A DNA stretch of 64,000 nt from Chitinophaga pinensis. Its GTDB lineage: Bacteria > Bacteroidota > Bacteroidia > NS11-12g > UBA955. The notes beneath the pieces are model-generated. The model ran no database searches. It saw only the letters and a program-made list of their open reading frames with translations, and had not been told where the DNA came from. This document shows positions 1-64,000 of this stretch, one piece after another. Each line of letters opens with the position of its first letter. The stretch's first letter is position 1. Position numbers and translations under genes: made by a program. The stretch covers positions 1 to 64,000 of the forward strand of contig CAMDAF010000004.1 in the NCBI GenBank assembly GCA_945888525.1, written 5' to 3'.

Positions 1-1292
1 ATAAACAATGAACTTTCGCCTGCATTAAATATTTGCTTTTCAGCCTCTAACATTTGGGCATACTGTTTAACCGTTTCTGTATACAGTTTCAATTGCTCTG
101 AGCTTAAAAAACATTCATTGATATTGGCTTGCGCTTTGTTGTTCAACTCCAGATTTTTTTGTTTAATAGCCAATTCTGTTTCTTGAATCATCAGCTCCAT
201 CACACGCACATCACCGCGCTCCTTGCGCAGTAAAATTGGCATACTTAATCCAATTCCCCAATTGTAATTATTGCTCGAATAATTGGCAAAAGGCGCACTT
301 CCTGAGCTTAGCAACGGATTGTACTTCAAATTAACACTTGGTTTTAATTGTTCTAGTTTCAAACGTTTTTCAACGGCCATACCATCCAATTTAAATCCGT
401 ACAATTGCATTTCTGGATGGCTAAGAATCAAACTGTCTATTTGATTTCTTAAAGCCAACAAGCTGGTTTTATTGGTTTCAAAAACCAATTCGTCTATTGG
501 AATAGTATTCCTATCCAATTCCAAGGGGGTATTGTTTTCAAACCATAAATACACAGAAAGCATCAAAGACTTATTAATGTAATCCAGTTCTGCTTGCCCC
601 AAACTCATACGTCGTTCCTGTAATTGTATACCAGCTTCTAAAGTGTCTACAAATGGCCTATCGCCCAATAAAGCACTTTGCTTAACGGCTGTAAAACGCT
701 GTTCAGCAAAAACATACGCCTCTTGGTAAACCCTAAATTGTTTATACGCTAAAAACCAATCCCAATAGGCCTTGCCTGCATGGTTAAGCAAATCGTTTAG
801 CATATTCATTTGCTCAGATTGAGCTGCTTCATTAAAAATCTTAGCTTGCTTAAGGGCAAAACGACGCTCATCTATGAAAAGGCCTTTACCTAAGCTTAGA
901 CTCACCCCTGCGTATGCCAATCCACTCTGAGGTAATATGTTTTCAGGGTTTAAATTGCTGCCTTGGTTCTGTTCAAAACCAGCACCAAATTCAATGCCAT
1001 ACCAAGTCGGTATTTTCAAGCCACTGTTAAACAAACTGTAATATTGCGAACCTTTATAGTATTTTTGATCTAAGTCTGAATTAATTCTGGGGTCAAAACC
1101 ACCCCTAGCTTTTAATACATTTGCCTCCCCTTTTTTCAATTGCAATTGCGCTTGCTTGGCCAAAGGATGGTATTGCTTCACCAAATTAAGATAGCTTTTA
1201 AAATCAAAGACTTTGGCGCTGTCTTGGGCTTGAATTGAACACCAAACACCCAAGCACATAAAAAGACCGATTGTTCTATTTAGGAATTTCAT
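1..1292 (-). CDS. TolC-family outer membrane efflux protein (partial)
   Basis: This is the outer membrane channel of a tripartite efflux or type I secretion system. I translated it directly from the minus strand. It begins MKFLNRTIGLFMCLGVWC followed by SIQAQD, a clear signal peptide. About 430 residues of open frame follow with no stop, and the gene runs off the left window edge, so the C-terminus is missing. The long helical, Gln/Leu-rich segments and the repeated layout typical of OEP/TolC proteins support the call. The start codon lies two bases after the stop of the HlyD-type gene, so it is the last visible gene of the TetR-ABC-HlyD-TolC operon. Substrate unknown. Confidence 0.85.
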   Translation of the reverse strand, partial: MKFLNRTIGLFMCLGVWCSIQAQDSAKVFDFKSYLNLVKQYHPLAKQAQLQLKKGEANVLKARGGFDPRINSDLDQKYYKGSQYYSLFNSGLKIPTWYGIEFGAGFEQNQGSNLNPENILPQSGLAYAGVSLSLGKGLFIDERRFALKQAKIFNEAAQSEQMNMLNDLLNHAGKAYWDWFLAYKQFRVYQEAYVFAEQRFTAVKQSALLGDRPFVDTLEAGIQLQERRMSLGQAELDYINKSLMLSVYLWFENNTPLELDRNTIPIDELVFETNKTSLLALRNQIDSLILSHPEMQLYGFKLDGMAVEKRLKLEQLKPSVNLKYNPLLSSGSAPFANYSSNNYNWGIGLSMPILLRKERGDVRVMELMIQETELAIKQKNLELNNKAQANINECFLSSEQLKLYTETVKQYAQMLEAEKQIFNAGESSLF

Positions 1293-1294
1293 GC

Positions 1295-2644
1295 TTATTT
1301 TTTTACGGAAGGTGTTGTGTTTAATTGTTTGTAGTATTCTGGAGGGAATCCATTAATCTGTCGCCACAACTCATACCAAATTGACACATCTTTTAAAAGC
1401 ATCATTGAGCCAACACCGGCCCCTACTCTAATTTCTTTAGGCCAAGAATGGTCATTGGTATCGGGCACCACCAAAACTCTGTACTTCCCATTTTCACTGA
1501 TAAAATTATCTATGGCAATCACTTTACCTCCATAGGTTCCATAAGACACATTGGGCCAACCAGAAAACACAATGGCCGGCCACCCATCAAATTGTATCCT
1601 TACTTTACTGCCTTTGCCCAACAAGGGAATATCTATTGGTTTAACAAAGACTTCCACAGCAACATCTATATTGGCAGGCATGATACTTAGAATCTCAGTG
1701 CCTTCCTTAATGGTCTCTCCGATGCCACTTCTCAGGGCTTTGGTGATAAATCCATCTTGAGGTGCAGTAATGTAATACATACCTGATCGCACCAAATAAT
1801 TGGAGTATTGGTTTTGCAATTTTGTAACCACTGCCTCTGCGTCATACATCCCTGAAAGGGCGGAAAATTTTTCTGATTCACTTTTTGAAATCTTATCTCT
1901 AAAATCTGCTTTAATAGAAGACAATTCAATACGCGCATTGATTAATTGGTTGCGGCTGCTCAATAGCTTATTTTCTTGGGCAATCATTTTTGCATTGGTC
2001 TCTTGCAATTTCAATTTGCGGTTCTCCAAATCGGTTAAAGATTTCAAACCCTTATCGTGCAATTCCTCCATACGCTTATATTGCTCCAAAGCTATTTTAT
2101 AGTTGACTTCAAAAGCTTGTAAATCGATGCTGTCACTTTTGACACTCAAACGGGCTTGTAACAATTTATTGGCCGCCTGTTCTTGTTTTAAAATCAATCC
2201 CTGAGCCAAAGCTGAAACTTGATTGTCCATTGCCTTTACCTTTTCCATGTAGGAATTGACGCTCATTTCTTTCGACTTCAATTGTTCGTCGGTTCTGGCC
2301 AACAAATTAGGATCAAAGTACTCGTCTTTTATTTCTGAAACATACAAAATAGTATCGCCCTTGCGCACCATATCACCTTCTTGAACAAACCATTTTTCTA
2401 TTCGACCACCAATAATGGAATTGATGGTTTGCGGTCTCTGTCCTGGCTTAAGTGCAATAACAGTTCCATTGGCTCTTATGTTTTGAGTCCAAGGAAGAAA
2501 AACAAAAAGAACGAACAAAAGCAATAAGACAATCAAAACCCGGGGCAAACGCTTTTTGCCTTTGTCTTGATATACTTGCTTTAAAGACGCAAAATGCTGC
2601 GTATTGATATTTTCTTTAATTGAATTTTTAGCAATGTTTAACAT
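1295..2644 (-). CDS. HlyD-family periplasmic adaptor (membrane fusion protein)
   Basis: This is the adaptor that links an inner membrane exporter to a TolC-type channel. The 449 residues show one N-terminal transmembrane helix (about 35-52), then a biotinyl-lipoyl-like half motif (GGRIEKWFVQEGDMVRKGDT, about 75-95). A long coiled-coil hairpin (about 110-290) follows, then the second lipoyl half (APQDGFITKALRSGIGETIK) and a beta-barrel C-terminal part. This order is standard for HlyD/EmrA-type proteins. It lies one base after the ABC exporter gene and two bases before the TolC-type gene, which argues for co-translation. The exported substrate cannot be read from the sequence; drug efflux and peptide export are both possible. 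Confidence 0.88.
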   Translation of the reverse strand: MLNIAKNSIKENINTQHFASLKQVYQDKGKKRLPRVLIVLLLLFVLFVFLPWTQNIRANGTVIALKPGQRPQTINSIIGGRIEKWFVQEGDMVRKGDTILYVSEIKDEYFDPNLLARTDEQLKSKEMSVNSYMEKVKAMDNQVSALAQGLILKQEQAANKLLQARLSVKSDSIDLQAFEVNYKIALEQYKRMEELHDKGLKSLTDLENRKLKLQETNAKMIAQENKLLSSRNQLINARIELSSIKADFRDKISKSESEKFSALSGMYDAEAVVTKLQNQYSNYLVRSGMYYITAPQDGFITKALRSGIGETIKEGTEILSIMPANIDVAVEVFVKPIDIPLLGKGSKVRIQFDGWPAIVFSGWPNVSYGTYGGKVIAIDNFISENGKYRVLVVPDTNDHSWPKEIRVGAGVGSMMLLKDVSIWYELWRQINGFPPEYYKQLNTTPSVKK

Positions 2645-2645
2645 A

Positions 2646-4313
2646 TCAAATATTTCTTGTTTTAGTGATTTTCATTTCTACCATACGCATACAAGAACTT
2701 CTAAAATAGACGTCAGAAGACGTTGTAATTAAAGTCCATTGTTGGGCCTTGCTGCATAAAAAATCTATAATTTTCTCTCTATCCGTTTTTTCTATGAACA
2801 CAATGCTGTTTTCCAAAAGTAAAAGTCCGGGCTTGTTGGCAATGCTTCTGGCCAATAAAATTTTCTGAACAATACTTTTGCTCAATTTATCGCCCTCTGC
2901 TCCTACTTCGGTATCCAAACCCTTAGGCAATGACTTAACAAATTCAGACAATTGCATCTTATCAATGGCCCATAAGACATCATCAAACTTTACATCTGAA
3001 CGCCCTATACTGATATTGTCGTATAAAGTACCTTGAAACAACTGTTCCTCAGCAAAACGAATGCCCATTTGTGCGCGCATTTCCTCCGGATTGAAATTCC
3101 CAATGGGCAGTCCATTGAAACTGATCGAACCGTGGTGAATTTGGTACAATCCGGCAATTAAATGCAGCAAGGTTGATTTACCGGATCCATTCTCTCCAAA
3201 AATGCATACTTTCTCACCAGCTTGCAGCTGCAAATCAAATTGTGAAATTGCTAGCGCTTTAGAATTAGGATAGGAAAATTGTAAATTTTTAATTTCCACC
3301 TCTATCCCACTTCCGGCTTGGTGCACCAATCCAAAGGATTGTCCTGCATTTGATTCTGTTTCTAAATCGGTAACCAAGCCAATTTTATCTAAGGCAGCCA
3401 AAACATCGTAAATATTCTCTACACTCAATATCAATTTTTCAACAGAATTCAAGACCAAAAGTATAATAATTTCAGCTGCAATGAACTGCCCAATATTCAT
3501 TTGTTGGTTTAAAACCAATAAGCCACCAATAATTAGCAAGCCAGCAGCAACCAGCGATTTAAAGACTACCAACAAAGTATATTGTTGACGTAAAACTTTA
3601 AAATGCTTTTCTCTATAATTTAAATAGCCTTGCACATGGGAATCGGTTTTTTGCAAATGCAATTCAGTGGCGCCAGCCAATTTAAATGTGTCTTTGTTTT
3701 GAGCCAAATTCTGTAACCAAAAAGCCACCCGGTACTTATATTTTGATTCGTTCAAGCTGGTGTCTAGGCCTTTTTTGGCGGTTAACATATAAATGATATA
3801 AACCAATATCAAGAGCGCAAAACTGAATAAAACAAAAAACGGATGGTAAAAAGACAAGAGCAATAAACCGAAGACAACTTGCAAAGTGGCAGTCGAAAAA
3901 TCGATGAGTATTTTTGACAAACCTTTTTGAATGCTCAATGTGTCAAAAAAACGGTTCATCAACTCTGGCGCATTGTATTGGTCTATGGCCTCTGATTTGA
4001 TTTTCGGAATTCTGAATGTAAATTCAAAGGCAGAACGCACAAACAACTTTTGTTGCATGTTTTCAATAATGCGCAATTGAAACAATTGGAGAACACCAGA
4101 AAACACCACACCAGCCACAACAATAGACACTAAGACAATCCATGAACTTGACACTTGTCCACCTTGAATAAGATTTACAATAGCCTGAATGCCCAAAGGG
4201 ATAGAGAGATTCACCAGACCGTGAAAAACGGCGTAGGTATAAATGCGTCCGAGGTCTTTTTTATCCTCCTTGAGCAATTGCCAAAAACGTTTGATTGGGG
4301 AAAGATGTTGCAT
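2646..4313 (-). CDS. ABC exporter (membrane domain fused to a degenerate ATPase domain)
   Basis: Type I-exporter-like half transporter of 555 residues. An ABC membrane domain with about five to six helices fills residues 20-300, and a nucleotide-binding domain fills about 335-550. Walker A is intact (GENGSGKST, 373-381). The other ATPase motifs depart from consensus. The signature reads LSKSI (477-481) instead of LSGGQ. The Walker B region reads LLLLEN (497-502) instead of LLLLDE. The D-loop is replaced by IVFIE. The H-loop histidine is replaced by serine (TTSSD, 530-534). The Q-loop glutamine is also not evident. The gene sits between a TetR regulator and an HlyD adaptor, which fits a tripartite exporter. 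From memory, Bacteroidota contain a related family with non-standard motifs, so the degeneracy may be a family trait rather than decay. Confidence 0.82.
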   Translation of the reverse strand: MQHLSPIKRFWQLLKEDKKDLGRIYTYAVFHGLVNLSIPLGIQAIVNLIQGGQVSSSWIVLVSIVVAGVVFSGVLQLFQLRIIENMQQKLFVRSAFEFTFRIPKIKSEAIDQYNAPELMNRFFDTLSIQKGLSKILIDFSTATLQVVFGLLLLSFYHPFFVLFSFALLILVYIIYMLTAKKGLDTSLNESKYKYRVAFWLQNLAQNKDTFKLAGATELHLQKTDSHVQGYLNYREKHFKVLRQQYTLLVVFKSLVAAGLLIIGGLLVLNQQMNIGQFIAAEIIILLVLNSVEKLILSVENIYDVLAALDKIGLVTDLETESNAGQSFGLVHQAGSGIEVEIKNLQFSYPNSKALAISQFDLQLQAGEKVCIFGENGSGKSTLLHLIAGLYQIHHGSISFNGLPIGNFNPEEMRAQMGIRFAEEQLFQGTLYDNISIGRSDVKFDDVLWAIDKMQLSEFVKSLPKGLDTEVGAEGDKLSKSIVQKILLARSIANKPGLLLLENSIVFIEKTDREKIIDFLCSKAQQWTLITTSSDVYFRSSCMRMVEMKITKTRNI

Positions 4314-4314
4314 A

Positions 4315-4995
4315 TTAAACGGGTTTAATGGTTTTAAAAACGAGGTCCATATAAAACTTACTTAAATAATGGGGTTTGTTTTGTTTGTTTGTTAATCGGG
4401 GTAGATGTTCAGCAAAAAAACGCTGCTGATGGGCACCTTCAATCACTGTGGTGACCAGCATAATTGGGTATTTGTATTGCGGATTAATTTCTTTTATAAT
4501 ATTGGCCACTTTAGCTACAAATTGTTTGTAGGAAAGATACGCACCGTCTTGATTGGCTTGATCAACTTGCTTGTTTAAAAATGATTTAGATGCCTCAGCA
4601 ACCACAATTTCTTGCATCTTTACGATGTCAATCCCTTGAAAATTAGGATCATTTTGAACCCCTTCTGTCATTAGGAAAACAGATTTTTCCAAGCGTTTGT
4701 CTGCAGAAGACACATTGCTAATGGCTAAAAGCAATTGGTACTCCATCCAACCCCAATACCAAGCGTTCAGATACAATAAGAACTTGTGTTTGCTTTCAAA
4801 GTAACGGTAGATTGAAGCTTCTGGCGAATGGATTTGCAATCCAAGTTTTCTAAATGTAAATTCCTCAAACCCAATTTCCTTAATTAAATCGATGCCATTG
4901 TGCACAATGTTTATGCCCAATTCGCTCGACTCAGGGTCTTTTAAATACAACTGAGGATTGATGGCGATTTTTACGCTGCTAATTAAAGTATCCAT
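4315..4995 (-). CDS. TetR-family transcriptional regulator
   Basis: Likely ligand-responsive repressor of the efflux operon that it heads. The protein has 226 residues. The N-terminal helix-turn-helix lies at about 30-75 and includes FTFRKLGLQIHSPEASIYRYF, reading as the usual TetR recognition helix ending in a YRYF-like motif. The rest is a helical ligand or dimer domain without a recognisable ligand signature. It is followed one base later by the ABC exporter gene. A TAnnTTTG promoter box and a perfect 20-bp palindrome covering the start codon lie directly upstream, suggesting that it represses its own operon. The ligand is unknown. Confidence 0.85.
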   Translation of the reverse strand: MDTLISSVKIAINPQLYLKDPESSELGINIVHNGIDLIKEIGFEEFTFRKLGLQIHSPEASIYRYFESKHKFLLYLNAWYWGWMEYQLLLAISNVSSADKRLEKSVFLMTEGVQNDPNFQGIDIVKMQEIVVAEASKSFLNKQVDQANQDGAYLSYKQFVAKVANIIKEINPQYKYPIMLVTTVIEGAHQQRFFAEHLPRLTNKQNKPHYLSKFYMDLVFKTIKPV

Positions 4996-5012
4996 TCTAA
5001 ATATTTAGAATG
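4993..5012. promoter_or_regulatory. Candidate TetR operator: perfect 20-bp palindrome
   Basis: CATTCTAAATATTTAGAATG is its own reverse complement. It contains the TetR-family gene's start codon and abuts the downstream edge of the -7 box. A bound dimer here would block initiation. A second short inverted repeat, TAGTATTACTA, lies at 5022-5032 between the putative -33 and -7 regions. The operator role is inferred. Confidence 0.6.
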
Positions 5013-5020
5013 CAAATTTA
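5013..5020 (-). promoter_or_regulatory. -7 promoter box of the TetR-ABC-HlyD-TolC operon
   Basis: Read on the minus strand this is TAAATTTG, a perfect match to the Bacteroidota -7 consensus TAnnTTTG. The start codon follows 17 bases downstream, giving a short leader. Confidence 0.6.
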
Positions 5021-5447
5021 ATAGTATTACTATCAACTTTGTTATCAATAATATTTATATATTATGTTTTACTATCAATCATTAAAAAGCTTGACAATTC
5101 AAACAACAAATAAGCCTATCCTTTGAACAACAAAAATGACCGCTCAATCAGTTGCAAAAACTTTGCGAAATAGAAGTCCTTTTTTTAATTTACTTTTGCG
5201 GCAGAGTCCGGCTAATATTTGAAAAATTAACACTTTTTTTATTCTGGCTGAACCGCTCTTCAAAATCAGGCTTTTTTACCCCCGTGGGATTTTTAAAAGT
5301 AATTTTAAAGACGTTAGAAGATTGCGAAACTGGCGGAGGCTAAATCCTTATTTATTTTGGATTTTATCAAATACCGGACTCTTTTTTTTGAAATTTGATT
5401 TTCTTTTGTTATTCAAAAGATAAATTTCCGATTTCAATAAATATCAA
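5021..5447. other. Gene-free AT-rich stretch
   Basis: This lies between the efflux operon promoter and the tRNA promoter. It holds the -33 side of the efflux promoter and long A/T runs. A short open frame on the plus strand (5152-5343) has no recognisable protein character and no start context, and I do not call it a gene. Nothing else is apparent. Confidence 0.5.
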
Positions 5448-5455
5448 TAAATTTG
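5448..5455 (+). promoter_or_regulatory. Promoter -7 box of the tRNA-Ala unit
   Basis: TAAATTTG matches TAnnTTTG exactly. Transcription from it would begin near 5460 and run through the tRNA-like remnant and then tRNA-Ala. No other promoter box is evident between here and the tRNA. Confidence 0.5.
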
Positions 5456-5487
5456 CAGTCCTATAAATCGCAAGGTTTATAACAAGT

Positions 5488-5531
5488 GGGATTAGCTCTC
5501 CCGATAGCTATCGGGAGGCAGAGCGTTTGCA
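5488..5531 (+). pseudogene. Truncated tRNA-Ala copy with a palindrome in its D-arm
   Basis: The 5' half of the intact tRNA-Ala downstream is duplicated here. GGGATTAGCTC is followed by AGAGCGTTTGCA, and the flank just upstream (ACAAG) is shared too. The eight D-loop bases of the intact gene are replaced by a 21-base segment containing the perfect palindrome CTCCCGATAGCTATCGGGAG (5498-5517). After the anticodon-stem start the similarity stops, and no anticodon, T-arm or 3' acceptor strand exists. It cannot make a functional tRNA. It would be co-transcribed with the real tRNA. Confidence 0.7.
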
Positions 5532-5566
5532 ACATTAACGCAATTCTCAATAGTTCTTAAACACAA

Positions 5567-5640
5567 GGGGGATTAGCTCAGCTGGCTAGAGCGTTTGCAT
5601 GGCATGCAAGAGGTCATCGGTTCGACTCCGATATTCTCCA
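5567..5640 (+). tRNA. tRNA-Ala (anticodon GGC)
   Basis: Acceptor strands GGGGGAT and ATTCTCC pair with two G-U wobbles. The D-arm is GCTC...GAGC. The anticodon stem TTTGC/GCAAG encloses loop ATGGCAT, giving anticodon GGC for GCC/GCU codons. The T-arm contains the standard GGTTCGACTCC. The discriminator is A, and CCA is not encoded. A Rho-independent terminator follows 16 bases later. Confidence 0.95.
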
Positions 5641-5656
5641 CAAGAACATTCAATTA

Positions 5657-5690
5657 AATGCCGATACGCAAGTGTCGGCATTTTTTGTTT
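5657..5690 (+). terminator. Rho-independent terminator after tRNA-Ala
   Basis: An 11-bp stem (AATGCCGATAC with GTGTCGGCATT, one G-U pair) closes a GCAA tetraloop and is followed by a run of Ts. Confidence 0.85.
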
Positions 5691-5729
5691 TAAAACTGCG
5701 TTTAAAGTTCACTTTCAAAAGCAGGATTA

Positions 5730-5906
5730 AAACAAAATAAAGCTTTTGAAAAAAGCGCATTTTATTGAATATTCTTGTTTGGTCCTCCCCAACCGGAGCA
5801 CGCAGTACCCCGATACTTTCGTATGTCTCGCAAAATGGCATGATGAAACAAAATAAAGCTTTTGAAAAAAGCGCATTTAATTGAATGCTCTTGTTTGGCC
5901 CTCCCC
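5730..5906. repeat. Two diverged 61-bp direct repeats 116 bp apart
   Basis: The segments 5730-5790 and 5846-5906 match at all but about four positions. Both carry the core AAAGCTTTTGAAAAAAGCGC and end in a CCTCCCC block. The reverse complement of the second copy includes ACAAGAGCATTCAATTAAAT, nearly identical to the 20 or so bases right after the tRNA-Ala discriminator base. The region therefore holds inverted copies of the tRNA's 3' flank. The 116-bp unit is not a recognised insertion sequence. Open frames crossing it on the minus strand look spurious. Confidence 0.6.
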
Positions 5907-6041
5907 ATGCTGCGGAAAAATCGTTGAATAGAACAACTGTTCAAATTTCTTTTACAATATTCTTTTAAGTTCTTTCGTTATCAATCTGTGGTATCGAGAA
6001 GTTCCAATTGCCCAAGACAACCAATAAATTTTATTCCATAT

Positions 6042-7358
6042 ATGAAACATCTAACTTTAAGCATTTTTATCCTGGCATTTATCCAGCTAACTTGGGCGCA
6101 AGAACAGAAATACAATATTGTGTTTAAAGCCACTGAGGTTCTTATGGGTGAAAAACAAAAATCCGATATCAATTTTGTGGCCTCGCATTTAATGGAGGGC
6201 GAAACCATCATGTTTTATCCCCTTGCCTACGATAGTATTTACGACCGCTATACGTTTAGCAACAACGCCAAATTGCAAGCCGCCGCCCTTGCCGAATACG
6301 CCAGCAGCATTGGGTTTCAAATGCAAGGCATGCCGCGTAATTTCCCTAGCCCTTACAGTGGCTTAAGTGTTGGTGTGATTCTCAAATACATGAGACCTAT
6401 TGACCCCAACGCTGTAGCGGCTTTAAAACCGCGACTCAATGGTTTATTTCCCGAAAAACCTTCGCAATTCTTTCTTATCAATCCGCTTAAAGACACCATT
6501 ATTATTGGCAATGAGGGCACAATTCTGTATTTCAAAGCGGGGTGTTTACTGAGCAACAAAAAGGTGCAAATTGAGCTCAAAGAATTTTATGTTTTGGGCG
6601 ACTACATTAAAAGTGGCTTACCCACGGTTTCCAACGGTCAAATGTTGCAAACGGGTGGCAGTATGTATTTGAATGCCCACGAAAATGATGCAGCAAAAAA
6701 GCAAGTTAAAATAGACCCTAAAATTGGGCTTGGTGTCGATTTTACCCTCGGCAAATCAGACAACGATATGCAGGTTTTCATCAAAGACCCTCGCAGCCCA
6801 AATGAATTAAATTGGATACTGCCTTCAAAACGCACAGTGCGCGAATCTTGGGAGATGACCGAAACGGTTTTGGATGCCGAGGGCAATGTCATTTCAGAAA
6901 CCACATACAAGTCGAAAGAGGAATGGGAAAAACACCTAAAAGAAGAGAAACTTAAGAAAATTGAGCGGGATAAAAAGGCAGCCATTAAAGCGGAAACAAG
7001 CAGTAAAATGGACGGCAAGTTGCAGGTATACGATCTTGGCTACATTAACTGCGATAAGTTTTACGACGAGCCAACCATGCCATTGTTTGTGTCCATTGAC
7101 GAGAAATTTACCGCCGAATACTATTTGGTGTACACCGATATCCGCGGGGTGATGAAAGGTGATGTGAGTGGCCCTAAGGTTGGCTTTGGTTCAATTGCCA
7201 AAAACCGAGAAGCCTATCTGATTGGGGTTAGCTATGTCGACAAACAAGCGTATTATTTCAAATGCAGCATCGGTGTTGGAGGCAAGCTGACACAAAAGGT
7301 GGCTTTAAAACCAGTTGAAGAAAAATTCTTAAATCAAGAATTGGCCTTGTTGAAATAG
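6042..7358 (+). CDS. Secreted protein of unknown function
   Basis: Not recognised. I place the start at the ATG beginning MKHLTLSIFILAFIQLTWAQ, a clean signal peptide; the upstream in-frame extension of 18 residues would bury it. The mature protein has about 418 residues and no further transmembrane helix. A highly charged, probably helical segment lies in the middle (about 295-325, rich in K and E), and the rest looks beta-rich. A near-consensus -7 box (TAAATTTT, 6025-6032) lies just upstream. It stands alone on the plus strand between the tRNA-Ala region and a pirin gene, with a terminator after it. Periplasmic or surface location is inferred from the signal peptide only. Confidence 0.7.
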   Translation: MKHLTLSIFILAFIQLTWAQEQKYNIVFKATEVLMGEKQKSDINFVASHLMEGETIMFYPLAYDSIYDRYTFSNNAKLQAAALAEYASSIGFQMQGMPRNFPSPYSGLSVGVILKYMRPIDPNAVAALKPRLNGLFPEKPSQFFLINPLKDTIIIGNEGTILYFKAGCLLSNKKVQIELKEFYVLGDYIKSGLPTVSNGQMLQTGGSMYLNAHENDAAKKQVKIDPKIGLGVDFTLGKSDNDMQVFIKDPRSPNELNWILPSKRTVRESWEMTETVLDAEGNVISETTYKSKEEWEKHLKEEKLKKIERDKKAAIKAETSSKMDGKLQVYDLGYINCDKFYDEPTMPLFVSIDEKFTAEYYLVYTDIRGVMKGDVSGPKVGFGSIAKNREAYLIGVSYVDKQAYYFKCSIGVGGKLTQKVALKPVEEKFLNQELALLK

Positions 7359-7410
7359 GCACGCCAAGGTCAATTCGAACTTATTGGTTTTAAATATCAA
7401 TCAATAGATA

Positions 7411-7446
7411 AAACCCTGCATCAAAATTGAATGCAGGGTTTTATAT
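7411..7446 (+). terminator. Rho-independent terminator
   Basis: An 11-bp perfect stem (AAACCCTGCAT with ATGCAGGGTTT) with a nine-base loop ends the secreted-protein gene. Its 3' arm runs straight into the next promoter box. Confidence 0.8.
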
Positions 7447-7449
7447 TTG
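7442..7449 (+). promoter_or_regulatory. -7 promoter box of the pirin gene
   Basis: TATATTTG matches TAnnTTTG exactly, 22 bases upstream of the pirin start codon, and it overlaps the tail of the preceding terminator. Confidence 0.55.
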
Positions 7450-7471
7450 TGACACCAAATAATACATTCGT

Positions 7472-8617
7472 ATGAGCGACGGACTAAATCGCAGAAATTT
7501 CTTAAGCAGAATGACTCTAGCAGCTTCAGCGCTTATGTTGGCGCCGATTGAACAATTTTCAAAAACCTTAAAAACCATGCAAGACAAACAAGACGATATC
7601 GACCCGATAAGAAGCATCAGTGCTTTGGGCTTTCAATGGGAAACCGCCGATCCATTTTTATTTTGTGTACACCATGAAGACAATTTTCCTAAGGGCAATG
7701 ATGCCATGGGACCAGACCCAAGTATGTTTCAAGGCCGACACATGGGTGACGATTTTATTGTCAAAGATGGCTTTAGAATGTACCATGGCAAAACCGTTCC
7801 TGGATTCCCGGGACATCCGCACCGCGGATTTGAAACTGTAACTGTGGTAAGAAAAGGTTTGGTTGACCATGCTGATTCATTGGGCGCTGCTGGCCGTTAT
7901 GGCAATGGTGATGTGCAATGGATGACTGCTGGTAAAGGCGTGCAACACTCTGAAATGTTTCCACTTCTTGAAAAAGAAAAAGAAAACCCAATGGAGTTGT
8001 TTCAAATTTGGTTGAACTTGCCCAAGGCTAAAAAAATGGTGGATCCTCACTTTACAATGTTGTGGAGCGACAGCATTCCAAATTACACTCATACAGATAT
8101 CAATAATTTAAAGACCAGTATAGAAGTTATAGCAGGCAAGATTGGCGAAACCAAAGCGCCAGCTTGTCCTCCGAACTCATGGGCCAACGATCCATTAAAC
8201 GAGGTGGCAATATGGAACGTTAAAATTGAAGCCAATGGTTCATGGACCATGCCAAAAGCGAGTGCGGGCATTAACAGAAATTTATACTTCTACGAAGGCA
8301 GTTCTTTGCTGATAGCAGGTAAAACCATTCCAAAATACAGTGCAGTAAATGTAATTCCTGAACAAGACTTGGTAATAAAAGCGGGTGCAGAACCTGTAAG
8401 CATTTTGGTCTTGCAAGGCAAACCAATAGCTGAACAAGTGATACAATACGGACCATTTGTAATGAACACCAAAGAAGAGATACAACAAGCGTTTGAAGAC
8501 TACCACCAAACCCAATTCGGCGGCTGGCCATGGTCGCGCTACGACCAAGTACACGACCGCAGCAAGGGCCGTTTTGCCAAACATGCCGATGGCACTTTGG
8601 AAGAAAAGAATTCCTAA
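7472..8617 (+). CDS. Pirin-family protein with Tat signal
   Basis: Cupin-fold pirin homologue of 381 residues. The N-terminal pirin domain contains the metal-site motif HPHRGFETVT, and VQHSEM follows, supplying the usual His and Glu ligands of a pirin iron site. Pirins act as quercetinase-like oxygenases or as redox sensors; which one applies cannot be told here. The N-terminus NRRNFLSRMTLAASALMLAP is a twin-arginine signal, so the folded, metal-loaded protein is probably exported to the periplasm, whereas most pirins are cytoplasmic. The pirin C-terminal domain is present. It has its own promoter box and no partner genes. Confidence 0.85.
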   Translation: MSDGLNRRNFLSRMTLAASALMLAPIEQFSKTLKTMQDKQDDIDPIRSISALGFQWETADPFLFCVHHEDNFPKGNDAMGPDPSMFQGRHMGDDFIVKDGFRMYHGKTVPGFPGHPHRGFETVTVVRKGLVDHADSLGAAGRYGNGDVQWMTAGKGVQHSEMFPLLEKEKENPMELFQIWLNLPKAKKMVDPHFTMLWSDSIPNYTHTDINNLKTSIEVIAGKIGETKAPACPPNSWANDPLNEVAIWNVKIEANGSWTMPKASAGINRNLYFYEGSSLLIAGKTIPKYSAVNVIPEQDLVIKAGAEPVSILVLQGKPIAEQVIQYGPFVMNTKEEIQQAFEDYHQTQFGGWPWSRYDQVHDRSKGRFAKHADGTLEEKNS

Positions 8618-8704
8618 ACAGTCAGATTTTTAGAATAGCTTAGGTTAAAAAAATGGGCAGACTTCTGTTTTCCCCATTCCAATAAACTTTCCTAAATTGC
8701 ACCC

Positions 8705-10273
8705 ATGAAATCTGTATTCAAACATTTTGTATTTGTATTTTTATTTTCTGCGGCATTTCTAAATGCAAAGGCACAAGGCTTAAGCAGTTTGCAAATCGAC
8801 ACCATCGTTGAGCGCACCCTAAAAGCTTTTCAAGTGCCTGGAATTGCCGTTGGTGTGATTAAAGACGGCAAACTGATACATGCCAAAGGCTATGGTGTGC
8901 GTTCTTTAAACAACCCGCAGCCTGTAGATGAAAATACTTTGTTTGGTATTGCTTCAAATTCAAAAGCCTTCACTTCTGCGGCCATAGGTATTTTGGTTGA
9001 TGAAGGCAAAATCAAATGGGACGACAAGGTGCGCGACTATATCCCTGAATTTAAATTGTACGATCCGTATGTGACTGAAGATTTTAGAATACGCGACCTA
9101 CTCACCCACCGCTGCGGTTTGGGCCTCGGTGCCGGCGACTTAATGTTCTTCCCCGACTCAGCCAATTTTAATGTGCAAAATGCCATCTTCAATTTGCGTT
9201 ACTTAAAACCAGAATCTGCGTTTAGAACCAAATTCCAATACAACAATTTAATGTTCATCACCGCTGGTGAAATCGTTGCCCGCGTTAGTGGTGAATCCTG
9301 GTTTAGTTTTATAGAAAACCGATTTTTCAAACCTTTGGGCATGAGCCAATCGTCGGCCCAATACAACAGATTGAGCAACAAATCGAACATCATAGAACCC
9401 CATGCAATTTGTGATGGCAAGTTGATGACCATATCTCACCACAACTCAGAACTCATGAGTGCCGCTGGTACCATATTTTCAAATGTTACCGATATCAGCA
9501 AATGGCTAATTGCCTTAATGAACAACGCGCGCTATGGCGAAAACAATGCGAAAACTTTATTCTCTCAAAAGGTATTGAATGAAATGATGGGCGCTCAAAT
9601 GTCTATACCTGTTGCGGCCCCAGGCACATACAACACCCACTTTTCAGCGTATGGTTTGGGCTTTTTTTTGAAAGATGTTAAAGGGTATAAAGAAGTGAGC
9701 CACTCAGGTGGATTGCCAGGCAATGTAACCCAATTAACCATGATACCAGAATTGGGTTTGGGCATCATTGTACTCACCAACCAACAAGAAGGTGGCGCAT
9801 TTAAAGCCATTACCGACGCCATCAAAGATTCGTATTTGGATATGGGAAGGAAAGACATAGACCGCGTATACATGTATGCCGCAAGCCGCAACAAGAACGT
9901 GAACTATGCGAACCATTTAATGGATTCAATTTACAAGGTGGTGAATTCCAATTTGAAATTAAAAGTAAAAGCCAATCTTGCTCAATACGCTGGCACTTTT
10001 AGTGATGCTTGGTTTGGCGACGTGGTGTTCAGTATGCAAAATGGCAAACTAATTTTCGAATCTAAAAAATCGCCTAAAATGAAAGGCGAATTGTTCCTAT
10101 ATAAAAACAACACCTTGTTGGTAAAATGGTACGATAGAAGTTTTGACGCCGATGCTTGGGTACGCATCAAAATGAGCGACGAAGGCAAAGTAATTGGTTT
10201 TACTATGGAAGCCATATCACCTATGACCGACTTTAGTTTCGACTTCGACGACTTGGATTTTAAGGTTAAATAA
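8705..10273 (+). CDS. Serine hydrolase of the beta-lactamase/PBP4-like class C family
   Basis: Secreted hydrolase of 522 residues with signal peptide MKSVFKHFVFVFLFSAAFLN. The three active-site boxes of the class C beta-lactamase fold are present. They are S84-N-S-K87, the YxN box Y179-N-N181, and H333-S-G-G336 in place of KTG. The HSGG form points to an esterase or D-aminopeptidase-like hydrolase rather than a true beta-lactamase. The last 120 or so residues form a small beta-rich domain like the DUF3471 tail common in these proteins. The gene is monocistronic and convergent with an MFS gene. Substrate unknown. Confidence 0.85.
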   Translation: MKSVFKHFVFVFLFSAAFLNAKAQGLSSLQIDTIVERTLKAFQVPGIAVGVIKDGKLIHAKGYGVRSLNNPQPVDENTLFGIASNSKAFTSAAIGILVDEGKIKWDDKVRDYIPEFKLYDPYVTEDFRIRDLLTHRCGLGLGAGDLMFFPDSANFNVQNAIFNLRYLKPESAFRTKFQYNNLMFITAGEIVARVSGESWFSFIENRFFKPLGMSQSSAQYNRLSNKSNIIEPHAICDGKLMTISHHNSELMSAAGTIFSNVTDISKWLIALMNNARYGENNAKTLFSQKVLNEMMGAQMSIPVAAPGTYNTHFSAYGLGFFLKDVKGYKEVSHSGGLPGNVTQLTMIPELGLGIIVLTNQQEGGAFKAITDAIKDSYLDMGRKDIDRVYMYAASRNKNVNYANHLMDSIYKVVNSNLKLKVKANLAQYAGTFSDAWFGDVVFSMQNGKLIFESKKSPKMKGELFLYKNNTLLVKWYDRSFDADAWVRIKMSDEGKVIGFTMEAISPMTDFSFDFDDLDFKVK

Positions 10274-10366
10274 TCTTACCCAAACCATTCAATTGGTCTA
10301 TACCCCTAACAGGTAAACCGCAGATAACATTCAAGAACTTACCTTCTATTGATCCGATTTTTGGTT

Positions 10367-11740
10367 TTAATCTTCGATTTTTTCGTTGCGTATTTTATAC
10401 AACAAAATAGAGCCTATTACAAAGAAAACCACCAATGACAACACGGAATAACGCATGCTTATTTCTCCGTTCATGTTGCGCATCATGTGTTCAATAAATC
10501 CAAATGAAAAGGTCCCAATGGCAACCGCTACTTTCTCCGAAAATTCATAAAAACTAAAATACGATGCATTGTCTGCACTATTGCTTGGTATCATCTTAGC
10601 AAATGTAGAACGCGACAGACTTTGTATACCGCCCATAACCGAACCAACGACGGCCGCTATCACATAAAACGCATTGATGGAATACACAAAATATGCGGCT
10701 ATGCAGATCACAATCCATATCAGGGTCAACAACAACAATGCCTTTAAATTGCCGATCATTTTAGACACTTTTGAAAACAAATAGGCCCCCGCAATGGCGA
10801 TCAATTGAATCAATAATATTGTAATGATTAGTTTATCCGAAGGCATGTGCAGTTCTTTGTCTGCAAACGAGGCGGCAACATACATAACTGTTTGCACCCC
10901 CATGCTGTAAAAGAAAAATGCGCTTAAATATTTTTTAATTAATGGTGAAGCTTTTACCGCATGGTATACCTTTATCAATTCGTGGTAACCTTTACTAAAG
11001 GAAATTTTGTTTCCGGCTGCACTGTTTTTAGGCAAATAATAAAATGGAATCAAAGAAAACCCCAACCACCAAACACCTACCGCCACAAAAGCAATTCGAC
11101 TTGCATTGCCCGCAAAATGTTTGTTGGCTAGCGTCATGGCATCCGCTGAAGCAAGTGATGGATCTGCTGCCATCAAGCCATCAATATAGGGTTGGGTATT
11201 AAAAATCAAACTTGGCTTTAACACCATCACTAAGTTGATTATCAACAACAATACACCTCCAATATACCCCATAGAAAACCCTTTGGCACTCAATTGATCA
11301 TAACGGTCTTCGGTAGCAATCTCAGGCAAATAGGCGTTGTAAAAAACAATGCTCCCAGCATATCCTATCGTTCCAAGTATAAATGTAATAATGCCAATAT
11401 ACACATGTTGGCTATCGAAGAAATACATAGCAAAGCAACTGGCTACGCCAATGTAAACAAAGGCTTTCATAAACGACTTCTTATTCCCAGCACTGTCGGC
11501 AATACCACTCAACAAAGGATTGATTAGCGCGATAACGACAAAGGCAAACGACAAACAATAGGCAAATAAAATAGAGTCGGTTAAATGCATACCCAAAACA
11601 TCCACGCCATTCTTGGTTTGTGCATTCCAATATATCGGGAATAAAGCTGAGGTAATTGTTAAAGGGAAAACACTGTTCGCCCAATCGTACATGCACCAAG
11701 CATTGGTAATACGTTTATCATTTTTAATTGTTGATGCCAT
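10367..11740 (-). CDS. MFS transporter, UMF1/Atg22-like
   Basis: Integral membrane protein of 457 residues with about twelve hydrophobic helices. The N-terminus NAWCMYDWANSVFPLTITSA is the hallmark of the UMF1/Atg22-like MFS group, as is the later SRSTFAKMIPSNSADNASYF segment. Members of this family in bacteria are uncharacterised permeases; yeast Atg22 exports amino acids from vacuoles. The gene is the last of a minus-strand run with a spermidine-synthase-like gene eight bases upstream and an outer membrane protein gene before that. Substrate unknown. Confidence 0.85.
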   Translation of the reverse strand: MASTIKNDKRITNAWCMYDWANSVFPLTITSALFPIYWNAQTKNGVDVLGMHLTDSILFAYCLSFAFVVIALINPLLSGIADSAGNKKSFMKAFVYIGVASCFAMYFFDSQHVYIGIITFILGTIGYAGSIVFYNAYLPEIATEDRYDQLSAKGFSMGYIGGVLLLIINLVMVLKPSLIFNTQPYIDGLMAADPSLASADAMTLANKHFAGNASRIAFVAVGVWWLGFSLIPFYYLPKNSAAGNKISFSKGYHELIKVYHAVKASPLIKKYLSAFFFYSMGVQTVMYVAASFADKELHMPSDKLIITILLIQLIAIAGAYLFSKVSKMIGNLKALLLLTLIWIVICIAAYFVYSINAFYVIAAVVGSVMGGIQSLSRSTFAKMIPSNSADNASYFSFYEFSEKVAVAIGTFSFGFIEHMMRNMNGEISMRYSVLSLVVFFVIGSILLYKIRNEKIED

Positions 11741-11748
11741 TCAAGAAG

Positions 11749-12399
11749 TTAATCTTGACAAAAATAGATTTTATTTTTAAATACCGGATGCTTGATCGCA
11801 TAAAATGAAGAAAAAACCCACGACAATTGCTTTTCATAGTCTTTGTGGTTCATCCCCTCAGCAGCCATAGTGTTGCGCATGTATATGCCACCTTCCTTTA
11901 ATAATTCTCTGTTGCGTTTTAAATAATCTTGGTCTTTGCAAAAATCAGGTATCCGATTGTCCCAAAACACATCATCAACAATCAAATCGTACGAATGCGC
12001 CACCAATTGATGGATTGCCGTTTTAGCATCCAAACAAAGCATCTCTCCATTGCCCGTCTCGTCTTGGTCAAAATATGTCTGTTTCAAGCGTATAATATCC
12101 GCATCAATCTCAACTGCCGTGTAGGTATATGACCAATTGAATTTATTTTTCATGATTGACAAAATAGACCCTGCTCCCAAACCGAGAATCAATATCCTTT
12201 TTGGGCGGTGTTTTTTCAAAACCTCTTCTATCCCCTTCAGCATGATTTGATGCAAACTACCAAAACTGTAATTGGCATTTTCGGAATTCAATACTTTAAT
12301 GCCATTTTCGTAATTCACCTCATACTTTTGGCCCAATTTGGTTGTGCCCTCTTCTATAATCTGAGGATACACAAAACTGATAATTTTCTTTGAACTCAA
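11749..12399 (-). CDS. Spermidine-synthase-like methyltransferase-fold protein
   Basis: Rossmann-fold protein of 216 residues. A nucleotide-binding glycine motif GLGAGS (73-78) and an acidic ribose-binding motif VEID (96-99) are visible, followed by LIVDDVFWDN, where polyamine synthases place the catalytic Asp. The architecture matches spermidine-synthase-like proteins of bacteria, which often lack proven polyamine activity. No methionine occurs in the first 50 residues, and the frame opens with TTG two bases after the preceding gene's stop, so translational coupling with a TTG start is likely. It lies in a short operon with an outer membrane protein and an MFS permease. Confidence 0.75.
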   Translation of the reverse strand: MSSKKIISFVYPQIIEEGTTKLGQKYEVNYENGIKVLNSENANYSFGSLHQIMLKGIEEVLKKHRPKRILILGLGAGSILSIMKNKFNWSYTYTAVEIDADIIRLKQTYFDQDETGNGEMLCLDAKTAIHQLVAHSYDLIVDDVFWDNRIPDFCKDQDYLKRNRELLKEGGIYMRNTMAAEGMNHKDYEKQLSWVFSSFYAIKHPVFKNKIYFCQD

Positions 12400-12401
12400 A
12401 A

Positions 12402-13235
12402 TCAGAATAAATAAAGGAATCCAAACTGCAAGCCTATGCTGCTGTATGATTGGGCATAACTCAACTTATCGCTTGCCTTGGTTTTGTTGAAGTTACTTGG
12501 CAATACATCTTGGTTGTTGCGTATTAGAGACACATCGGTGTGGTAATTGTATTCGCGGCTTGCGACTGTTTGGTATGCATCTTCCAAACTTCTATTTCTA
12601 GAATCCGAATAAGCCGTCAATTTCCTGCTTTTGATGTTGGCATTCATCAAAAACACATCGGCATTCAAAAACAATTCAAAATTTTTAAAAACGTTTGTAT
12701 TAATGCCTATTCCACCCATAAAGGCCAAAGATTTGAAGTTTTTGATCTCCGCTGTGCTGTGGCTAGTGAAACTAGAATCGTTCAAATAGGTATCTTCTGT
12801 CAACTTAGTGCTAATTGGCAAACCTATGCCCCCAGATATTTGCAAGTCAAAGCGGTCTACATGAAATTCGTAGGTCAGTTTATTGATCCAACGCAAAGTG
12901 TTTAAACTTAAAGTTTGATGCATTTCGGTTTGCCCATTTGCAGAACGGTAATGAGCACTTTCAACGCCATTGCCCGACAAAGCAAACAAGCCTGTAGAAA
13001 AAAACCAATTGGAGCTGTCTGGAAACAAATGAAACATCAGCTGTCTGCTAACGCCAGCACCCAAAGAAAATGACTTTGTTGATGGATAAGGTACATCATT
13101 CTTGTTTTTAGTCTGTATTCCTTTCTGATAACCTGCCTCAATACTTACACCATACTTCTGGGCTTGCAAAAACCCTGACATACCCAACGCCAAAAGAAAG
13201 CAAAATAATTTTATTTTTACAGTTTTTGGCTTCAT
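12402..13235 (-). CDS. Outer membrane beta-barrel-like protein
   Basis: Not assigned to a named family. I start it at the ATG giving MKPKTVKIKLFCFLLALGMS with an AQ signal cleavage site; the frame is open for another 23 codons upstream, but a perfect promoter box lies inside that extension. The mature protein has about 255 residues of alternating beta-strand pattern, ending in SIGLQFGFLYLF with a terminal aromatic residue, typical of an outer membrane barrel. The leader is almost absent: the -7 box ends only eight bases before the ATG. It is the first gene of a run of three on the minus strand and is divergent from purQ. Confidence 0.7.
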   Translation of the reverse strand: MKPKTVKIKLFCFLLALGMSGFLQAQKYGVSIEAGYQKGIQTKNKNDVPYPSTKSFSLGAGVSRQLMFHLFPDSSNWFFSTGLFALSGNGVESAHYRSANGQTEMHQTLSLNTLRWINKLTYEFHVDRFDLQISGGIGLPISTKLTEDTYLNDSSFTSHSTAEIKNFKSLAFMGGIGINTNVFKNFELFLNADVFLMNANIKSRKLTAYSDSRNRSLEDAYQTVASREYNYHTDVSLIRNNQDVLPSNFNKTKASDKLSYAQSYSSIGLQFGFLYLF

Positions 13236-13243
13236 TATTGAGG

Positions 13244-13251
13244 CAAATATA
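13244..13251 (-). promoter_or_regulatory. -7 box of the outer membrane protein operon
   Basis: On the minus strand this reads TATATTTG, a perfect TAnnTTTG. It is eight bases from the ATG at 13235, so the mRNA would begin only a few bases before the start codon. Confidence 0.55.
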
Positions 13252-13314
13252 CTGAAAGCTTTATTCAAATAAAATTGTGTATTTTTCGCTAATAACTTCC
13301 TCAATCAAAATGAT

Positions 13315-13322
13315 TAACTTTG
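13315..13322 (+). promoter_or_regulatory. -7 box of purQ
   Basis: TAACTTTG matches TAnnTTTG and ends six bases before the purQ ATG, again predicting a nearly leaderless message. Confidence 0.55.
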
Positions 13323-13328
13323 CAGCAA

Positions 13329-14027
13329 ATGAAATTTGGTGTAGTAATATTTCCCGGTTCAAATTGCGACAAAGACTTAATTGAAACCCTTTCTGCAATT
13401 TCCAATTCTCCCGTTCAAGAACTTTGGCACAAAGACACAGACTTGAAAGGGGTTGATTTCGTATTTCTTCCTGGTGGCTTCAGTTATGGCGACTACCTCA
13501 GAAGTGGTGCTATCGCAAAATTGAGTCCAATCATGCAAAGCGTTATCGAACACGCAAATAACGGCGGCTATGTTATGGGCATTTGCAATGGTTTTCAAAT
13601 CCTTTGCGAAAGTGGTTTATTGCCTGGCGCTCTTTTGCGCAACAACAAACAAAAATTCATTTGCAACAATGTGTTTTTAAAACCGGCAAATACCGACCTT
13701 AAAACCACCAATTTGTTAAATGCAAACAAGGCCTACAAAGTACCAATCGCCCATGGGGAAGGAAGATATTATGCCGATGAAGAAACCTTAAGATCTATTG
13801 AAGCAAATGGCCAGGTAATGTTTAGATATTGCAATGAAAATGCTGAGGTAAATGAAGAAAGTAATCCCAATGGTTCGCTTAACAGCATCGCTGGAATTTG
13901 TAATGCAGGAAAAAATGTATTTGGAATGATGCCACATCCTGAAAGATGTTTTGCTGAGCATTTGCTTAACACCGACGGCCGCGCCATTTTCGACAGCATT
14001 ATGGCAGGTTCTACTGTTGGAGCATAA
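13329..14027 (+). CDS. purQ: Phosphoribosylformylglycinamidine synthase subunit PurQ
   Basis: Glutaminase subunit of FGAM synthase, the fourth step of purine synthesis, which passes ammonia to PurL. The 232 residues begin MKFGVVIFPGSNCDKD, the diagnostic PurQ start. The class I amidotransferase triad is visible: nucleophile C86 in GICNGF, and H203 and E205 in PHPE. An upstream TTG in the same frame lies inside the promoter box, so I use the ATG. A free-standing PurQ implies the small PurL/PurS form of the enzyme elsewhere in the genome; neither is in this window. It is monocistronic and convergent with hemW. Confidence 0.95.
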   Translation: MKFGVVIFPGSNCDKDLIETLSAISNSPVQELWHKDTDLKGVDFVFLPGGFSYGDYLRSGAIAKLSPIMQSVIEHANNGGYVMGICNGFQILCESGLLPGALLRNNKQKFICNNVFLKPANTDLKTTNLLNANKAYKVPIAHGEGRYYADEETLRSIEANGQVMFRYCNENAEVNEESNPNGSLNSIAGICNAGKNVFGMMPHPERCFAEHLLNTDGRAIFDSIMAGSTVGA

Positions 14028-14074
14028 TCCAATCAAATAATTTATTAGAAAGGTCCTTCTAAATAAGTACTTTT

Positions 14075-15190
14075 TTATTCTACAAACAATTCGGAGGCCA
14101 CCGCATCCGCATACAACTTGCCTTCTTCAGTTAAGAAAATTCGAGAATTCTCTTGCCTAATCAAACCCCGCTCCAAAAAAGAAACCACACGTTCTTGAAA
14201 CTCAAAATTCTCTAATCCAAAGGTATTCAAATGCTCAATATCGCAACCCCAAATGGTGCGCAAACTGGTCATGACATATTCGTTGTATTTATTTTCTGTA
14301 CTCAAAACCTCTATGGTTTCAGGCACTTCTCCTTTTTTAATCGACTCAACATAAACATTGATGTCAGACACATTCCACCTGCGTTCAATTCCATTGTATG
14401 AATGTGCCGAGGGTCCTATGCCTATATATGGCTTATTCTGCCAATACGAAGTATTGTGAACCGCCATTTTATCGGGCAAACAATAATTGCTAATCTCATA
14501 ATGCAACCAAGCCTTTTCGCGCATAAAATCCATCCCTATCCGAAACTGTTCTGCACCCGCTATTTCATTTGGACCCTCCGATTTTTCTTTTTCAATCAAC
14601 TTTTTCCATGGTGTATTCTCTTCCAAAGTTAATCCGTAACATGACAAGTGACTAATAGGATAAGAAACCGCTTTATTCAAGTTCTGCAACCATTGTTCAT
14701 TGCTGCAATTGGGGATACCAAAGATCAAATCAATGCTCAATTCAAAACCCATTTCGCTTGCCAAAGCCAAGGCCAATTCAGCCTCCATGGCCGTATGTGC
14801 CCTATTCATCCACTGCAAATGTTCGTCGTAAAAACTTTGAACACCAACACTAAAACGGGTTATACCCATAGCCTTCCAAGCCAGCAAATTCTCAAGTGTC
14901 ATATCATCGGGATTTGCCTCTAAAGTAATTTCCCTCAAATTGTTTTTTGGATACAACTGCTTAACCTTTTTGATGATACTTTCTATCTGTTCTGGCTCAA
15001 CATATGATGGCGTCCCACCGCCAAAATACAAGGTTTCTAATAGGTGTTCTTCTCCCTGATTTTTCATTTCGAGCTCTTTTATCAAGGCTTCAATTAAATC
15101 CGGGGCTTGCTTCTTTCCTGTTTTAAAAAAAAAATTACAATAGACACACGATTGCCTGCAAAATGGGATATGAACGTAGATTCCTGACAC
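14075..15190 (-). CDS. hemW: Radical SAM heme chaperone HemW
   Basis: Radical SAM protein of the HemN/HemW family, about 371 residues. The iron-sulfur cluster motif CRQSCVYCNF (C11, C15, C18 from the start used here) carries the HemW-type CxxxCxxC spacing. GGGTPS and the ITLEANPDD strand follow, as does the C-terminal HemN domain. HemW proteins bind heme and are thought to insert it into respiratory enzymes; they are often misnamed coproporphyrinogen oxidase. No ATG fits. GTG at 15188-15190 gives MSGIYVHIPF, the family's usual N-terminus, so I prefer it to the GTG nine codons upstream. It stands alone, convergent with purQ. Confidence 0.88.
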   Translation of the reverse strand: MSGIYVHIPFCRQSCVYCNFFFKTGKKQAPDLIEALIKELEMKNQGEEHLLETLYFGGGTPSYVEPEQIESIIKKVKQLYPKNNLREITLEANPDDMTLENLLAWKAMGITRFSVGVQSFYDEHLQWMNRAHTAMEAELALALASEMGFELSIDLIFGIPNCSNEQWLQNLNKAVSYPISHLSCYGLTLEENTPWKKLIEKEKSEGPNEIAGAEQFRIGMDFMREKAWLHYEISNYCLPDKMAVHNTSYWQNKPYIGIGPSAHSYNGIERRWNVSDINVYVESIKKGEVPETIEVLSTENKYNEYVMTSLRTIWGCDIEHLNTFGLENFEFQERVVSFLERGLIRQENSRIFLTEEGKLYADAVASELFVE

Positions 15191-15344
15191 GGCGCAAACT
15201 AAACCATTTAAAAGCACTTATCCTATTAAAAACAAACGGTAAAATCTGTATTTTTTTTGAAAATAAGGGAAGAAGAAATGAGAAAAAGTTTTGTTTTTTA
15301 TTTTATTATATTTAGTTTTGTTAAACTTAAAAATCTCAAAGCCT

Positions 15345-16151
15345 ATGATTAATATTAACACTATTCTAGTCCCTTTTGTAGATTCTCCTTCTGCAATCGG
15401 AGCCCTTAAAACAGCCATCGCAATTTCAAAAATCAACCATTCTCAGCTGATGGTTATCCATGTCGTTAACGACAAAACGCCTGAGAATCTTTTGGAAACA
15501 GTGAAAAACATCTGCAGCCGCGAAAATGCTGTATTCACCTTCATGGAACGCAGCGGAAATATTTCACGCGAAATCATTAAAGCCGAAAAAGAATGCAGCG
15601 CCAATTTAATCATCATGGGCGCCTATGGACTTACAGGTTGGCAAAAATTTTGGGTTGGCAGCAATGCCTTCAAAGTGATCAGCACCTCACACTGCCCTGT
15701 GCTTACTCTGCAAAACGATGTGGGTACTTTTAAAGGTTTTAATAAAATCATGTTGCCATTGGACGACAGCGAAGAAACCCGTCAAAAAGTGAATTGGGTA
15801 GCCAAACTCGCCAAAGGTTTCGATGCTGAAGTGCTTATTTTTAACACCACTAAGGTAAAGGGTGATGATTCTCGTAAAAAATTGGCTATTTATGCGCAAC
15901 AAATCGAAGAAATACTCAACAAGGAGGGCATTAAAACCCAGTTCGATGAAAGCTATGGCAACAACATCGCTGAAGATTGTATCAAATTCGCTCAACTTCA
16001 TAGTTGCGACCTCATAAGTATTATGACCGAAACCGAACAAACCAATAGCTTCTTTATGGGCACGTATGCCCAACAGTTGGTAAGCACTTCGCCGGTGCCG
16101 GTTATTTCGATTCATGCTCGATCGGTCGCCAAACCAACCGGCATGGGATAG
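15345..16151 (+). CDS. Universal stress protein with two UspA domains
   Basis: Cytoplasmic tandem Usp protein of about 268 residues. I start it at the ATG giving MININTILVPFVDSPSA, the usual first beta strand; an 18-residue hydrophobic in-frame extension is not part of the fold. Domain one (about 1-130) contains MGAYGLTGWQKFWVGSNA, matching the G-2x-G-9x-G nucleotide-binding pattern. Domain two (about 138-268) starts KIMLPLDDSEE and ends VSTSPVPVISIHA, with the glycines poorly conserved, so ATP may bind only the first half. Such proteins respond to stress or starvation. It is monocistronic, and no specific partner is suggested by its neighbours. Confidence 0.88.
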   Translation: MININTILVPFVDSPSAIGALKTAIAISKINHSQLMVIHVVNDKTPENLLETVKNICSRENAVFTFMERSGNISREIIKAEKECSANLIIMGAYGLTGWQKFWVGSNAFKVISTSHCPVLTLQNDVGTFKGFNKIMLPLDDSEETRQKVNWVAKLAKGFDAEVLIFNTTKVKGDDSRKKLAIYAQQIEEILNKEGIKTQFDESYGNNIAEDCIKFAQLHSCDLISIMTETEQTNSFFMGTYAQQLVSTSPVPVISIHARSVAKPTGMG

Positions 16152-16504
16152 TCGATTGAATTGGATCTTACTTCAGGTCGTTGGACTCATAAAAAAAATG
16201 CTCACATACAGACGCATGCTGCGCTTTTTTTTATTTCGTCCGCCTACTGAAATTTCGCCCAATTCAATCTCCAGAAATTCTTAAGAGTGTAGAGGTAGTT
16301 CGAGCATTTCGTTTTTTTAAGGTGGTAATGCTATCAACTTTTCGGATCAAGCTCGTATACTCGCTTGTTTACATGATTTCGTTTCGATTACTTGTATTTT
16401 CAGAACGAAATGTTCATGGGGTGTTTTCCACCCCATGATTCGATTCCCGAATAACTATCTCAATTTCCTTCCCTTTATGCAATCTATCTCAGTAGCAGTT
16501 CACA
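16152..16504. other. Gene-free stretch with a palindromic hairpin
   Basis: No coding frame is seen. A short CGCA/TGCG hairpin followed by eight Ts (16213-16232) is a weak candidate terminator for the universal stress gene. A perfect 10-bp stem, TCATGGGGTG with CACCCCATGA around TTTTC, lies at 16414-16438 without a T-run and may be a small palindromic repeat. Nothing else stands out. Confidence 0.5.
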
Positions 16505-18193
16505 CTACAATCCCACAACATATTTGTCTTTTGGATACCTCACCTCATAGGAGAACACCAACTTCTTTATATCTTTTGATTTTACATTGATCTTCCAAGT
16601 CAACTTGCCTGTCAATTCATTGTAAATTGCGCCATCCTTGCTCAATAAAGTTATCTTAATGTTTGGGTCGTTCGTTACGGGGATCTGATCTTCGATCTCA
16701 AAATCCAATGTAATGGCCTTGGTGTTGCGCACCGTAATCTCGAAAGTCTTGTTTAATACTTTATACTCGCTCAAGACTTGTTCTTTGCACTTGTCTTTCA
16801 TCGCCAATCGCTTTACCACGATGTTGCGGTCGCGGCCCAAGTTCATGTACAAAGTGTCTTTGGTGGTTTCGGGGTCGATGGCGGTTAAACCGATGTATGA
16901 TTCATCAAAATAAATACGGGCACTGGCAGGCAATAAATTCAGGTCTTCCCAATTGGCAATCTTTCCCATTAAGAAAGCATCTTTTTCTAATTTCGGAACT
17001 GCCATATACGTTAAGGTAACCGGCACTTCTGTGCTGCTCACCACCACATTATGGGCCTTGTTGTCTGAGGCAATGGTATACTTGGTTTTGATGTCGTATT
17101 CCATGCGTAAGAAATTATCACCCATCTTAAAAATTGGTTCTGCTACCTGCACATTCGCATCGTCCATGTCTTCTGATTTGCTGTCTGAAGTTACTATGCT
17201 CGCCTTGCCCAAAGCCTTTGGCATTTGGTTGTAGTTATAGCCCATAGACTTTTGCTTGTTCACCGATTCTGAATATGTACTTGGATATCCAAAATATAAA
17301 TTCCAAGCATTCAATAAAGGTTTTGTGTTGCCTAGGGCTGGATTACTGGTAGACAAAGTCAATGACACATCTTTCCAATCTACCCCAGTGTTCTGATACA
17401 CTTGCGCACGGTGAACCAATTGAATTTTTTCTTTGCCAGAACCCGCCATAATATCATATCGTGGCATCCAACCTGCTGTTGGTACATAGTATTTCAAGCT
17501 TAGCTGGCAAGTAGCTGCAGCCTCCATTTCAACACTTACGATGATTTGATAAATCGGATTGTACTGCTCGGTGTGAATGCCATTCAAATTGTTGCTTTGT
17601 AAATTGCTGAAGTATTCCAAACGTTCATTCAATTTCGCCGTAATCTTTCCATATTTGCTCTCGCGTTTGTCAACCGTTAATTCTTCTTCGTCGATGTTGT
17701 TTAAGCGGCTGCGCAACAAGTCTAAGGTCGACTTCAACAAGCCTAATGAATCGCGCGCAAATTCACCACGCATCAAACGATTACCCAACAACAAGGCCCT
17801 TTCCTTTTGCAAAGCCGCTTGCTTGTTGTTGCAATCTTTTACCAGCCAAGCCATATCTTCAATGGAATCGTTGATGCGGTTGATGATAAAATTATACTTC
17901 ATATCGATGTCAAATACCTTGGGTGCCTCAGGATAACGAAGGCCTTTTTTTGTGTCTATTACCATCCCGCCCCTTAAAAATGCAGAGATGCTATTCTCAT
18001 CGGCAGAAGGCGAAACGCCCTCAATAATAATTTCTGTAGCTCCGGCAGACAAGGCTATAGACTCGGAATAACTAAGTTCTGCCCCACTCAAATAAACAAT
18101 GGCTTTGTCTGGTTTTGGTTTAATGGTTTTACTGCTCTGAGCTTGTAAAAAAAGTGTGGCGCTAAGGAAGGCGCAAATAAATATTGATTTCAT
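16505..18193 (-). CDS. DUF4139/mucoidy-inhibitor-A-like secreted protein
   Basis: Exported protein of about 562 residues. I start it at the ATG giving MKSIFICAFLSATLFLQAQS, a signal peptide; the cysteine- and proline-rich upstream extension is unlikely. After the signal, an N-terminal DUF4140-like part (AIVYLSGAELSY) and a coiled-coil-prone region (about 100-200) lead into the DUF4139 domain (YYVPTAGWMPRYDI through DFEIEDQIPVT to the C-terminus). This matches the MuiA family, named for suppression of mucoidy in actinobacteria; its biochemical role is unknown. The gene stands alone, and the stretch upstream of its start is GC-rich and repeat-like. Confidence 0.82.
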   Translation of the reverse strand: MKSIFICAFLSATLFLQAQSSKTIKPKPDKAIVYLSGAELSYSESIALSAGATEIIIEGVSPSADENSISAFLRGGMVIDTKKGLRYPEAPKVFDIDMKYNFIINRINDSIEDMAWLVKDCNNKQAALQKERALLLGNRLMRGEFARDSLGLLKSTLDLLRSRLNNIDEEELTVDKRESKYGKITAKLNERLEYFSNLQSNNLNGIHTEQYNPIYQIIVSVEMEAAATCQLSLKYYVPTAGWMPRYDIMAGSGKEKIQLVHRAQVYQNTGVDWKDVSLTLSTSNPALGNTKPLLNAWNLYFGYPSTYSESVNKQKSMGYNYNQMPKALGKASIVTSDSKSEDMDDANVQVAEPIFKMGDNFLRMEYDIKTKYTIASDNKAHNVVVSSTEVPVTLTYMAVPKLEKDAFLMGKIANWEDLNLLPASARIYFDESYIGLTAIDPETTKDTLYMNLGRDRNIVVKRLAMKDKCKEQVLSEYKVLNKTFEITVRNTKAITLDFEIEDQIPVTNDPNIKITLLSKDGAIYNELTGKLTWKINVKSKDIKKLVFSYEVRYPKDKYVVGL

Positions 18194-18550
18194 GGTAGCT
18201 ATTTTTTGGTATATATACGGGAAGGGAGGAAAAGGTAAATGAGGAGAAGAACAGCAAGAGCAACAACTTAGCGGCAGCGTTCTCACGACCAGAGGGAGTA
18301 GGGTTGAGGAAGGCAGGTAATTTTGAAAACTTTTTTTGTGCGCCTGCCCGTGCCCTCTGTCTCCGCTTCGCTGCGGCTTTGTGGCCGAAGCGCCACAAGA
18401 GCTTCACGTCGGTCATCGGGGCGCGATTTTCGGCAATTCCATTTCCCGTAGCGTGACGCAGCAAAGCGAAGTCTCTGCTACTGGGATCATTTTCTCAATT
18501 TATCCTTCCCCTTATCAATTTCTCTGATACCATCTAAACAATTTTTCCCT
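18194..18550. repeat. GC-rich intergenic stretch with inverted repeats
   Basis: From about 18290 to 18490 the base composition turns clearly GC-richer than the surrounding DNA. It contains a 7-bp hairpin TTGTGGC/GCCACAA (18379-18398). It also has a block bounded by GTAGC and GCTAC near 18450-18482, and several CGCTTCGCTGCGG-like repeats. Frames across it have no protein character. It looks like a dispersed non-coding repeat, but I cannot show other copies within this window. Confidence 0.45.
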
Positions 18551-18558
18551 TAAATTTG
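18551..18558 (+). promoter_or_regulatory. -7 box of the bacilliredoxin gene
   Basis: TAAATTTG matches TAnnTTTG exactly, 27 bases before the ATG. Confidence 0.55.
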
Positions 18559-18585
18559 CACTTTAATCAATAAAACAATTTATCT

Positions 18586-19002
18586 ATGCCATATCCAGAA
18601 ATGCTAGTTTCCCCAATGAGAGCTGAGCTCACCAATGTTGGGTTTAAAGAATTAAAATCTACCGAAGATGTAGTAAACTCCATGAGTAACAACGAAGGCG
18701 TTAGTTTGCTTGTTGTGAATTCAGTATGCGGTTGCGCCGCTGGTGCTGCCCGTCCGGGTATTATCCGTTCACTAAGCAACGACAAAACACCAAATAATTT
18801 GTATACAGTATTCGCTGGTCAAGACCTTGATGCAGTATCAAAAGCACGTGAATTCATGATGCCTTTCCCACCTTCATCGCCTTCAGTGGCTTTGTTCAAA
18901 GACGGCAAATTGGTGCACTTCGTAGAACGTATGAACATCGAAGGCCATACCGCTGAACAAGTGGCTGAGCAATTGAGAAAAGCCTACGACCAATACTGCT
19001 AA
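18586..19002 (+). CDS. Bacilliredoxin, BrxA/BrxB (YphP/YqiW) family
   Basis: Thiol-disulfide protein of 138 residues with a thioredoxin-like fold. The signature SVCGCAAG holds the C48-G-C50 active site, and the N-terminus MPYPEMLVSPMRAELTNVGF is characteristic of the family. In Bacillus, BrxA and BrxB remove bacillithiol from oxidised proteins. In Bacteroidota, where bacillithiol is found in some lineages, the same role is reasonable but unproved here. It has its own promoter box, and a strong bidirectional terminator separates it from the convergent binding-protein gene. Confidence 0.92.
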   Translation: MPYPEMLVSPMRAELTNVGFKELKSTEDVVNSMSNNEGVSLLVVNSVCGCAAGAARPGIIRSLSNDKTPNNLYTVFAGQDLDAVSKAREFMMPFPPSSPSVALFKDGKLVHFVERMNIEGHTAEQVAEQLRKAYDQYC

Positions 19003-19020
19003 TCAAAAATCTTTTTATAC

Positions 19021-19053
19021 AAAAAAGTCCCGCTTAAAAACGGGACTTTTTTT
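19021..19053. terminator. Bidirectional Rho-independent terminator
   Basis: A perfect 11-bp stem, AAAAAGTCCCG with CGGGACTTTTT, has a T-run on both strands. It serves the bacilliredoxin gene and the convergent gene. Confidence 0.9.
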
Positions 19054-19070
19054 ATGCGCTTTAAATTACA

Positions 19071-19937
19071 TTAAATCAAGGCGACAAATTCTGCCACCAA
19101 AGTATTTGGATTTACCGGGGCTTCAATGTTTCCAGTTTTTACCAAACTGTGCATCACATTCTCCAACATCTTTTCACTTACCTGGAAATCGGTGTTCCAT
19201 TCGGTGCTGTAAAACCACGACAAGGCATCTTCGGGTTTCATGTCAAAATTTTCCAATACCATATCAACGCTGTTGTCGGCGGTCATAAATTGTTTGGTCG
19301 CAAAATTAATCACCCCCAACAAATCCTTTACCGCTTCGGGATTCTCTTTTAAAATACTATTGCTAGCAACCACTTGGAAACATGACCATGGGGTAATAAA
19401 TTCACCTATTCGTTTCAGTTTACCTTGATCGACCAAAGGTTTGGTGGTATATTTTTCCCAAAAGAACACATCCGATTGCGCGCCGTTAAGCGACTCGGTT
19501 GCGCCACCCATGTTTTCGACCAAGACAAATTCATCTTCCGCAATTTTCTTTCCTCTCACTTCGGCATCAACCATTGCCATAAGGTGACTACCACTGCCAA
19601 AACGGCTAATGGCATAGCGCTTACCGGCACAATCGCCAATATTTTGCAGGGTCGATTCCTTGCCTGTATGTATGCCCCAAATTAAAGGCGAAGTAATGTA
19701 TTGTTTTACGATTTTAGCTTCCAAACCTTTGATGATGGCAGACACCGCTCCTTCGGTAAGCAACACGGCCATATCGAGTTTCCCCGCCTTCAAATCAGCA
19801 ACCATCGCACCAGTGCCGGCCGAATAAAACGACCATTGTAAATCGATGTTTTTTCGCTCAAATAGACCGAAATCTTTGCTGAGCGTCCAAGGAAAATTGA
19901 AATGCTCGGGAACGCCTCCTATCCTGATGGTTTGCAT
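19071..19937 (-). CDS. NMT1/THI5-like substrate-binding protein without signal peptide
   Basis: Periplasmic-binding-protein fold (type II) of about 288 residues, beginning MQTIRIGGVPEHFNFPWTLS. The early GLFERKNIDLQW and AVLLTEGAVSAIIKG segments match NMT1/THI5/SsuA-like proteins, and the protein most resembles the Ca3427-like branch. No signal peptide or lipobox is present, and no ABC permease or ATPase lies nearby, so it is probably cytoplasmic and not a normal transporter component. I use the ATG at 19937 because a perfect promoter box covers the alternative TTG six codons upstream. The ligand could be a pyrimidine or related small molecule; this is inference. Confidence 0.75.
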   Translation of the reverse strand: MQTIRIGGVPEHFNFPWTLSKDFGLFERKNIDLQWSFYSAGTGAMVADLKAGKLDMAVLLTEGAVSAIIKGLEAKIVKQYITSPLIWGIHTGKESTLQNIGDCAGKRYAISRFGSGSHLMAMVDAEVRGKKIAEDEFVLVENMGGATESLNGAQSDVFFWEKYTTKPLVDQGKLKRIGEFITPWSCFQVVASNSILKENPEAVKDLLGVINFATKQFMTADNSVDMVLENFDMKPEDALSWFYSTEWNTDFQVSEKMLENVMHSLVKTGNIEAPVNPNTLVAEFVALI

Positions 19938-19952
19938 GTTAAAATGATACAA

Positions 19953-19960
19953 CAAATCTA
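19953..19960 (-). promoter_or_regulatory. -7 box of the NMT1-like gene
   Basis: On the minus strand this reads TAGATTTG, matching TAnnTTTG, 15 bases before the ATG at 19937. Confidence 0.5.
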
Positions 19961-20460
19961 CTGCGATTTTGTTTAGGGATGGGGGGAATTTTAGATGATA
20001 GTTATTAGTAGGGGCTGGGGTTCAACTCCTCACACCCACTCTGACATTCACTCTCACTCCGCTCTCATTCTCATTCTCACTCTCATAACCCGCCCTGATT
20101 GCAGCGGTAGCTCACTGCATTTGAGGCCTATATTTTTGCAGGCGCTAAAGTGGCGGCGCGGCAGCAAGCCACTGGGCAACTAGCAAAATAAGGCAAGAAA
20201 GGCAGGGACTATAGCGAAAAGCAGGAAAGGCGGCGGGAAGAATAGGGGTTAGGGGCTAGGGTTTAGCGTCTAGGGGTTAGTTTAGTATTACAAACGATAT
20301 CATTCGAACACGAACATTTAAGTATTCTATTTTGAAACGCTACAATCAATCGCTTCCGGAAAAAAAACCATACCCTATCCCCTAAATAGCCGCTTCCGGA
20401 AGAAAACTATACCCTATCCCCTAAACCCTAGACCCTAATTAGCCCCTATTTTCAAAAACA
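19961..20460. repeat. Repeat-rich intergenic stretch with telomere-like motifs
   Basis: No credible gene is present. In order it holds a low-complexity CTCATT/CTCACT tract (about 20050-20088), a GC-rich segment (20090-20240), and a G-rich block of TAGGGG and TAGGGTTTAG units (20243-20280). A tandem 40-bp repeat starting CGCTTCCGGA (20351 and 20391) then leads into a C-rich block CCCTAAACCCTAGACCCTAA. The G-rich and C-rich blocks are largely complementary and could pair across about 140 bases. Function unknown. Confidence 0.55.
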
Positions 20461-20492
20461 TTTGTCTTTATCAATTAAAATGCTTATCTTTG
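20461..20492 (+). promoter_or_regulatory. Promoter of rpsF-rpsR-rplI
   Basis: A -33 TTTG (20461-20464) and a -7 TATCTTTG (20485-20492) are separated by 20 bases, a full Bacteroidota-type promoter. The rpsF start follows 24 bases after the -7 box. Confidence 0.7.
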
Positions 20493-20516
20493 CAACCCTT
20501 TTAAGTAAAATAACGT

Positions 20517-20891
20517 ATGACTTTAGTCAATTATGAATCTGCAATCATACTAACACCCGTACTGTCTGAAGCGCAAATGCAAGAAGCCGTAAAAAGCTAC
20601 AGACAGTTGATTGCAGAGCACGGTGGCACCCTTGTGAATGAGACCAATTGGGGTCTTACCAAGCTTGCCTATCCGATTAAAAAAAAATCCACCGGCTTTT
20701 ATCACTTCTTTGAATTCCAGGGTAAACCTGAGTTCATCTCACAACTTGAGACTCTTTACCGCAGGGACGAGAGAATCTTAAGGTATTTAAACACCAAATT
20801 AGACAAGCACGCCATCGTCTTCAACGAAAGAAAGAAGAAAGGCGAAATCGCACCAGCAGCAAAAATCGTTAAGGAGGACGCTAAAGTATGA
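20517..20891 (+). CDS. rpsF: Ribosomal protein bS6
   Basis: Small-subunit platform protein that pairs with bS18. The 124 residues start [20 protein letters not shown] and contain [21 protein letters not shown] and [20 protein letters not shown], the normal bS6 fold; a short charged tail follows. In Bacteroidota, bS6, bS18 and bS21 form the pocket that hides the 16S anti-Shine-Dalgarno tail. It heads the operon and has no Shine-Dalgarno sequence of its own. Its last four bases overlap the rpsR start (ATGA), and its 3' end contains the strong Shine-Dalgarno sequence of rpsR. Confidence 0.97.
20871..20877 (+). promoter_or_regulatory. Strong Shine-Dalgarno sequence of rpsR
   Basis: AAGGAGG lies inside the end of rpsF, ten bases before the rpsR ATG. 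Seven consecutive bases can pair with the CCUCCUU anti-Shine-Dalgarno sequence. Most other starts in the window lack such a site. Confidence 0.8.
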
Positions 20892-21172
20892 GCAAACCAC
20901 AAGGAAAACCAGGACAAGACAATTTCAACTTCAACAGCCAACAAGCTCAACAAGTAATTAAAAAGAAATACTGTCGTTTCAAAAAACATGGTATCAAGTA
21001 TGTTGATTATAAAGATGCAAACTTCCTTTTGAAATTCATGAACGAACAAGGTAAAATCCTTCCGGGCAGAATTACTGGAACATCTGATAAATATCAACGC
21101 AAAGTAGCTACTGCCGTTAAACGTGCGCGTTTCATGGCGATATTACCATACGTAGCTGACGGTTTAAAATAA
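20888..21172 (+). CDS. rpsR: Ribosomal protein bS18
   Basis: Small-subunit platform protein of 94 residues. The core [22 protein letters not shown] and [20 protein letters not shown] match bS18, while the N-terminal 25 residues are Gln/Asn-rich. It binds bS6 and, with bS21, encloses the 3' tail of 16S rRNA in Bacteroidota ribosomes. It overlaps rpsF by four bases and is preceded by a seven-base perfect Shine-Dalgarno sequence, which is unexpected in this phylum and raises the possibility of feedback control. Confidence 0.97.
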
Positions 21173-21181
21173 TCATTAATC

Positions 21182-21188
21182 AAGGAGG
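21182..21188 (+). promoter_or_regulatory. Strong Shine-Dalgarno sequence of rplI
   Basis: AAGGAGG with a six-base spacer to the rplI ATG is a textbook ribosome binding site, the second one in this operon. Confidence 0.8.
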
Positions 21189-21194
21189 AATACA

Positions 21195-21647
21195 ATGGCA
21201 AACATGAAATTAATTCTTACTCAAGACGTTAGAAACTTGGGTCATAAAGACGATGTTGTGGCAGTGCGCCCTGGTTATGGTCGCAATTATCTGATCCCAC
21301 AAGGTATGGCGAAAATGGCTACCGAATCTGCTATGAAAATGCTAGCAGAGGACATCAAACAAAGAGCATTCAAACAAGACAAAATTAAGAAAGATGCTGA
21401 AGCACTATCTACTAAACTAGAAGGTGTGCAAGTAACGCTTAGAGCAAAAACTGGAACCAGCGGCAAAATTTTCGGTGCTGTTACTACCCTTCAGGTAGCT
21501 AACGCCTTGAAAGACCTTGGTATAGAGGTTGACAGAAGAAAAATCGTTTTCTCTGAAGAACCTAAAATGCTTGGAAGCTACACTGCATTAATCAACTTAC
21601 ACAAAGAGGTTTCTAAAGGAATCGCTATTGAAGTTGTTGCAGAGTAA
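21195..21647 (+). CDS. rplI: Ribosomal protein bL9
   Basis: Large-subunit protein of 150 residues at the base of the L1 stalk. The N-terminal domain MKLILTQDVRNLGHKDDVVAV with VRPGYGRNYLIPQGMA is diagnostic. A connecting helix follows, then the C-terminal domain with TGTSGKIFGAVTTLQVANAL. It is the last gene of the operon, 22 bases after rpsR, and a long palindromic terminator begins 26 bases after its stop. Confidence 0.97.
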   Translation: MANMKLILTQDVRNLGHKDDVVAVRPGYGRNYLIPQGMAKMATESAMKMLAEDIKQRAFKQDKIKKDAEALSTKLEGVQVTLRAKTGTSGKIFGAVTTLQVANALKDLGIEVDRRKIVFSEEPKMLGSYTALINLHKEVSKGIAIEVVAE

Positions 21648-21673
21648 TTCTTAATCTTTACAATACCTTAATT

Positions 21674-21705
21674 AAAAGGGATGAAAATATTTTCATCCCT
21701 TTTTT
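21674..21705 (+). terminator. Rho-independent terminator of rpsF-rpsR-rplI
   Basis: A 30-base perfect palindrome built on AAAAGGGATGAAAAT is followed by further Ts. An in-frame ATG of the next gene lies inside this stem and is therefore not used as its start. Confidence 0.9.
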
Positions 21706-21743
21706 CGTTATTATACTTCCCTTATATTCGTATATTATTTCCA

Positions 21744-24700
21744 ATGAATAACATCAACAAACTTTGTTTAGCGCTAATCCTCTTCCTTAGCGCATTTTCC
21801 ATCACCGCTCAAAACAAACAAAAAGGTCTGCTTTGGCAAATCTCTGGCAATGGACTCAAAAAGCCTAGCTATGTATACGGCACCATGCACGTTAGCCAAA
21901 AAATCGCCTTTCACCTTGGCGACTCTTTCTTCATCGCGCTGTCAAAAAGCGATGTCGTTGCACTTGAGCAGGACCTAGACAGTGTTATACACCGCTGGAT
22001 TACCGAAAGTGAATCGGACAACCCTGAGGATGCCGCAAAAGTATTTCCGCGCGATGCCTACGATTTCCTTAATCTTTACACCTTTACCCTTAACAGCTAC
22101 AACAAAGCGCTTCTGCAAAAGAAACTCAGCGCCCAAGTTCGTGAGGTCAATTACCTGCTTACCCGCGGCGAACAAGATGATTTTGAAGAAAATGCTTGGC
22201 TTGACTTATACATTTACCAAATTGCGAAAAAACTAGGCAAAGGTTTTACCGGCGTGGAAGGCTTTGAGGAGAGCCGCGACCTGGTGAAGAAATCGCAAAA
22301 AGAACCCAAAGATTCTAAAAATAAAAAACCTAAAAAATACAATTATAAACTAAGACAGCAAATTGCAGAAGCCTACCGCAAAGGCGATATCTTTATGCTC
22401 GATTCAATAGACCGTATGACTGAATCTGAACATTACCTAGAGTATATGTTGTATAAACGCAATGCAAATATGGTAAGGCGCATGGATTCTATTATGCATT
22501 TGGGCAAAACCATGTTTACCGGCGTGGGTTGCTCCCACCTTCCCGGCAGCAAAGGTGTTCTGCAAATGTTGCTTGAAAAGGGCTATACCGTGAGACCTGT
22601 GCAAAGCATTGCTTTAGAAAAAAGCAAAATGGCTAAGAAATATGAAAACATGGTGATGAAACATACCTACACCACGTATTCTTCTGAAGATGGATTGATT
22701 TCGGCTGTTCTGCCAACCCGCCTAACCAAAGTAAACGACAACAGCTCATATTCTTCTTACCTGTCGCCCGACCTAGCCAACGGCTATTATTACCAAATTG
22801 AAAAAATATCATGCAACACCATTTTCTCAGGTAAAACACCTGAGGATTTGCTCTTGGTGATAGACACCATGATATTTGAAAACATCCCCGGTGAAATTTT
22901 TGAAAAGAAAAACATAGTCTCCAACGGATTCAATGGCATGGAAGTGGTAACCCGTCTGAAGACAGGCGATCTAAACCGTTTTCAAATCCTCGCCTCTCCA
23001 TTCAATGTTTACATTATTCGCCTTTCAGGTAAAAAGAATTTTGCCGTTTCATCCGACGCCAATAATTTCTTTAAGTCGCTTAAAATAAATGAAGGCAATG
23101 CCAGTGCCTGGCGCAAAATCAGCAGTCCTGATTCTGTATTCAGCATCGAATTACCGAGCAATGACAAGGAACTAAAACTGCCTATGCCGTCTAAGGCCAA
23201 TCCGAGTTTTGAACATTTGGTATACGATAAATCTTCTGGTAACACCTACCTCATCAAGCAAGAGGATATATTAAACGAGCATTATTTGGAAGAAGACAGT
23301 TTTGAATTGCATGTGATGGCTAGAAGTTTTGCCGCCACCGACAAATTCAAAATATTAAACAGCAAACAGCATATATGGCAAGGATACCATGCCCTGGATG
23401 TTACTTATGAAAACAAGACAAATGATCAATTATTTGCACGTTTTGCTATTTGTGGAACACGTTACATCATGTTTGTTTTAAAACCTCAGCAAGAGGGCGC
23501 AGGATTTAATGAGCGCTTTTTCAACAGCATACATTTTAACGGCAAACCGAAACTCAATTATTTTGAATACAGCGACACCAATTTGTTTTTCAAAGTGCAA
23601 ACACCCCTTAAACCAATTCTAACAAAAAAAGCACCTTCCTATGAATCTTATTATGGTGGCGACGAGGATGAAGATAAAGAAAATAAGTACAATGGCAATT
23701 ACAAAGAAATTTATTTCAAAACCGATAATGCCAATGAATTTATCAATGTGAGTGCTTACAAATATGGGTATTATGAGAGCCAAGACAAAAACCTTAACGA
23801 TTATTTCAAATCATGGGAAAAGAAAATGTCATTAAAGACTTTGTCTATTAGCAAATCAAATCGCAAGGGCATCGATTACATCACCTATACCTATACAGAT
23901 ACCAACAGCATGCGCTTAATTAAAGAAATGAACGTTTTACATGGTCAAATACGCTATTCGGTTGTGGCCTATATGGACACACTTTCTGGCAATAATGATT
24001 TTGTTAGCACTTTCTTTAACAGCTTCGATGTATCAGACACCTTAATGGATGACCATATTTTCACCAAGAAAGGCTACCGTTTTTTCCAAGACTTCAACAG
24101 CAAAGACAGTGTGGTGCGCAAAGCTGCAATAAAGAACTATGGAACAATTAGTTTTTGCCAAGCCGATATTGCCAACCTTTGCAATGTCATAGACACGATC
24201 AACATGAAAGGCGATGCAGCAGAGATTCGCAGCGTTCTAATTATTAAGTTAAGTGAGATAGACAGTTCACAAGCCATTATCATTCCGTATTTGCAAAAGT
24301 TGTACAAGCGTTTTTCAGACACAGCCTACATGCAATTGGAAATTTTAAAAGCCATGGCAAATCAGAAAAACGACAAAGCATTTCAGGCCATTAAGCCAAT
24401 ATTGTCTAACGACATTCCCATTTCCGACAACAGCTTCAACATGCATGAAATGCTTTGGTCCTTTGGAGATTCTTTAAAATTGGCCAAGATCATTTTGCCC
24501 GAATTAATCGAATTGACCAATTACCCTGAATACAGAAACGCGGCTTACAGCATGATTTCTAAGATGAAAGACAGTGGCATTATAACGGTTAACGATTATG
24601 CCAGCATACACGACAAATTGGTGAAAGAAACCAAGGTGGAATACAAACGCATGATGGCGAGCTTGACCAACGAAAACAAAGCCAGCGATTACGACCAAAA

Positions 24701-25421
24701 CAACAACCGTTATTCTATTTCGTCACAGAATTTCACGGGCAATCAATTCGACTATTCAAGCAACAGCAACGACTTCTCTTTATTGGCTGATATCTTAGAT
24801 TTAAGTCTACCACTTAGAGACAAAAATAGCACGGTGAACGACATAGTTGGAAAGATATTAAAAATCACAGACAATGAAAAGCGTTTGAGCTTATTGCCTG
24901 TCTTATTAAAGTACAAAATCAATTTTGCAGATTCGGTATATGAGACTTTGGCAAAGAACAAGTCGACCCGAAAAGGGTTTTACTTGATATTGACACAAGC
25001 CAAGCAAGTTAATTTATTCCCTAAGACATACTTAAACCATAGGGCTTGGATAGAATCATCCATCACTGAACAAGAGAATTCCTATTCAAAGCTCGATACC
25101 TTTGTGGTACTTAGCAGTCAGAAGTTGCACATGGGCAAAGACAGTGCTTTGGTTTATGTATGTAAATACAAGATGGAAGACGAAGAAACTTGGTCCTTAT
25201 ACCTTTCTGAGTCTTTACCTACCGATAGCAACAAATTAAATTCATTGCAGGACAATGTATTGTTTGAAGGTGCTTCAGAAAGTTTGGATGAAGAATCTGA
25301 CATCAAAATACTGGTAAACGAGATACTGTTTGAAAATTTATTGCGCTACAGACGCATGCACAACGGCGGATACTACTATAAGAGATACGACAGTGGCTCG
25401 AGTTACGATTGGGAATTCTAG
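21744..25421 (+). CDS. Very large TraB/GumN-domain secreted protein
   Basis: Exported protein of about 1225 residues, far longer than the usual 280-350 residues of TraB/GumN proteins. I start it at the ATG giving MNNINKLCLALILFLSAFSI with an AQ cleavage site. The first 290 or so residues form a TraB/GumN domain. They open GLLWQISGNGLKKPSYVYGT with MH next, and close with the second conserved block TGVGCSHLPGSKGVLQMLLEKGY. The fold is related to TIKI metalloproteases. The following 900 residues are not recognised: two beta-rich segments, an Asp/Glu-rich linker, then a helical, HEAT-like stretch and a Tyr-rich C-terminus. No sorting tail is present. It is probably periplasmic or outer-membrane-associated. 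Partners unknown. Confidence 0.75.
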   Translation: MNNINKLCLALILFLSAFSITAQNKQKGLLWQISGNGLKKPSYVYGTMHVSQKIAFHLGDSFFIALSKSDVVALEQDLDSVIHRWITESESDNPEDAAKVFPRDAYDFLNLYTFTLNSYNKALLQKKLSAQVREVNYLLTRGEQDDFEENAWLDLYIYQIAKKLGKGFTGVEGFEESRDLVKKSQKEPKDSKNKKPKKYNYKLRQQIAEAYRKGDIFMLDSIDRMTESEHYLEYMLYKRNANMVRRMDSIMHLGKTMFTGVGCSHLPGSKGVLQMLLEKGYTVRPVQSIALEKSKMAKKYENMVMKHTYTTYSSEDGLISAVLPTRLTKVNDNSSYSSYLSPDLANGYYYQIEKISCNTIFSGKTPEDLLLVIDTMIFENIPGEIFEKKNIVSNGFNGMEVVTRLKTGDLNRFQILASPFNVYIIRLSGKKNFAVSSDANNFFKSLKINEGNASAWRKISSPDSVFSIELPSNDKELKLPMPSKANPSFEHLVYDKSSGNTYLIKQEDILNEHYLEEDSFELHVMARSFAATDKFKILNSKQHIWQGYHALDVTYENKTNDQLFARFAICGTRYIMFVLKPQQEGAGFNERFFNSIHFNGKPKLNYFEYSDTNLFFKVQTPLKPILTKKAPSYESYYGGDEDEDKENKYNGNYKEIYFKTDNANEFINVSAYKYGYYESQDKNLNDYFKSWEKKMSLKTLSISKSNRKGIDYITYTYTDTNSMRLIKEMNVLHGQIRYSVVAYMDTLSGNNDFVSTFFNSFDVSDTLMDDHIFTKKGYRFFQDFNSKDSVVRKAAIKNYGTISFCQADIANLCNVIDTINMKGDAAEIRSVLIIKLSEIDSSQAIIIPYLQKLYKRFSDTAYMQLEILKAMANQKNDKAFQAIKPILSNDIPISDNSFNMHEMLWSFGDSLKLAKIILPELIELTNYPEYRNAAYSMISKMKDSGIITVNDYASIHDKLVKETKVEYKRMMASLTNENKASDYDQNNNRYSISSQNFTGNQFDYSSNSNDFSLLADILDLSLPLRDKNSTVNDIVGKILKITDNEKRLSLLPVLLKYKINFADSVYETLAKNKSTRKGFYLILTQAKQVNLFPKTYLNHRAWIESSITEQENSYSKLDTFVVLSSQKLHMGKDSALVYVCKYKMEDEETWSLYLSESLPTDSNKLNSLQDNVLFEGASESLDEESDIKILVNEILFENLLRYRRMHNGGYYYKRYDSGSSYDWEF

Positions 25422-25612
25422 GGAATTTAACTATATTTTGATTGCATACTTAAAACAAATGATTATCAATAAGTTAGGTAAGTTATTTTTGGTAAAATTT
25501 TCAGACTATAGAATTTAATGCACCCAAAGTAACACTTAATGCACTATTATTGAGGTACTAATATTTTGTTACCAACTTGAAACCACCAAATCAGATACTT
25601 GAATTTCTAAAT

Positions 25613-27223
25613 ATGAAAAAGTTAATATTTTATTTTTGTTTGCTGTTGAGCTCTATTATAAGTGTAAATGCACAGACACCAAACTGGCAATGGGCAAAAT
25701 CAGAAGGGGGGACTAGTTCTGAAGTAAGTACTGGTGTTTGCACCGATGCAAGTGGCAATGTGTTTATAACGGGCTTGTTTTTCAGCCCTACCATTACCTT
25801 CGGAACAACCACGTTAACAAATGCCGGCAGTATGGATATTTTTATTGTGAAATACGATGCAACCGGAAATGTGCTATGGGCAAAATCAGCAGGAGGGGTT
25901 TATGGTGAACGTGGTCAAAGTGTTTGCACGGATGCAAGTGGCAATGTATTTATAACGGGCCATTTTTACAGTCCTACCATTACCGTTGGAACAATTACAT
26001 TAACAAATACAAATCAAACATCAGATTCAACATCAGATATTTTTATTGTGAAATACGATGCTTCCGGAAATGTACTTTGGGCAAAATCAGAGGGAGGGGG
26101 TTCTAATGAAAGTGGTCAAAGTGTTTGTACGGATGCAAGTGGCAATGTATTTATAACGGGCAGTTTTTACTCTGATAATCTTTACATTGGAACAACTTGG
26201 TTATTTAAGTCCGAATGGGACAGATACAACGATATTTTTATTGTGAAATATGATACTTCCGGAAATGTGCTTTGGGCAAAATCAGCAGGGGGGGTTGGTT
26301 ATGATGAGGGTTATGCTGTTTGCACGGATTCAACTGGCAATCTATTTGTAACAGGCACAAATTCATTTACAGATATTTTTATTGTGAAATATGATACTTC
26401 CGGGAATGTACTATGGGCAAAATCAGCAGGGGGGACTGGTAATATTCGTGGTCAAAGTGTTTGCACGGATGCAAGTGGCAATGTAATTATAACGGGTTTT
26501 TTTTTCAGTCCTACCATTGCCTTTGGAACAACTATGTTAACAAATACAAACAACAATACATTTGATTTTTTTATTGTGAAATATGATACTTCCGGAAATG
26601 TGCTTTGGGTAAAATCAGCAGGGGGGACTGGTAATGATGTAAGTAATGGTGTTTGCACCAATGCAAGTGGTAATGTATTTATAACGGGTTATTTCGACAG
26701 TCCTACCATTACCTTTGGAACAACTACGTTAACAAATATAAATGCAGCTAATGATATTTTTATTGTGAAATATGATGCTTCCGGAAATGTGCTATGGGCA
26801 AAATCAGCAGGGGGGGCCGGTTCTGATGTAAGTAGTGGAGTTTCCATCGATGCAAGTGGCAATGTAATTATTACAGGCGGTTTCGGCAGCCCTTCCATTT
26901 CCTTTGGAACAGCTTTGTTAACAAATACAAAAACTACCGTCAACTCTATGGATATTTTTATTGCAAAACTAGGTGGAATAACAGGAATCAACGATATCAA
27001 AAACTCCAACATCAAAATCTATCCAAACCCAACCAATAACATCATCAATATTGAAGGGTTAACTAAAAACGAAAACAACACCATTCAAATTTTTGATGTG
27101 CAAGGAAAATTAGTCATCACAAAAACAATCAACGAAAAAGGAACGATAGATTTATCGGAACTAAACAAAGGCGTTTATGTGATTAAGATTGGTGAGGTTG
27201 CGCAGAGGATAGTGAAAATGTAA
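25613..27223 (+). CDS. SBBP-type repeat protein with type IX sorting tail
   Basis: Surface or secreted cargo of the type IX system, about 536 residues. The ATG giving MKKLIFYFCLLLSSIISVNA is chosen over an upstream TTG because it starts the signal peptide. Seven repeats of about 45-67 residues follow. Each contains LWAKSAGG, VCTDASGNVFITG and DIFIVKYDTSGNV, like SBBP beta-propeller repeats; the fourth is short. The last 75 residues (YPNPTNNIINIEGL ... KGVYVIKIG) are a Por secretion-tail type A domain. The seven repeats are very similar at DNA level and contain runs of six or seven Gs, so slippage or recombination could change the protein. Function unknown; adhesion or matrix roles are possible. 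Confidence 0.85.
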   Translation: MKKLIFYFCLLLSSIISVNAQTPNWQWAKSEGGTSSEVSTGVCTDASGNVFITGLFFSPTITFGTTTLTNAGSMDIFIVKYDATGNVLWAKSAGGVYGERGQSVCTDASGNVFITGHFYSPTITVGTITLTNTNQTSDSTSDIFIVKYDASGNVLWAKSEGGGSNESGQSVCTDASGNVFITGSFYSDNLYIGTTWLFKSEWDRYNDIFIVKYDTSGNVLWAKSAGGVGYDEGYAVCTDSTGNLFVTGTNSFTDIFIVKYDTSGNVLWAKSAGGTGNIRGQSVCTDASGNVIITGFFFSPTIAFGTTMLTNTNNNTFDFFIVKYDTSGNVLWVKSAGGTGNDVSNGVCTNASGNVFITGYFDSPTITFGTTTLTNINAANDIFIVKYDASGNVLWAKSAGGAGSDVSSGVSIDASGNVIITGGFGSPSISFGTALLTNTKTTVNSMDIFIAKLGGITGINDIKNSNIKIYPNPTNNIINIEGLTKNENNTIQIFDVQGKLVITKTINEKGTIDLSELNKGVYVIKIGEVAQRIVKM

Positions 27224-27241
27224 TACGAGATATTCAACCAA

Positions 27242-27287
27242 TTAACGTAAAAAGCCACGCCCTAACGGGTGTGGCTTTTTACGTTAA
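27242..27287. terminator. Strong hairpin terminator
   Basis: A stem of about 20 pairs built on AAAAAGCCACGCCC with GGGTGTGGCTTTTT around a TAAC loop ends the repeat-protein gene. Both strands have T-rich 3' arms. Confidence 0.88.
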
Positions 27288-27514
27288 AAAAATATTGCAT
27301 TAAACATTGCAGTAAGCCCCCTTTTTACCTTAAAAACCCCAAATAAAAACCTTGTTTCTCAATCAGTGTATTATAAAATAAAAAAAGGTCAAAAAAATGT
27401 TTTAACAAATGTTTTAACAAAAAAAATGAAAAACCTTGCAAATACAGGGGTTTAGAGTGTTTTTGAAGTGGAATTTGGGGGGAAGACAACAACAACACCC
27501 CATCTAGGCTTAGA
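27288..27514. other. Gene-free AT-rich spacer
   Basis: This lies between two convergent units. It contains a direct repeat AAATGTTTTAAC (two copies near 27400), a CAACAACAACACC stretch and A-runs. No coding frame or RNA gene is seen. Confidence 0.5.
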
Positions 27515-27545
27515 CAAAAAAATCCCGACCACAAGGATCGGGATT
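27515..27545 (-). terminator. Terminator of the ribosomal superoperon
   Basis: On the minus strand the stem AATCCCGA/TCGGGATT is followed by seven Ts, just after the rplQ stop. Confidence 0.88.
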
Positions 27546-27568
27546 CAAATATTGGTTGCGGAGCTGAA

Positions 27569-28141
27569 TTATTCAGCAGCGTTGTCAGTTTCTTTGCTTT
27601 CTTCGGCAGCAGGTGCAATTGGCTCAACTGTTTCAATCGTTTCAACTTTTGCTTCTGTAACTTCTGCAGCTGGAGCACTTGTTTCAACCTTGGCCTCAGT
27701 AATTTCTGTAGCTTTAGCTGTCTTGCCTCTTCTGGTTTTGGATTTGGCCGCTTTTTCTTGTTTACCAATTTTATCAGTATACTCGTTAAAGTCAACCAAT
27801 TCAATCATTGCCATTTCAGCATTATCACCCATTCTAGTGCCTAATTTCAAGACTCTGGTGTATCCACCTGGTCTGTTGGCTACTTTTTCTGCAACAACAC
27901 CGAACAATTCTTTCAAAGCTTCTTTATCTCTAAGATAAGCGAAGACAGTTCTTCTAGAATGCATGGTATCATTTTTAGATTTGGTGATGATCGGCTCAGC
28001 ATATACTCTTAATGCTTTAGCCTTAGCCAAAGTAGTGGTAATGCGTTTATGGGTGATCAAAGAGATCGTAAGGTTAGCCATTAAAGCTCTCCTGTGTGAA
28101 GCGGTTCTTCCTAATTTATTTACTTTATTTCCGTGTCTCAT
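27569..28141 (-). CDS. rplQ: Ribosomal protein bL17 with long acidic tail
   Basis: Large-subunit protein near the exit tunnel. Residues 1-120 are a normal bL17 core ([40 protein letters not shown]). The protein has 190 residues against roughly 115-130 for a compact bL17. The extra 70 residues form a Lys-rich linker and then a disordered Glu/Thr/Ala/Val tail with the repeat EVTEAKVET. Extended bL17 tails occur in Bacteroidota as far as I recall, but the exact form is variable. It is the last gene of the superoperon, 12 bases after rpoA. Confidence 0.96.
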
Positions 28142-28153
28142 GATATGCTATGA

Positions 28154-29146
28154 TTAATCCTCGCTTAAATTGTATTTAGATACGTCCATTCCAAAGTTAA
28201 GCCCTTTCTCTCTTACAAACTCTTCCAATTCAGACAATGACTTTTTGCCAAAGTTTCTGAATTTCAAAAGATCATCGATGTCATAGCTTACAAGTTCCCC
28301 TAAGGTACGAATCTCTGCTGCTTTTAAGCAATTGTATGCTCTAACAGAAAGATCAAGGTCAGCCAAATTGGTTTTAAGAATTTTACGCATGTGTAAGAAA
28401 TTCTCATCAACTTCTTGAGCTGGCTTCTTCACTTGGCTATCCAACAAGATGTTCTCGTCGCTGAATAGAATAAAGTGTTGGATTAAGATGTTTGCGGCTT
28501 CTTTTAAAGCGTTTTCTGGATGGATAGATCCATCGGTTTGTAATTCAATGATTAGTTTCTCGTAATCGGTCTTTTGCTCAACCCTGAAATCTTCGATAGT
28601 ATATTTTACATTCTTGATTGGGGTAAAGATAGAGTCGATGGCGATTAAACCAATTTGAGCGTCTTTAGGTTTGTTTTCGTCAGCTTGAACATAACCACGG
28701 CCTTTGTCAATTGAAATTTCCATTTCTAAATTAACGAATGGCTCCATGTTGCAGATAACCAAGTCTGGGTTTAATACCTCAAATGTATTGGTGTATCTAG
28801 CGATGTCGCCAGCAGTGAATTGTTCTTTACCTTTGATACTAATGAACACCTTTTCGTGGTCATCAGAATTACTGATTTTTTTGAAACGAACTTGTTTAAG
28901 GTTCAAAACGATTTCAGTAATATCTTCAGCTACGCCTTTGATGGTTGTGAACTCGTGCTCCACACCTTGAATTCTAATCGAAGTGATGGCATGTCCTTCA
29001 AGTGAAGAAAGTAGAATTCTACGAAGTGAATTACCTATGGTGATGCCATAGCCTCTCTCGAGTGGGCTAAATTCAAACAGACCATAAAAGTCTGTATCCT
29101 TATGCATGATCACTCTTTCGGGTTTTTGGAATGCTAATATCGGCAT
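28154..29146 (-). CDS. rpoA: RNA polymerase alpha subunit
   Basis: The 330 residues contain the assembly domain ([20 protein letters not shown], about 30-50) and the C-terminal DNA- and activator-binding domain after about 250 ([33 protein letters not shown]). Length and order are standard. It lies in the usual Bacteroidota place between rpsD and rplQ, so alpha synthesis is tied to ribosomal protein expression. Confidence 0.98.
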
Positions 29147-29169
29147 TTGTTTATGGATTATTTAATGGT

Positions 29170-29775
29170 TTATTTAGAGTACAACTCTACGATTAACTGC
29201 TCTTTGATGTTTTCAGGAATTTCAGATCTTTCTGGAAGGTTTAAGAAAGTACCAGTCATGGTCTTCTCATTCCAATCCAACCAGCTGAAACGTTTTCTAC
29301 CTGCACCAAGTGAAATGGTTATTGTCTCCAATGATTTCGACTTCTCACGAACTGCTACAGTATCCCCTGGCTTCAATAAGTATGAAGGGATGTTTACCAC
29401 TTCACCATTCACCAAAATGTGGTTGTGTGAAGTTAGTTGTCTTGCAGCGCTTCTAGTTGGCGCAATACCCAATCTGAATACCGTATTGTCCAATCTTGAT
29501 TCAAGATATTTCAATAAGTTTTCACCTGTGATACCGCGTTTGGTAGCAGCTAATTTAAAGGTTTTAGCAAACTGACGCTCCAATACACCGTAAGTGTATT
29601 TAGCCTTTTGCTTTTCAATCAATTGTATGGCATACTCTGATTGTTTACCTCTTCTCCTTGAATTACCATGCATTCCCGGAGGATAGTTCTTTTTCTCTAA
29701 TGCTTTATCCGGACCAAAGATAGCTTCTTTGAACCTACGTGCGATTTTGGATTTGGGACCTGTATATCTTGCCAT
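29170..29775 (-). CDS. rpsD: Ribosomal protein uS4
   Basis: Primary 16S-binding assembly protein of 201 residues. The N-terminus [17 protein letters not shown] lacks the zinc-binding cysteines of some bacterial uS4. The S4 RNA-binding domain lies at about 90-150 ([40 protein letters not shown]). In other bacteria uS4 represses its own operon. No known uS4 target structure is evident here. Confidence 0.98.
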
Positions 29776-29801
29776 TTTTGTTTTCTACTATTAATTAAAA
29801 A

Positions 29802-30182
29802 TTAGATACGTCTGCGTTTAGGTGGACGGCATCCATTGTGAGGAAGTGGAGTTGTATCGTTGATTGAAAGAACTTCAATGCCACAAGCAGCCATGTTTCT
29901 GATAGCAGAATCTCTACCTGAACCTGGTCCTTTAACAAATACATCAACCTTTCTTAATCCTAAGTCGTATGCAACTTTACCGCAATCTTGACTTGCAAGT
30001 TGTGCAGCATATGGTGTATTCTTCTTAGACCCTCTGAAACCCATTTTACCGGCAGAAGACCAAGAGATCACATCACCGTTAGCATTGGTTACAGAAACAA
30101 TGATATTGTTAAATGATGCTTTGATGTGCACCTGACCCACTGGATCAACTTTTACTTTCTTTTTGTTTTTTGCAGTACTCAT
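29802..30182 (-). CDS. rpsK: Ribosomal protein uS11
   Basis: Platform protein of 126 residues. The motifs [36 protein letters not shown] and the C-terminal [18 protein letters not shown] are typical. It is eight bases downstream of rpsM and 26 bases upstream of rpsD. Confidence 0.98.
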
Positions 30183-30189
30183 TTATCTA

Positions 30190-30567
30190 TTATTTAGTAA
30201 CTTTCTTTTTGTTTGCAACAGTCTTACGTTTACCTTTTCTGGTACGCGAGTTGTTTTTCGTGTGCTGTCCTCTTAAAGGTAAACCTTTACGGTGACGGGT
30301 TCCACGGTAGCAACCAATGTCCATTAAACGCTTAATGTTGAGTTGAACTTCAGAACGAAGCTCACCTTCGGTTTTGAAAGAAGTTGAGATGATGTTCCTG
30401 ATCGAAGTCAGTTCATCATCATTCCATTCGCCCACTTTTTTGTCGTGGTCGATGTTGGCTTGATTCAATATTGACTTAGCTCTGCTTGAACCAATACCGA
30501 ATACATAGGTTAAACCTATAACGCCTCTTTTGTTTTTGGGTAAATCTATACCAGCTATCCTTGCCAT
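30190..30567 (-). CDS. rpsM: Ribosomal protein uS13
   Basis: Small-subunit head protein of 125 residues that contacts uS19 and bridges to the 50[27 protein letters not shown] and the basic tail [20 protein letters not shown] identify it. It begins the rpsM-rpsK-rpsD-rpoA-rplQ (alpha) section of the superoperon, nine bases after rpmJ. Confidence 0.98.
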
Positions 30568-30576
30568 TGTTAATGA

Positions 30577-30693
30577 TTATCCTTGTCTTTGTTTAAATTT
30601 TGGGTTCTTTTTGCAAATCACAAAAAGTTTTCCTTTTCTTTTTACCAGTTTGCAGTCTACGCTGCGCTTCTTAACTGAAGTTCTTACTTTCAT
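30577..30693 (-). CDS. rpmJ: Ribosomal protein bL36
   Basis: This 38-residue gene begins [20 protein letters not shown] and ends NPKFKQRQG, which is diagnostic. Of the four zinc ligands of the classic form (C11, C14, C27, H33), only C14 and C27 remain; positions 11 and 33 are Ser and Phe. This is an intermediate between zinc-binding and zinc-free bL36 and probably does not hold zinc. It lies between infA and rpsM, the standard position. Confidence 0.95.
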
Positions 30694-30699
30694 AATATT

Positions 30700-30918
30700 T
30701 TATTTGTATCTGTACGAAATTCTACCTCTGCTCAGGTCATACGGGCTCATCTCCACTTGTACTCTATCTCCCGGTAATACCCTGATGTATTTCATGCGCA
30801 TTTTCCCTGAAATGGTTGCAATAATTTCATGCCCATTGCCCAACTTCACGCGAAACATTGCATTTGACAATGCTTCTACGATTGTTCCGTCCTGTTTTAT
30901 TGAGTCTTGCTTGGCCAT
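30700..30918 (-). CDS. infA: Translation initiation factor IF-1
   Basis: OB-fold factor of 72 residues that occupies the A site of the 30S during initiation. [32 protein letters not shown] and the end [13 protein letters not shown] are typical. It lies 41 bases after secY, and the gap contains a perfect promoter box, so IF-1 and the alpha section can be made independently of the upstream genes. Confidence 0.98.
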
Positions 30919-30932
30919 TTTTTTCCGGGGTG

Positions 30933-30940
30933 CAAATTTA
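30933..30940 (-). promoter_or_regulatory. Internal promoter -7 box before infA
   Basis: On the minus strand TAAATTTG matches TAnnTTTG, 14 bases before the infA start, inside the secY-infA gap. The overlap with the secY 3' side and the long upstream operon suggest a secondary promoter. Confidence 0.55.
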
Positions 30941-30959
30941 ATACTTTTATTTTATATAA

Positions 30960-32318
30960 TCAAATTGATTGTGTTGCCATGGTTCCAGTTCTACCTCTTA
31001 TGCGTCCAGATTTCATCAATCCATCATAGTGACGCATCAATAAATGACTCTCGATTTGTTGCAAGGTATCCAATACAACACCTACCATAATCAACAAGGA
31101 TGTTCCGCCGAAAAACTGAGCAAAACTCTGACTCACACCGAACAACATCGCAAATGAAGGTAAGATTGCTACCATAGCCAAGAACAATGATCCTGGGAAG
31201 GTAATTCTATCCATAATTTGATCTATATACTCACTGGTTTGTTTTCCTGGCTTAATACCTGGAATAAAACCTCCACTCTTTTTTAACTCGTCAGCCATTT
31301 GATTTGAATTAACCGTAATAGCTGTGTAGAAATAGGTAAATGCAATGATTAAAGTTGCAAATACTGCATTGTAGGCAAATGAACCATAATCACTCATCGC
31401 TCTTAGAAACGAACCTGGGTTCTCAACACTTTGAGCAATGGTTGGTGGCAAGAACATGATTGCTTGAGCAAAAATAATTGGCATCACACCCGCTGCATTA
31501 ACCTTTAAAGGAATGTATTGACGTGCACCACCTACCATTCTACTGCCTTCTATTCTTTTGGCGTAGTTGACACTAATCTTTCTGACACCTTGTATGAGTA
31601 AGATTGTCGCAACTATAACCCCCAACCATGATACAATTTCTACAATAAATAAAGGCAATCCACCCTTAGATATTCTTTGATCCAATTCAAAACCCAAAGC
31701 TTCTGGCAATCTATCAATAATACCAATCATGATAATTAATGAAATACCATTGCCTAAACCTTTATCTGTAATCTTTTCACCCAACCACATCGTGAACATA
31801 GTACCAGCTACAAGCAAAGATACGTTTATGATCATGAACAATGATTCAGTCATTAATTCAGGATGTGTTTTGAACAACAAAGCACCCCAATTATCTGATT
31901 TACCTGTTATGTTGTATAGATAAGCAACCGCTTGCACCATAGTGATTGCAATGGTTAAGAATCTAGTGTATTGGTTGATTTTTCTTCTACCGTCCTCACC
32001 TTCCTTCTGCATTCTTTGGAATGTAGGTACTGCAATAGTTAATAATTGAATAACAATTGAAGCTGAAATGTAAGGCATAATACCCAATGCGAAGATGGCA
32101 CCTCTTCCGAAAGCACCACCAGCGAAAATATTCACTAAACCAAGGATACCTTCTGTCTGGTTTTTCAGTGCGCCCATAAGAACGCCACCGTCAATACCTG
32201 GCAGAATGATAAAGGTACCAATTCTGTATATCAATAGAAACAAAAGGGTGTTTTTGATTTTAACCCTTAGTTCATCAATGCTCCAGATTTCTTTTAGTTT
32301 CTGAATAAATTTCTTCAT
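30960..32318 (-). CDS. secY: Protein translocase subunit SecY
   Basis: Channel subunit of the Sec translocon in the inner membrane, 452 residues with ten predicted helices. The N-terminal IGTFIILPGIDGG, the plug region around FAGGAFGRGAIFALGIMPYI, and the late GIRPGKQT-like loop (SGGFIPGIKPGKQTSEYID) are all recognisable. It sits two bases after rplO, as in most spc operons, and exports the signal-peptide proteins encoded elsewhere in the window. Confidence 0.98.
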   Translation of the reverse strand: MKKFIQKLKEIWSIDELRVKIKNTLLFLLIYRIGTFIILPGIDGGVLMGALKNQTEGILGLVNIFAGGAFGRGAIFALGIMPYISASIVIQLLTIAVPTFQRMQKEGEDGRRKINQYTRFLTIAITMVQAVAYLYNITGKSDNWGALLFKTHPELMTESLFMIINVSLLVAGTMFTMWLGEKITDKGLGNGISLIIMIGIIDRLPEALGFELDQRISKGGLPLFIVEIVSWLGVIVATILLIQGVRKISVNYAKRIEGSRMVGGARQYIPLKVNAAGVMPIIFAQAIMFLPPTIAQSVENPGSFLRAMSDYGSFAYNAVFATLIIAFTYFYTAITVNSNQMADELKKSGGFIPGIKPGKQTSEYIDQIMDRITFPGSLFLAMVAILPSFAMLFGVSQSFAQFFGGTSLLIMVGVVLDTLQQIESHLLMRHYDGLMKSGRIRGRTGTMATQSI

Positions 32319-32320
32319 TC

Positions 32321-32776
32321 CTAGTAAATAGTTATAGGGTTTATTGAACCACCTTTTTCTTCGATTGCTTTTTTAGCTGTTTCAGAGAAACCATGCGCAT
32401 GAACTTCTAATTTAGCAGTTAATACACCACGGCCCAAGATCTTAAAGTATTCTCTTTTGCCTACCAAGTTGTTTTCAACCATGGTTGCGTGATTGATTAC
32501 GCTCAGACCTTTGGTTTCAGCCAATCTTTGAAGCACATCAAGATTAACACTTGTAAGCTCCACACGGTTAAAGTTTTTGAAACCTCCCTTCGGAATACGT
32601 CTTTGCAATGGCATTTGACCGCCCTCAAAACCCTTCTTACGAGAGTAACCGCTTCTACTTTGAGCACCTTTGTGTCCTTTTGTAGACGTACCGCCTCTTC
32701 CGGAACCTTGACCTCTACCTATTCTCTTTCCGTTTTTTGTTGAACCTTCTGCAGGTTTTAAAGTATTTAATTCCAT
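32321..32776 (-). CDS. rplO: Ribosomal protein uL15
   Basis: Late-assembly 50S protein of 151 residues. The Gly/Arg-rich N-terminal loop (KRIGRGQGSGRGGTSTKGHK) and GGQMPLQRRIPKGGF are diagnostic. One base separates its start from the rpmD stop, and it is followed by secY. Confidence 0.98.
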   Translation of the reverse strand: MELNTLKPAEGSTKNGKRIGRGQGSGRGGTSTKGHKGAQSRSGYSRKKGFEGGQMPLQRRIPKGGFKNFNRVELTSVNLDVLQRLAETKGLSVINHATMVENNLVGKREYFKILGRGVLTAKLEVHAHGFSETAKKAIEEKGGSINPITIY

Positions 32777-32777
32777 C

Positions 32778-32957
32778 TTAAATATTTTCTATTTTTACTA
32801 GGTGATTAACTTTTCTAAGTATGCCTTGGATTTGAGGAGTTAAATTCAACTCATTAAAGCTATTGATTTTATTTAAACCCAAAGCCTCCATGTTTTTCTC
32901 TACTCTTTCTGATTGACCAATGGTACTACGTACTTTTGTGATTCTTACTTTAGACAT
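32778..32957 (-). CDS. rpmD: Ribosomal protein uL30
   Basis: This gene of 59 residues reads MSKVRITKVRSTIGQSERVE and ends LRKVNHLVKIENI, a complete uL30. It sits between rpsE and rplO with gaps of four and one bases. Confidence 0.95.
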   Translation of the reverse strand: MSKVRITKVRSTIGQSERVEKNMEALGLNKINSFNELNLTPQIQGILRKVNHLVKIENI

Positions 32958-32961
32958 AATC

Positions 32962-33480
32962 TTATCCGTTAAAAACTTGTTTTAAATTGATATTTCTTTG
33001 TTTAGAAATGCTGTATGGATCTCTTAATTTTGATAAAGCATCCAAAGTAGCCTTTACCACGTTGTGTGGATTTGATGAACCTTTTGATTTGGCTAACACG
33101 TCGTGAACACCTGCGCTCTCAAGAACGGCACGCATTGCACCACCCGCGATAACACCTGTACCGTGAGAAGCTGGTTTTATGAAAACGTTTCCGCCTCCAA
33201 ATTTACCATATTGCTCATGAGGAACCGTTCCATGAAGGATAGGCACTTTAATTAGGTTTTTCTTTGCGTCTTCGATTGCTTTTTGAATAGCATCGGTCAC
33301 CTCACCTGCTTTACCTAATCCGTTTCCTACGATGCCGTTACCATCTCCTACTACCACGATAGCGGTAAAGGTAAATGTACGACCACCTTTGGTTACTTTG
33401 GCAACGCGATTTACTGCAACTACTTTTTCTTTAAGCTCCAGTTCAGATTGTCTGACACGTTTTATATTGCTGTTTGTCAT
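32962..33480 (-). CDS. rpsE: Ribosomal protein uS5
   Basis: Accuracy-related 30S protein of 172 residues. The double-stranded RNA-binding domain ([20 protein letters not shown]) and the C-terminal domain ([36 protein letters not shown]) are intact. Located four bases upstream of rpmD. Confidence 0.98.
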
Positions 33481-33495
33481 GATACTCTTAATAAA

Positions 33496-33849
33496 TTAAA
33501 ATTGTAAGCCCCCTTCTCTGGCACCTTCTGCCAAACTCTTGATTCTACCATGGTATAAGAAACCGTTTCTGTCGAAAACAACTTTCTCTACACCCAATGA
33601 TTTTGCTTTTTCAGCGATGCGCTTTCCAACGATTGCGGCTTTAGCAACATTGGTGTCTTTAGATTCTACTAAATCTTTCTCACGGCTTGAAGCTGCGCAA
33701 ATGGTCTTGTTGCTTACATCTACGATTTGTGCGTAGATTTCAGCGTTGCTTCTAAATACAACCAAACGCGGACGTTCGATGCTTGCAGAAACTTTACCAG
33801 AAACTCTGCGTTTTATTTTAAGTCTTCTTTGTGATTTTACTTGGCTCAT
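33496..33849 (-). CDS. rplR: Ribosomal protein uL18
   Basis: 5S rRNA-binding protein of 117 residues. RPRLVVFRSNAEIYAQIVDV and the end FDRNGFLYHGRIKSLAEGAR with EGGLQF are diagnostic. The basic N-terminus is of normal length. Confidence 0.98.
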   Translation of the reverse strand: MSQVKSQRRLKIKRRVSGKVSASIERPRLVVFRSNAEIYAQIVDVSNKTICAASSREKDLVESKDTNVAKAAIVGKRIAEKAKSLGVEKVVFDRNGFLYHGRIKSLAEGAREGGLQF

Positions 33850-33859
33850 TTTCTAATTA

Positions 33860-34417
33860 TTATTTTTTAGACGCTGATTTACCTGCTTTTCTTCTCAATT
33901 GCTCACCTGCGAAACGGATACCTTTTCCTTTGTATGGCTCAGGCTTGCGGAATCCTCTAATCTTAGCAGCGACTTGACCTAACAATTGTTTGTCAGCGCT
34001 CTCCATGATGATGGCAGGATTCTGTCCTTTTTCTGTTACAGTTGTCAATTTGATTTCTATAGGCACCTCTAACATAATTCTGTGAGAGTATCCGATAGAA
34101 AGATCAAGCACTTGACCTGCGTTTGTTGCTTTATAACCTACACCAACTAACTCTTGTTTAGTTGAGTGACCAGATGTTACTCCGATAACGTTATTGTTGA
34201 TCAATGAACGGTATAAACCGTGCAATGCTCTGCTCGTTTTTTCTTCGTTAGGGCGTTCAACGGTTAAAATGTTGTTTTCAATTTTGATTTTGAAACCTTC
34301 TTTTAATGGTTGGTGTAATTCACCCTTAGGTCCTTTGACCGTTACAACATTATCCGCTGAGATTTTGATATCTACACCTGCAGGGATATTGATGATAGCT
34401 TTACCTATTCTAGACAT
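33860..34417 (-). CDS. rplF: Ribosomal protein uL6
   Basis: 50S protein of 185 residues near the sarcin-ricin loop. MSRIGKAIINIPAGVDIKIS, TVKGPKGEL and the C-terminal EPYKGKGIRFAGEQLRRKAG are diagnostic of both halves of the duplicated fold. Confidence 0.98.
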   Translation of the reverse strand: MSRIGKAIINIPAGVDIKISADNVVTVKGPKGELHQPLKEGFKIKIENNILTVERPNEEKTSRALHGLYRSLINNNVIGVTSGHSTKQELVGVGYKATNAGQVLDLSIGYSHRIMLEVPIEIKLTTVTEKGQNPAIIMESADKQLLGQVAAKIRGFRKPEPYKGKGIRFAGEQLRRKAGKSASKK

Positions 34418-34436
34418 GTTCTTATTCTTTTAATTT

Positions 34437-34835
34437 TTACGATACATAACACAGCACTTCGCCGCCTATGTTCAAGGTTCTTGCTTCTTTGTCTGATAAT
34501 ACACCTCTAGAGGTAGAAAGGATGGCGATACCCAATCCGTTAATAACTCTTGGTAATTTGTCAGCTGGAGCATATTTTCTCAAACCTGGTTTACTTACTC
34601 TTTTTAGATCTCTAATGGCAGGCTGCCTTGTTGTTGGATCGTATTTAAGGGCAAGTTTAATTACACCTTGTTTGTTTTCTGTTTCTTCAAACTTATAGTT
34701 TAAGATATAGCCTTTTTCAAAAAGCACTTTTGTCATTGCTTTTTTGATGTTTGAAGCAGGGATTTCAACAATCCTATGTTTTGCTTGCAATGCGTTTCTT
34801 AAACGGGTTAAGTAATCTGCTATTGGATCAGTCAT
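34437..34835 (-). CDS. rpsH: Ribosomal protein uS8
   Basis: 16S central-domain binder of 132 residues. [15 protein letters not shown] and the C-terminal [20 protein letters not shown] with GGEVLCYVS are typical. In Escherichia coli uS8 represses the spc operon; no matching target was identified here. Confidence 0.98.
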
Positions 34836-34851
34836 TGTATTCTTTATTTAT

Positions 34852-35121
34852 TTACCAACTTGATTTTGTTACACCTGGAATCTTTCCTGCTGAAGCCAGT
34901 TCACGGAACTGATTTCTGCACAAACCAAATACTTTCATATATCCTCTTGGTTTGCCTGTTAATTTGCATCTGTTACGAAGACGAACTTTTGAAGAACTTC
35001 TAGGTAGTTTTTGAAGACCGATGAAATCACCAGCTTCTTTCAACGCTGCACGTCTATCTGCGTATTTAGCAACTAGTCTCTCTTTTTTGAGCTCTCTTGC
35101 TTTTATTGCTTCTCTTGCCAT
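34852..35121 (-). CDS. rpsN: Ribosomal protein uS14, zinc-free form
   Basis: 30S head protein of 89 residues. The C-terminal [20 protein letters not shown] and [13 protein letters not shown] identify it. It lacks the two CxxC pairs of the short 61-residue zinc form and is the longer C-minus type. Confidence 0.97.
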
Positions 35122-35133
35122 GTTCTGTTTTTA

Positions 35134-35682
35134 TTATTTTTTAAACGGTAAACCGAAAGCTCTTAACATTTCTAAACACTCTTCATCAGTTTTGGCCGAA
35201 GTTACAAAAGTAATGTCCATACCTGAAATTCTATTGGTTTTATCGATATCGATTTCCGGGAAAATGATTTGTTCAGTGATGCCCATGGTATAGTTGCCTC
35301 TTCCATCAAAACCTTTAACATCTAATCCTTGGAAGTCTCTTACACGTGGCAATGCAATTGAGATCAATCTTTCTAAGAACTCATACATGGCATCTTTACG
35401 AAGGGTTACTCTCGCGCCGATTGGCATTTTAGCTCTCAATTTGAAATTACTGATATCTTTTTTAGACATAGTAGCTTGTGCTTTTTGACCAGAAATTCTT
35501 GACATCTCATCGATGGCAGCATCTATCAATTTTTTATCATTCACTGCTACCCCTACGCCCTGATTTAAGCATATTTTCAGAAGTCCTGGCATTTCCATTA
35601 CATTCTCATATGCAAACTTTTCTTGCATTTGCGGAATAACAACTTCTGTGAACCTTGTTTTTAAATTTGGTATGTACGACAT
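35134..35682 (-). CDS. rplE: Ribosomal protein uL5
   Basis: 5S rRNA-binding protein of 182 residues in the central protuberance. [30 protein letters not shown] and [20 protein letters not shown] are diagnostic. Confidence 0.98.
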
Positions 35683-35694
35683 TTATTTACTTTA

Positions 35695-36042
35695 TTAGCT
35701 GATAAATTCTCCTGTTTTCACAGAATATCTCTGTAATTTTCCTTTTTCGTTTTCTTTTCTACCTACTCTTGTTGCGGTCTTACCGTCCAACAGCATTAAG
35801 TTAGAAATATGAATTGGCGCTTCTCTTTTGATGATTCCGCCATTGGGGTTGCTTGCACTTGGTTTTGTGTGACGTGAAATAATATTCAAGCCTTCAACCA
35901 CAGCTCTGTATGTTTTAGTGTAAACACGTAAAACTTTACCCGTGTTGTTATTGTCTACAATCTTTCCTGCAATCTGTACAACAGTATCACCTTTCTTAAT
36001 GTGAATCTTTGCAGTTTGATGTGAATTGTTTTTTGCTTTCAT
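35695..36042 (-). CDS. rplX: Ribosomal protein uL24
   Basis: Assembly-initiator protein of 115 residues. The KOW motif appears in IHIKKGDTVVQIAGK followed by NNTGKVLRVY, and the downstream GLNIISRHTKPS and EAPIHISNLMLLDG are typical. Confidence 0.98.
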   Translation of the reverse strand: MKAKNNSHQTAKIHIKKGDTVVQIAGKIVDNNNTGKVLRVYTKTYRAVVEGLNIISRHTKPSASNPNGGIIKREAPIHISNLMLLDGKTATRVGRKENEKGKLQRYSVKTGEFIS

Positions 36043-36054
36043 TCTTCTGTGCTA

Positions 36055-36423
36055 TTATAATACTTCTGGTGCCAGTGATATGATTTTCATGAATTGTTTT
36101 TCACGTAATTCTCTTGCTACTGGGCCAAAGATACGTGTACCTCTTGGTTCGTCTGAGTTGTTAAGCAATACACAAGAGTTTTCGTCAAAACGAATGTATG
36201 AACCGTCTGCTCTTTTGATTTCTTTTTTAACCCTAACGATAACGGCTTTTGATACAGTACCGGCTTTTACACCGCCTGATGGTATAGCAGATTTGATTGC
36301 CACGACAATTTTATCTCCTACAGACGCATAACGTCTTTTGGTACCACCTAGTACTCTTATACAAAGGACTTCCTTTGCTCCGCTGTTGTCAGCTACTTTT
36401 AAACGACTTTCTGTTTGTATCAT
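36055..36423 (-). CDS. rplN: Ribosomal protein uL14
   Basis: 50S protein of 122 residues at the subunit interface. [20 protein letters not shown] and the end [20 protein letters not shown] are diagnostic. It overlaps the rpsQ stop by one base. Confidence 0.98.
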
Positions 36424-36683
36424 TATTTTGCCCTTTCTACGATTTCAACAAGTCTCCAGCATTTTAATTTGCTCAACGGTCTTGTCTCCATAATTTTTAC
36501 TACGTCATTCACGTTACACTCATTCTTTTCATCATGAGCATAAAACTTTTTGGTCTTTTTGAAGTATTTACCATACTTCGGGTGCTTTACCTTTGTTTCC
36601 AAAGCGACAACGATAGATTTATTCATACCGTTGCTGGTAACGCGACCAATAATTTCTTTTCTTGAGTTTCTGGTTTGTTCCAT
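36423..36683 (-). CDS. rpsQ: Ribosomal protein uS17
   Basis: 16S-binding OB-fold protein of 86 residues. [39 protein letters not shown] and [18 protein letters not shown] identify it. Its stop overlaps the rplN start. Confidence 0.98.
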
Positions 36684-36686
36684 TTT

Positions 36687-36908
36687 TTATTCCCCCTTTT
36701 CAGCGGCTTTTAATTCGTTATCTACTCTACGAGTGTTGATTTCAGTTAACATTCTAGCGATAACTTTTCTTGACTCTTTTAATTTGTGAGGTTGCTCAAT
36801 TCTTGCTACTGCATTATTGAACTTCACTTTGGTGAATCTCACTTTTTCTTCTTTGTATCTTTCAACCAATTCTTTGGTCGTAAGATCTTTAATTTCCCTG
36901 TGCTTCAT
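36687..36908 (-). CDS. rpmC: Ribosomal protein uL29
   Basis: Exit-tunnel protein of 73 residues that helps dock trigger factor and SRP. MKHREIKDLTTKELVERYKE and the helical end KVIARMLTEINTRRVDNELK are typical. Confidence 0.97.
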   Translation of the reverse strand: MKHREIKDLTTKELVERYKEEKVRFTKVKFNNAVARIEQPHKLKESRKVIARMLTEINTRRVDNELKAAEKGE

Positions 36909-36910
36909 TA

Positions 36911-37330
36911 TTATTCTGTATAATCAGGTTTTACAATAAATTTGGTTGCTACTGGTAGCTTTTGTGCGGCGAGGTACATACCTCTTTCTGCAACTGCTAA
37001 TGGCACACCGGTTACTTCGAACATGATGGTTCCTGGCTTAACGATAGCTACCCAATATTCAGGTGCTCCTTTACCTTTACCCATACGAACCTCTGCAGGC
37101 TTCTTGGTAATAGGTTTGTCTGGGAATATACGGATCCATACCTGGCCTTCCCTTTTCATAAACCTGGTGAGTGCAACCCTGGCTGCTTCTATTTGTCTGG
37201 CAGTGATCCATGACTCTTCCATACTTTTCAAACCGAAAGTACCGAAGCTCAATCTATGGCCTCTTGTGGCTAGACCTTTGATTCTGCCTTTATGCTGTTT
37301 TCTGAATTTGGTTCTTTTTGGACTTAACAT
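36911..37330 (-). CDS. rplP: Ribosomal protein uL16
   Basis: Peptidyl-transferase-centre neighbour, 139 residues. [40 protein letters not shown] and [18 protein letters not shown] are diagnostic. Located two bases before rpmC. Confidence 0.98.
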
Positions 37331-37375
37331 GTCTAATTCTTCCTTATTTTGATTGAACTATAATCTATTGACCGA

Positions 37376-38167
37376 TTAATTTCTTCTTCTATCTCCTCCA
37401 CCTCTGTTATCACCTCCTCTGTTGTCACCGCCTCTATTGTCTCTGCCACCATCTCTTCTACCACCTCTGCGGTTGTCGTTTGATGGACGCTCATCTCTCT
37501 TTGGTCCGCGATCAGAACCTGCGTTTAATGACAAATCACGTTTACCGTAAATCTCACCTCTGCAAATCCAAACCTTTACACCAATTTTTCCATAGACAGT
37601 TAAAGCTTCACCTAATGCATAATCAATATCTGCACGCAATGTATGCAATGGAGTTCTTCCTTCCTTGAATTTCTCTGATCGTGCAATCTCTGCACCGTTT
37701 AACCTACCAGAGACGCTAACTTTAATGCCATCAGCACCCATTCTCATGGTATTGCCTAAAGCTTGTTTAACTGCTCTCTTGTAACTTACGCGACCTTCGA
37801 TTTGTTGGCAGATTGTTTCTGCTACTAATTTCGCATCTAATTCTGGTCTTTTGATTTCGAAGATATTAATCTGAACATCTTTCTTAGTGATCTTCTTTAA
37901 TTCTTCTTTTATTTTGTCTACCTCAGCTCCACCTTTACCGATTACGATACCTGGTTTTGCAGTATGGATAGTGATGATGATCCTTTTGATGGTTCTCTCG
38001 ATCACAATCTTGGACATGCCACCTCTTGGGATACGCACAAATAAATATTTGCGGATTCTTTCGTCTTCAGCTAGTTTGTCAGCAAAATTCTTGCCACCGT
38101 ACCAGTTGCTTTCCCATCCCCTGATGATGCCTAATCTAAACGCTATTGGATTAATTTTTTGTCCCAT
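37376..38167 (-). CDS. rpsC: Ribosomal protein uS3 with RGG-rich tail
   Basis: Head protein lining the mRNA entry channel, 263 residues. [20 protein letters not shown], the KH motif [17 protein letters not shown] and [20 protein letters not shown] are typical. The body ends near 220; a tail of about 45 residues follows, rich in Arg, Gly and Asp with repeated DNRGG units and ending DRRRN. Tails of this RGG type bind RNA in other proteins; its effect at the mRNA entry is inferred only. Confidence 0.97.
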
Positions 38168-38170
38168 TAA

Positions 38171-38545
38171 TTATGCTTCTGCTTTTTGGTTTTCTACCTT
38201 ATTAATACTGTCAACTTTGATGGTAACGTGGCTGAATCTTTTTCTGATTCTATAAGCACGACCTTGTGGGGCAGTTCTCATTCTTTTAGCAACTACGGCA
38301 CCATCTACAAATACTGCTGACACAATTATATTGCTCTCATCAGACTTGCTACCTTGGTTTTTTTGTTCCCAATTACTGATCGCTGATTTTAAAAGTTTCT
38401 CTACGTATTGTGCGTAGTACTTTCTTTGGCTAAACTGTAGAATGCTTAATGCTTTATCTACTTTTTGACCTCTGATTTGATCAACTACCAGTCTCATTTT
38501 TCTTGGAGACAAAGGGCAATTTTTTAATACTGCTACTGATTCCAT
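38171..38545 (-). CDS. rplV: Ribosomal protein uL22
   Basis: Exit-tunnel constriction protein of 124 residues. NCPLSPRKMRLVVDQIRGQK and the hairpin region KRMRTAPQGRAYRIRKRFSH are diagnostic; the hairpin shows no macrolide-resistance type deletion. Confidence 0.98.
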   Translation of the reverse strand: MESVAVLKNCPLSPRKMRLVVDQIRGQKVDKALSILQFSQRKYYAQYVEKLLKSAISNWEQKNQGSKSDESNIIVSAVFVDGAVVAKRMRTAPQGRAYRIRKRFSHVTIKVDSINKVENQKAEA

Positions 38546-38547
38546 AA

Positions 38548-38814
38548 TTATTTACTATTACCTCCGTGACCTTTGAATGTTCTTGTTGGTGAGAATTCAC
38601 CTAATTTATGCCCAACCATGTTTTCAGTTACGTAAACAGGGATGAATTTATTTCCATTGTGCACGGCAAATGTGTGCCCAACGAAGTCAGGTGAAATCAT
38701 GGATTTTCTGCTCCATGTTTTGATTACTGCTTTCTTCTTGGTTTCGTTCATTTTGGAAACTTTTTCGTCTAGTTTCCAATCAATGAAGGGACCTTTTTTA
38801 AGTGACCTTGCCAT
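38548..38814 (-). CDS. rpsS: Ribosomal protein uS19
   Basis: 30S head protein of 88 residues. [40 protein letters not shown] and [16 protein letters not shown] are diagnostic. The start shares one base with the rplB stop. Confidence 0.98.
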
Positions 38815-39650
38815 TATTTGTTTCTTTTACCTTTTCTACGTTCTATGATATGTTTGCTTGAGCTTTTCTTGGTATCACGGGTTTTTTGACCTTGTGAATA
38901 GATACCATTACGAGATCTTGGTTGTCCACCTTTTGATCTACCTTCACCACCACCCATTGGATGATCGACAGGGTTCATCGCTGCTGGACGTGTTCTTGGT
39001 CTTCTTCCTAACCATCTGCTTCTTCCCGCTTTACCATATACTTCTAAGCTATGGTCTGGGTTTGAAACTGATCCAATAGTTGCAGAACAAGTACATAAGA
39101 TCATCCTTGTTTCACCGCTTGGTAATTTAACAACTACGTATTTACCATCTCTTGCTGTCAGTTGAGCGTAAGAACCTGCACTTCTGCAAATCTTGCCACC
39201 TTGTCCTGGAGCCATTTCAATATTGTGAATGATAGAACCGAGTGGAATTTCAGACAATGGAAGTGTATTTCCTAAATCTGGAGTTACACCAGTGCCAGAA
39301 TTTAACTTCTGACCAACCTTTAATCCATGCGGACAAAGAATGTATCTCTTCTCTCCATCTGTATATTCAATCAGAGAAATAAATGCAGAACGATTTGGAT
39401 CGTATTCTACAGTTTTTACCTCGGCAACTTCACCATGCTTGTCTCTTTTGAAGTCAATGATACGGTATTTTCTTTTGTGACCGCCGCCAATGTAGCGCAT
39501 GGTCATCTTACCTTGGTTGTTTCTTCCACCGGATTTCGATAAAGATTCAGTCAGGCTTTTCTCCGGCTCTGAAGCTGTAAGCTCTGCAAATGTGTTTGCA
39601 ACTCTAAATCTTGTTCCCGGTGTTATCGGTCTAAGTCTTTTAACTGGCAT
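38814..39650 (-). CDS. rplB: Ribosomal protein uL2
   Basis: Largest conserved 50S protein, 278 residues, needed for peptidyl transfer. [20 protein letters not shown], the KOW-like central domain and the highly conserved [18 protein letters not shown] loop are intact. Confidence 0.98.
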
Positions 39651-39655
39651 TTTCT

Positions 39656-39943
39656 TTAAATATTTTCGTAAAAGTCAATTTCTTGACCCTCTTTCAACTT
39701 ACAAATTGCTTTCTTATAAATGTTGGTTCTACCGGTAGTTTGACCTGTGCGTCTATTCTTCTTACGCTTGGGAGAGGTAACGATAGTGTTTATCCATTCG
39801 ATTTCTACGCCGTAAATACTTTCAATTTCGGCTTTTATTTGAACCTTGGTAGCAGAGCGAAGGCATACGAAACCGTATTGCTTTCTTTTGTCTGTTAGCA
39901 TGGTCATCTTTTCTGTTATCAGCGGCTTGATCAATACTGACAT
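39656..39943 (-). CDS. rplW: Ribosomal protein uL23
   Basis: Exit-site protein of 95 residues. [40 protein letters not shown] and the [14 protein letters not shown] end are typical. Confidence 0.98.
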
Positions 39944-39947
39944 AATC

Positions 39948-40574
39948 TTAATTCAATGTTTGTTTAATGACTTCAATAGAATCGTTCACCAGAACTAAAG
40001 TTTTAGCTTTTAAAATCTGGTAGGTATTAATTTCTGATGCTGGTAAAGTATGTGCTTTAGGCAAATTTCTTCCGCTTAAATATACATTCTTATCGTTATC
40101 TGGTGTTACCACCAATACCCTTTGGTCGTTTAGTTTCAAATTGTTCAAAAGGCTGATGAACGACTTGGTGTTCGGTTTGTCGAAGCTTAAAGAATCCAAA
40201 ACAACGATGTTGTTACCTGATGCTTTATAAGACAAAGCTGAAATCCTAGCCAATCTTTTCAATTTTTTGTTCAACTTAAAGTTGTAATCTTTAGGACGTG
40301 GACCATGAATACGGCCACCACCTACGAATACACCTGACTTTATGCTACCTGCACGGGCTCCGCCTGTACCTTTTTGACGTTTAATCTTTCTAGTACTGTA
40401 GTGCACTTCAGATTTATCTTTGGTTTTGTGGGTTCCCTGTCTATGATTAGCCAGGTATTGTTTCACATCCAGATAAATAGCGTGATCGTTTGGCGCTACA
40501 CCGAATATTTCACTTGGTAATTGAACAGATTTACCTGTTTCACTGCCATTGATTGATAATACTTTCAGTTCCAT
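39948..40574 (-). CDS. rplD: Ribosomal protein uL4
   Basis: Tunnel-lining assembly protein of 208 residues. The extended loop with RQKGTGGARAGSIKSGVFVG and GGRIHGPRPKDYNFKLNKKL is diagnostic. In Escherichia coli uL4 autoregulates the S10 operon; no matching leader was seen here. Confidence 0.98.
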   Translation of the reverse strand: MELKVLSINGSETGKSVQLPSEIFGVAPNDHAIYLDVKQYLANHRQGTHKTKDKSEVHYSTRKIKRQKGTGGARAGSIKSGVFVGGGRIHGPRPKDYNFKLNKKLKRLARISALSYKASGNNIVVLDSLSFDKPNTKSFISLLNNLKLNDQRVLVVTPDNDKNVYLSGRNLPKAHTLPASEINTYQILKAKTLVLVNDSIEVIKQTLN

Positions 40575-40577
40575 ATC

Positions 40578-41195
40578 TTATTTTTCTATTACTACTATTG
40601 AACCGTTATGTCCTGTGATTGAACCTTTAATTACTAATAAGTTCTTTTCAGGGATAACTTTCAAAATCAGTGCGTTAACATTCTTTACTCGTTTTCCACC
40701 CATTCTACCAGCCATTCTTAAACCTTTGAATACCTTTGAAGGATAAGAAGAAGAACCAATAGATCCTGGAGCTCTTGCTCTGTCATGCTGACCGTGGGTA
40801 GAAGGACCAACACCATTAAAGTTGTGTCTCTTCACAACACCTTGGAAACCTTTACCTTTTGAAGTTCCAATTATGTCAACGAAGTCGCCTTCAGCAAAAA
40901 TGCTTACATCAACTACATCTCCTATTGAACCTACTGTTTCGGCAACCCTAAACTCATGAGACACTTTCATTGGAGCTGAATTGGCTTTCTTGAAATGTCC
41001 AATCGCTGAGGCGTTGGTGTGTTTTGTTTTTACCTCGATCGCAGAAATCTGCAATGCATTGTAACCTTCATTTTCCACAGTTTTAATCTGTGAGATAATA
41101 TTTGGTTCGGCTTGTACTAATGTACATCCTATCTTAGCACCATTTTCGCCAATGATGCTAGTCATTCCTATTTTTTTACCGATTAATCCTACCAT
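40578..41195 (-). CDS. rplC: Ribosomal protein uL3
   Basis: 50S core protein of 205 residues. MVGLIGKKIGMTSIIGENGA, GTSKGKGFQGVVKRHNFNGV and THGQHDRARAPGSIGSSSYP with MAGRMGG are diagnostic, including the Gln methylated by PrmB in other bacteria. Confidence 0.98.
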   Translation of the reverse strand: MVGLIGKKIGMTSIIGENGAKIGCTLVQAEPNIISQIKTVENEGYNALQISAIEVKTKHTNASAIGHFKKANSAPMKVSHEFRVAETVGSIGDVVDVSIFAEGDFVDIIGTSKGKGFQGVVKRHNFNGVGPSTHGQHDRARAPGSIGSSSYPSKVFKGLRMAGRMGGKRVKNVNALILKVIPEKNLLVIKGSITGHNGSIVVIEK

Positions 41196-41199
41196 GTCG

Positions 41200-41508
41200 T
41201 TATACTTTTATTTCAACATCTACACCACTTGGAAGCTCTAATTTCATCAAAGCCTCTACTGTCTTGGCAGTAGAACTATGAATATCTAAAAGGCGTTTGT
41301 ATGAGCACAATTGGAATTGTTCTCTGGCCTTTTTGTTTACGTGCGGTGATCTCAACACTGTGAAAATCTTTTTGTTTGTAGGCAATGGAATTGGTCCGCT
41401 TACTACGGCTCCAGTTGCTTTAACAGATTTCACAATTTTCTCTGCTGACTTGTCAATCAGGTTGTGATCGTGTGAACGCAATTTAATTCTTATTTTTTGT
41501 GTTACCAT
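41200..41508 (-). CDS. rpsJ: Ribosomal protein uS10
   Basis: 30S head protein and antitermination partner of NusB, 102 residues. [40 protein letters not shown] and the C-terminal [11 protein letters not shown] are diagnostic. It follows fusA after seven bases, starting the S10 section. Confidence 0.98.
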
Positions 41509-41515
41509 GACTGTA

Positions 41516-43627
41516 CTATGCGTTTGCTTTTTGTCCTTTTACTTTCTTAATTACTTCTTCAGCCATTGAACGTGGAACCTCTTCGTAGTGATCGAATTCC
41601 ATTGTTGATGATGCTCTTCCAGAAGTGATGGTACGTAAACTTGTTACATATCCGAACATTTCCGATAATGGCACTTTGGCTTTTATTACTTGTGATCCTG
41701 CTCTCTCGTCAATTCCCTCGAGCATTCCGCGTCTTCTGTTTAAGTCACCTTGAACATCTCCCATATAATCTGCTGGAGTTAATACCTCTAACTTCATAAT
41801 AGGTTCCAATAAAATTGGAGTTGCTTTAGGTGCGGCCTCTCTGAACGCTGACTTAGCACAAATTTCAAATGACAATGAATCCGAGTCAACTGCGTGGAAT
41901 GATCCATCAAACAATCTTACCTTCATTCTGTCAATTGCATAACCTGCTAATACACCATTCTTCATCGCTTCAGCAAAACCTTTTTGAACAGCTGGAACAT
42001 ATTCACGGGGAATTGATCCACCTACGACTTCATTCACGAATTGTAAACCTTCGCCAACAAAGCTTTCGTCTGCTGGTCCGATTTCAAACTGAATATCGGC
42101 AAATTTACCTCTACCACCTGTTTGTTTCTTGAACGTTTCTCTATGGGTTACTGAACCTTTAATTGCTTCTTTGTAAGCTACTTGTGGAGCACCTTGGTTA
42201 ACCTCAACTTTGAATTCACGTCTCAATCTATCAACAATGATCTCTAAGTGAAGCTCACCCATACCAGAGATAATTGTCTGACCAGTTTCCTCGTCTGTTT
42301 TTACTCTAAATGTAGGATCTTCTTCGGCCAATTTACCCAATCCTATGCCTAATTTATCTATGTCAGCTTGGGTTTTAGGCTCGATAGCTAATCCAATAAC
42401 TGGCTCAGGGAATACCATTGACTCAAGCACGATTGGATGTTTCTCATCGCACAATGTATCTCCTGTTTTGATGTCTTTAAAACCAACAGCAGCTCCTATA
42501 TCACCAGCACCTAGAAACTCGATAGGATTCTGTTTGTTCGCATGCATTTGGAAGATACGTGAAATACGCTCTTTGTTGCCGCTTCTTGTATTTAATACGT
42601 AGGAACCTGCATCCAATTTACCAGAATAGGCTCTCATGAATGCTAAACGGCCTACGAAAGGATCGGTTGCAATTTTGAATGCCAATGCAGCAAATGGTTG
42701 GTTGTAATCAGGTTTACGTCTTACTTCTTCTTCTGTGTCAGGGTTAGTTCCGATGGTTTCTGCTCTATCCAAAGGACTTGGCATTAATTCCATAACTAAA
42801 TCTAACATCGTTTGAACACCTTTGTTTTTGAATGATGAACCACATACCATTGGAACGATCTTCATATCCAAACAAGCTGCTCTTAAAGCGTCTAAAATTT
42901 CTCTTTCTGTGATAGAAGCTGGATCTTCAAAGAATTTCTCCATTAACTTATCATCATACTCAGAAACTGCTTCAAGTAATTTTTCTCTCCACTCTAGAGC
43001 TTCCTCCATCATCTCTTCAGGAATTGGAACTTCTTTGTAAGTCATTCCTTTATCCTCTTCATTCCAAACCATTCCTCTGAAGTTGATCAAATCAACTACG
43101 CCTGTGAAATGGTCTTCAGCACCAATTGGCAACTGAAGAGGGACAGCGTTACTGCCTAACATGGTTCTTACTTGTTTTACAACATTTAAGAAGTCTGCAC
43201 CAGAACGGTCCATTTTATTTACAAACCCGATTCTTGGCACATTGTAGTTGTTGGCAAGTCTCCAGTTGGTTTCTGATTGTGGTTCAACACCATCAACCGC
43301 ACTAAACAAAAACACCAAACCGTCTAATACACGCAATGAACGGTTCACCTCAACAGTGAAGTCTACGTGACCAGGTGTGTCAATAATGTTAATGTGGTAA
43401 TTGTTGTCTTTGTATTTCCAGAATACAGTTGTAGCAGCAGAAGTGATAGTAATACCTCTTTCTTGCTCCTGAGCCATCCAGTCCATAGTAGCAGCACCAT
43501 CGTGCACCTCTCCTATTTTGTGGTTGACACCAGCGTAGTACAATATACGCTCAGTAGTCGTTGTTTTACCGGCATCGATGTGCGCAGCAATCCCTATATT
43601 TCTCGTGTATTTTAAATCGCGTGACAT
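41516..43627 (-). CDS. fusA: Elongation factor G
   Basis: Translocase GTPase of 703 residues. G1 AHIDAGKT (15-22), G3 DTPGH (83-87) and G4 NKMD (137-140) are intact, and domain II and the EF-G signature segments ([20 protein letters not shown] in domain V) follow. Length is standard. It lies between rpsG and rpsJ, as in many Bacteroidota, with gaps of only six and seven bases. Confidence 0.98.
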
Positions 43628-43633
43628 TGAAAT

Positions 43634-44107
43634 CTACTGTGCTTTAAAGTGAGCAAACGCTTTGTTGGCCTCAGCCATTTTGTGGGTATCATCCTTTTTC
43701 TTCACTGTGGCACCTTCACCTTTAGAAGCGGCTACGAACTCAGCGGCTAGCTTTTCAGCCATTGATTTCTCATTTCTCTTGCGGGAATAAGAAATAATCC
43801 ACTTAATGCCCATCGCTGCTCTTCTTTCAGGAACGATTTCTGTTGGTATTTGGAAAGTTGCTCCACCTACGCGGCGCGCCTTAACTTCTACCATCGGCAT
43901 TACATTGTTCAGTGCCTTCTTCCAAGTTTCAATACCTGGTTCCTCAGTGATTTTCTTCTCAACCAATTGAATGGCGTCATAAAAAATTCTGAATGCTACA
44001 CTTTTCTTACCATCGTACATCATGTTGTTTACGAAGCGTGTTACCATCACATCGCCAAACTTAGGGTCCGGTAATAAAATTCTGCGTTTTGCTTTTGCTT
44101 TTCTCAT
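43634..44107 (-). CDS. rpsG: Ribosomal protein uS7
   Basis: 16S 3'-domain assembly initiator of 157 residues. MRKAKAKRRILLPDPKFGDV, VTRFVNNMMYDGKKSVAF and IPTEIVPERRAAMGIKWII identify it. Its start follows the rpsL stop by 12 bases. Confidence 0.98.
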   Translation of the reverse strand: MRKAKAKRRILLPDPKFGDVMVTRFVNNMMYDGKKSVAFRIFYDAIQLVEKKITEEPGIETWKKALNNVMPMVEVKARRVGGATFQIPTEIVPERRAAMGIKWIISYSRKRNEKSMAEKLAAEFVAASKGEGATVKKKDDTHKMAEANKAFAHFKAQ

Positions 44108-44119
44108 TGATACTTGTCC

Positions 44120-44533
44120 TTATTTCTTTTTACCTTTTACCTCAGGAGCTCCTGCAACTTTGGCTTTTGGTTTTTTGGTACCGTATTTACTTCTTCGTTG
44201 GTTTCTACCTTCCACACCAGCAGTATCCAAAGCTCCACGAACGATGTGATAACGTACACCTGGAAGATCTTTTACTCTGCCTCCACGTACAAGTACGATA
44301 GAGTGCTCCTGTAAATTGTGACCTTCTCCTGGAATGTAAGCATTCACTTCTTTTGCGTTGGTTAAACGAACACGCGCTACTTTGCGCATTGCTGAATTTG
44401 GTTTCTTAGGGGTGGTAGTGTATACACGAGTGCAAACACCGCGCCTTTGCGGACAAGAATCAAGAGCTGGAGATTTGCTCTTAACTTTTAAGGTTTGTCG
44501 CCCCTTTCTCACCAATTGTTGTATGGTTGGCAT
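44120..44533 (-). CDS. rpsL: Ribosomal protein uS12
   Basis: Decoding-centre protein of 137 residues. [32 protein letters not shown] and [20 protein letters not shown] are typical. The streptomycin-related lysines (K43, K44 and K88 here) are present, so the protein looks drug-sensitive by sequence. The C-terminal 15 or so residues form a Lys-rich extension. It is the first gene of the long ribosomal superoperon, with a clear promoter upstream. Confidence 0.98.
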
Positions 44534-44570
44534 AATTTATTAAACTGTTCTTTTTTTGTAAAAAGGACTG

Positions 44571-44601
44571 CAAAAGTAGGCAAACATTTTGATTCTACAA
44601 A
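44571..44601 (-). promoter_or_regulatory. Promoter of the rpsL ribosomal superoperon
   Basis: On the minus strand -33 TTTG (44601-44598) and -7 TACTTTTG (44578-44571) are spaced by 19 bases. The rpsL start is 37 bases downstream. The gap is shared with the divergent sulfatase gene. Confidence 0.75.
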
Positions 44602-44670
44602 TATATTATGGAAAATTTTCTTATTTATTTAAAAATATGACGCCAGTTCTGCATTTTTGCAGTGTTAATA

Positions 44671-46554
44671 ATGAATTTTTCACCTCCTCCATATATTTCT
44701 ATTTGGCTAAAACGCAATTTTTTAAGCCTAATTTCACTTACTTTTTGTAGAATTCTGTTTATTATTTACCTTTTTCCATACATGAATGGCGCCCCATTGT
44801 ATGAATTACCAATGGTTTTGCTCGTGGGTGTCCTTTTTGATGTACAGGCCTTGGCCTATTTTCATCTCCCCTTTCACCTTCTTAGCCTAATCCCAAACCG
44901 AAAATATTTTGTAAAAAAAGAAAATCTCCAACGATTTTTCTATTTAATCGGTATCGCAAGTGCTATTCTGCTCAATTTTATTGACCTTGAATTCTATAAA
45001 ATCAAAACCCGTAGAAGTGGTGTTGAACTTTTCGCCTTGATAAGCGATCAATCAAACCCTATATTTTCTTACCTATTTAATTATTGGTATTTATTGCTCC
45101 TATACATTGGCTTGGTTTTTTCCGTATACAAATTCTATCCAAGATTCAAAAACAATTATCCAAGCCAAAGCAAGAAATCGATTGCCACTTATTTTATACT
45201 CTTTTCCTTTGTTGTTTTCATCTCTGCTAGAGGTGGTTGGGCTGTAAAACCGCTCAGAAGTTTTGACGCTGCTCGTTTCGTGAACCCTCAATGGGTATCG
45301 GCTACAATTAATTCCCCAACTCAATTAATTACCTCCTACAGTTCTTCGGTACCCCCAAAAATGAGCTACATGTCGGATGATGAGGCCGAAGCCATAGCAA
45401 AGACAACACAGACAGCTGTCCCCTACTTTAAAAACAATTTTAAGCCCAATATTGTCCTTATTATCCTTGAATCTATTGGCCGTGATTATTGTGGATTCCT
45501 CAACAAAGAAAACCGTTTTACCCCTTTTCTTGACAGTTTATCAAAACAAGCTTTGGTTTTCCCTAACGCATACAGCAGCGGAACCACCTCAATGGAAAGT
45601 ATTCCTGCCATATTCGCCTCCATCCCTTCACTGCTCGAAGTGCCATACATCAACAGCACCTTTCAAAACAATTCTATTTATGGTTTCCACCATTTCTTAA
45701 GTCAAAACAAATACAATTGTTCTTTTTATTATGGTGCCAAAAACGGGTCTATGGGCTTCGACAACTTCTTGCGTATCTCTGGAGAAATTGATTATTTCGG
45801 TATCGATGAATACCCTAATTCTAAAAGTGATTTTGATGGCAACTGGGGAATATGGGACCAAGCTTATCTTCAATATTACAATTCTGAATTAAATAAAAAA
45901 CAAGAACCTTTTTTCAGCTCCGTTTTCACACTAACTTCTCACGACCCCTATCAGATTCCAAACACGTACAAAGGGGTTTTTAAAGGTGGTCAGCTTCCCA
46001 TTTATAAGGCGGTGCAGTATACAGACCATTCGTTAAAGTTGTTCTTCGAACAGGCTTCCAAACAAAAATGGTTTGACAACACGGTATTCATAATAACCGC
46101 CGACCATCCTTCACACAGCGTCAACGAATATTATTATACCCCAACAGGAAAATATGAAATCCCGCTCTTGGTCTATGCGCCTAAATTAATCACCCCTGGC
46201 ATCAACAACAAAATAGCAGCTTCCCATACCGACATCATGCCAAGCATTCTCAGTTTGGCAGGAATTAAAGATCCTTTCTTTGCTTTCGGGACAAGCTTAT
46301 TCGACAGTACCCAACGTTATCCAATAAACAAGGATTATGGCATTGCTCAATTAATCGATTATCCTTATTGCCTGAGATACTATCCCGATGGTAAATTTAA
46401 AATGCATGTACAGCCTAAATATGTGCCGAATAAATTAATCCGCTACCAATTAAGCCCTGAAGAAATGAAAAAACAAAAATCGCTTGAACTTTTATTGAAA
46501 GCCAAATTGCAGGTTTATTACAATGGTCTTTTAAACAATAAATTTAAAAAATAA
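44671..46554 (+). CDS. LTA-synthase-like membrane sulfatase
   Basis: Inner membrane protein of 627 residues with about five N-terminal helices (1-190) and an outward-facing sulfatase-fold domain (about 250-590). The domain contains PNIVLIILESIGRDYCGFLN with the metal-binding Glu, SSGTTSMESIPAIFA with the catalytic Thr, and FIITADHPSHS with the metal-binding Asp and His. This is the layout of LTA synthase and phosphoglycerol or phosphoethanolamine transferases. Bacteroidota lack lipoteichoic acid, so it more likely modifies a lipid, glycan or lipid A; this is inference. I use ATG rather than GTG three codons upstream. It is divergent from rpsL. Confidence 0.82.
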   Translation: MNFSPPPYISIWLKRNFLSLISLTFCRILFIIYLFPYMNGAPLYELPMVLLVGVLFDVQALAYFHLPFHLLSLIPNRKYFVKKENLQRFFYLIGIASAILLNFIDLEFYKIKTRRSGVELFALISDQSNPIFSYLFNYWYLLLLYIGLVFSVYKFYPRFKNNYPSQSKKSIATYFILFSFVVFISARGGWAVKPLRSFDAARFVNPQWVSATINSPTQLITSYSSSVPPKMSYMSDDEAEAIAKTTQTAVPYFKNNFKPNIVLIILESIGRDYCGFLNKENRFTPFLDSLSKQALVFPNAYSSGTTSMESIPAIFASIPSLLEVPYINSTFQNNSIYGFHHFLSQNKYNCSFYYGAKNGSMGFDNFLRISGEIDYFGIDEYPNSKSDFDGNWGIWDQAYLQYYNSELNKKQEPFFSSVFTLTSHDPYQIPNTYKGVFKGGQLPIYKAVQYTDHSLKLFFEQASKQKWFDNTVFIITADHPSHSVNEYYYTPTGKYEIPLLVYAPKLITPGINNKIAASHTDIMPSILSLAGIKDPFFAFGTSLFDSTQRYPINKDYGIAQLIDYPYCLRYYPDGKFKMHVQPKYVPNKLIRYQLSPEEMKKQKSLELLLKAKLQVYYNGLLNNKFKK

Positions 46555-46830
46555 GTCTGAATTTTCCTCTTACAACCGCAAAACGGTCTGGATTGCTCGA
46601 CTTTGCCACATATCTGAATTGGGTGACATGCGACCTTGATGCTTCAGAAACTCAGCAATGAGATAAGAGTATGCTAAAAATCAAATCGTTAAATTTTGCC
46701 ATTACACAAATGTATTTCAAATTTATTGGTAATAAAGTAGAATTAACTCATCGTCATTTTGTTTCCAATGGTCGATTTTTAGAAATTTACAGTTTAAAAT
46801 GACTTGTTTTGTGACCGAATCAAACCTAAA

Positions 46831-47736
46831 ATGAACAACACAATTTTAAGTATTCAAGGCGTTTCTAAATTTTACACTGGAAAAACAGCCTTAGATAAAG
46901 TTAGTATCGATATCCCAAAAGGCTGTATTTACGGCTTATTAGGCCCGAATGGTGCGGGTAAAACTTCTCTAATACGCATCATCAATCAAATTACCCAGGC
47001 TGACGAAGGGACTGTTTTTATCAATGGAGAAAAGCTAAATGCCAAGCACATTAAAAACATAGGTTACTTACCTGAAGAAAGAGGTCTTTACAAGAAAATT
47101 AAAGTCATAAGTCAACTGCAGTACTTTGCTGAATTGCGCGGATTAAGCCGCAGAGATGCTACTGACAAAGCAAACTACTGGCTTAAAAAAATGAACCTTT
47201 ACGATGTTAAAAACAAAAAAATTGAAGAACTTAGTAAAGGCATGCAGCAGAAAATCCAATTTATTGTTGCTGTTATACATAGTCCTGAGATACTCATTTT
47301 AGATGAACCATTTAGTGGTTTTGACCCTGTAAATGCGGAGCTTCTAACTGAAATAATACTTGAATTAAAGGCCGCAGGTTCTACCATTATCTTTTCAACA
47401 CACAGAATGGAAAGCGTTGAAAAACTTTGCGATTACATGGCCATGCTCAATTTGTCAGAAAAAGTTCTTGACGGGAAAGTGTCGGAAATAAAAAAACAAT
47501 TTGCAACCGGTACGTTTGAAATCACGACGGTGATGCCTGTAGATTTAAATATTGAAGGTGTTGAATGCATTACTGGAACCATTAACGATTCTGGCTACAA
47601 CCAGTATACATTAAAAATAAATGGTATGAGCCACAATGATTTCTTAACGAAAGTGATGAAGCAAACAGAACTGATTTCTTTCAACCCTTATATTCCAAGT
47701 ATTCTGGACATATTTATTCAAAAAGCAAAAAACTAG
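46831..47736 (+). CDS. ABC transporter ATPase, NatA-like (DUF4162)
   Basis: Cytoplasmic ATPase of 301 residues for the permease encoded three bases downstream. Walker A GPNGAGKT (38-45), signature LSKGMQQ, Walker B ILILDEP and H-loop STHRME are intact. The last 80 residues form the DUF4162-type tail typical of NatA-like proteins. The ATG chosen gives MNNTILSIQGVSKFY; an in-frame TTG nine codons upstream is less likely. NatAB-type pumps export sodium or lipophilic compounds; the substrate here is unknown. No clear terminator separates it from the upstream sulfatase gene 276 bases away. Confidence 0.88.
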   Translation: MNNTILSIQGVSKFYTGKTALDKVSIDIPKGCIYGLLGPNGAGKTSLIRIINQITQADEGTVFINGEKLNAKHIKNIGYLPEERGLYKKIKVISQLQYFAELRGLSRRDATDKANYWLKKMNLYDVKNKKIEELSKGMQQKIQFIVAVIHSPEILILDEPFSGFDPVNAELLTEIILELKAAGSTIIFSTHRMESVEKLCDYMAMLNLSEKVLDGKVSEIKKQFATGTFEITTVMPVDLNIEGVECITGTINDSGYNQYTLKINGMSHNDFLTKVMKQTELISFNPYIPSILDIFIQKAKN

Positions 47737-47739
47737 CCC

Positions 47740-49026
47740 ATGCACAACATATTTCTTATCTTAAAACACGAATTCCTTACGCGTGTATCAAAAAAGTCCT
47801 TCATAATTATGACCCTTCTCGGGCCTTTATTAATAGGATTGTTTTATGGAAGTATTGCCGCAATTTCATACTCAGAGCTCAATCAGTCCGAGTCCAAAAG
47901 GGTTGCGATTTACGACCCATCAAATGCTTTAAAAGGTCAAATTTCAAATTCAGCCGATTTTGAATTTTACTATACAAAAGACAATGCTACAGCCATTAAA
48001 GATGTTGACGATGGAAAAACAGATTTGCTTATTGACATTTCCAAAAATTCAATGGACACGATGACTGTTACGGCCAAAAACAGTTTGTCAATTACAGACA
48101 AACAAGATCTAAGGGAAATCCTATCCAACCAATACTTCAACAACGAATTGGCCAACCGCGGCTTGTCAATTGGAATGATTGATAGCCTAAAACACAAGAT
48201 TGTAATTTCAGACCAGTTGTTAAACGGTCAAAATTCTGCAACAGAAATCAAGTCAGGCATTGGATACATCGGTGCATTTATTATTTACTTGTTTATTTTC
48301 ATGTATGGGGTAATGATCATGCGTGGTGTAACGGAAGAAAAAAACAACCGCATTGTAGAGATTATCATTTCTGCAGTTAAGCCTTTTCAATTAATGATGG
48401 GTAAAATATTGGGCGTGGCATTGGTGGGACTTACCCAGTTTATAGCATGGATAGTGCTTTCCGGGCTGCTTCTAACTGTTATTGGCGTGGCATTTGGGGC
48501 AACGGCAATTGATCAAAATTCGATGCAGGAAGCACAAACGCAATTATCTAAAGTAGACACTGGCGCCATGGGACAAATTATGGCACAATTGCAAAGTTTA
48601 GATTTCGTAAAACTCATAGTTGGGTTTGTTCTGTTTTTCTTTGGCGGCTTCTTATTGTACAGTTCGCTATTTGCGGCCATAGGAAGTGCGGTTGACAGTG
48701 ATACCGAAACGCAGCAGTTTATGTTCCCGGTATCCATGCCCCTGATCTTTGGTTTGGTGATCGCTCAAATTGCTGTAATAAAAGATCCGAATAGCAGCTT
48801 GGCTGTTTGGAGCAGCATGATTCCATTTACATCGCCCGTTGTCATGATGGTTCGCCTGCCATTTGATGTATCGTGGACAGAGATGCTTTGCAGCGCCGCA
48901 ATACTTTATGGAAGTTTCATTGTAGTGGTATGGTTTGCCTCAAAAATATACCGAATTGGCATCTTAAGCTACGGCCAAAAAGCCAGTTACAAACAAATGT
49001 TTAAATGGCTTACAATGAAAGGGTAA
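47740..49026 (+). CDS. ABC-2 type permease, NatB-like
   Basis: Inner membrane protein of 428 residues. One N-terminal helix (about 22-42) is followed by a soluble extracytoplasmic domain (about 45-170) and a bundle of five to six helices (180-410). The segments MRGVTEEKNNRIVEIIISAV with KPFQLMMGKILG and the late PFTSPVVMMVRLPF are characteristic of ABC-2/NatB-like permeases. It is co-translated with the preceding ATPase. Export is the expected direction. Confidence 0.87.
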   Translation: MHNIFLILKHEFLTRVSKKSFIIMTLLGPLLIGLFYGSIAAISYSELNQSESKRVAIYDPSNALKGQISNSADFEFYYTKDNATAIKDVDDGKTDLLIDISKNSMDTMTVTAKNSLSITDKQDLREILSNQYFNNELANRGLSIGMIDSLKHKIVISDQLLNGQNSATEIKSGIGYIGAFIIYLFIFMYGVMIMRGVTEEKNNRIVEIIISAVKPFQLMMGKILGVALVGLTQFIAWIVLSGLLLTVIGVAFGATAIDQNSMQEAQTQLSKVDTGAMGQIMAQLQSLDFVKLIVGFVLFFFGGFLLYSSLFAAIGSAVDSDTETQQFMFPVSMPLIFGLVIAQIAVIKDPNSSLAVWSSMIPFTSPVVMMVRLPFDVSWTEMLCSAAILYGSFIVVVWFASKIYRIGILSYGQKASYKQMFKWLTMKG

Positions 49027-49027
49027 G

Positions 49028-49480
49028 TTATTTTTTCAGTTCAACCCAAGCATTTAACCATTCTGGATCAAATGAGGCATTAAACCGTTTGTAAAAATCT
49101 ATGGCCGATTGATTCCAATCCAAAACTTGCCATTGCAAACGTGTATAGTTGTGCGCTAAGGCATAATCGCAGGTAAATTCAAACAATGCCTTTCCTATAC
49201 CTTTTCGGCGATGGGATTCGCTAACGATTAAATCTTCAAGATATAAAACAGGGCCCTTCCAGGTAGAATACCTAAGGTAGCAAAAAGACATCCCTAAAAT
49301 CGTTTGTTCTTGCTCTGCTATAAAACAAATGTATTTTGGAGATGCGCCAAATCCATCTTCTAATAATTTTTCTTGAGTAAGTACAAATTGCTCGGGGGCT
49401 TTTTCAAAAACGGCCAATTCATAAATCAAACGGTGAATGGCTGAAACATCCTCAGGAGCAGCAGGTCGAATTTGAGGCAT
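49028..49480 (-). CDS. GNAT-family acetyltransferase
   Basis: Acetyl-CoA-dependent N-acetyltransferase of 150 residues. The acetyl-CoA loop YLEDLIVSESHRRKGIGKAL and the end WNQSAIDFYKRFNAS are clear. Overall it resembles the spermidine/spermine or thialysine acetyltransferase branch, so a diamine or Lys-like substrate is plausible but not shown. Its start shares one base with the stop of the S4-domain gene, indicating coupled translation. Confidence 0.88.
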   Translation of the reverse strand: MPQIRPAAPEDVSAIHRLIYELAVFEKAPEQFVLTQEKLLEDGFGASPKYICFIAEQEQTILGMSFCYLRYSTWKGPVLYLEDLIVSESHRRKGIGKALFEFTCDYALAHNYTRLQWQVLDWNQSAIDFYKRFNASFDPEWLNAWVELKK

Positions 49481-49692
49481 TATTTAACTTCTATGGTTTC
49501 GTTTTCAAAAACAATAATGTCTCCTGACTTAACTTTATAACGTTTCCGTGTTTCTACTTGCCCGTTGCAATACACAAAACCATCGACAACCATTTCAGAA
49601 GCGTGTGCACCTGATTCGGCAATATTGGTGTATTTTAACAGTTGGATAAGGGGAATAAATTCTTCCTTTAGTTGGAATTTAATTGTGGCCAT
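49480..49692 (-). CDS. Small S4-domain RNA-binding protein (YbcJ/YaaA-like)
   Basis: A 70-residue protein made of little more than an S4 domain. LIQLLKYTNIAESGAHASEM, VDGFVYCNGQVETRKRYKV and KSGDIIVFENETIEV are the family's blocks. Relatives act in ribosome assembly or RNA binding, with few firm data. It overlaps the neighbours on both sides by one base, forming a three-gene coupled unit. Confidence 0.85.
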   Translation of the reverse strand: MATIKFQLKEEFIPLIQLLKYTNIAESGAHASEMVVDGFVYCNGQVETRKRYKVKSGDIIVFENETIEVK

Positions 49693-50030
49693 TAACGAAC
49701 TACTAATTTTTGAACAGACGACTGATCGCCAAAAATCATTTTGCTGAGATAAACGCCTTTGTCTAGTTTTATCTCATCGATGCGAACACTGAAGTTGCCT
49801 CTTTTAACTTCATCATAGCTTAAAATGTGTGTGTATACAACTTGCCCAATTACATTGGTAATTACGAAGGTATAAACTTGAGCAGGCTTAAAGTCAAAAT
49901 CAAAATTGACTTGCAATATATCGCCAGTAACTGGATTTGGATACAATTTGAAAGGGACCTCTTGGTTGCTGGCATTCAAACCACCAATACACATACATAG
50001 AGACAAGATCAAAGAAAGAACACTTTTCAT
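49692..50030 (-). CDS. Minimal type IX-tailed secreted protein
   Basis: Protein of 112 residues that consists almost only of a signal peptide (MKSVLSLILSLCMCIGGLNA) and a Por secretion tail. YPNPVTGDILQVNFDF, VITNVIGQVVY and KLDKGVYLSKMIFG match type A sorting domains, which normally follow a large cargo domain. Here almost nothing lies between them. I use the ATG at 50030 because the promoter box lies just upstream of it and a longer start would begin in the terminator region. It may be a free-standing tail, a relic, or a small effector. Confidence 0.75.
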   Translation of the reverse strand: MKSVLSLILSLCMCIGGLNASNQEVPFKLYPNPVTGDILQVNFDFDFKPAQVYTFVITNVIGQVVYTHILSYDEVKRGNFSVRIDEIKLDKGVYLSKMIFGDQSSVQKLVVR

Positions 50031-50038
50031 ATTTTTTG

Positions 50039-50046
50039 CAAAGTTA
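50039..50046 (-). promoter_or_regulatory. -7 box of the T9SS-tail / S4 / GNAT unit
   Basis: On the minus strand TAACTTTG matches TAnnTTTG, eight bases before the ATG, another near-leaderless arrangement. Confidence 0.5.
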
Positions 50047-50071
50047 CGATAGTTTTTTAATTTTAGGGCAT

Positions 50072-50105
50072 AAAAAATGCAGCTATCGTATGATAGCTGC
50101 ATTTT
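50072..50105 (-). terminator. Terminator of the small lipoprotein gene
   Basis: A perfect 14-bp stem (AAAATGCAGCTATC with GATAGCTGCATTTT) around GTAT ends in Ts on the minus strand. Confidence 0.88.
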
Positions 50106-50120
50106 AAAGATTGTCGAGAA

Positions 50121-50327
50121 TTACTTTTTAGCAGCAGGAGCAGCTTCAGTTGCAGGAGCAGCTTCAGTTGCTGGAGCAGCTTCAGTTGGAGCAACTTCAG
50201 GAGTAGCTGGAGCTTCTACTGGAGCAACAGCAGCAGCTGAATCTTCAGTTGTTCCTTCGGTTTTTGCAGAATTGTTGCAAGCTGTGAAAGCAAATGCAGC
50301 GATAGCGATGATTAATAATTTTTTCAT
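50121..50327 (-). CDS. Small Ala/Pro/Glu-rich lipoprotein
   Basis: Protein of 68 residues. MKKLLIIAIAAFAFTAC is a lipoprotein signal with lipobox Cys at 17. The mature 51 residues are low-complexity (A, P, E, T, V), with TEAAPA repeats and a basic KK end. It cannot form an ordinary domain and is probably a flexible envelope tether or spacer. It has its own promoter box (TAAATTTG at 50355-50362, minus strand) and terminator. Function unknown. Confidence 0.8.
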   Translation of the reverse strand: MKKLLIIAIAAFAFTACNNSAKTEGTTEDSAAAVAPVEAPATPEVAPTEAAPATEAAPATEAAPAAKK

Positions 50328-50354
50328 TTTCTATTTTATAATTAAAATTGGGTG

Positions 50355-50362
50355 CAAATTTA
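50355..50362 (-). promoter_or_regulatory. -7 box of the small lipoprotein gene
   Basis: On the minus strand TAAATTTG matches TAnnTTTG, 27 bases before the start codon. Confidence 0.55.
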
Positions 50363-50424
50363 TAGATATATCTCTGAATAAAAAATACAATTTAATAAAA
50401 ATATTCACATTTTGTAGAAAATTA

Positions 50425-52230
50425 TTACGAAGATTGTTTGGAGTATCTTTCTCTGTCGGTTTGCTTAAGGTATATTTTTCTGATTCTCAATGCTTTAGGA
50501 GTCAATTCAACATATTCATCTTTTTGGATGTATTCAAGTGCTTCTTCCAAAGAAAAAAGCCTTTTTGGTGGCATTTTAGCATTATCGTCTTTACCAGCGG
50601 CTCTAAAATTGGTCAATTGCTTGGCTCTTACCAAATTTAATACCATATCATCTTGTCTAGAATTTTCGCCAACAACTTGACCTTCATATATTTCTTCTCC
50701 TGGATCAATAAAGAATACACCTCTGTCTTGCATTTTATCAATTGAATATGCAGTGCTCATTCCCGTATCCATGCTGATCAATGAACCATTTGATCTACCA
50801 ACGATATCACCTTTCCAAGGCTCGTAGCCAATGAATCTGTGCGCCATAATCGCCTCACCTTGGGTAGCGGTCAACATATTGCTTCTTAAGCCCATCAAAC
50901 CCCTTGCAGGGATTTTAAACTCTAAGTGCAACATATCACCCTTTGGCTGCATAATTTGCAACTCACCCTTCTTTTGGGTTGACAATTCTATGACTTTACC
51001 AGAAAATTGTTCAGGAACATCAACAACCAACATCTCTATCGGCTCACTTTTCTGTCCGTCAATTTCTTTTATAATTACCCTTGGCATACCAACTTGCAAT
51101 TCATACCCTTCTCTTCTCATGGTTTCAATCAAGATCGATAAGTGCAACACACCTCTACCATAAACCAAAATACTATCAGGGCTCTCGGTATCTTCAATTT
51201 TAAGGGCCAAATTCTTTTCTGTTTCCTTCTCTAAACGCTCTCTTAAGTGACGTGAGGTTACAAATTTACCCTCTTTACCAAAGAATGGTGAATTGTTAAT
51301 GGTAAAAATCATACTCATTGTTGGCTCGTCGATTTGAATTTTCTCCATGCCTTCAGGATTTTCAAAATCAGCAACAACATCACCGATTTGGAAATTCTCA
51401 ATACCTACAATTGCGCAAATATCGCCATTGATCAAATCTGTTACTTTCTTTTTGCCTAAACCTTCAAACGTGTACAATTCTTTAACACGCATTTTTGCCA
51501 TGCTGCCATCGTTTCTAACCAAAGTAACTGGTTGGTTTTCTTTAACCGTTCCTCTGTGGATTTTTCCAACCGCAATACGACCTAAATAATTGCTGTAGTC
51601 CAATGAGGTAATTTGCATTTGCAAGGTACCTTGGTTGTCTATTGGCGCAGGAACGTAATCTAAAATACAATCCAATAATGGAGAGATGTTGTCAGTCTTA
51701 ACTTTGTAATCTGTGCTCATCCAACCTTGTTTGCTGCTTCCATATATGGTTGGGAAATTCAATTGGCCTTCTGTTGCATCCAAATTGAAAAACAAATCGA
51801 ATACAGATTCGTGTACTTCCTCAGGACGGCAATTTTCTTTGTCAACTTTATTGATTAATAAAATTGGTCTTAAACCCAATGACAATGCTTTTTGTAAAAC
51901 GAAACGGGTTTGTGGCATAGGACCTTCAAAAGCGTCTACCAATAAAACAACACCATCTGCCATTTTCAAAACACGTTCTACCTCACCACCAAAGTCCGCG
52001 TGACCAGGTGTGTCGATGATATTGATTTTAATTCCTTTGTATTGAACAGAAACGTTTTTAGAAAAAATCGTGATACCACGTTCTCTCTCCAAATCGTTGC
52101 TATCAAGAATCAATTCGCCCGATTCTTCGTTGTCACGGAATAAATTACAGTGGTGTAATATTTTGTCTACCAGTGTGGTTTTACCGTGGTCAACGTGGGC
52201 AATAATTGCGATGTTTCTAATGGCTTGCAT
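50425..52230 (-). CDS. typA: Ribosome-associated GTPase TypA/BipA
   Basis: EF-G-like GTPase of 601 residues that binds the ribosome and aids 50S assembly and stress adaptation. Starting at the ATG giving MQAIRNIAIIAHVDHGKTTL, G1 is AHVDHGKT (11-18), and DTPGHADFGGEVERVL and NKVDK follow. The C-terminal domain GLRSNMLTATQGEAIMAHRF is specific for TypA. A further 27 in-frame codons upstream overlap the promoter box and are not used. Next to the gld cluster but with its own promoter. Confidence 0.97.
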   Translation of the reverse strand: MQAIRNIAIIAHVDHGKTTLVDKILHHCNLFRDNEESGELILDSNDLERERGITIFSKNVSVQYKGIKINIIDTPGHADFGGEVERVLKMADGVVLLVDAFEGPMPQTRFVLQKALSLGLRPILLINKVDKENCRPEEVHESVFDLFFNLDATEGQLNFPTIYGSSKQGWMSTDYKVKTDNISPLLDCILDYVPAPIDNQGTLQMQITSLDYSNYLGRIAVGKIHRGTVKENQPVTLVRNDGSMAKMRVKELYTFEGLGKKKVTDLINGDICAIVGIENFQIGDVVADFENPEGMEKIQIDEPTMSMIFTINNSPFFGKEGKFVTSRHLRERLEKETEKNLALKIEDTESPDSILVYGRGVLHLSILIETMRREGYELQVGMPRVIIKEIDGQKSEPIEMLVVDVPEQFSGKVIELSTQKKGELQIMQPKGDMLHLEFKIPARGLMGLRSNMLTATQGEAIMAHRFIGYEPWKGDIVGRSNGSLISMDTGMSTAYSIDKMQDRGVFFIDPGEEIYEGQVVGENSRQDDMVLNLVRAKQLTNFRAAGKDDNAKMPPKRLFSLEEALEYIQKDEYVELTPKALRIRKIYLKQTDRERYSKQSS

Positions 52231-52267
52231 ATAATTTTGGGGAGGTATTTTACTCTGAAAAAGTTTG

Positions 52268-52275
52268 CAAAGGTA
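52268..52275 (-). promoter_or_regulatory. -7 box of typA
   Basis: On the minus strand TACCTTTG matches TAnnTTTG, 37 bases before the typA ATG. Confidence 0.55.
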
Positions 52276-52411
52276 GGCATTTATTCTTGTAACACCAATA
52301 TAATTGAGCACTATAAACCCATTAAATCAATGAAATAACCTGGATTTAAGAATTAATTAAAACAAAAAAAGGCAAAAAAAACCTTTTGCAGATCTAATAT
52401 TAAACAAGAAA

Positions 52412-52444
52412 AGGCAAAAAAAATCCCGGACAAGTCCAGGATTT
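52412..52444 (-). terminator. Terminator after gldN
   Basis: On the minus strand AATCCTGGAC pairs with GTCCGGGATT (one mismatch) around a TT loop and is followed by eight Ts. Confidence 0.8.
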
Positions 52445-52469
52445 TAAATATTTTAGAAGTAAAAGCTTC

Positions 52470-53306
52470 TTAGTACTGCCATAAGTCATGCTCAAAAATA
52501 AACAAGTCATTTTTGATTTCATCACTTTTTAACAAAGCACCAGTCGCATCATTTTCAAATTCTTGAAAGTCGGTTATTTTGTTATCAAACATGTTAGATT
52601 CATAAACAATGTAGCTATCAAAAATTCTCATTTGAAAGAAATCATCAAAACTCAAACGTAAAGCATCGTTGTAACGGTTAAACATTTCAGTGTTGGCTAA
52701 CAAACTTCTAATTTCATCCATTTTAATCCAACATAAAGGTTGTTCTTTTCCAACTTGTCCACCATAAGATGGGGCAAACATTGGAGCCAACGCGATGATT
52801 CTTGGTTTGAATACAGAGTGTTTGTAGTCGAAAATCCAATCTTCCATTACCCAATACTTTTTGATTTTTTCGTATTTATAAGGCTCATAGTAGACAGAAT
52901 CTCTACCAATGGTAGGGTCATCTGGGTCTGTTGACACGAAGGTAATTACCTCTTCTCCGCCTCTTTTAGAAAAATCTTCTGTATTGAAAAAAGACAAAAG
53001 AGAATCAGTTTTATACGGAATGATTTCACCTTTAGCCATAGCTTCGTACAACAACCTGTTTAGAGGTTGACGGGGCCATTCAAGTTGCTTGTTCATTTTC
53101 TGACGAACATCAATACATCTGATGACACGTCTTGAAAACTTCACATCAGCTTCTCTAAGGGCTGGGTAGGCGATAACAGGCCTGTCGCGTACAGCAACTT
53201 TTACATAGCTTGTGTGCTCTCCGCTTGTGATGAAATCGGCGTAACTTACTTGTGCATTGCTAGTGAAGGCACAAAGTATTAATACCGCTGCAATAATGAT
53301 TCTCAT
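52470..53306 (-). CDS. gldN: Type IX secretion/gliding protein GldN
   Basis: Periplasmic component of the type IX secretion system, 278 residues. MRIIIAAVLILCAFTSNAQ is the signal peptide; KFSRRVIRCIDVRQKMN with NRLLYEAMAKGEI and YKHSVFKPRIIALAP are typical of GldN/PorN. With GldK it forms a ring-like complex under the outer membrane. It is last in gldK-gldL-gldM-gldN, five bases after gldM. Confidence 0.93.
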   Translation of the reverse strand: MRIIIAAVLILCAFTSNAQVSYADFITSGEHTSYVKVAVRDRPVIAYPALREADVKFSRRVIRCIDVRQKMNKQLEWPRQPLNRLLYEAMAKGEIIPYKTDSLLSFFNTEDFSKRGGEEVITFVSTDPDDPTIGRDSVYYEPYKYEKIKKYWVMEDWIFDYKHSVFKPRIIALAPMFAPSYGGQVGKEQPLCWIKMDEIRSLLANTEMFNRYNDALRLSFDDFFQMRIFDSYIVYESNMFDNKITDFQEFENDATGALLKSDEIKNDLFIFEHDLWQY

Positions 53307-53311
53307 ATTCT

Positions 53312-54910
53312 TTATTTAAATGTGTATGTAATTGGATTTAGTGGTTTTTCGCCGCCAGGACCAGTAGCCCTAATACCTTGAATAACCAACATGTCTCCTG
53401 TTTTTGCTTTGTTTGCAAAGTTTTTGATTGCTGCAGTTCCGTTACCAGATACAGCAGCTTCTTCCATATAACCTCTTTTTGGCATGAAGATTACTTGGTA
53501 TTTAGTTACTGTAAATTTAACACCGTCGAATACGAAACCATCAAGGTAAGCGTATAGGAATGATTGCATGCTAATTTCACCTCTGTTGTATGCACCTGAA
53601 CTCAAAGTACCCAATTGAGCAACTGGCTTTGGAACAGTCTTGATTCTGAATTTTTGTTCACCCATTCTTTTGCTGGTTCCATCAGGCATTTTAGCGCTAA
53701 CAGAAATAGTGCTTTCCTTTTGACCCAAAGATACAGTAGCTACGTATTTGCCATCCCCTTTTTTAACCAAAGAGATGCCAGCACCAGCACTAACTGAAGT
53801 ATTACCAGGGGTAACACCAGGAACAGAAATTGACATTGGGTTATCTAATCCGATGTAGAGCACATTCATTGCATCAGCTGCAATGGTAGCAGATGGTTGG
53901 AATGAGGTCCATTCGATTGGCTCAGCATTTACCCAAAAATCTATTGCACCTGTCTCAGGATTAACGGTCTTAATCTTTGCATCAATTTTATGACTTCCTA
54001 CACCTGAGGCGGTAGCCGTATATTCTCCAATACCATCTACAACTTTAACGGTTTGTCCATTAACCATAATTTCATTCGCTGCTTCAGAGTTATATGCCAT
54101 TAAGGCAATTTTAGCTTTGAATTGAGAACCTGCCATAACATTGGTAGATTCTGCAATAACCAAGGCAGCCGTTTTATCGAATTTAGCTACAGTTGCATCA
54201 ATGTTCTCAGATAACTTAGTTAGTATATCTGTTTCTAATGATTTACAATCGTTTTGCACCTTAGTCAATATGGCCATAACACCTGCTACAGGAGAATGTC
54301 CTAAAACATCTCTTTCCCACGTTTTAAGGGCACCGTTCTCATCTTTGAAATCTTCTACTCTAAAGGCAGTATTCTTTTCAAACATTTGTTTAACAGCTTT
54401 ATCATCTTTAACACCATCTAAAACAGTTAACATTTTAGCCCGTGTGTTGTCGATTAATTTTCTTAAATCGTCTCCTTTGCCTTTTACACCAGGATCGTCA
54501 GTACCTAAGTAATGCTTATGGCCTTCCATGTCATCACCTTTACTCATTTCTCTGATTCCAGCTTCGTTAGCCTCCGCTTCTTTTCTACCACCTGCAGCTA
54601 CTTCGATATCTGTTTTATATTTATCGATGTCTTTGCAAAAAGCATCAGAAATAGCCTGAACTTGTCTTGCTTTATCTGCCCATTTTTTTGCTCTTGCTCC
54701 CTTTGATGGATCCTCTTCAGCAGCTTTGAAAGCGGCCATGATGGCTTTGTTTTTGTCAGTTAAAGCCTGACTAGCTTTACTGAATGAAACCTCCATAAGG
54801 TGGAATGCCTTTAGAATTTCATTCGATATATTTAGCGCCAATAATGCAATCAACACCAAATACATCATGTTGATCATTTTCTGCCGGGGGGATAATTTAC
54901 CACTTGCCAT
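53312..54910 (-). CDS. gldM: Type IX secretion motor protein GldM
   Basis: Motor stator-shaft component of 532 residues. The N-terminus MASGKLSPRQKMINMMYLVL with IALLALNISNEILKAF contains the single transmembrane helix that pairs with GldL in the proton-driven motor. The remaining 490 residues form long periplasmic domains that reach GldK/GldN. A Shine-Dalgarno-like AAAGGAGA lies eight bases before its start (54919-54926), uncommon in this phylum. It follows gldL by 36 bases. Confidence 0.95.
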   Translation of the reverse strand: MASGKLSPRQKMINMMYLVLIALLALNISNEILKAFHLMEVSFSKASQALTDKNKAIMAAFKAAEEDPSKGARAKKWADKARQVQAISDAFCKDIDKYKTDIEVAAGGRKEAEANEAGIREMSKGDDMEGHKHYLGTDDPGVKGKGDDLRKLIDNTRAKMLTVLDGVKDDKAVKQMFEKNTAFRVEDFKDENGALKTWERDVLGHSPVAGVMAILTKVQNDCKSLETDILTKLSENIDATVAKFDKTAALVIAESTNVMAGSQFKAKIALMAYNSEAANEIMVNGQTVKVVDGIGEYTATASGVGSHKIDAKIKTVNPETGAIDFWVNAEPIEWTSFQPSATIAADAMNVLYIGLDNPMSISVPGVTPGNTSVSAGAGISLVKKGDGKYVATVSLGQKESTISVSAKMPDGTSKRMGEQKFRIKTVPKPVAQLGTLSSGAYNRGEISMQSFLYAYLDGFVFDGVKFTVTKYQVIFMPKRGYMEEAAVSGNGTAAIKNFANKAKTGDMLVIQGIRATGPGGEKPLNPITYTFK

Positions 54911-54918
54911 TTCTTAAT

Positions 54919-54926
54919 TCTCCTTT
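54919..54926 (-). promoter_or_regulatory. Shine-Dalgarno-like site before gldM
   Basis: On the minus strand AAAGGAGA stands eight bases before the gldM ATG. It is the best such match outside the rpsF operon among the starts I inspected. Confidence 0.45.
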
Positions 54927-54946
54927 CTTAAATTGTTTGGAAAGAA

Positions 54947-55606
54947 TTAATTCTTAGAAGCACCACCCATAGCACTTAACATGCTACCATAAACATTGTT
55001 TAAGGTACCTAAGTTTTTATTTAATTTGTTGATATTGTCTTTGAATTCAGCACTGTCATTAGCAGTAGAAGACAAGGTATTAACCATTGTAGTTAATCCA
55101 CCTGCAAATGAATTCATTGAGCTACTAATCTCATTAGATGCAGAACCGATAGATTCGATTGCCTTAGCAGCTTTAGTGATATTAGATGTGTACTCGTTGG
55201 TTGCTAGTGTAGCGTTGCTCAAACTGGCCATGTCTTTAACGTTGTCGCTTAAAGATTTCAAACCATTTCCTAAGCTCGTAATCAATTCTGGACCTACTTT
55301 AGCCTCAGCCAACATTTTGTCTAATTGTTGAGAGATTGTACCTTTTGCCTTCTTTTCGCTCGGCTCAATACCTGCTAATTCTGGATATACTAAAGTCCAA
55401 TCATACTCTGCGTGCATAGGTTCAAATACTGATATGAAGAAAATCAAGGCTTCTGTTCCAAGTCCTAAGATCAGCATCAAGTTTGCTCCAGGCCAGTGCA
55501 TAATCTTGAATAATGCGCCAATGATTACTACTGCAGCACCCCATCCATAGACGTATGCCATTATTTTTTTAAATTGTTTGCTTTCGAAAAAACTGTTACT
55601 GCTCAT
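54947..55606 (-). CDS. gldL: Type IX secretion motor protein GldL
   Basis: Inner membrane motor subunit of 219 residues. Two N-terminal helices (IMAYVYGWGAAVVIIGALFK and LMLILGLGTEALIFFISVF) flank HWPGAN. The buried Glu in the second helix corresponds to the residue implicated in proton use. The cytoplasmic C-terminal 150 residues are helical, with Ser/Thr-rich heptads. It lies 62 bases after gldK. Confidence 0.95.
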   Translation of the reverse strand: MSSNSFFESKQFKKIMAYVYGWGAAVVIIGALFKIMHWPGANLMLILGLGTEALIFFISVFEPMHAEYDWTLVYPELAGIEPSEKKAKGTISQQLDKMLAEAKVGPELITSLGNGLKSLSDNVKDMASLSNATLATNEYTSNITKAAKAIESIGSASNEISSSMNSFAGGLTTMVNTLSSTANDSAEFKDNINKLNKNLGTLNNVYGSMLSAMGGASKN

Positions 55607-55668
55607 AATTAATAAAATTTGTTTTTGGTTAATGTTAATTGGTTATTGTTATTTATATTGTCTATTGT

Positions 55669-57096
55669 CTACTTTACATCCTTGTTTGATCTGCCGATGT
55701 AGGTTTGTATGCATCGGAATCCAACATAACTTTTAGATGTGTCTTGATACTCGTATGTTCTGCTGCCATTTTGAATAAAATAAGCAACATCTTTCCAACT
55801 TCCGCCTTTGATTACTTTGCGTTTCAAAGTTATTGCAGAATTCTCTTTACCTGTTCTATTGCCTTTGCCATCACTGGCATACTCATCAATGTTAATTCTA
55901 TAGTCAGGGTTAAGGTCATGCGTGAATACATGTGATTGCTCACTCCAAGCATTTATAGTCCATTCAGCAACGTTACCAGCCATATTGTATAAACCGTAAT
56001 CGTTAGGGAAATAACTATCCGCTAAAACAGGATACATTCCACCGTCAGCGCCGTAGTTGCCTCTTAACGGTTTAAAGTTTGCCAACATACAACCTTTACT
56101 ATTTCTAGTGTAAGGACCGCCCCATGGATATGGACTACTTACTCTTCCGCCACTCGCAGCATACTCCCACTCATATTCTGTAGGCAATCTGTAATCCTCT
56201 GTTAATGGATCACCATAAGATTCCCAATAAGCATTTTTGTAAATGGTTCTCCAAGCTGCGAAAGCATTTGCTTGGTGCCAATTCACGCCAACTACTGGAT
56301 AGTTATCATACTTCACGTGGTTGTAATAATGACGAGCCATTGGATCGTTGTATGCGTAAGTAAAATCTCTTACCCAACAAAGTGTGTCAGGATAAACCAA
56401 TGTTTTGTTGGTTTTGATGTATTTGCTACGGTTTTTAACTCTACCTTCTTGGTATTTGTCTTGGTTTTCAGCATCGTTTGCCGCAAACTGGTAGTCAAAC
56501 CATTGGTATTCATATTCTAATTGGTTAACATCAATCTGCTTTTTACCTCTGAAACGCTCATCAGCACCATAATACAATTCTTCTAATTCATCTTTGTACT
56601 GGGTTTCATCAAAATCTAATTCATAATTGATAAATCCCATTCCGTTGTTTACATCAGAATTACCTGTGAAGTCATCGGGGAAAGCGGTAAATAATTTCTC
56701 ATCACCACTCATAACCCTTTTTATTGAATCTATTACGAAATTCACGAATTGACGGTACTCATTGTTGGTGATTTCAGTTTCATCCATCCAAAATGCAACA
56801 ATACTAACTTGCTTGTTAGGTGCAACAAAAGATTGAAAAACGTCCTGATCTCTTTGACCAGAATGGTAAGTTCCCGATGGAACATATACAGTTCCAATTG
56901 GCTGAGGATGAAACCAAAGTCCCCTTCCTTGAATACCGATCAGGTCACCGGTATTTACCGGACCACAACCAGCAAATGTGAACAAGCCTAAAACCAAAGC
57001 CAATCTTGTAATATTAGCCATGCCCTTCCACTTACTCTCTTTTTTAGCTGTTGTCTTTTTTAGTGTACTGACAACAAAATCCATTTGATTCTTCAT
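55669..57096 (-). CDS. gldK: Type IX secretion lipoprotein GldK
   Basis: Outer-membrane-linked ring lipoprotein of about 475 residues. The lipobox FAGC lies after an unusually long N-terminal stretch (about 43 residues), so a downstream start such as the internal Met at 26 is possible. The rest is a formylglycine-generating-enzyme (sulfatase-modifying) fold, with WMDETEITNNEYRQFV, YRLPTEYEWEYAASGG and RKVIKGGSWKD; GldK proteins keep this fold without enzyme activity being shown. It heads the gldKLMN operon. Confidence 0.94.
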   Translation of the reverse strand: MKNQMDFVVSTLKKTTAKKESKWKGMANITRLALVLGLFTFAGCGPVNTGDLIGIQGRGLWFHPQPIGTVYVPSGTYHSGQRDQDVFQSFVAPNKQVSIVAFWMDETEITNNEYRQFVNFVIDSIKRVMSGDEKLFTAFPDDFTGNSDVNNGMGFINYELDFDETQYKDELEELYYGADERFRGKKQIDVNQLEYEYQWFDYQFAANDAENQDKYQEGRVKNRSKYIKTNKTLVYPDTLCWVRDFTYAYNDPMARHYYNHVKYDNYPVVGVNWHQANAFAAWRTIYKNAYWESYGDPLTEDYRLPTEYEWEYAASGGRVSSPYPWGGPYTRNSKGCMLANFKPLRGNYGADGGMYPVLADSYFPNDYGLYNMAGNVAEWTINAWSEQSHVFTHDLNPDYRINIDEYASDGKGNRTGKENSAITLKRKVIKGGSWKDVAYFIQNGSRTYEYQDTSKSYVGFRCIQTYIGRSNKDVK

Positions 57097-57152
57097 GTTT
57101 AAAATACTGAAATATATTGTTTATGTGTGTGTAATCTTAGCGTTATATAATG

Positions 57153-57160
57153 CAAAAATA
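57153..57160 (-). promoter_or_regulatory. -7 box of gldKLMN
   Basis: On the minus strand TATTTTTG matches TAnnTTTG, 56 bases before the gldK start. Confidence 0.5.
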
Positions 57161-57259
57161 AGAGTTTTTGAACAAATGTCAATAACTTTTATAAAAGTGT
57201 AACGATTATTTTTGAGCCTTTATTGTTCAATGACTATTTTTTTCTAAAAATATTTATTT

Positions 57260-58321
57260 TTAGTCTGAATCCCTGTGCATGAAGGGAGGCGTAATAATGT
57301 TGATTTTAGGTGTTGGCGGTATGACAATTTCGAAGCAATAGTTTAACTGTATTTCATGTGTACCTGTTGATACAGTAAAAACTTTTGTCATATTTAAGTC
57401 ATATGAATACCCAATTCTCAAACCAGCCAATGGGCCTTTGAATCCTGAGTAACCTAGCATAATAGAAAATGCATCGGCAGTGGTTCTGTAAGCGACTCCG
57501 CCCCAAAGTTTTCTTTGGTATTCAACCAAGGCAGTCATATCGGCTTGAAAAACGGTGTTGTATTTGAACATTACCGATGGATGAAATATTAAATCTGGTT
57601 TTCCCATGAAATCCAACATGTCAATGCCACCGCTAACGTAAATGTGTTTTACTGGCGTATGAAACACAGTTCCCCCACCGAAAACAAACTGTGGGCTGTT
57701 TAAATTTAAAACCGATGCACTGATCCATAAATTTCTAGTTGAAACTGAATTCACCATTGGATCAATGTAGTATACACCTGCACCAAAAACGTAGTGTCTA
57801 TCTGAAACTGGCAATGTAGGGATATTCGGATCATTTGGTGCCAATGGTTTTAGCTTTGCGCCATTCAAACCTTTTTGCAACATATTCATCTCAAAACCTA
57901 ATGACAATCTTGCTCCGCTTCTAAGAGGAATAATTCCGGCTGCATCCAATTTGACGTGGGTGGCGTTTTCATAGCCCAATTTGTCGTTTATAAACCCTAT
58001 TCCCAATCCGCCATACTGGGTAATTGGCGCTGAAAAAGTAAACATTTGGGTCTTAGGACCAACATTTTTTTCAGCAGGAGGAATCGAACTTGGATTGTTT
58101 GGATCTGGATAAAATTCCAAGGTGCGGTCTTCATAACCCAAGTACTGATAGTGCGACAAGGCCGTAACGCAAAAACGCTTCAAAGAGCCTGCTACAGCTG
58201 GATTGTACGCCATCCTATTAAATGCATAATGGGTGGTGTATGGGTCCTGTTGGGCCTTCAAATCGCCACCTATTAAAAGGGCGAAAGTTACACTTAGGAG
58301 AGATAGTATGATTCTATTCAT
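57260..58321 (-). CDS. PorP/SprF-family outer membrane protein
   Basis: Outer membrane beta-barrel of 353 residues associated with type IX secretion. MNRIILSLLSVTFALLIGGD is the signal peptide, and the family start FNRMAYNPAVAGSLKRFCVT follows. Repeated YGGLGIGFINDK- and GYSYDLN-type strands complete the barrel. PorP/SprF proteins are usually paired with a large secreted partner and help attach it. No such partner is adjacent; gldK is next, 163 bases away. The last 25 residues form a Pro-rich tail beyond the barrel. Confidence 0.93.
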   Translation of the reverse strand: MNRIILSLLSVTFALLIGGDLKAQQDPYTTHYAFNRMAYNPAVAGSLKRFCVTALSHYQYLGYEDRTLEFYPDPNNPSSIPPAEKNVGPKTQMFTFSAPITQYGGLGIGFINDKLGYENATHVKLDAAGIIPLRSGARLSLGFEMNMLQKGLNGAKLKPLAPNDPNIPTLPVSDRHYVFGAGVYYIDPMVNSVSTRNLWISASVLNLNSPQFVFGGGTVFHTPVKHIYVSGGIDMLDFMGKPDLIFHPSVMFKYNTVFQADMTALVEYQRKLWGGVAYRTTADAFSIMLGYSGFKGPLAGLRIGYSYDLNMTKVFTVSTGTHEIQLNYCFEIVIPPTPKINIITPPFMHRDSD

Positions 58322-58518
58322 TTGCTGGTTTATTTCAATACAGTATGATTTACAAATATGAAGTCAATAATTGAATTAAACAAATTTTTTTCCAATATAG
58401 TGTCCAAAGGACAAAACAGTTGCTTTACTCGTTTAAATTAAAGCTTAATTTAATGTAATTTTAAAGGCTGTTTTTTTTCAAGATTCATGGTCTGAAATGT
58501 TTGGTATTTTACAGCAAC

Positions 58519-58546
58519 AAAAAACCCACTGTCGAGTGGGCTTTTT
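58519..58546 (-). terminator. Terminator of dnaA
   Basis: On the minus strand GCCCACTCGACAGTGGG is a six-pair stem with a CGAC loop, followed by six Ts. Confidence 0.85.
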
Positions 58547-58568
58547 ATAAAATCTTTTAATACAAATA

Positions 58569-60017
58569 CTAGTAAGTGTTGATGCGAATTCTTTTGTTTA
58601 ATTCTTCTACATCGTGTCTGAATTTCTTGTCGGTATCAATTAAATCATTAACTGTTTGACAAGCATGTATTACCGTGCTGTGGTCTCTGTTGCCAAAATG
58701 CGTTCCGATGTTTTTTAAAGATGCTTTGGTTAAATCCTTTGCAAAATACATGGCAATTTGTCTGGCCTGTACAATCTCTCTTTTTCTGGTTTTTGATTTA
58801 ACACTGTCAATTGAAACATTATAGAAATCACATACCAATTTCTGTATGTAATCGATGCTGATTTCTCTTGTGGCATTTTTGACGAAATTCTTCATCATTT
58901 GCTTCGCTAAATCAAGATCAATTTCTTTTCTGTTTAGTGAGCTTTGCGCCAATAATGAAATCAATGCACCTTCAATCTCTCTGATGTTGTTGTCTACGTT
59001 GTGTGCAATGTATTCAACAACTTCTCTATGCAAAGCCAAGCCACTTTCGTAGGCTTTGTTTTCTAAAATTGCAATTCTAGTTTCAAAATCAGGAATACTT
59101 AAATCGGCAGATAATCCCCATTTGAATCTTGACAACAATCTTTCATCTACATCTTTAATGTCCTTAGGTGCTTTATCACTTGTCAGAATGATTTGCTTTC
59201 CTGTTTGATGCAATTGATTAAAAATAGTAAAGAATATTTCTTGGGTTCTGGTTTTCTGAGACAATTGGTGAATGTCATCAACAATTAACACATCTAAACT
59301 TTGGTAAAAATTCACAAAGTCATTCTGATTGTTTGCTTTAACTGATTCTACATATTGATTTACAAAACGCTCAGCAGATACATATATAACCGTTTTGCTT
59401 TTGTTAACCTGTTTGATTAAATTACCAATGGCATGTACTAAATGGGTTTTACCCAGGCCAACACCACCAAAAACCATTAAAGGATTGTAAGCCGTACCAC
59501 CAGGGTTGTGAGCTACTGCCCAACCTGCACCTCTTGCCAATCTGTTGCACTCACCTTCGATAAAATTATCAAATGTGTATTTTGGATTCAATTGTGAATC
59601 AATTGGAATTTTCCTTAAACCCGGAATAATAAAAGGATTCTTAATATTGTTGGTAACATTAAGCGGTAAATTAACTTCGTTGGTTACTGGTTTTTTACTG
59701 CTGCCTGTTGGTACATTAATCGTGTAAGGACCATTGTTTGGTGTACTGTTTTCAACAATGATGTTGTACTCCAATTTTGCGCCTACACCTAAAACTTGCT
59801 TTAGTGTCTTTTGTAAAAGCGTAACATAATGCTCTTCGAGCCATTCGTAAAAAAACTGACTCGGAACTTGAATGGTAAGTACTTTGTTTTCTAATTTTAC
59901 AGATCTTATTGGGTCGAACCAAGTTTTAAAACTTTGCGGGTTCAAATTGTCCTTAATAATTTTAAGGCAATTTGCCCAAACAGATTCTGCGTTAAATTGT
60001 TGTCCACTCATGCTCAT
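58569..60017 (-). CDS. dnaA: Chromosomal replication initiator DnaA
   Basis: AAA+ initiator of 482 residues. Domain I (about 10-85) precedes a linker. Domain III carries Walker A GGVGLGKT (184-191) and Walker B LIVDDIH (244-250). The C-terminal DNA-binding domain contains HFGNRDHSTVIHACQTV with a conserved signature. Length and layout are normal. Two ATGs four bases apart in codon terms (MSMSGQQ and MSGQQ) could serve as start. A 214-base AT-rich gap lies upstream, with an inverted GTTAAC repeat and no clear DnaA boxes. Confidence 0.97.
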   Translation of the reverse strand: MSMSGQQFNAESVWANCLKIIKDNLNPQSFKTWFDPIRSVKLENKVLTIQVPSQFFYEWLEEHYVTLLQKTLKQVLGVGAKLEYNIIVENSTPNNGPYTINVPTGSSKKPVTNEVNLPLNVTNNIKNPFIIPGLRKIPIDSQLNPKYTFDNFIEGECNRLARGAGWAVAHNPGGTAYNPLMVFGGVGLGKTHLVHAIGNLIKQVNKSKTVIYVSAERFVNQYVESVKANNQNDFVNFYQSLDVLIVDDIHQLSQKTRTQEIFFTIFNQLHQTGKQIILTSDKAPKDIKDVDERLLSRFKWGLSADLSIPDFETRIAILENKAYESGLALHREVVEYIAHNVDNNIREIEGALISLLAQSSLNRKEIDLDLAKQMMKNFVKNATREISIDYIQKLVCDFYNVSIDSVKSKTRKREIVQARQIAMYFAKDLTKASLKNIGTHFGNRDHSTVIHACQTVNDLIDTDKKFRHDVEELNKRIRINTY

Positions 60018-60231
60018 TATATTTCTTTGATTTTCAATGTGTTGTCGTATGCTGTCTGATTTTCAATTCAGTTCTGAAATTAAGTTCAAAAAAAGTTATT
60101 AAAAAAATTTTTTTATGTTGTTTGTTAATTATTTTTACATACTGAATCGCTAATATGACTTGCTTATTTACGATTAAGCCATAATTTGTTAACATTTCTA
60201 ATTGTTAACAAAACAGAAAAAAAATAAATCT
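60018..60231. other. AT-rich gap upstream of dnaA with inverted GTTAAC repeat
   Basis: The gap carries TTTGTTAACA and TGTTAACAAA as a 10-bp inverted pair (60185-60212, eight-base spacer), each arm containing GTTAAC. I found no TTATCCACA-type DnaA box. It may serve as the dnaA promoter and regulatory region. Confidence 0.5.
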
Positions 60232-61779
60232 TTACCCTTGGTATTCTCCAAATACCAAGCGCAAGGTGTCTGCAATTTCACCAAGGGTGCAATAAGCCTC
60301 AACGCAGTTAACAATATGCGGCATCAAATTCTCATTTGTCTTTGCCGCCTCAGATAATTTATTTAGCAATACCGCAACTTGTGCATTATCACGTTCTAGT
60401 TTAAGTTTGTCTAACTTCTCGATTTGAACTTTTCTGATGCTATCATCTATCTTCATTAGCGGCGTGCTGTTGATTTCTTTTTCAACGTATTTATTCACAC
60501 CAACGATGGCTTTTTCGTTCTTTTCAATTTGCTTTTGGTATATGTAGGCACTTTTTGCTATCTCATTTTGCATATACCCTTGCTCAATTGCAGCTACACT
60601 TCCACCCATCGCATCAATCGTCTCAATGTATGAATAAGCCAACTTTTCAATTTCATCAGTTAGGGCCTCTACATAATAACTTCCGCCCAAAGGATCCACA
60701 CTATTTGTTACACCACTTTCATATCCAATAATCTGCTGGGTTCTCAAAGCTATTCTGGCTGCACTTTCTGTTGGCAAACTTAAAGCTTCGTCAAAACCAT
60801 TGGTGTGCAAACTTTGAGTACCACCCATAACCGCTGATAAAGCTTGTAAGGTTACCCTTATTATATTGTTCTCCGATTGTTGTGCTGTTAATGTTGAACC
60901 ACCTGTTTGTGTGTGGAAACGCAACATTTGCGCTTGCGGATCGGTAGCACCTAGAGATTTGGTTATGTTTGCCCACATTCTACGAGCAGCTCTGAACTTT
61001 GCAACTTCTTCAAATATGTCATTGTGCGCATTGAAGAAAAAACTCAAGCGCTTTGCAAATACATTAATATCCAATCCTTTTTCTAAGGCAGATTGCACAT
61101 AGGTCTTACCATTAGCTAATGTAAAAGCCAATTCTTGGGCAGCTGTACTTCCCGCTTCCCTTATGTGATAACCAGAAATAGAAATGGTATTCCACTTTGG
61201 AACTTCTTTGCTACAGAATTCGAAAATATCTGTAATCAAACGCATGCTTTGTTTTGGAGGATATATATAGGTGCCTCTTGCAGCGTATTCTTTTAAAATA
61301 TCATTTTGAATCGTCCCACTGATCATTTTCAAATCCGCACCTTGCTTTTTGGCTAATACGATATACATAGCCAACAAAGTAGAAGCGGTTGCGTTAATGG
61401 TCATACTGGTGGTGATATCCTGGAGCTTAATGCCATCAAATAATGTTTCGAAATCTTTCAAAGAATCGATAGCAACACCAACCTTTCCTACCTCGCCTTC
61501 GGCAAATTCATGCGAACTATCATACCCAATTTGAGTAGGCAAATCAAAAGCCACAGACAAACCCATGGTGCCTTGACCCAATAAGAAATGGTAGCGTTTA
61601 TTTGACTCTTCGGCAGTTGAAAAACCAGCATATTGTCTCATTGTCCACAATCTTCCTCTATACATATCATTGCGAATACCGCGTGTGTAGGGAAAATCTC
61701 CTGGAATTTCTGAAGTTTCGGATCCGTAATATGGACGGATTTCAATACCACTTTCGTTGCTGATTTTTTTTGTATCCAA
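60232..61779 (-). CDS. Methylmalonyl-CoA mutase family large subunit
   Basis: Catalytic TIM-barrel subunit of 515 residues for the adenosylcobalamin-dependent mutase linking succinyl-CoA and methylmalonyl-CoA. The substrate-binding [20 protein letters not shown] (Tyr50) and [20 protein letters not shown] (Arg168) retain the Tyr and Arg that mark methylmalonyl-CoA specificity, against isobutyryl-CoA mutases. The C-terminal B12-binding domain (DxHxxG) is missing, and no separate small subunit gene is adjacent. The frame starts with TTG, and no better start is visible. It lies upstream of dnaA on the same strand. Confidence 0.9.
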
Positions 61780-61842
61780 AATAAAACTGTTTGTTAAATT
61801 AGAGTGCCGTGATCCATTTGCCTACTAAAGGCATTGGATCAA

Positions 61843-62376
61843 TTAAAAATACAAATTGATTTCCGCTTTTAAAAAGTCAATTGCTTTTGATGTCGGAATT
61901 GAATTATCCGCAATCATTTTATCAATAATCGCCTTAGATAAATCGATGCCACTAGAATCAGAGCTGGTTTGCTCATAAGTTTCGTGTATCAATTGAATAA
62001 CCTCTTCTTTTACAACTTTAATAATATTCCAAGCTTGATTGCTTATGTAAATTTGTTGCGACAAATTGTGCATGTACTCTTGGTTTACGGATGTTTCCAT
62101 TAGGTGCCTTAAGCCCCTGGCGGTATTTGTACCGTCGTTGTAATTGTTGATGAGTGTCTGAGGACTTATTCTTTCTAGAAACAAAATCATTCTCTCATAA
62201 GCTTGCAATTTTAATGGAGTTAACATACTTGCATTTTGCTTTCTGATTTCCAATTGCATCCTATTTGAATGGTCTTCCATCACCTTATTGATGATTACAT
62301 AGCAAACCGCTAAAACGACCAACGAAGGAATAATGAACTTCAGGATTTCGAGAACGTCATGTAAAAGTGGGTCCAT
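61843..62376 (-). CDS. Small membrane-anchored protein of unknown function
   Basis: Protein of 177 residues. One N-terminal transmembrane helix (about 14-32, FIIPSLVVLAVCYVIINKV) leads to a soluble helical domain with LKLQAYERMILFLERISPQT, a block I associate with a conserved Bacteroidota-only family. The remaining residues show heptad-like spacing. It lies 63 bases upstream of the mutase gene and could be co-transcribed with it. A perfect -7 box is 25 bases upstream. Function unknown. Confidence 0.75.
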   Translation of the reverse strand: MDPLLHDVLEILKFIIPSLVVLAVCYVIINKVMEDHSNRMQLEIRKQNASMLTPLKLQAYERMILFLERISPQTLINNYNDGTNTARGLRHLMETSVNQEYMHNLSQQIYISNQAWNIIKVVKEEVIQLIHETYEQTSSDSSGIDLSKAIIDKMIADNSIPTSKAIDFLKAEINLYF

Positions 62377-62401
62377 TTGATGTTTAATTGAATGAGAAAT
62401 G

Positions 62402-62409
62402 CAAATTTA
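62402..62409 (-). promoter_or_regulatory. -7 box of the small membrane protein gene
   Basis: On the minus strand TAAATTTG matches TAnnTTTG, 25 bases before the ATG. It may also drive the mutase gene. Confidence 0.55.
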
Positions 62410-62529
62410 ATAAACTTTATTGTTTTTGTTCTAAATTTTGAATTATTTTTTATTTTTAGTCAAGTTGATTGAATTGTTGGTAGAACAAGTTGATAAAGAG
62501 CAAGCGTTTTAACTTTAATTTGTACCGGC

Positions 62530-63765
62530 TTGAATACTCTACAAAACATTCGAATTGCCTTAGATTCAATAAAAGACAACATGCTAAGAACAGTGCTGAC
62601 TTGTCTTATTATTTCAATAGGCATTGCTGCATTGGTTGGCATGCTTACTGCTGTTGACGGTATTGAAAAAGGCTTGTCCAATACCTTCCAAAAAATGGGC
62701 AGCAACACTTTCAATATCCGCAATAGAGATGGAAGCATTCGTATCGGTGGCGGTTATCAAAAGAAAGTAGAATTTGTTCCAATTACTTTTGCTCAGGCAA
62801 AATTATTTAAAAATGAGTTTCAAATTCCGGCGACAATTTCATTAAATACAAATATTTCCATGAATGCCACTCTGAAAAGTGGAAGCGAAAAGACCAATCC
62901 CAATATCCGAGTTCTGGCAATTGATGAAAATTATTTCAATGTCAGTGGCACAGAACTTAAATATGGAAGAAATTTTACCGCTTCGGAAGCGAATAGCGGC
63001 AGTAAAAGCATTTTGATTGGAAAAGATATTGCAGTAGCTTTATTTAAGAAGGAAGATGCCATTGGCAAAGTTTTAAATTTAGCCAATACCCAATATACCG
63101 TTATAGGAATTATGAAAAGCAAAGGCAGCAGTATGGGCATGGGCGGAGAAGACCGAGTTGCTTACATTAGCATTACTGAGGCCAAAGGGGCATACCTTAA
63201 TTCCACGAACTCATTCAATATTTCTGTTGCTGTTAATGATGTCAAACAACTGGATGTTGCTGTTAGCGAAGCAGAAGGTTCAATGCGTTCGATACGAAGA
63301 ATTAAAATTGGAGCCGAACCTAATTTTAGCGTGGTAAAAAGCGATGCTATAACCGAGAAACTGAAAGACAATTTAAGTTCAATCAAACTTGCCGCAACTT
63401 TTATTGCCATTATTACTTTAATTGGTGCATCTATAGGTTTAATGAATATTATGCTGGTAAGTGTTACCGAGCGCACACGTGAAATAGGCACTAGAAAAGC
63501 TTTAGGTGCCACCCCAAAAACAATCAAATTTCAATTCTTAACCGAAGCGGCTGTTATTTGTCAAATAGGTGGTTTGGGTGGAATTATTTTAGGGTTGATA
63601 CTCGGCAACATCGTCGGTGTGCTAATGAAATCAGGATTCCTAATACCATGGGCTTGGATTGCTCTTGCAATCGTAGTTTGTTTTGTTGTGGGTATTATAG
63701 CTGGTTTGTATCCAGCGTCTAAAGCGGCAAAACTAGATCCTACCGAGGCTCTACGATACGAATAA
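62530..63765 (+). CDS. ABC transporter permease, MacB/FtsX type
   Basis: Inner membrane protein of 411 residues. The first helix (about 18-40) starts [21 protein letters not shown] periplasmic MacB-core domain (about 50-265) follows, then three helices (about 280-400) with the FtsX signature [20 protein letters not shown]. The family's usual N-terminus lines up with TTG at 62530, so I use that start; the next ATG would cut the membrane entry. No ATPase or adaptor gene is next to it in this window, so its partner lies elsewhere. Probably part of an efflux or lipoprotein-trafficking complex. Confidence 0.87.
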
Positions 63766-63768
63766 TCT

Positions 63769-64000
63769 TTAAGAGAACACCTTACTACCTACCCTTACCA
63801 TATTGCTTCCAAAAGCAATGGCCAATTGGTAATCGCCACTCATTCCCATAGATAAGGTGTCAAAATTATTCTCTTCTTTTAATTTGCTGTATAAAGTCTG
63901 CAAACTTAAAAACTCTTTTTTAACTTGCTCTTGATTCTCTGTATTGCTGGCCATTCCCATCAATCCCTTTATCTTTACATTTAACAATCCTTTTGCTTGT
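63769..64000 (-). CDS. YggS-family PLP homeostasis protein (C-terminal part)
   Basis: The visible 76 or so residues read GLMGMASNTENQEQVKKEFL ... LSMGMSGDYQLAIAFGSNMV and RVGSKVF, the diagnostic C-terminus of the YggS/PLPBP family, which binds pyridoxal phosphate and buffers it. The frame stays open beyond the right edge, so the start is outside the window. Its stop lies three bases from the end of the convergent permease gene. Confidence 0.9.
   Translation of the reverse strand, partial: QAKGLLNVKIKGLMGMASNTENQEQVKKEFLSLQTLYSKLKEENNFDTLSMGMSGDYQLAIAFGSNMVRVGSKVFS

Follow-up and report, generated by a model that had tools for sequence, protein, structure and literature searches.

A hairpin-bearing 5' remnant of tRNA-Ala upstream of the intact gene, and similar tRNA remnants across Bacteroidota

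The tRNA-Ala locus studied here occupies positions 5448-5687, on the forward strand, of the window, by which we mean the whole 64,000-nucleotide stretch of DNA that was analysed; it belongs to a 2.42-Mb Bacteroidota genome. A probable -7 promoter box, TAAATTTG (5448-5455), could serve both a tRNA remnant and the tRNA, and it agrees with what we take to be the Bacteroidota -7 consensus, TAnnTTTG. A similar TTTGCA-type box recurs in relatives immediately 5' of the tRNA or remnant. The remnant begins with GTGGGATTAGCTC (5486-5498), which matches the start of tRNA-Ala at 5567 and includes the 5' strands of the acceptor stem and the D-stem. Next comes an 18-nucleotide hairpin, TCCCGATAGCTATCGGGA (5499-5516), whose 7-bp stem and AGCT loop stand in place of the D-loop AGCT. 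The rest of the remnant, GGCAGAGCGTTTGCA (5517-5531), comprises GG, the 3' strand of the D-stem (AGAGCG), and TTTGCA, where homology stops. A gap of 35 nucleotides (5532-5566) separates the remnant from the intact tRNA-Ala(GGC) at 5567-5641, which matches Rfam RF00005 with 59.2 bits and is followed by a terminator-like hairpin and T-run (5658-5687). The gap is the spacer or leader of the intact tRNA, and contains AGTTCTTAAA (5552-5561), which presumably resembles boxA; similar motifs precede tRNAs and remnants in relatives. Farther 3' of the tRNA lies a direct repeat of approximately 64 bp (5731-5795 and 5848-5911).

The sequence-only reading had described a 5' remnant of tRNA-Ala, with a palindrome replacing its D-loop, ahead of an intact tRNA, and both the sequence and the Rfam match confirm this arrangement. 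Its further claim that the upstream flank was duplicated along with the 5' half holds for the tRNA start and the last flanking bases, in which 16 of 17 aligned positions are identical, but the leader farther upstream of this block shows only weak resemblance between remnant and tRNA. Likewise, a perfect 20-bp palindrome does exist at 5498-5517, where C5498 and G5517 extend TCCCGATAGCTATCGGGA, but what underlies it is a hairpin whose tetraloop is free to vary, not a fixed palindrome. The predicted fold of the 49-nucleotide remnant has no unusual stability (z -1.5); that of the 180-nucleotide precursor is unusually stable (z -3.1), as is expected for a tRNA.

The hairpin unit conforms to TCCCGAW-N4-WTCGGGA, which is 18 nucleotides long and forms a 7-bp stem closed by a tetraloop. 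Sequences matching TCCCGA-N6-TCGGGA occur 0 to 34 times per genome in 17 genomes of the genus, and the control pattern is found zero times. Among 75 listed genus sites, 42 depart from the consensus; pair 7:12 is kept in 38 of these 42, seven of which have A-T or G-C replacing T-A, and pair 8:11 is kept in 10. The conserved part is thus the 7-bp stem of the hairpin, and the tetraloop is free. Because the stem is kept while the tetraloop varies among the genus sites, a restriction-type double-stranded DNA palindrome is ruled out. Some relatives carry dispersed copies of a sister hairpin, TCCCGCA...TGCGGGA, with 29 in one genome (G296) and no control matches in all but one genome. Related hairpins occupy the anticodon arms of remnants, and other hairpin families also occupy D-loops.

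The core TCCCGATAGCTATCGGGA occurs once in the window (0.02 copies expected) and nine times in the source genome, in which the reversed control has no match. Genome-wide counting had been proposed together with the idea that the palindrome is a mobile element targeting tRNA D-arms. Three of the nine copies form the D-loop of a 5' remnant immediately upstream of an intact cognate tRNA (Ala, Val and Met); the two besides tRNA-Ala adjoin tRNA-Val(TAC) and a tRNA-Met, both in remnant D-loops. The remaining six copies are outside tRNA sequence. Several non-tRNA hairpins of the source genome lie within degenerate CCCTA-like repeats (L004, L008, L019, L020, L022 and L024). Chance does not account for the copies, since the reversed pattern is absent from the source genome and from all 295 class genomes.

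A sample of 85 copies of the 18-mer was assembled with no tRNA criterion, nine from the source genome and 76 from the class. It includes 40 added regions hand-picked from the places listed in the class scan, and, because several copies come from repeats within single genomes (for example, L189, L212 and L214/L181), it does not represent 85 independent events. Seven of the 85 are linked to a tRNA, and all seven lie in D-loops (L001, L003, L009, L179, L211, L220 and L224); the other 78 have no tRNA link. The D-loop position proposed earlier is therefore not accidental, occurring in three tRNAs of the source genome and 13 types elsewhere, but its exclusivity does not hold, and copies unconnected to tRNA, which had been named as evidence against the idea, make up six of nine copies in the source genome and 78 of 85 in the sample. 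The hairpin is a dispersed repeat that is not exclusive to tRNAs. Flanking direct repeats (score of at least 24) accompany 16 of the 85 copies, compared with 1.45% of mismatched flank pairs. Strong flanking stems (score of at least 5) are found at five of the 85 copies, compared with 1.1% expected, so any general preference for loops is weak, and general insertion into hairpin loops was set aside for its weak support outside tRNAs. On a 120-base scale, inverted repeats flanking the hairpin showed no average enrichment (means of 16.5 and 15.9).

Remnants of this kind are widespread. When one genome per species was scanned for TAGCTC followed by a gap of 0 to 6 and the palindrome, at least 80 loci emerged; by title, 79 of the 80 listed belong to Bacteroidota, and the remaining one is called simply a bacterium. 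This pattern forces the D-loop position, so specificity must rest on the other data. A tRNA was scored as matching if its first 13 nucleotides agreed with the remnant with up to 3 mismatches and it lay within 1.5 kb. Among the 106 matches listed, 85 have such a tRNA, which lies only downstream in 81, on both sides in three, and only upstream in one that is beside an N run. No matching tRNA accompanies 20 matches, of which several are at contig ends, about eight are not tRNA-like and two are full-length tRNA-like genes; the last match is too close to an edge for scoring. The listed matches include 13 tRNA types across 64 loci, and the longest tandem array among them, which precedes tRNA-Asn (L134), has 11 units, each of 80 bp. 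Because each remnant matches its own neighbouring tRNA, many independent events are implied, and the recurrence of one arrangement at many different tRNA genes indicates a recurrent genomic process as opposed to a one-off accident. Hairpin-plugged 5' tRNA remnants are a recurrent class found throughout the phylum Bacteroidota. At L075:1066-1172, a full-length tRNA-like gene immediately upstream of an intact tRNA-Met has hairpins in both its D-loop and its T-loop and apparently keeps its four stems.

Exact copies of the hairpin are also present in viral contigs (40 copies in 37 stretches). Two of these, near position 4837 of L416 and position 3392 of L433, form the D-loop of a tRNA-Met-like gene that received no ARAGORN call. 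Because these two of the 40 viral copies have identical flanks and represent one tRNA-Met-like gene, phages carry it only rarely, and a phage origin was set aside.

Remnants were also surveyed at tRNAs from loci that had not been chosen for the 18-mer, with hairpins judged by eye. Upstream 5' copies accompany three of 31 tRNAs of the source genome, nine of 31 tRNAs from a tRNA-Ala search (a group that is not wholly unbiased, because the remnant formed part of the query), and none of four plus four of 15 tRNAs at GIY-YIG loci. After removal of one locus counted twice, these represent 15 distinct 5' remnants, all of which bear a hairpin. It occupies the D-loop in 11; in the other four, it lies in the anticodon arm and the D-loop is native. 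The survey left out tRNAs with less than 150 bases upstream, and missed L288, in which a pair of hairpins is inserted at nucleotide 10 of the remnant; L314, an 11-nucleotide 5' copy that has no hairpin, fell below the length needed for counting. The D-loop is thus favoured, not obligatory, given the four anticodon-arm hairpins and the insertion in L288. Remnants that have no loop hairpin are shown by these data to be nearly absent.

The consistent presence of hairpins, which belong to several families, could reflect selection on RNA folding. On this view, partial duplications of tRNAs would be frequent, a remnant with its native loops would compete for the 3' half of the tRNA, and only remnants inactivated by a strong hairpin would persist, with the hairpin acting as a lock regardless of where it came from. 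In modelled folds of 52 precursors, the correct acceptor stem has a mean probability of 0.256 with the hairpin and 0.140 with the native loop (Wilcoxon p = 0.001). However, the effect is modest: wrong pairing still averages 0.635 with the hairpin, and many loci are unchanged. Since most precursors are still predicted to mispair, the hairpin is only possibly a selected lock. This explanation also does not account for the exact 18-for-3 exchange described below or for the dispersal of the repeat elsewhere, and we consider it rather unlikely.

Comparison of the locus among close relatives, as had been suggested, is informative about the order of events. Within the genus, tRNA-Ala lacks a remnant in G301 and G307 and has one in G300, G303, G305 and other genomes. 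In the remnant-free loci L287 and L304, the tRNA comes right behind the promoter box. In the filled loci L290 and L293, the remnant starts at the position that the tRNA has in L287 and L304, and the intact tRNA follows a second leader. Because the remnant holds the ancestral tRNA position and the intact tRNA lies behind a second leader, the arrangement is a product of partial tandem duplication, and to this extent the recombination product offered as an alternative in the sequence-only reading is real. Longer remnants often stop in the T-loop at TTCGA. The tRNAs of L033 and L307 have a downstream 3' copy with an altered T-loop, a mirror image of the 5' remnants.

The same loci bear on whether the remnant has a function. 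The remnant, the hairpin and the AGTTCTT motif might constitute a putative processing or antitermination element in the leader of a tRNA operon. Consistent with such an element, remnants are situated between promoter and tRNA, a motif of the AGTTCTT type precedes the tRNA, and the palindrome is identical in the source genome and G303 despite differences in the flanking remnants. However, relatives lack a remnant at the same tRNA, as do 28 of the 31 surveyed tRNAs of the source genome; neighbours differ in hairpin family; and the motif occurs where the remnant is absent (L287 and L304). We therefore regard a functional leader as improbable.

The remnant is most likely a tolerated scar that is transcribed within the tRNA precursor. 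The explanation that we put forward, with roughly even confidence, is that the remnant is a 5' tRNA-Ala pseudogene that arose by partial tandem duplication of the leader and 5' half, and whose D-loop was replaced by a dispersed, REP-like hairpin of 18 nucleotides. Partial tandem duplication would copy the tRNA leader and 5' half, and an activity that treats the hairpin as a single strand may place it in short loops or similar targets. Entry of the hairpin into a sole tRNA gene would presumably be lethal if no complete copy stood downstream, left there either by that event or by a duplication before it; such lethality would explain why survivors exhibit an upstream remnant and a downstream intact tRNA. 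Arrays might later lengthen through unequal exchange.

The size of the exchange is well defined. The D-loop sequence replaced by the hairpin is GTT, AGT or AGTT/AGCT (3-4 nucleotides), and, among the listed matches in which the net change of the D-loop is measurable (74), this is +15 in 52, +14 in 20, +16 in one and +17 in one. An empty site outside tRNAs, the one such site on which this comparison rests, also points to an 18-for-3 exchange: at the place of the hairpin in the source genome, G303 reads CCCCTA-GCC-CCTA within the same flanks, and G304 has CCCTAGCCCCTA, the same bases following an N run. The reading frame behind this intergenic site is presumably sdhB. Among the relatives compared with L020 over this stretch (L386, L387, L389-L391 and L395), several have a small ORF there and others have almost nothing; we take the product of the small ORF in the L386 group to resemble four-helix-bundle (S23/IVS) proteins.

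We tentatively propose, as a possibility that is itself on the unlikely side, an 18-nucleotide mobile hairpin that has no tag, target duplication or enzyme of its own, and that is written 18-for-3 into tRNA loops, with the 5' half re-copied, across the phylum; the small GIY-YIG nucleases linked to tRNAs may do the cutting. If so, tRNA genes of Bacteroidota repeatedly undergo an exchange of loop for hairpin, with the gene rebuilt next door. This would account for odd partial tRNAs in annotations, and it could show what the small GIY-YIG nucleases found with tRNAs in this clade do. Since the exchange has an exact size and has occurred independently many times, comparison of close strains could test the mechanism.

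Perhaps the remnants are instead scars of an element that encodes a small GIY-YIG nuclease and homes on tRNA genes, with the short form arising after loss of the nuclease gene. Of the 80 listed loci, 19 have a small GIY-YIG ORF no more than 1.5 kb from the palindrome, and the gene is between the remnant and the intact tRNA in seven (L056, L063, L070, L081, L097, L113 and L128). In the genus, 29 GIY-YIG loci (L344-L363 among them) were taken from the listed matches; 22 of these have a small GIY-YIG hit, and in 13 of the 22, a same-strand tRNA is directly upstream. The small gene matches Pfam PF01541 and no NCBIfam model. However, the source genome has no small GIY-YIG gene, most remnants have no such gene nearby, and class-wide, a tRNA is near only four of 40 GIY-centred loci. 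The numbers of hairpins and small GIY-YIG genes are also weakly correlated (rho 0.39, p 0.12, 17 genus genomes). We therefore doubt strongly that the remnants are nuclease scars, and retain the small GIY-YIG protein as a lead for the cutting enzyme. L189:1312-2516 comprises a tRNA-Met and then a GIY-YIG gene repeated three times in tandem (403 bp per copy); the hairpin interrupts every copy, splitting the domain over two frames. Matches to Y1 transposases are found in 12 of the 17 genus genomes and not in the source genome, and their number relates to hairpin number with rho 0.39 and p 0.12; Y1/RAYT enzymes as the sole mobiliser are thus unsupported.

A literature search, whose coverage excluded most subscription journals and bioRxiv, returned nothing on point for the motif or phenomenon, and the core was not printed in this context. 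Several known systems are nevertheless similar in part. REP elements are described as short dispersed hairpins with a GTAG/CGTC tetranucleotide tag and RAYT (Y1) transposases (PMC3733652). The 18-nucleotide unit is likewise a short hairpin dispersed in many copies, sometimes inside genes and in arrays, but it has a perfect, short 7-bp stem and no GTAG/CGTC tag, and the source genome has no Y1 match. Neither GTAG nor CGTC is among the 20 commonest 4-mers in the 170 flanks of the 85 copies, which exhibit only a weak YCR preference. The unit resembles MITEs in having terminal inverted repeats (its 7-bp stem), but it lacks a target-site duplication; instead, 3 nucleotides are replaced at one empty site, and D-loops lose 3-4.

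Rickettsia palindromic elements (RPEs) are characterized as in-frame insertions of about 150 bp in protein genes (PMC10969869); the class spans 100-150 bp. Both are palindromic repeats, and RPEs insert inside functional genes, whereas the present unit is 18 nucleotides and is found in the loops of tRNAs, with a partial duplication alongside. In the one coding case examined (L189, within GIY-YIG), the hairpin leaves two overlapping frames, unlike an in-frame RPE insertion. In contrast to a homing endonuclease element, the source locus has no nuclease gene, although a subset of other loci does.

The tRNA fragments associated with integrative elements usually represent the 3' part of the gene, duplicated across an island that carries an integrase. 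Such fragments (attR) are reported to remain near the intact tRNA (PMC9897764). The remnants are similarly partial tRNA copies close to an intact tRNA, but it is the 5' part that persists, the copy is upstream, the gap is tens of bases (35 bp here), and no integrase is present. The intervening sequences of rRNAs occur in the loops of helices and are likewise hairpin extensions of structural-RNA loops; here, however, the hairpin resides in remnants, and the functional RNA is spared.
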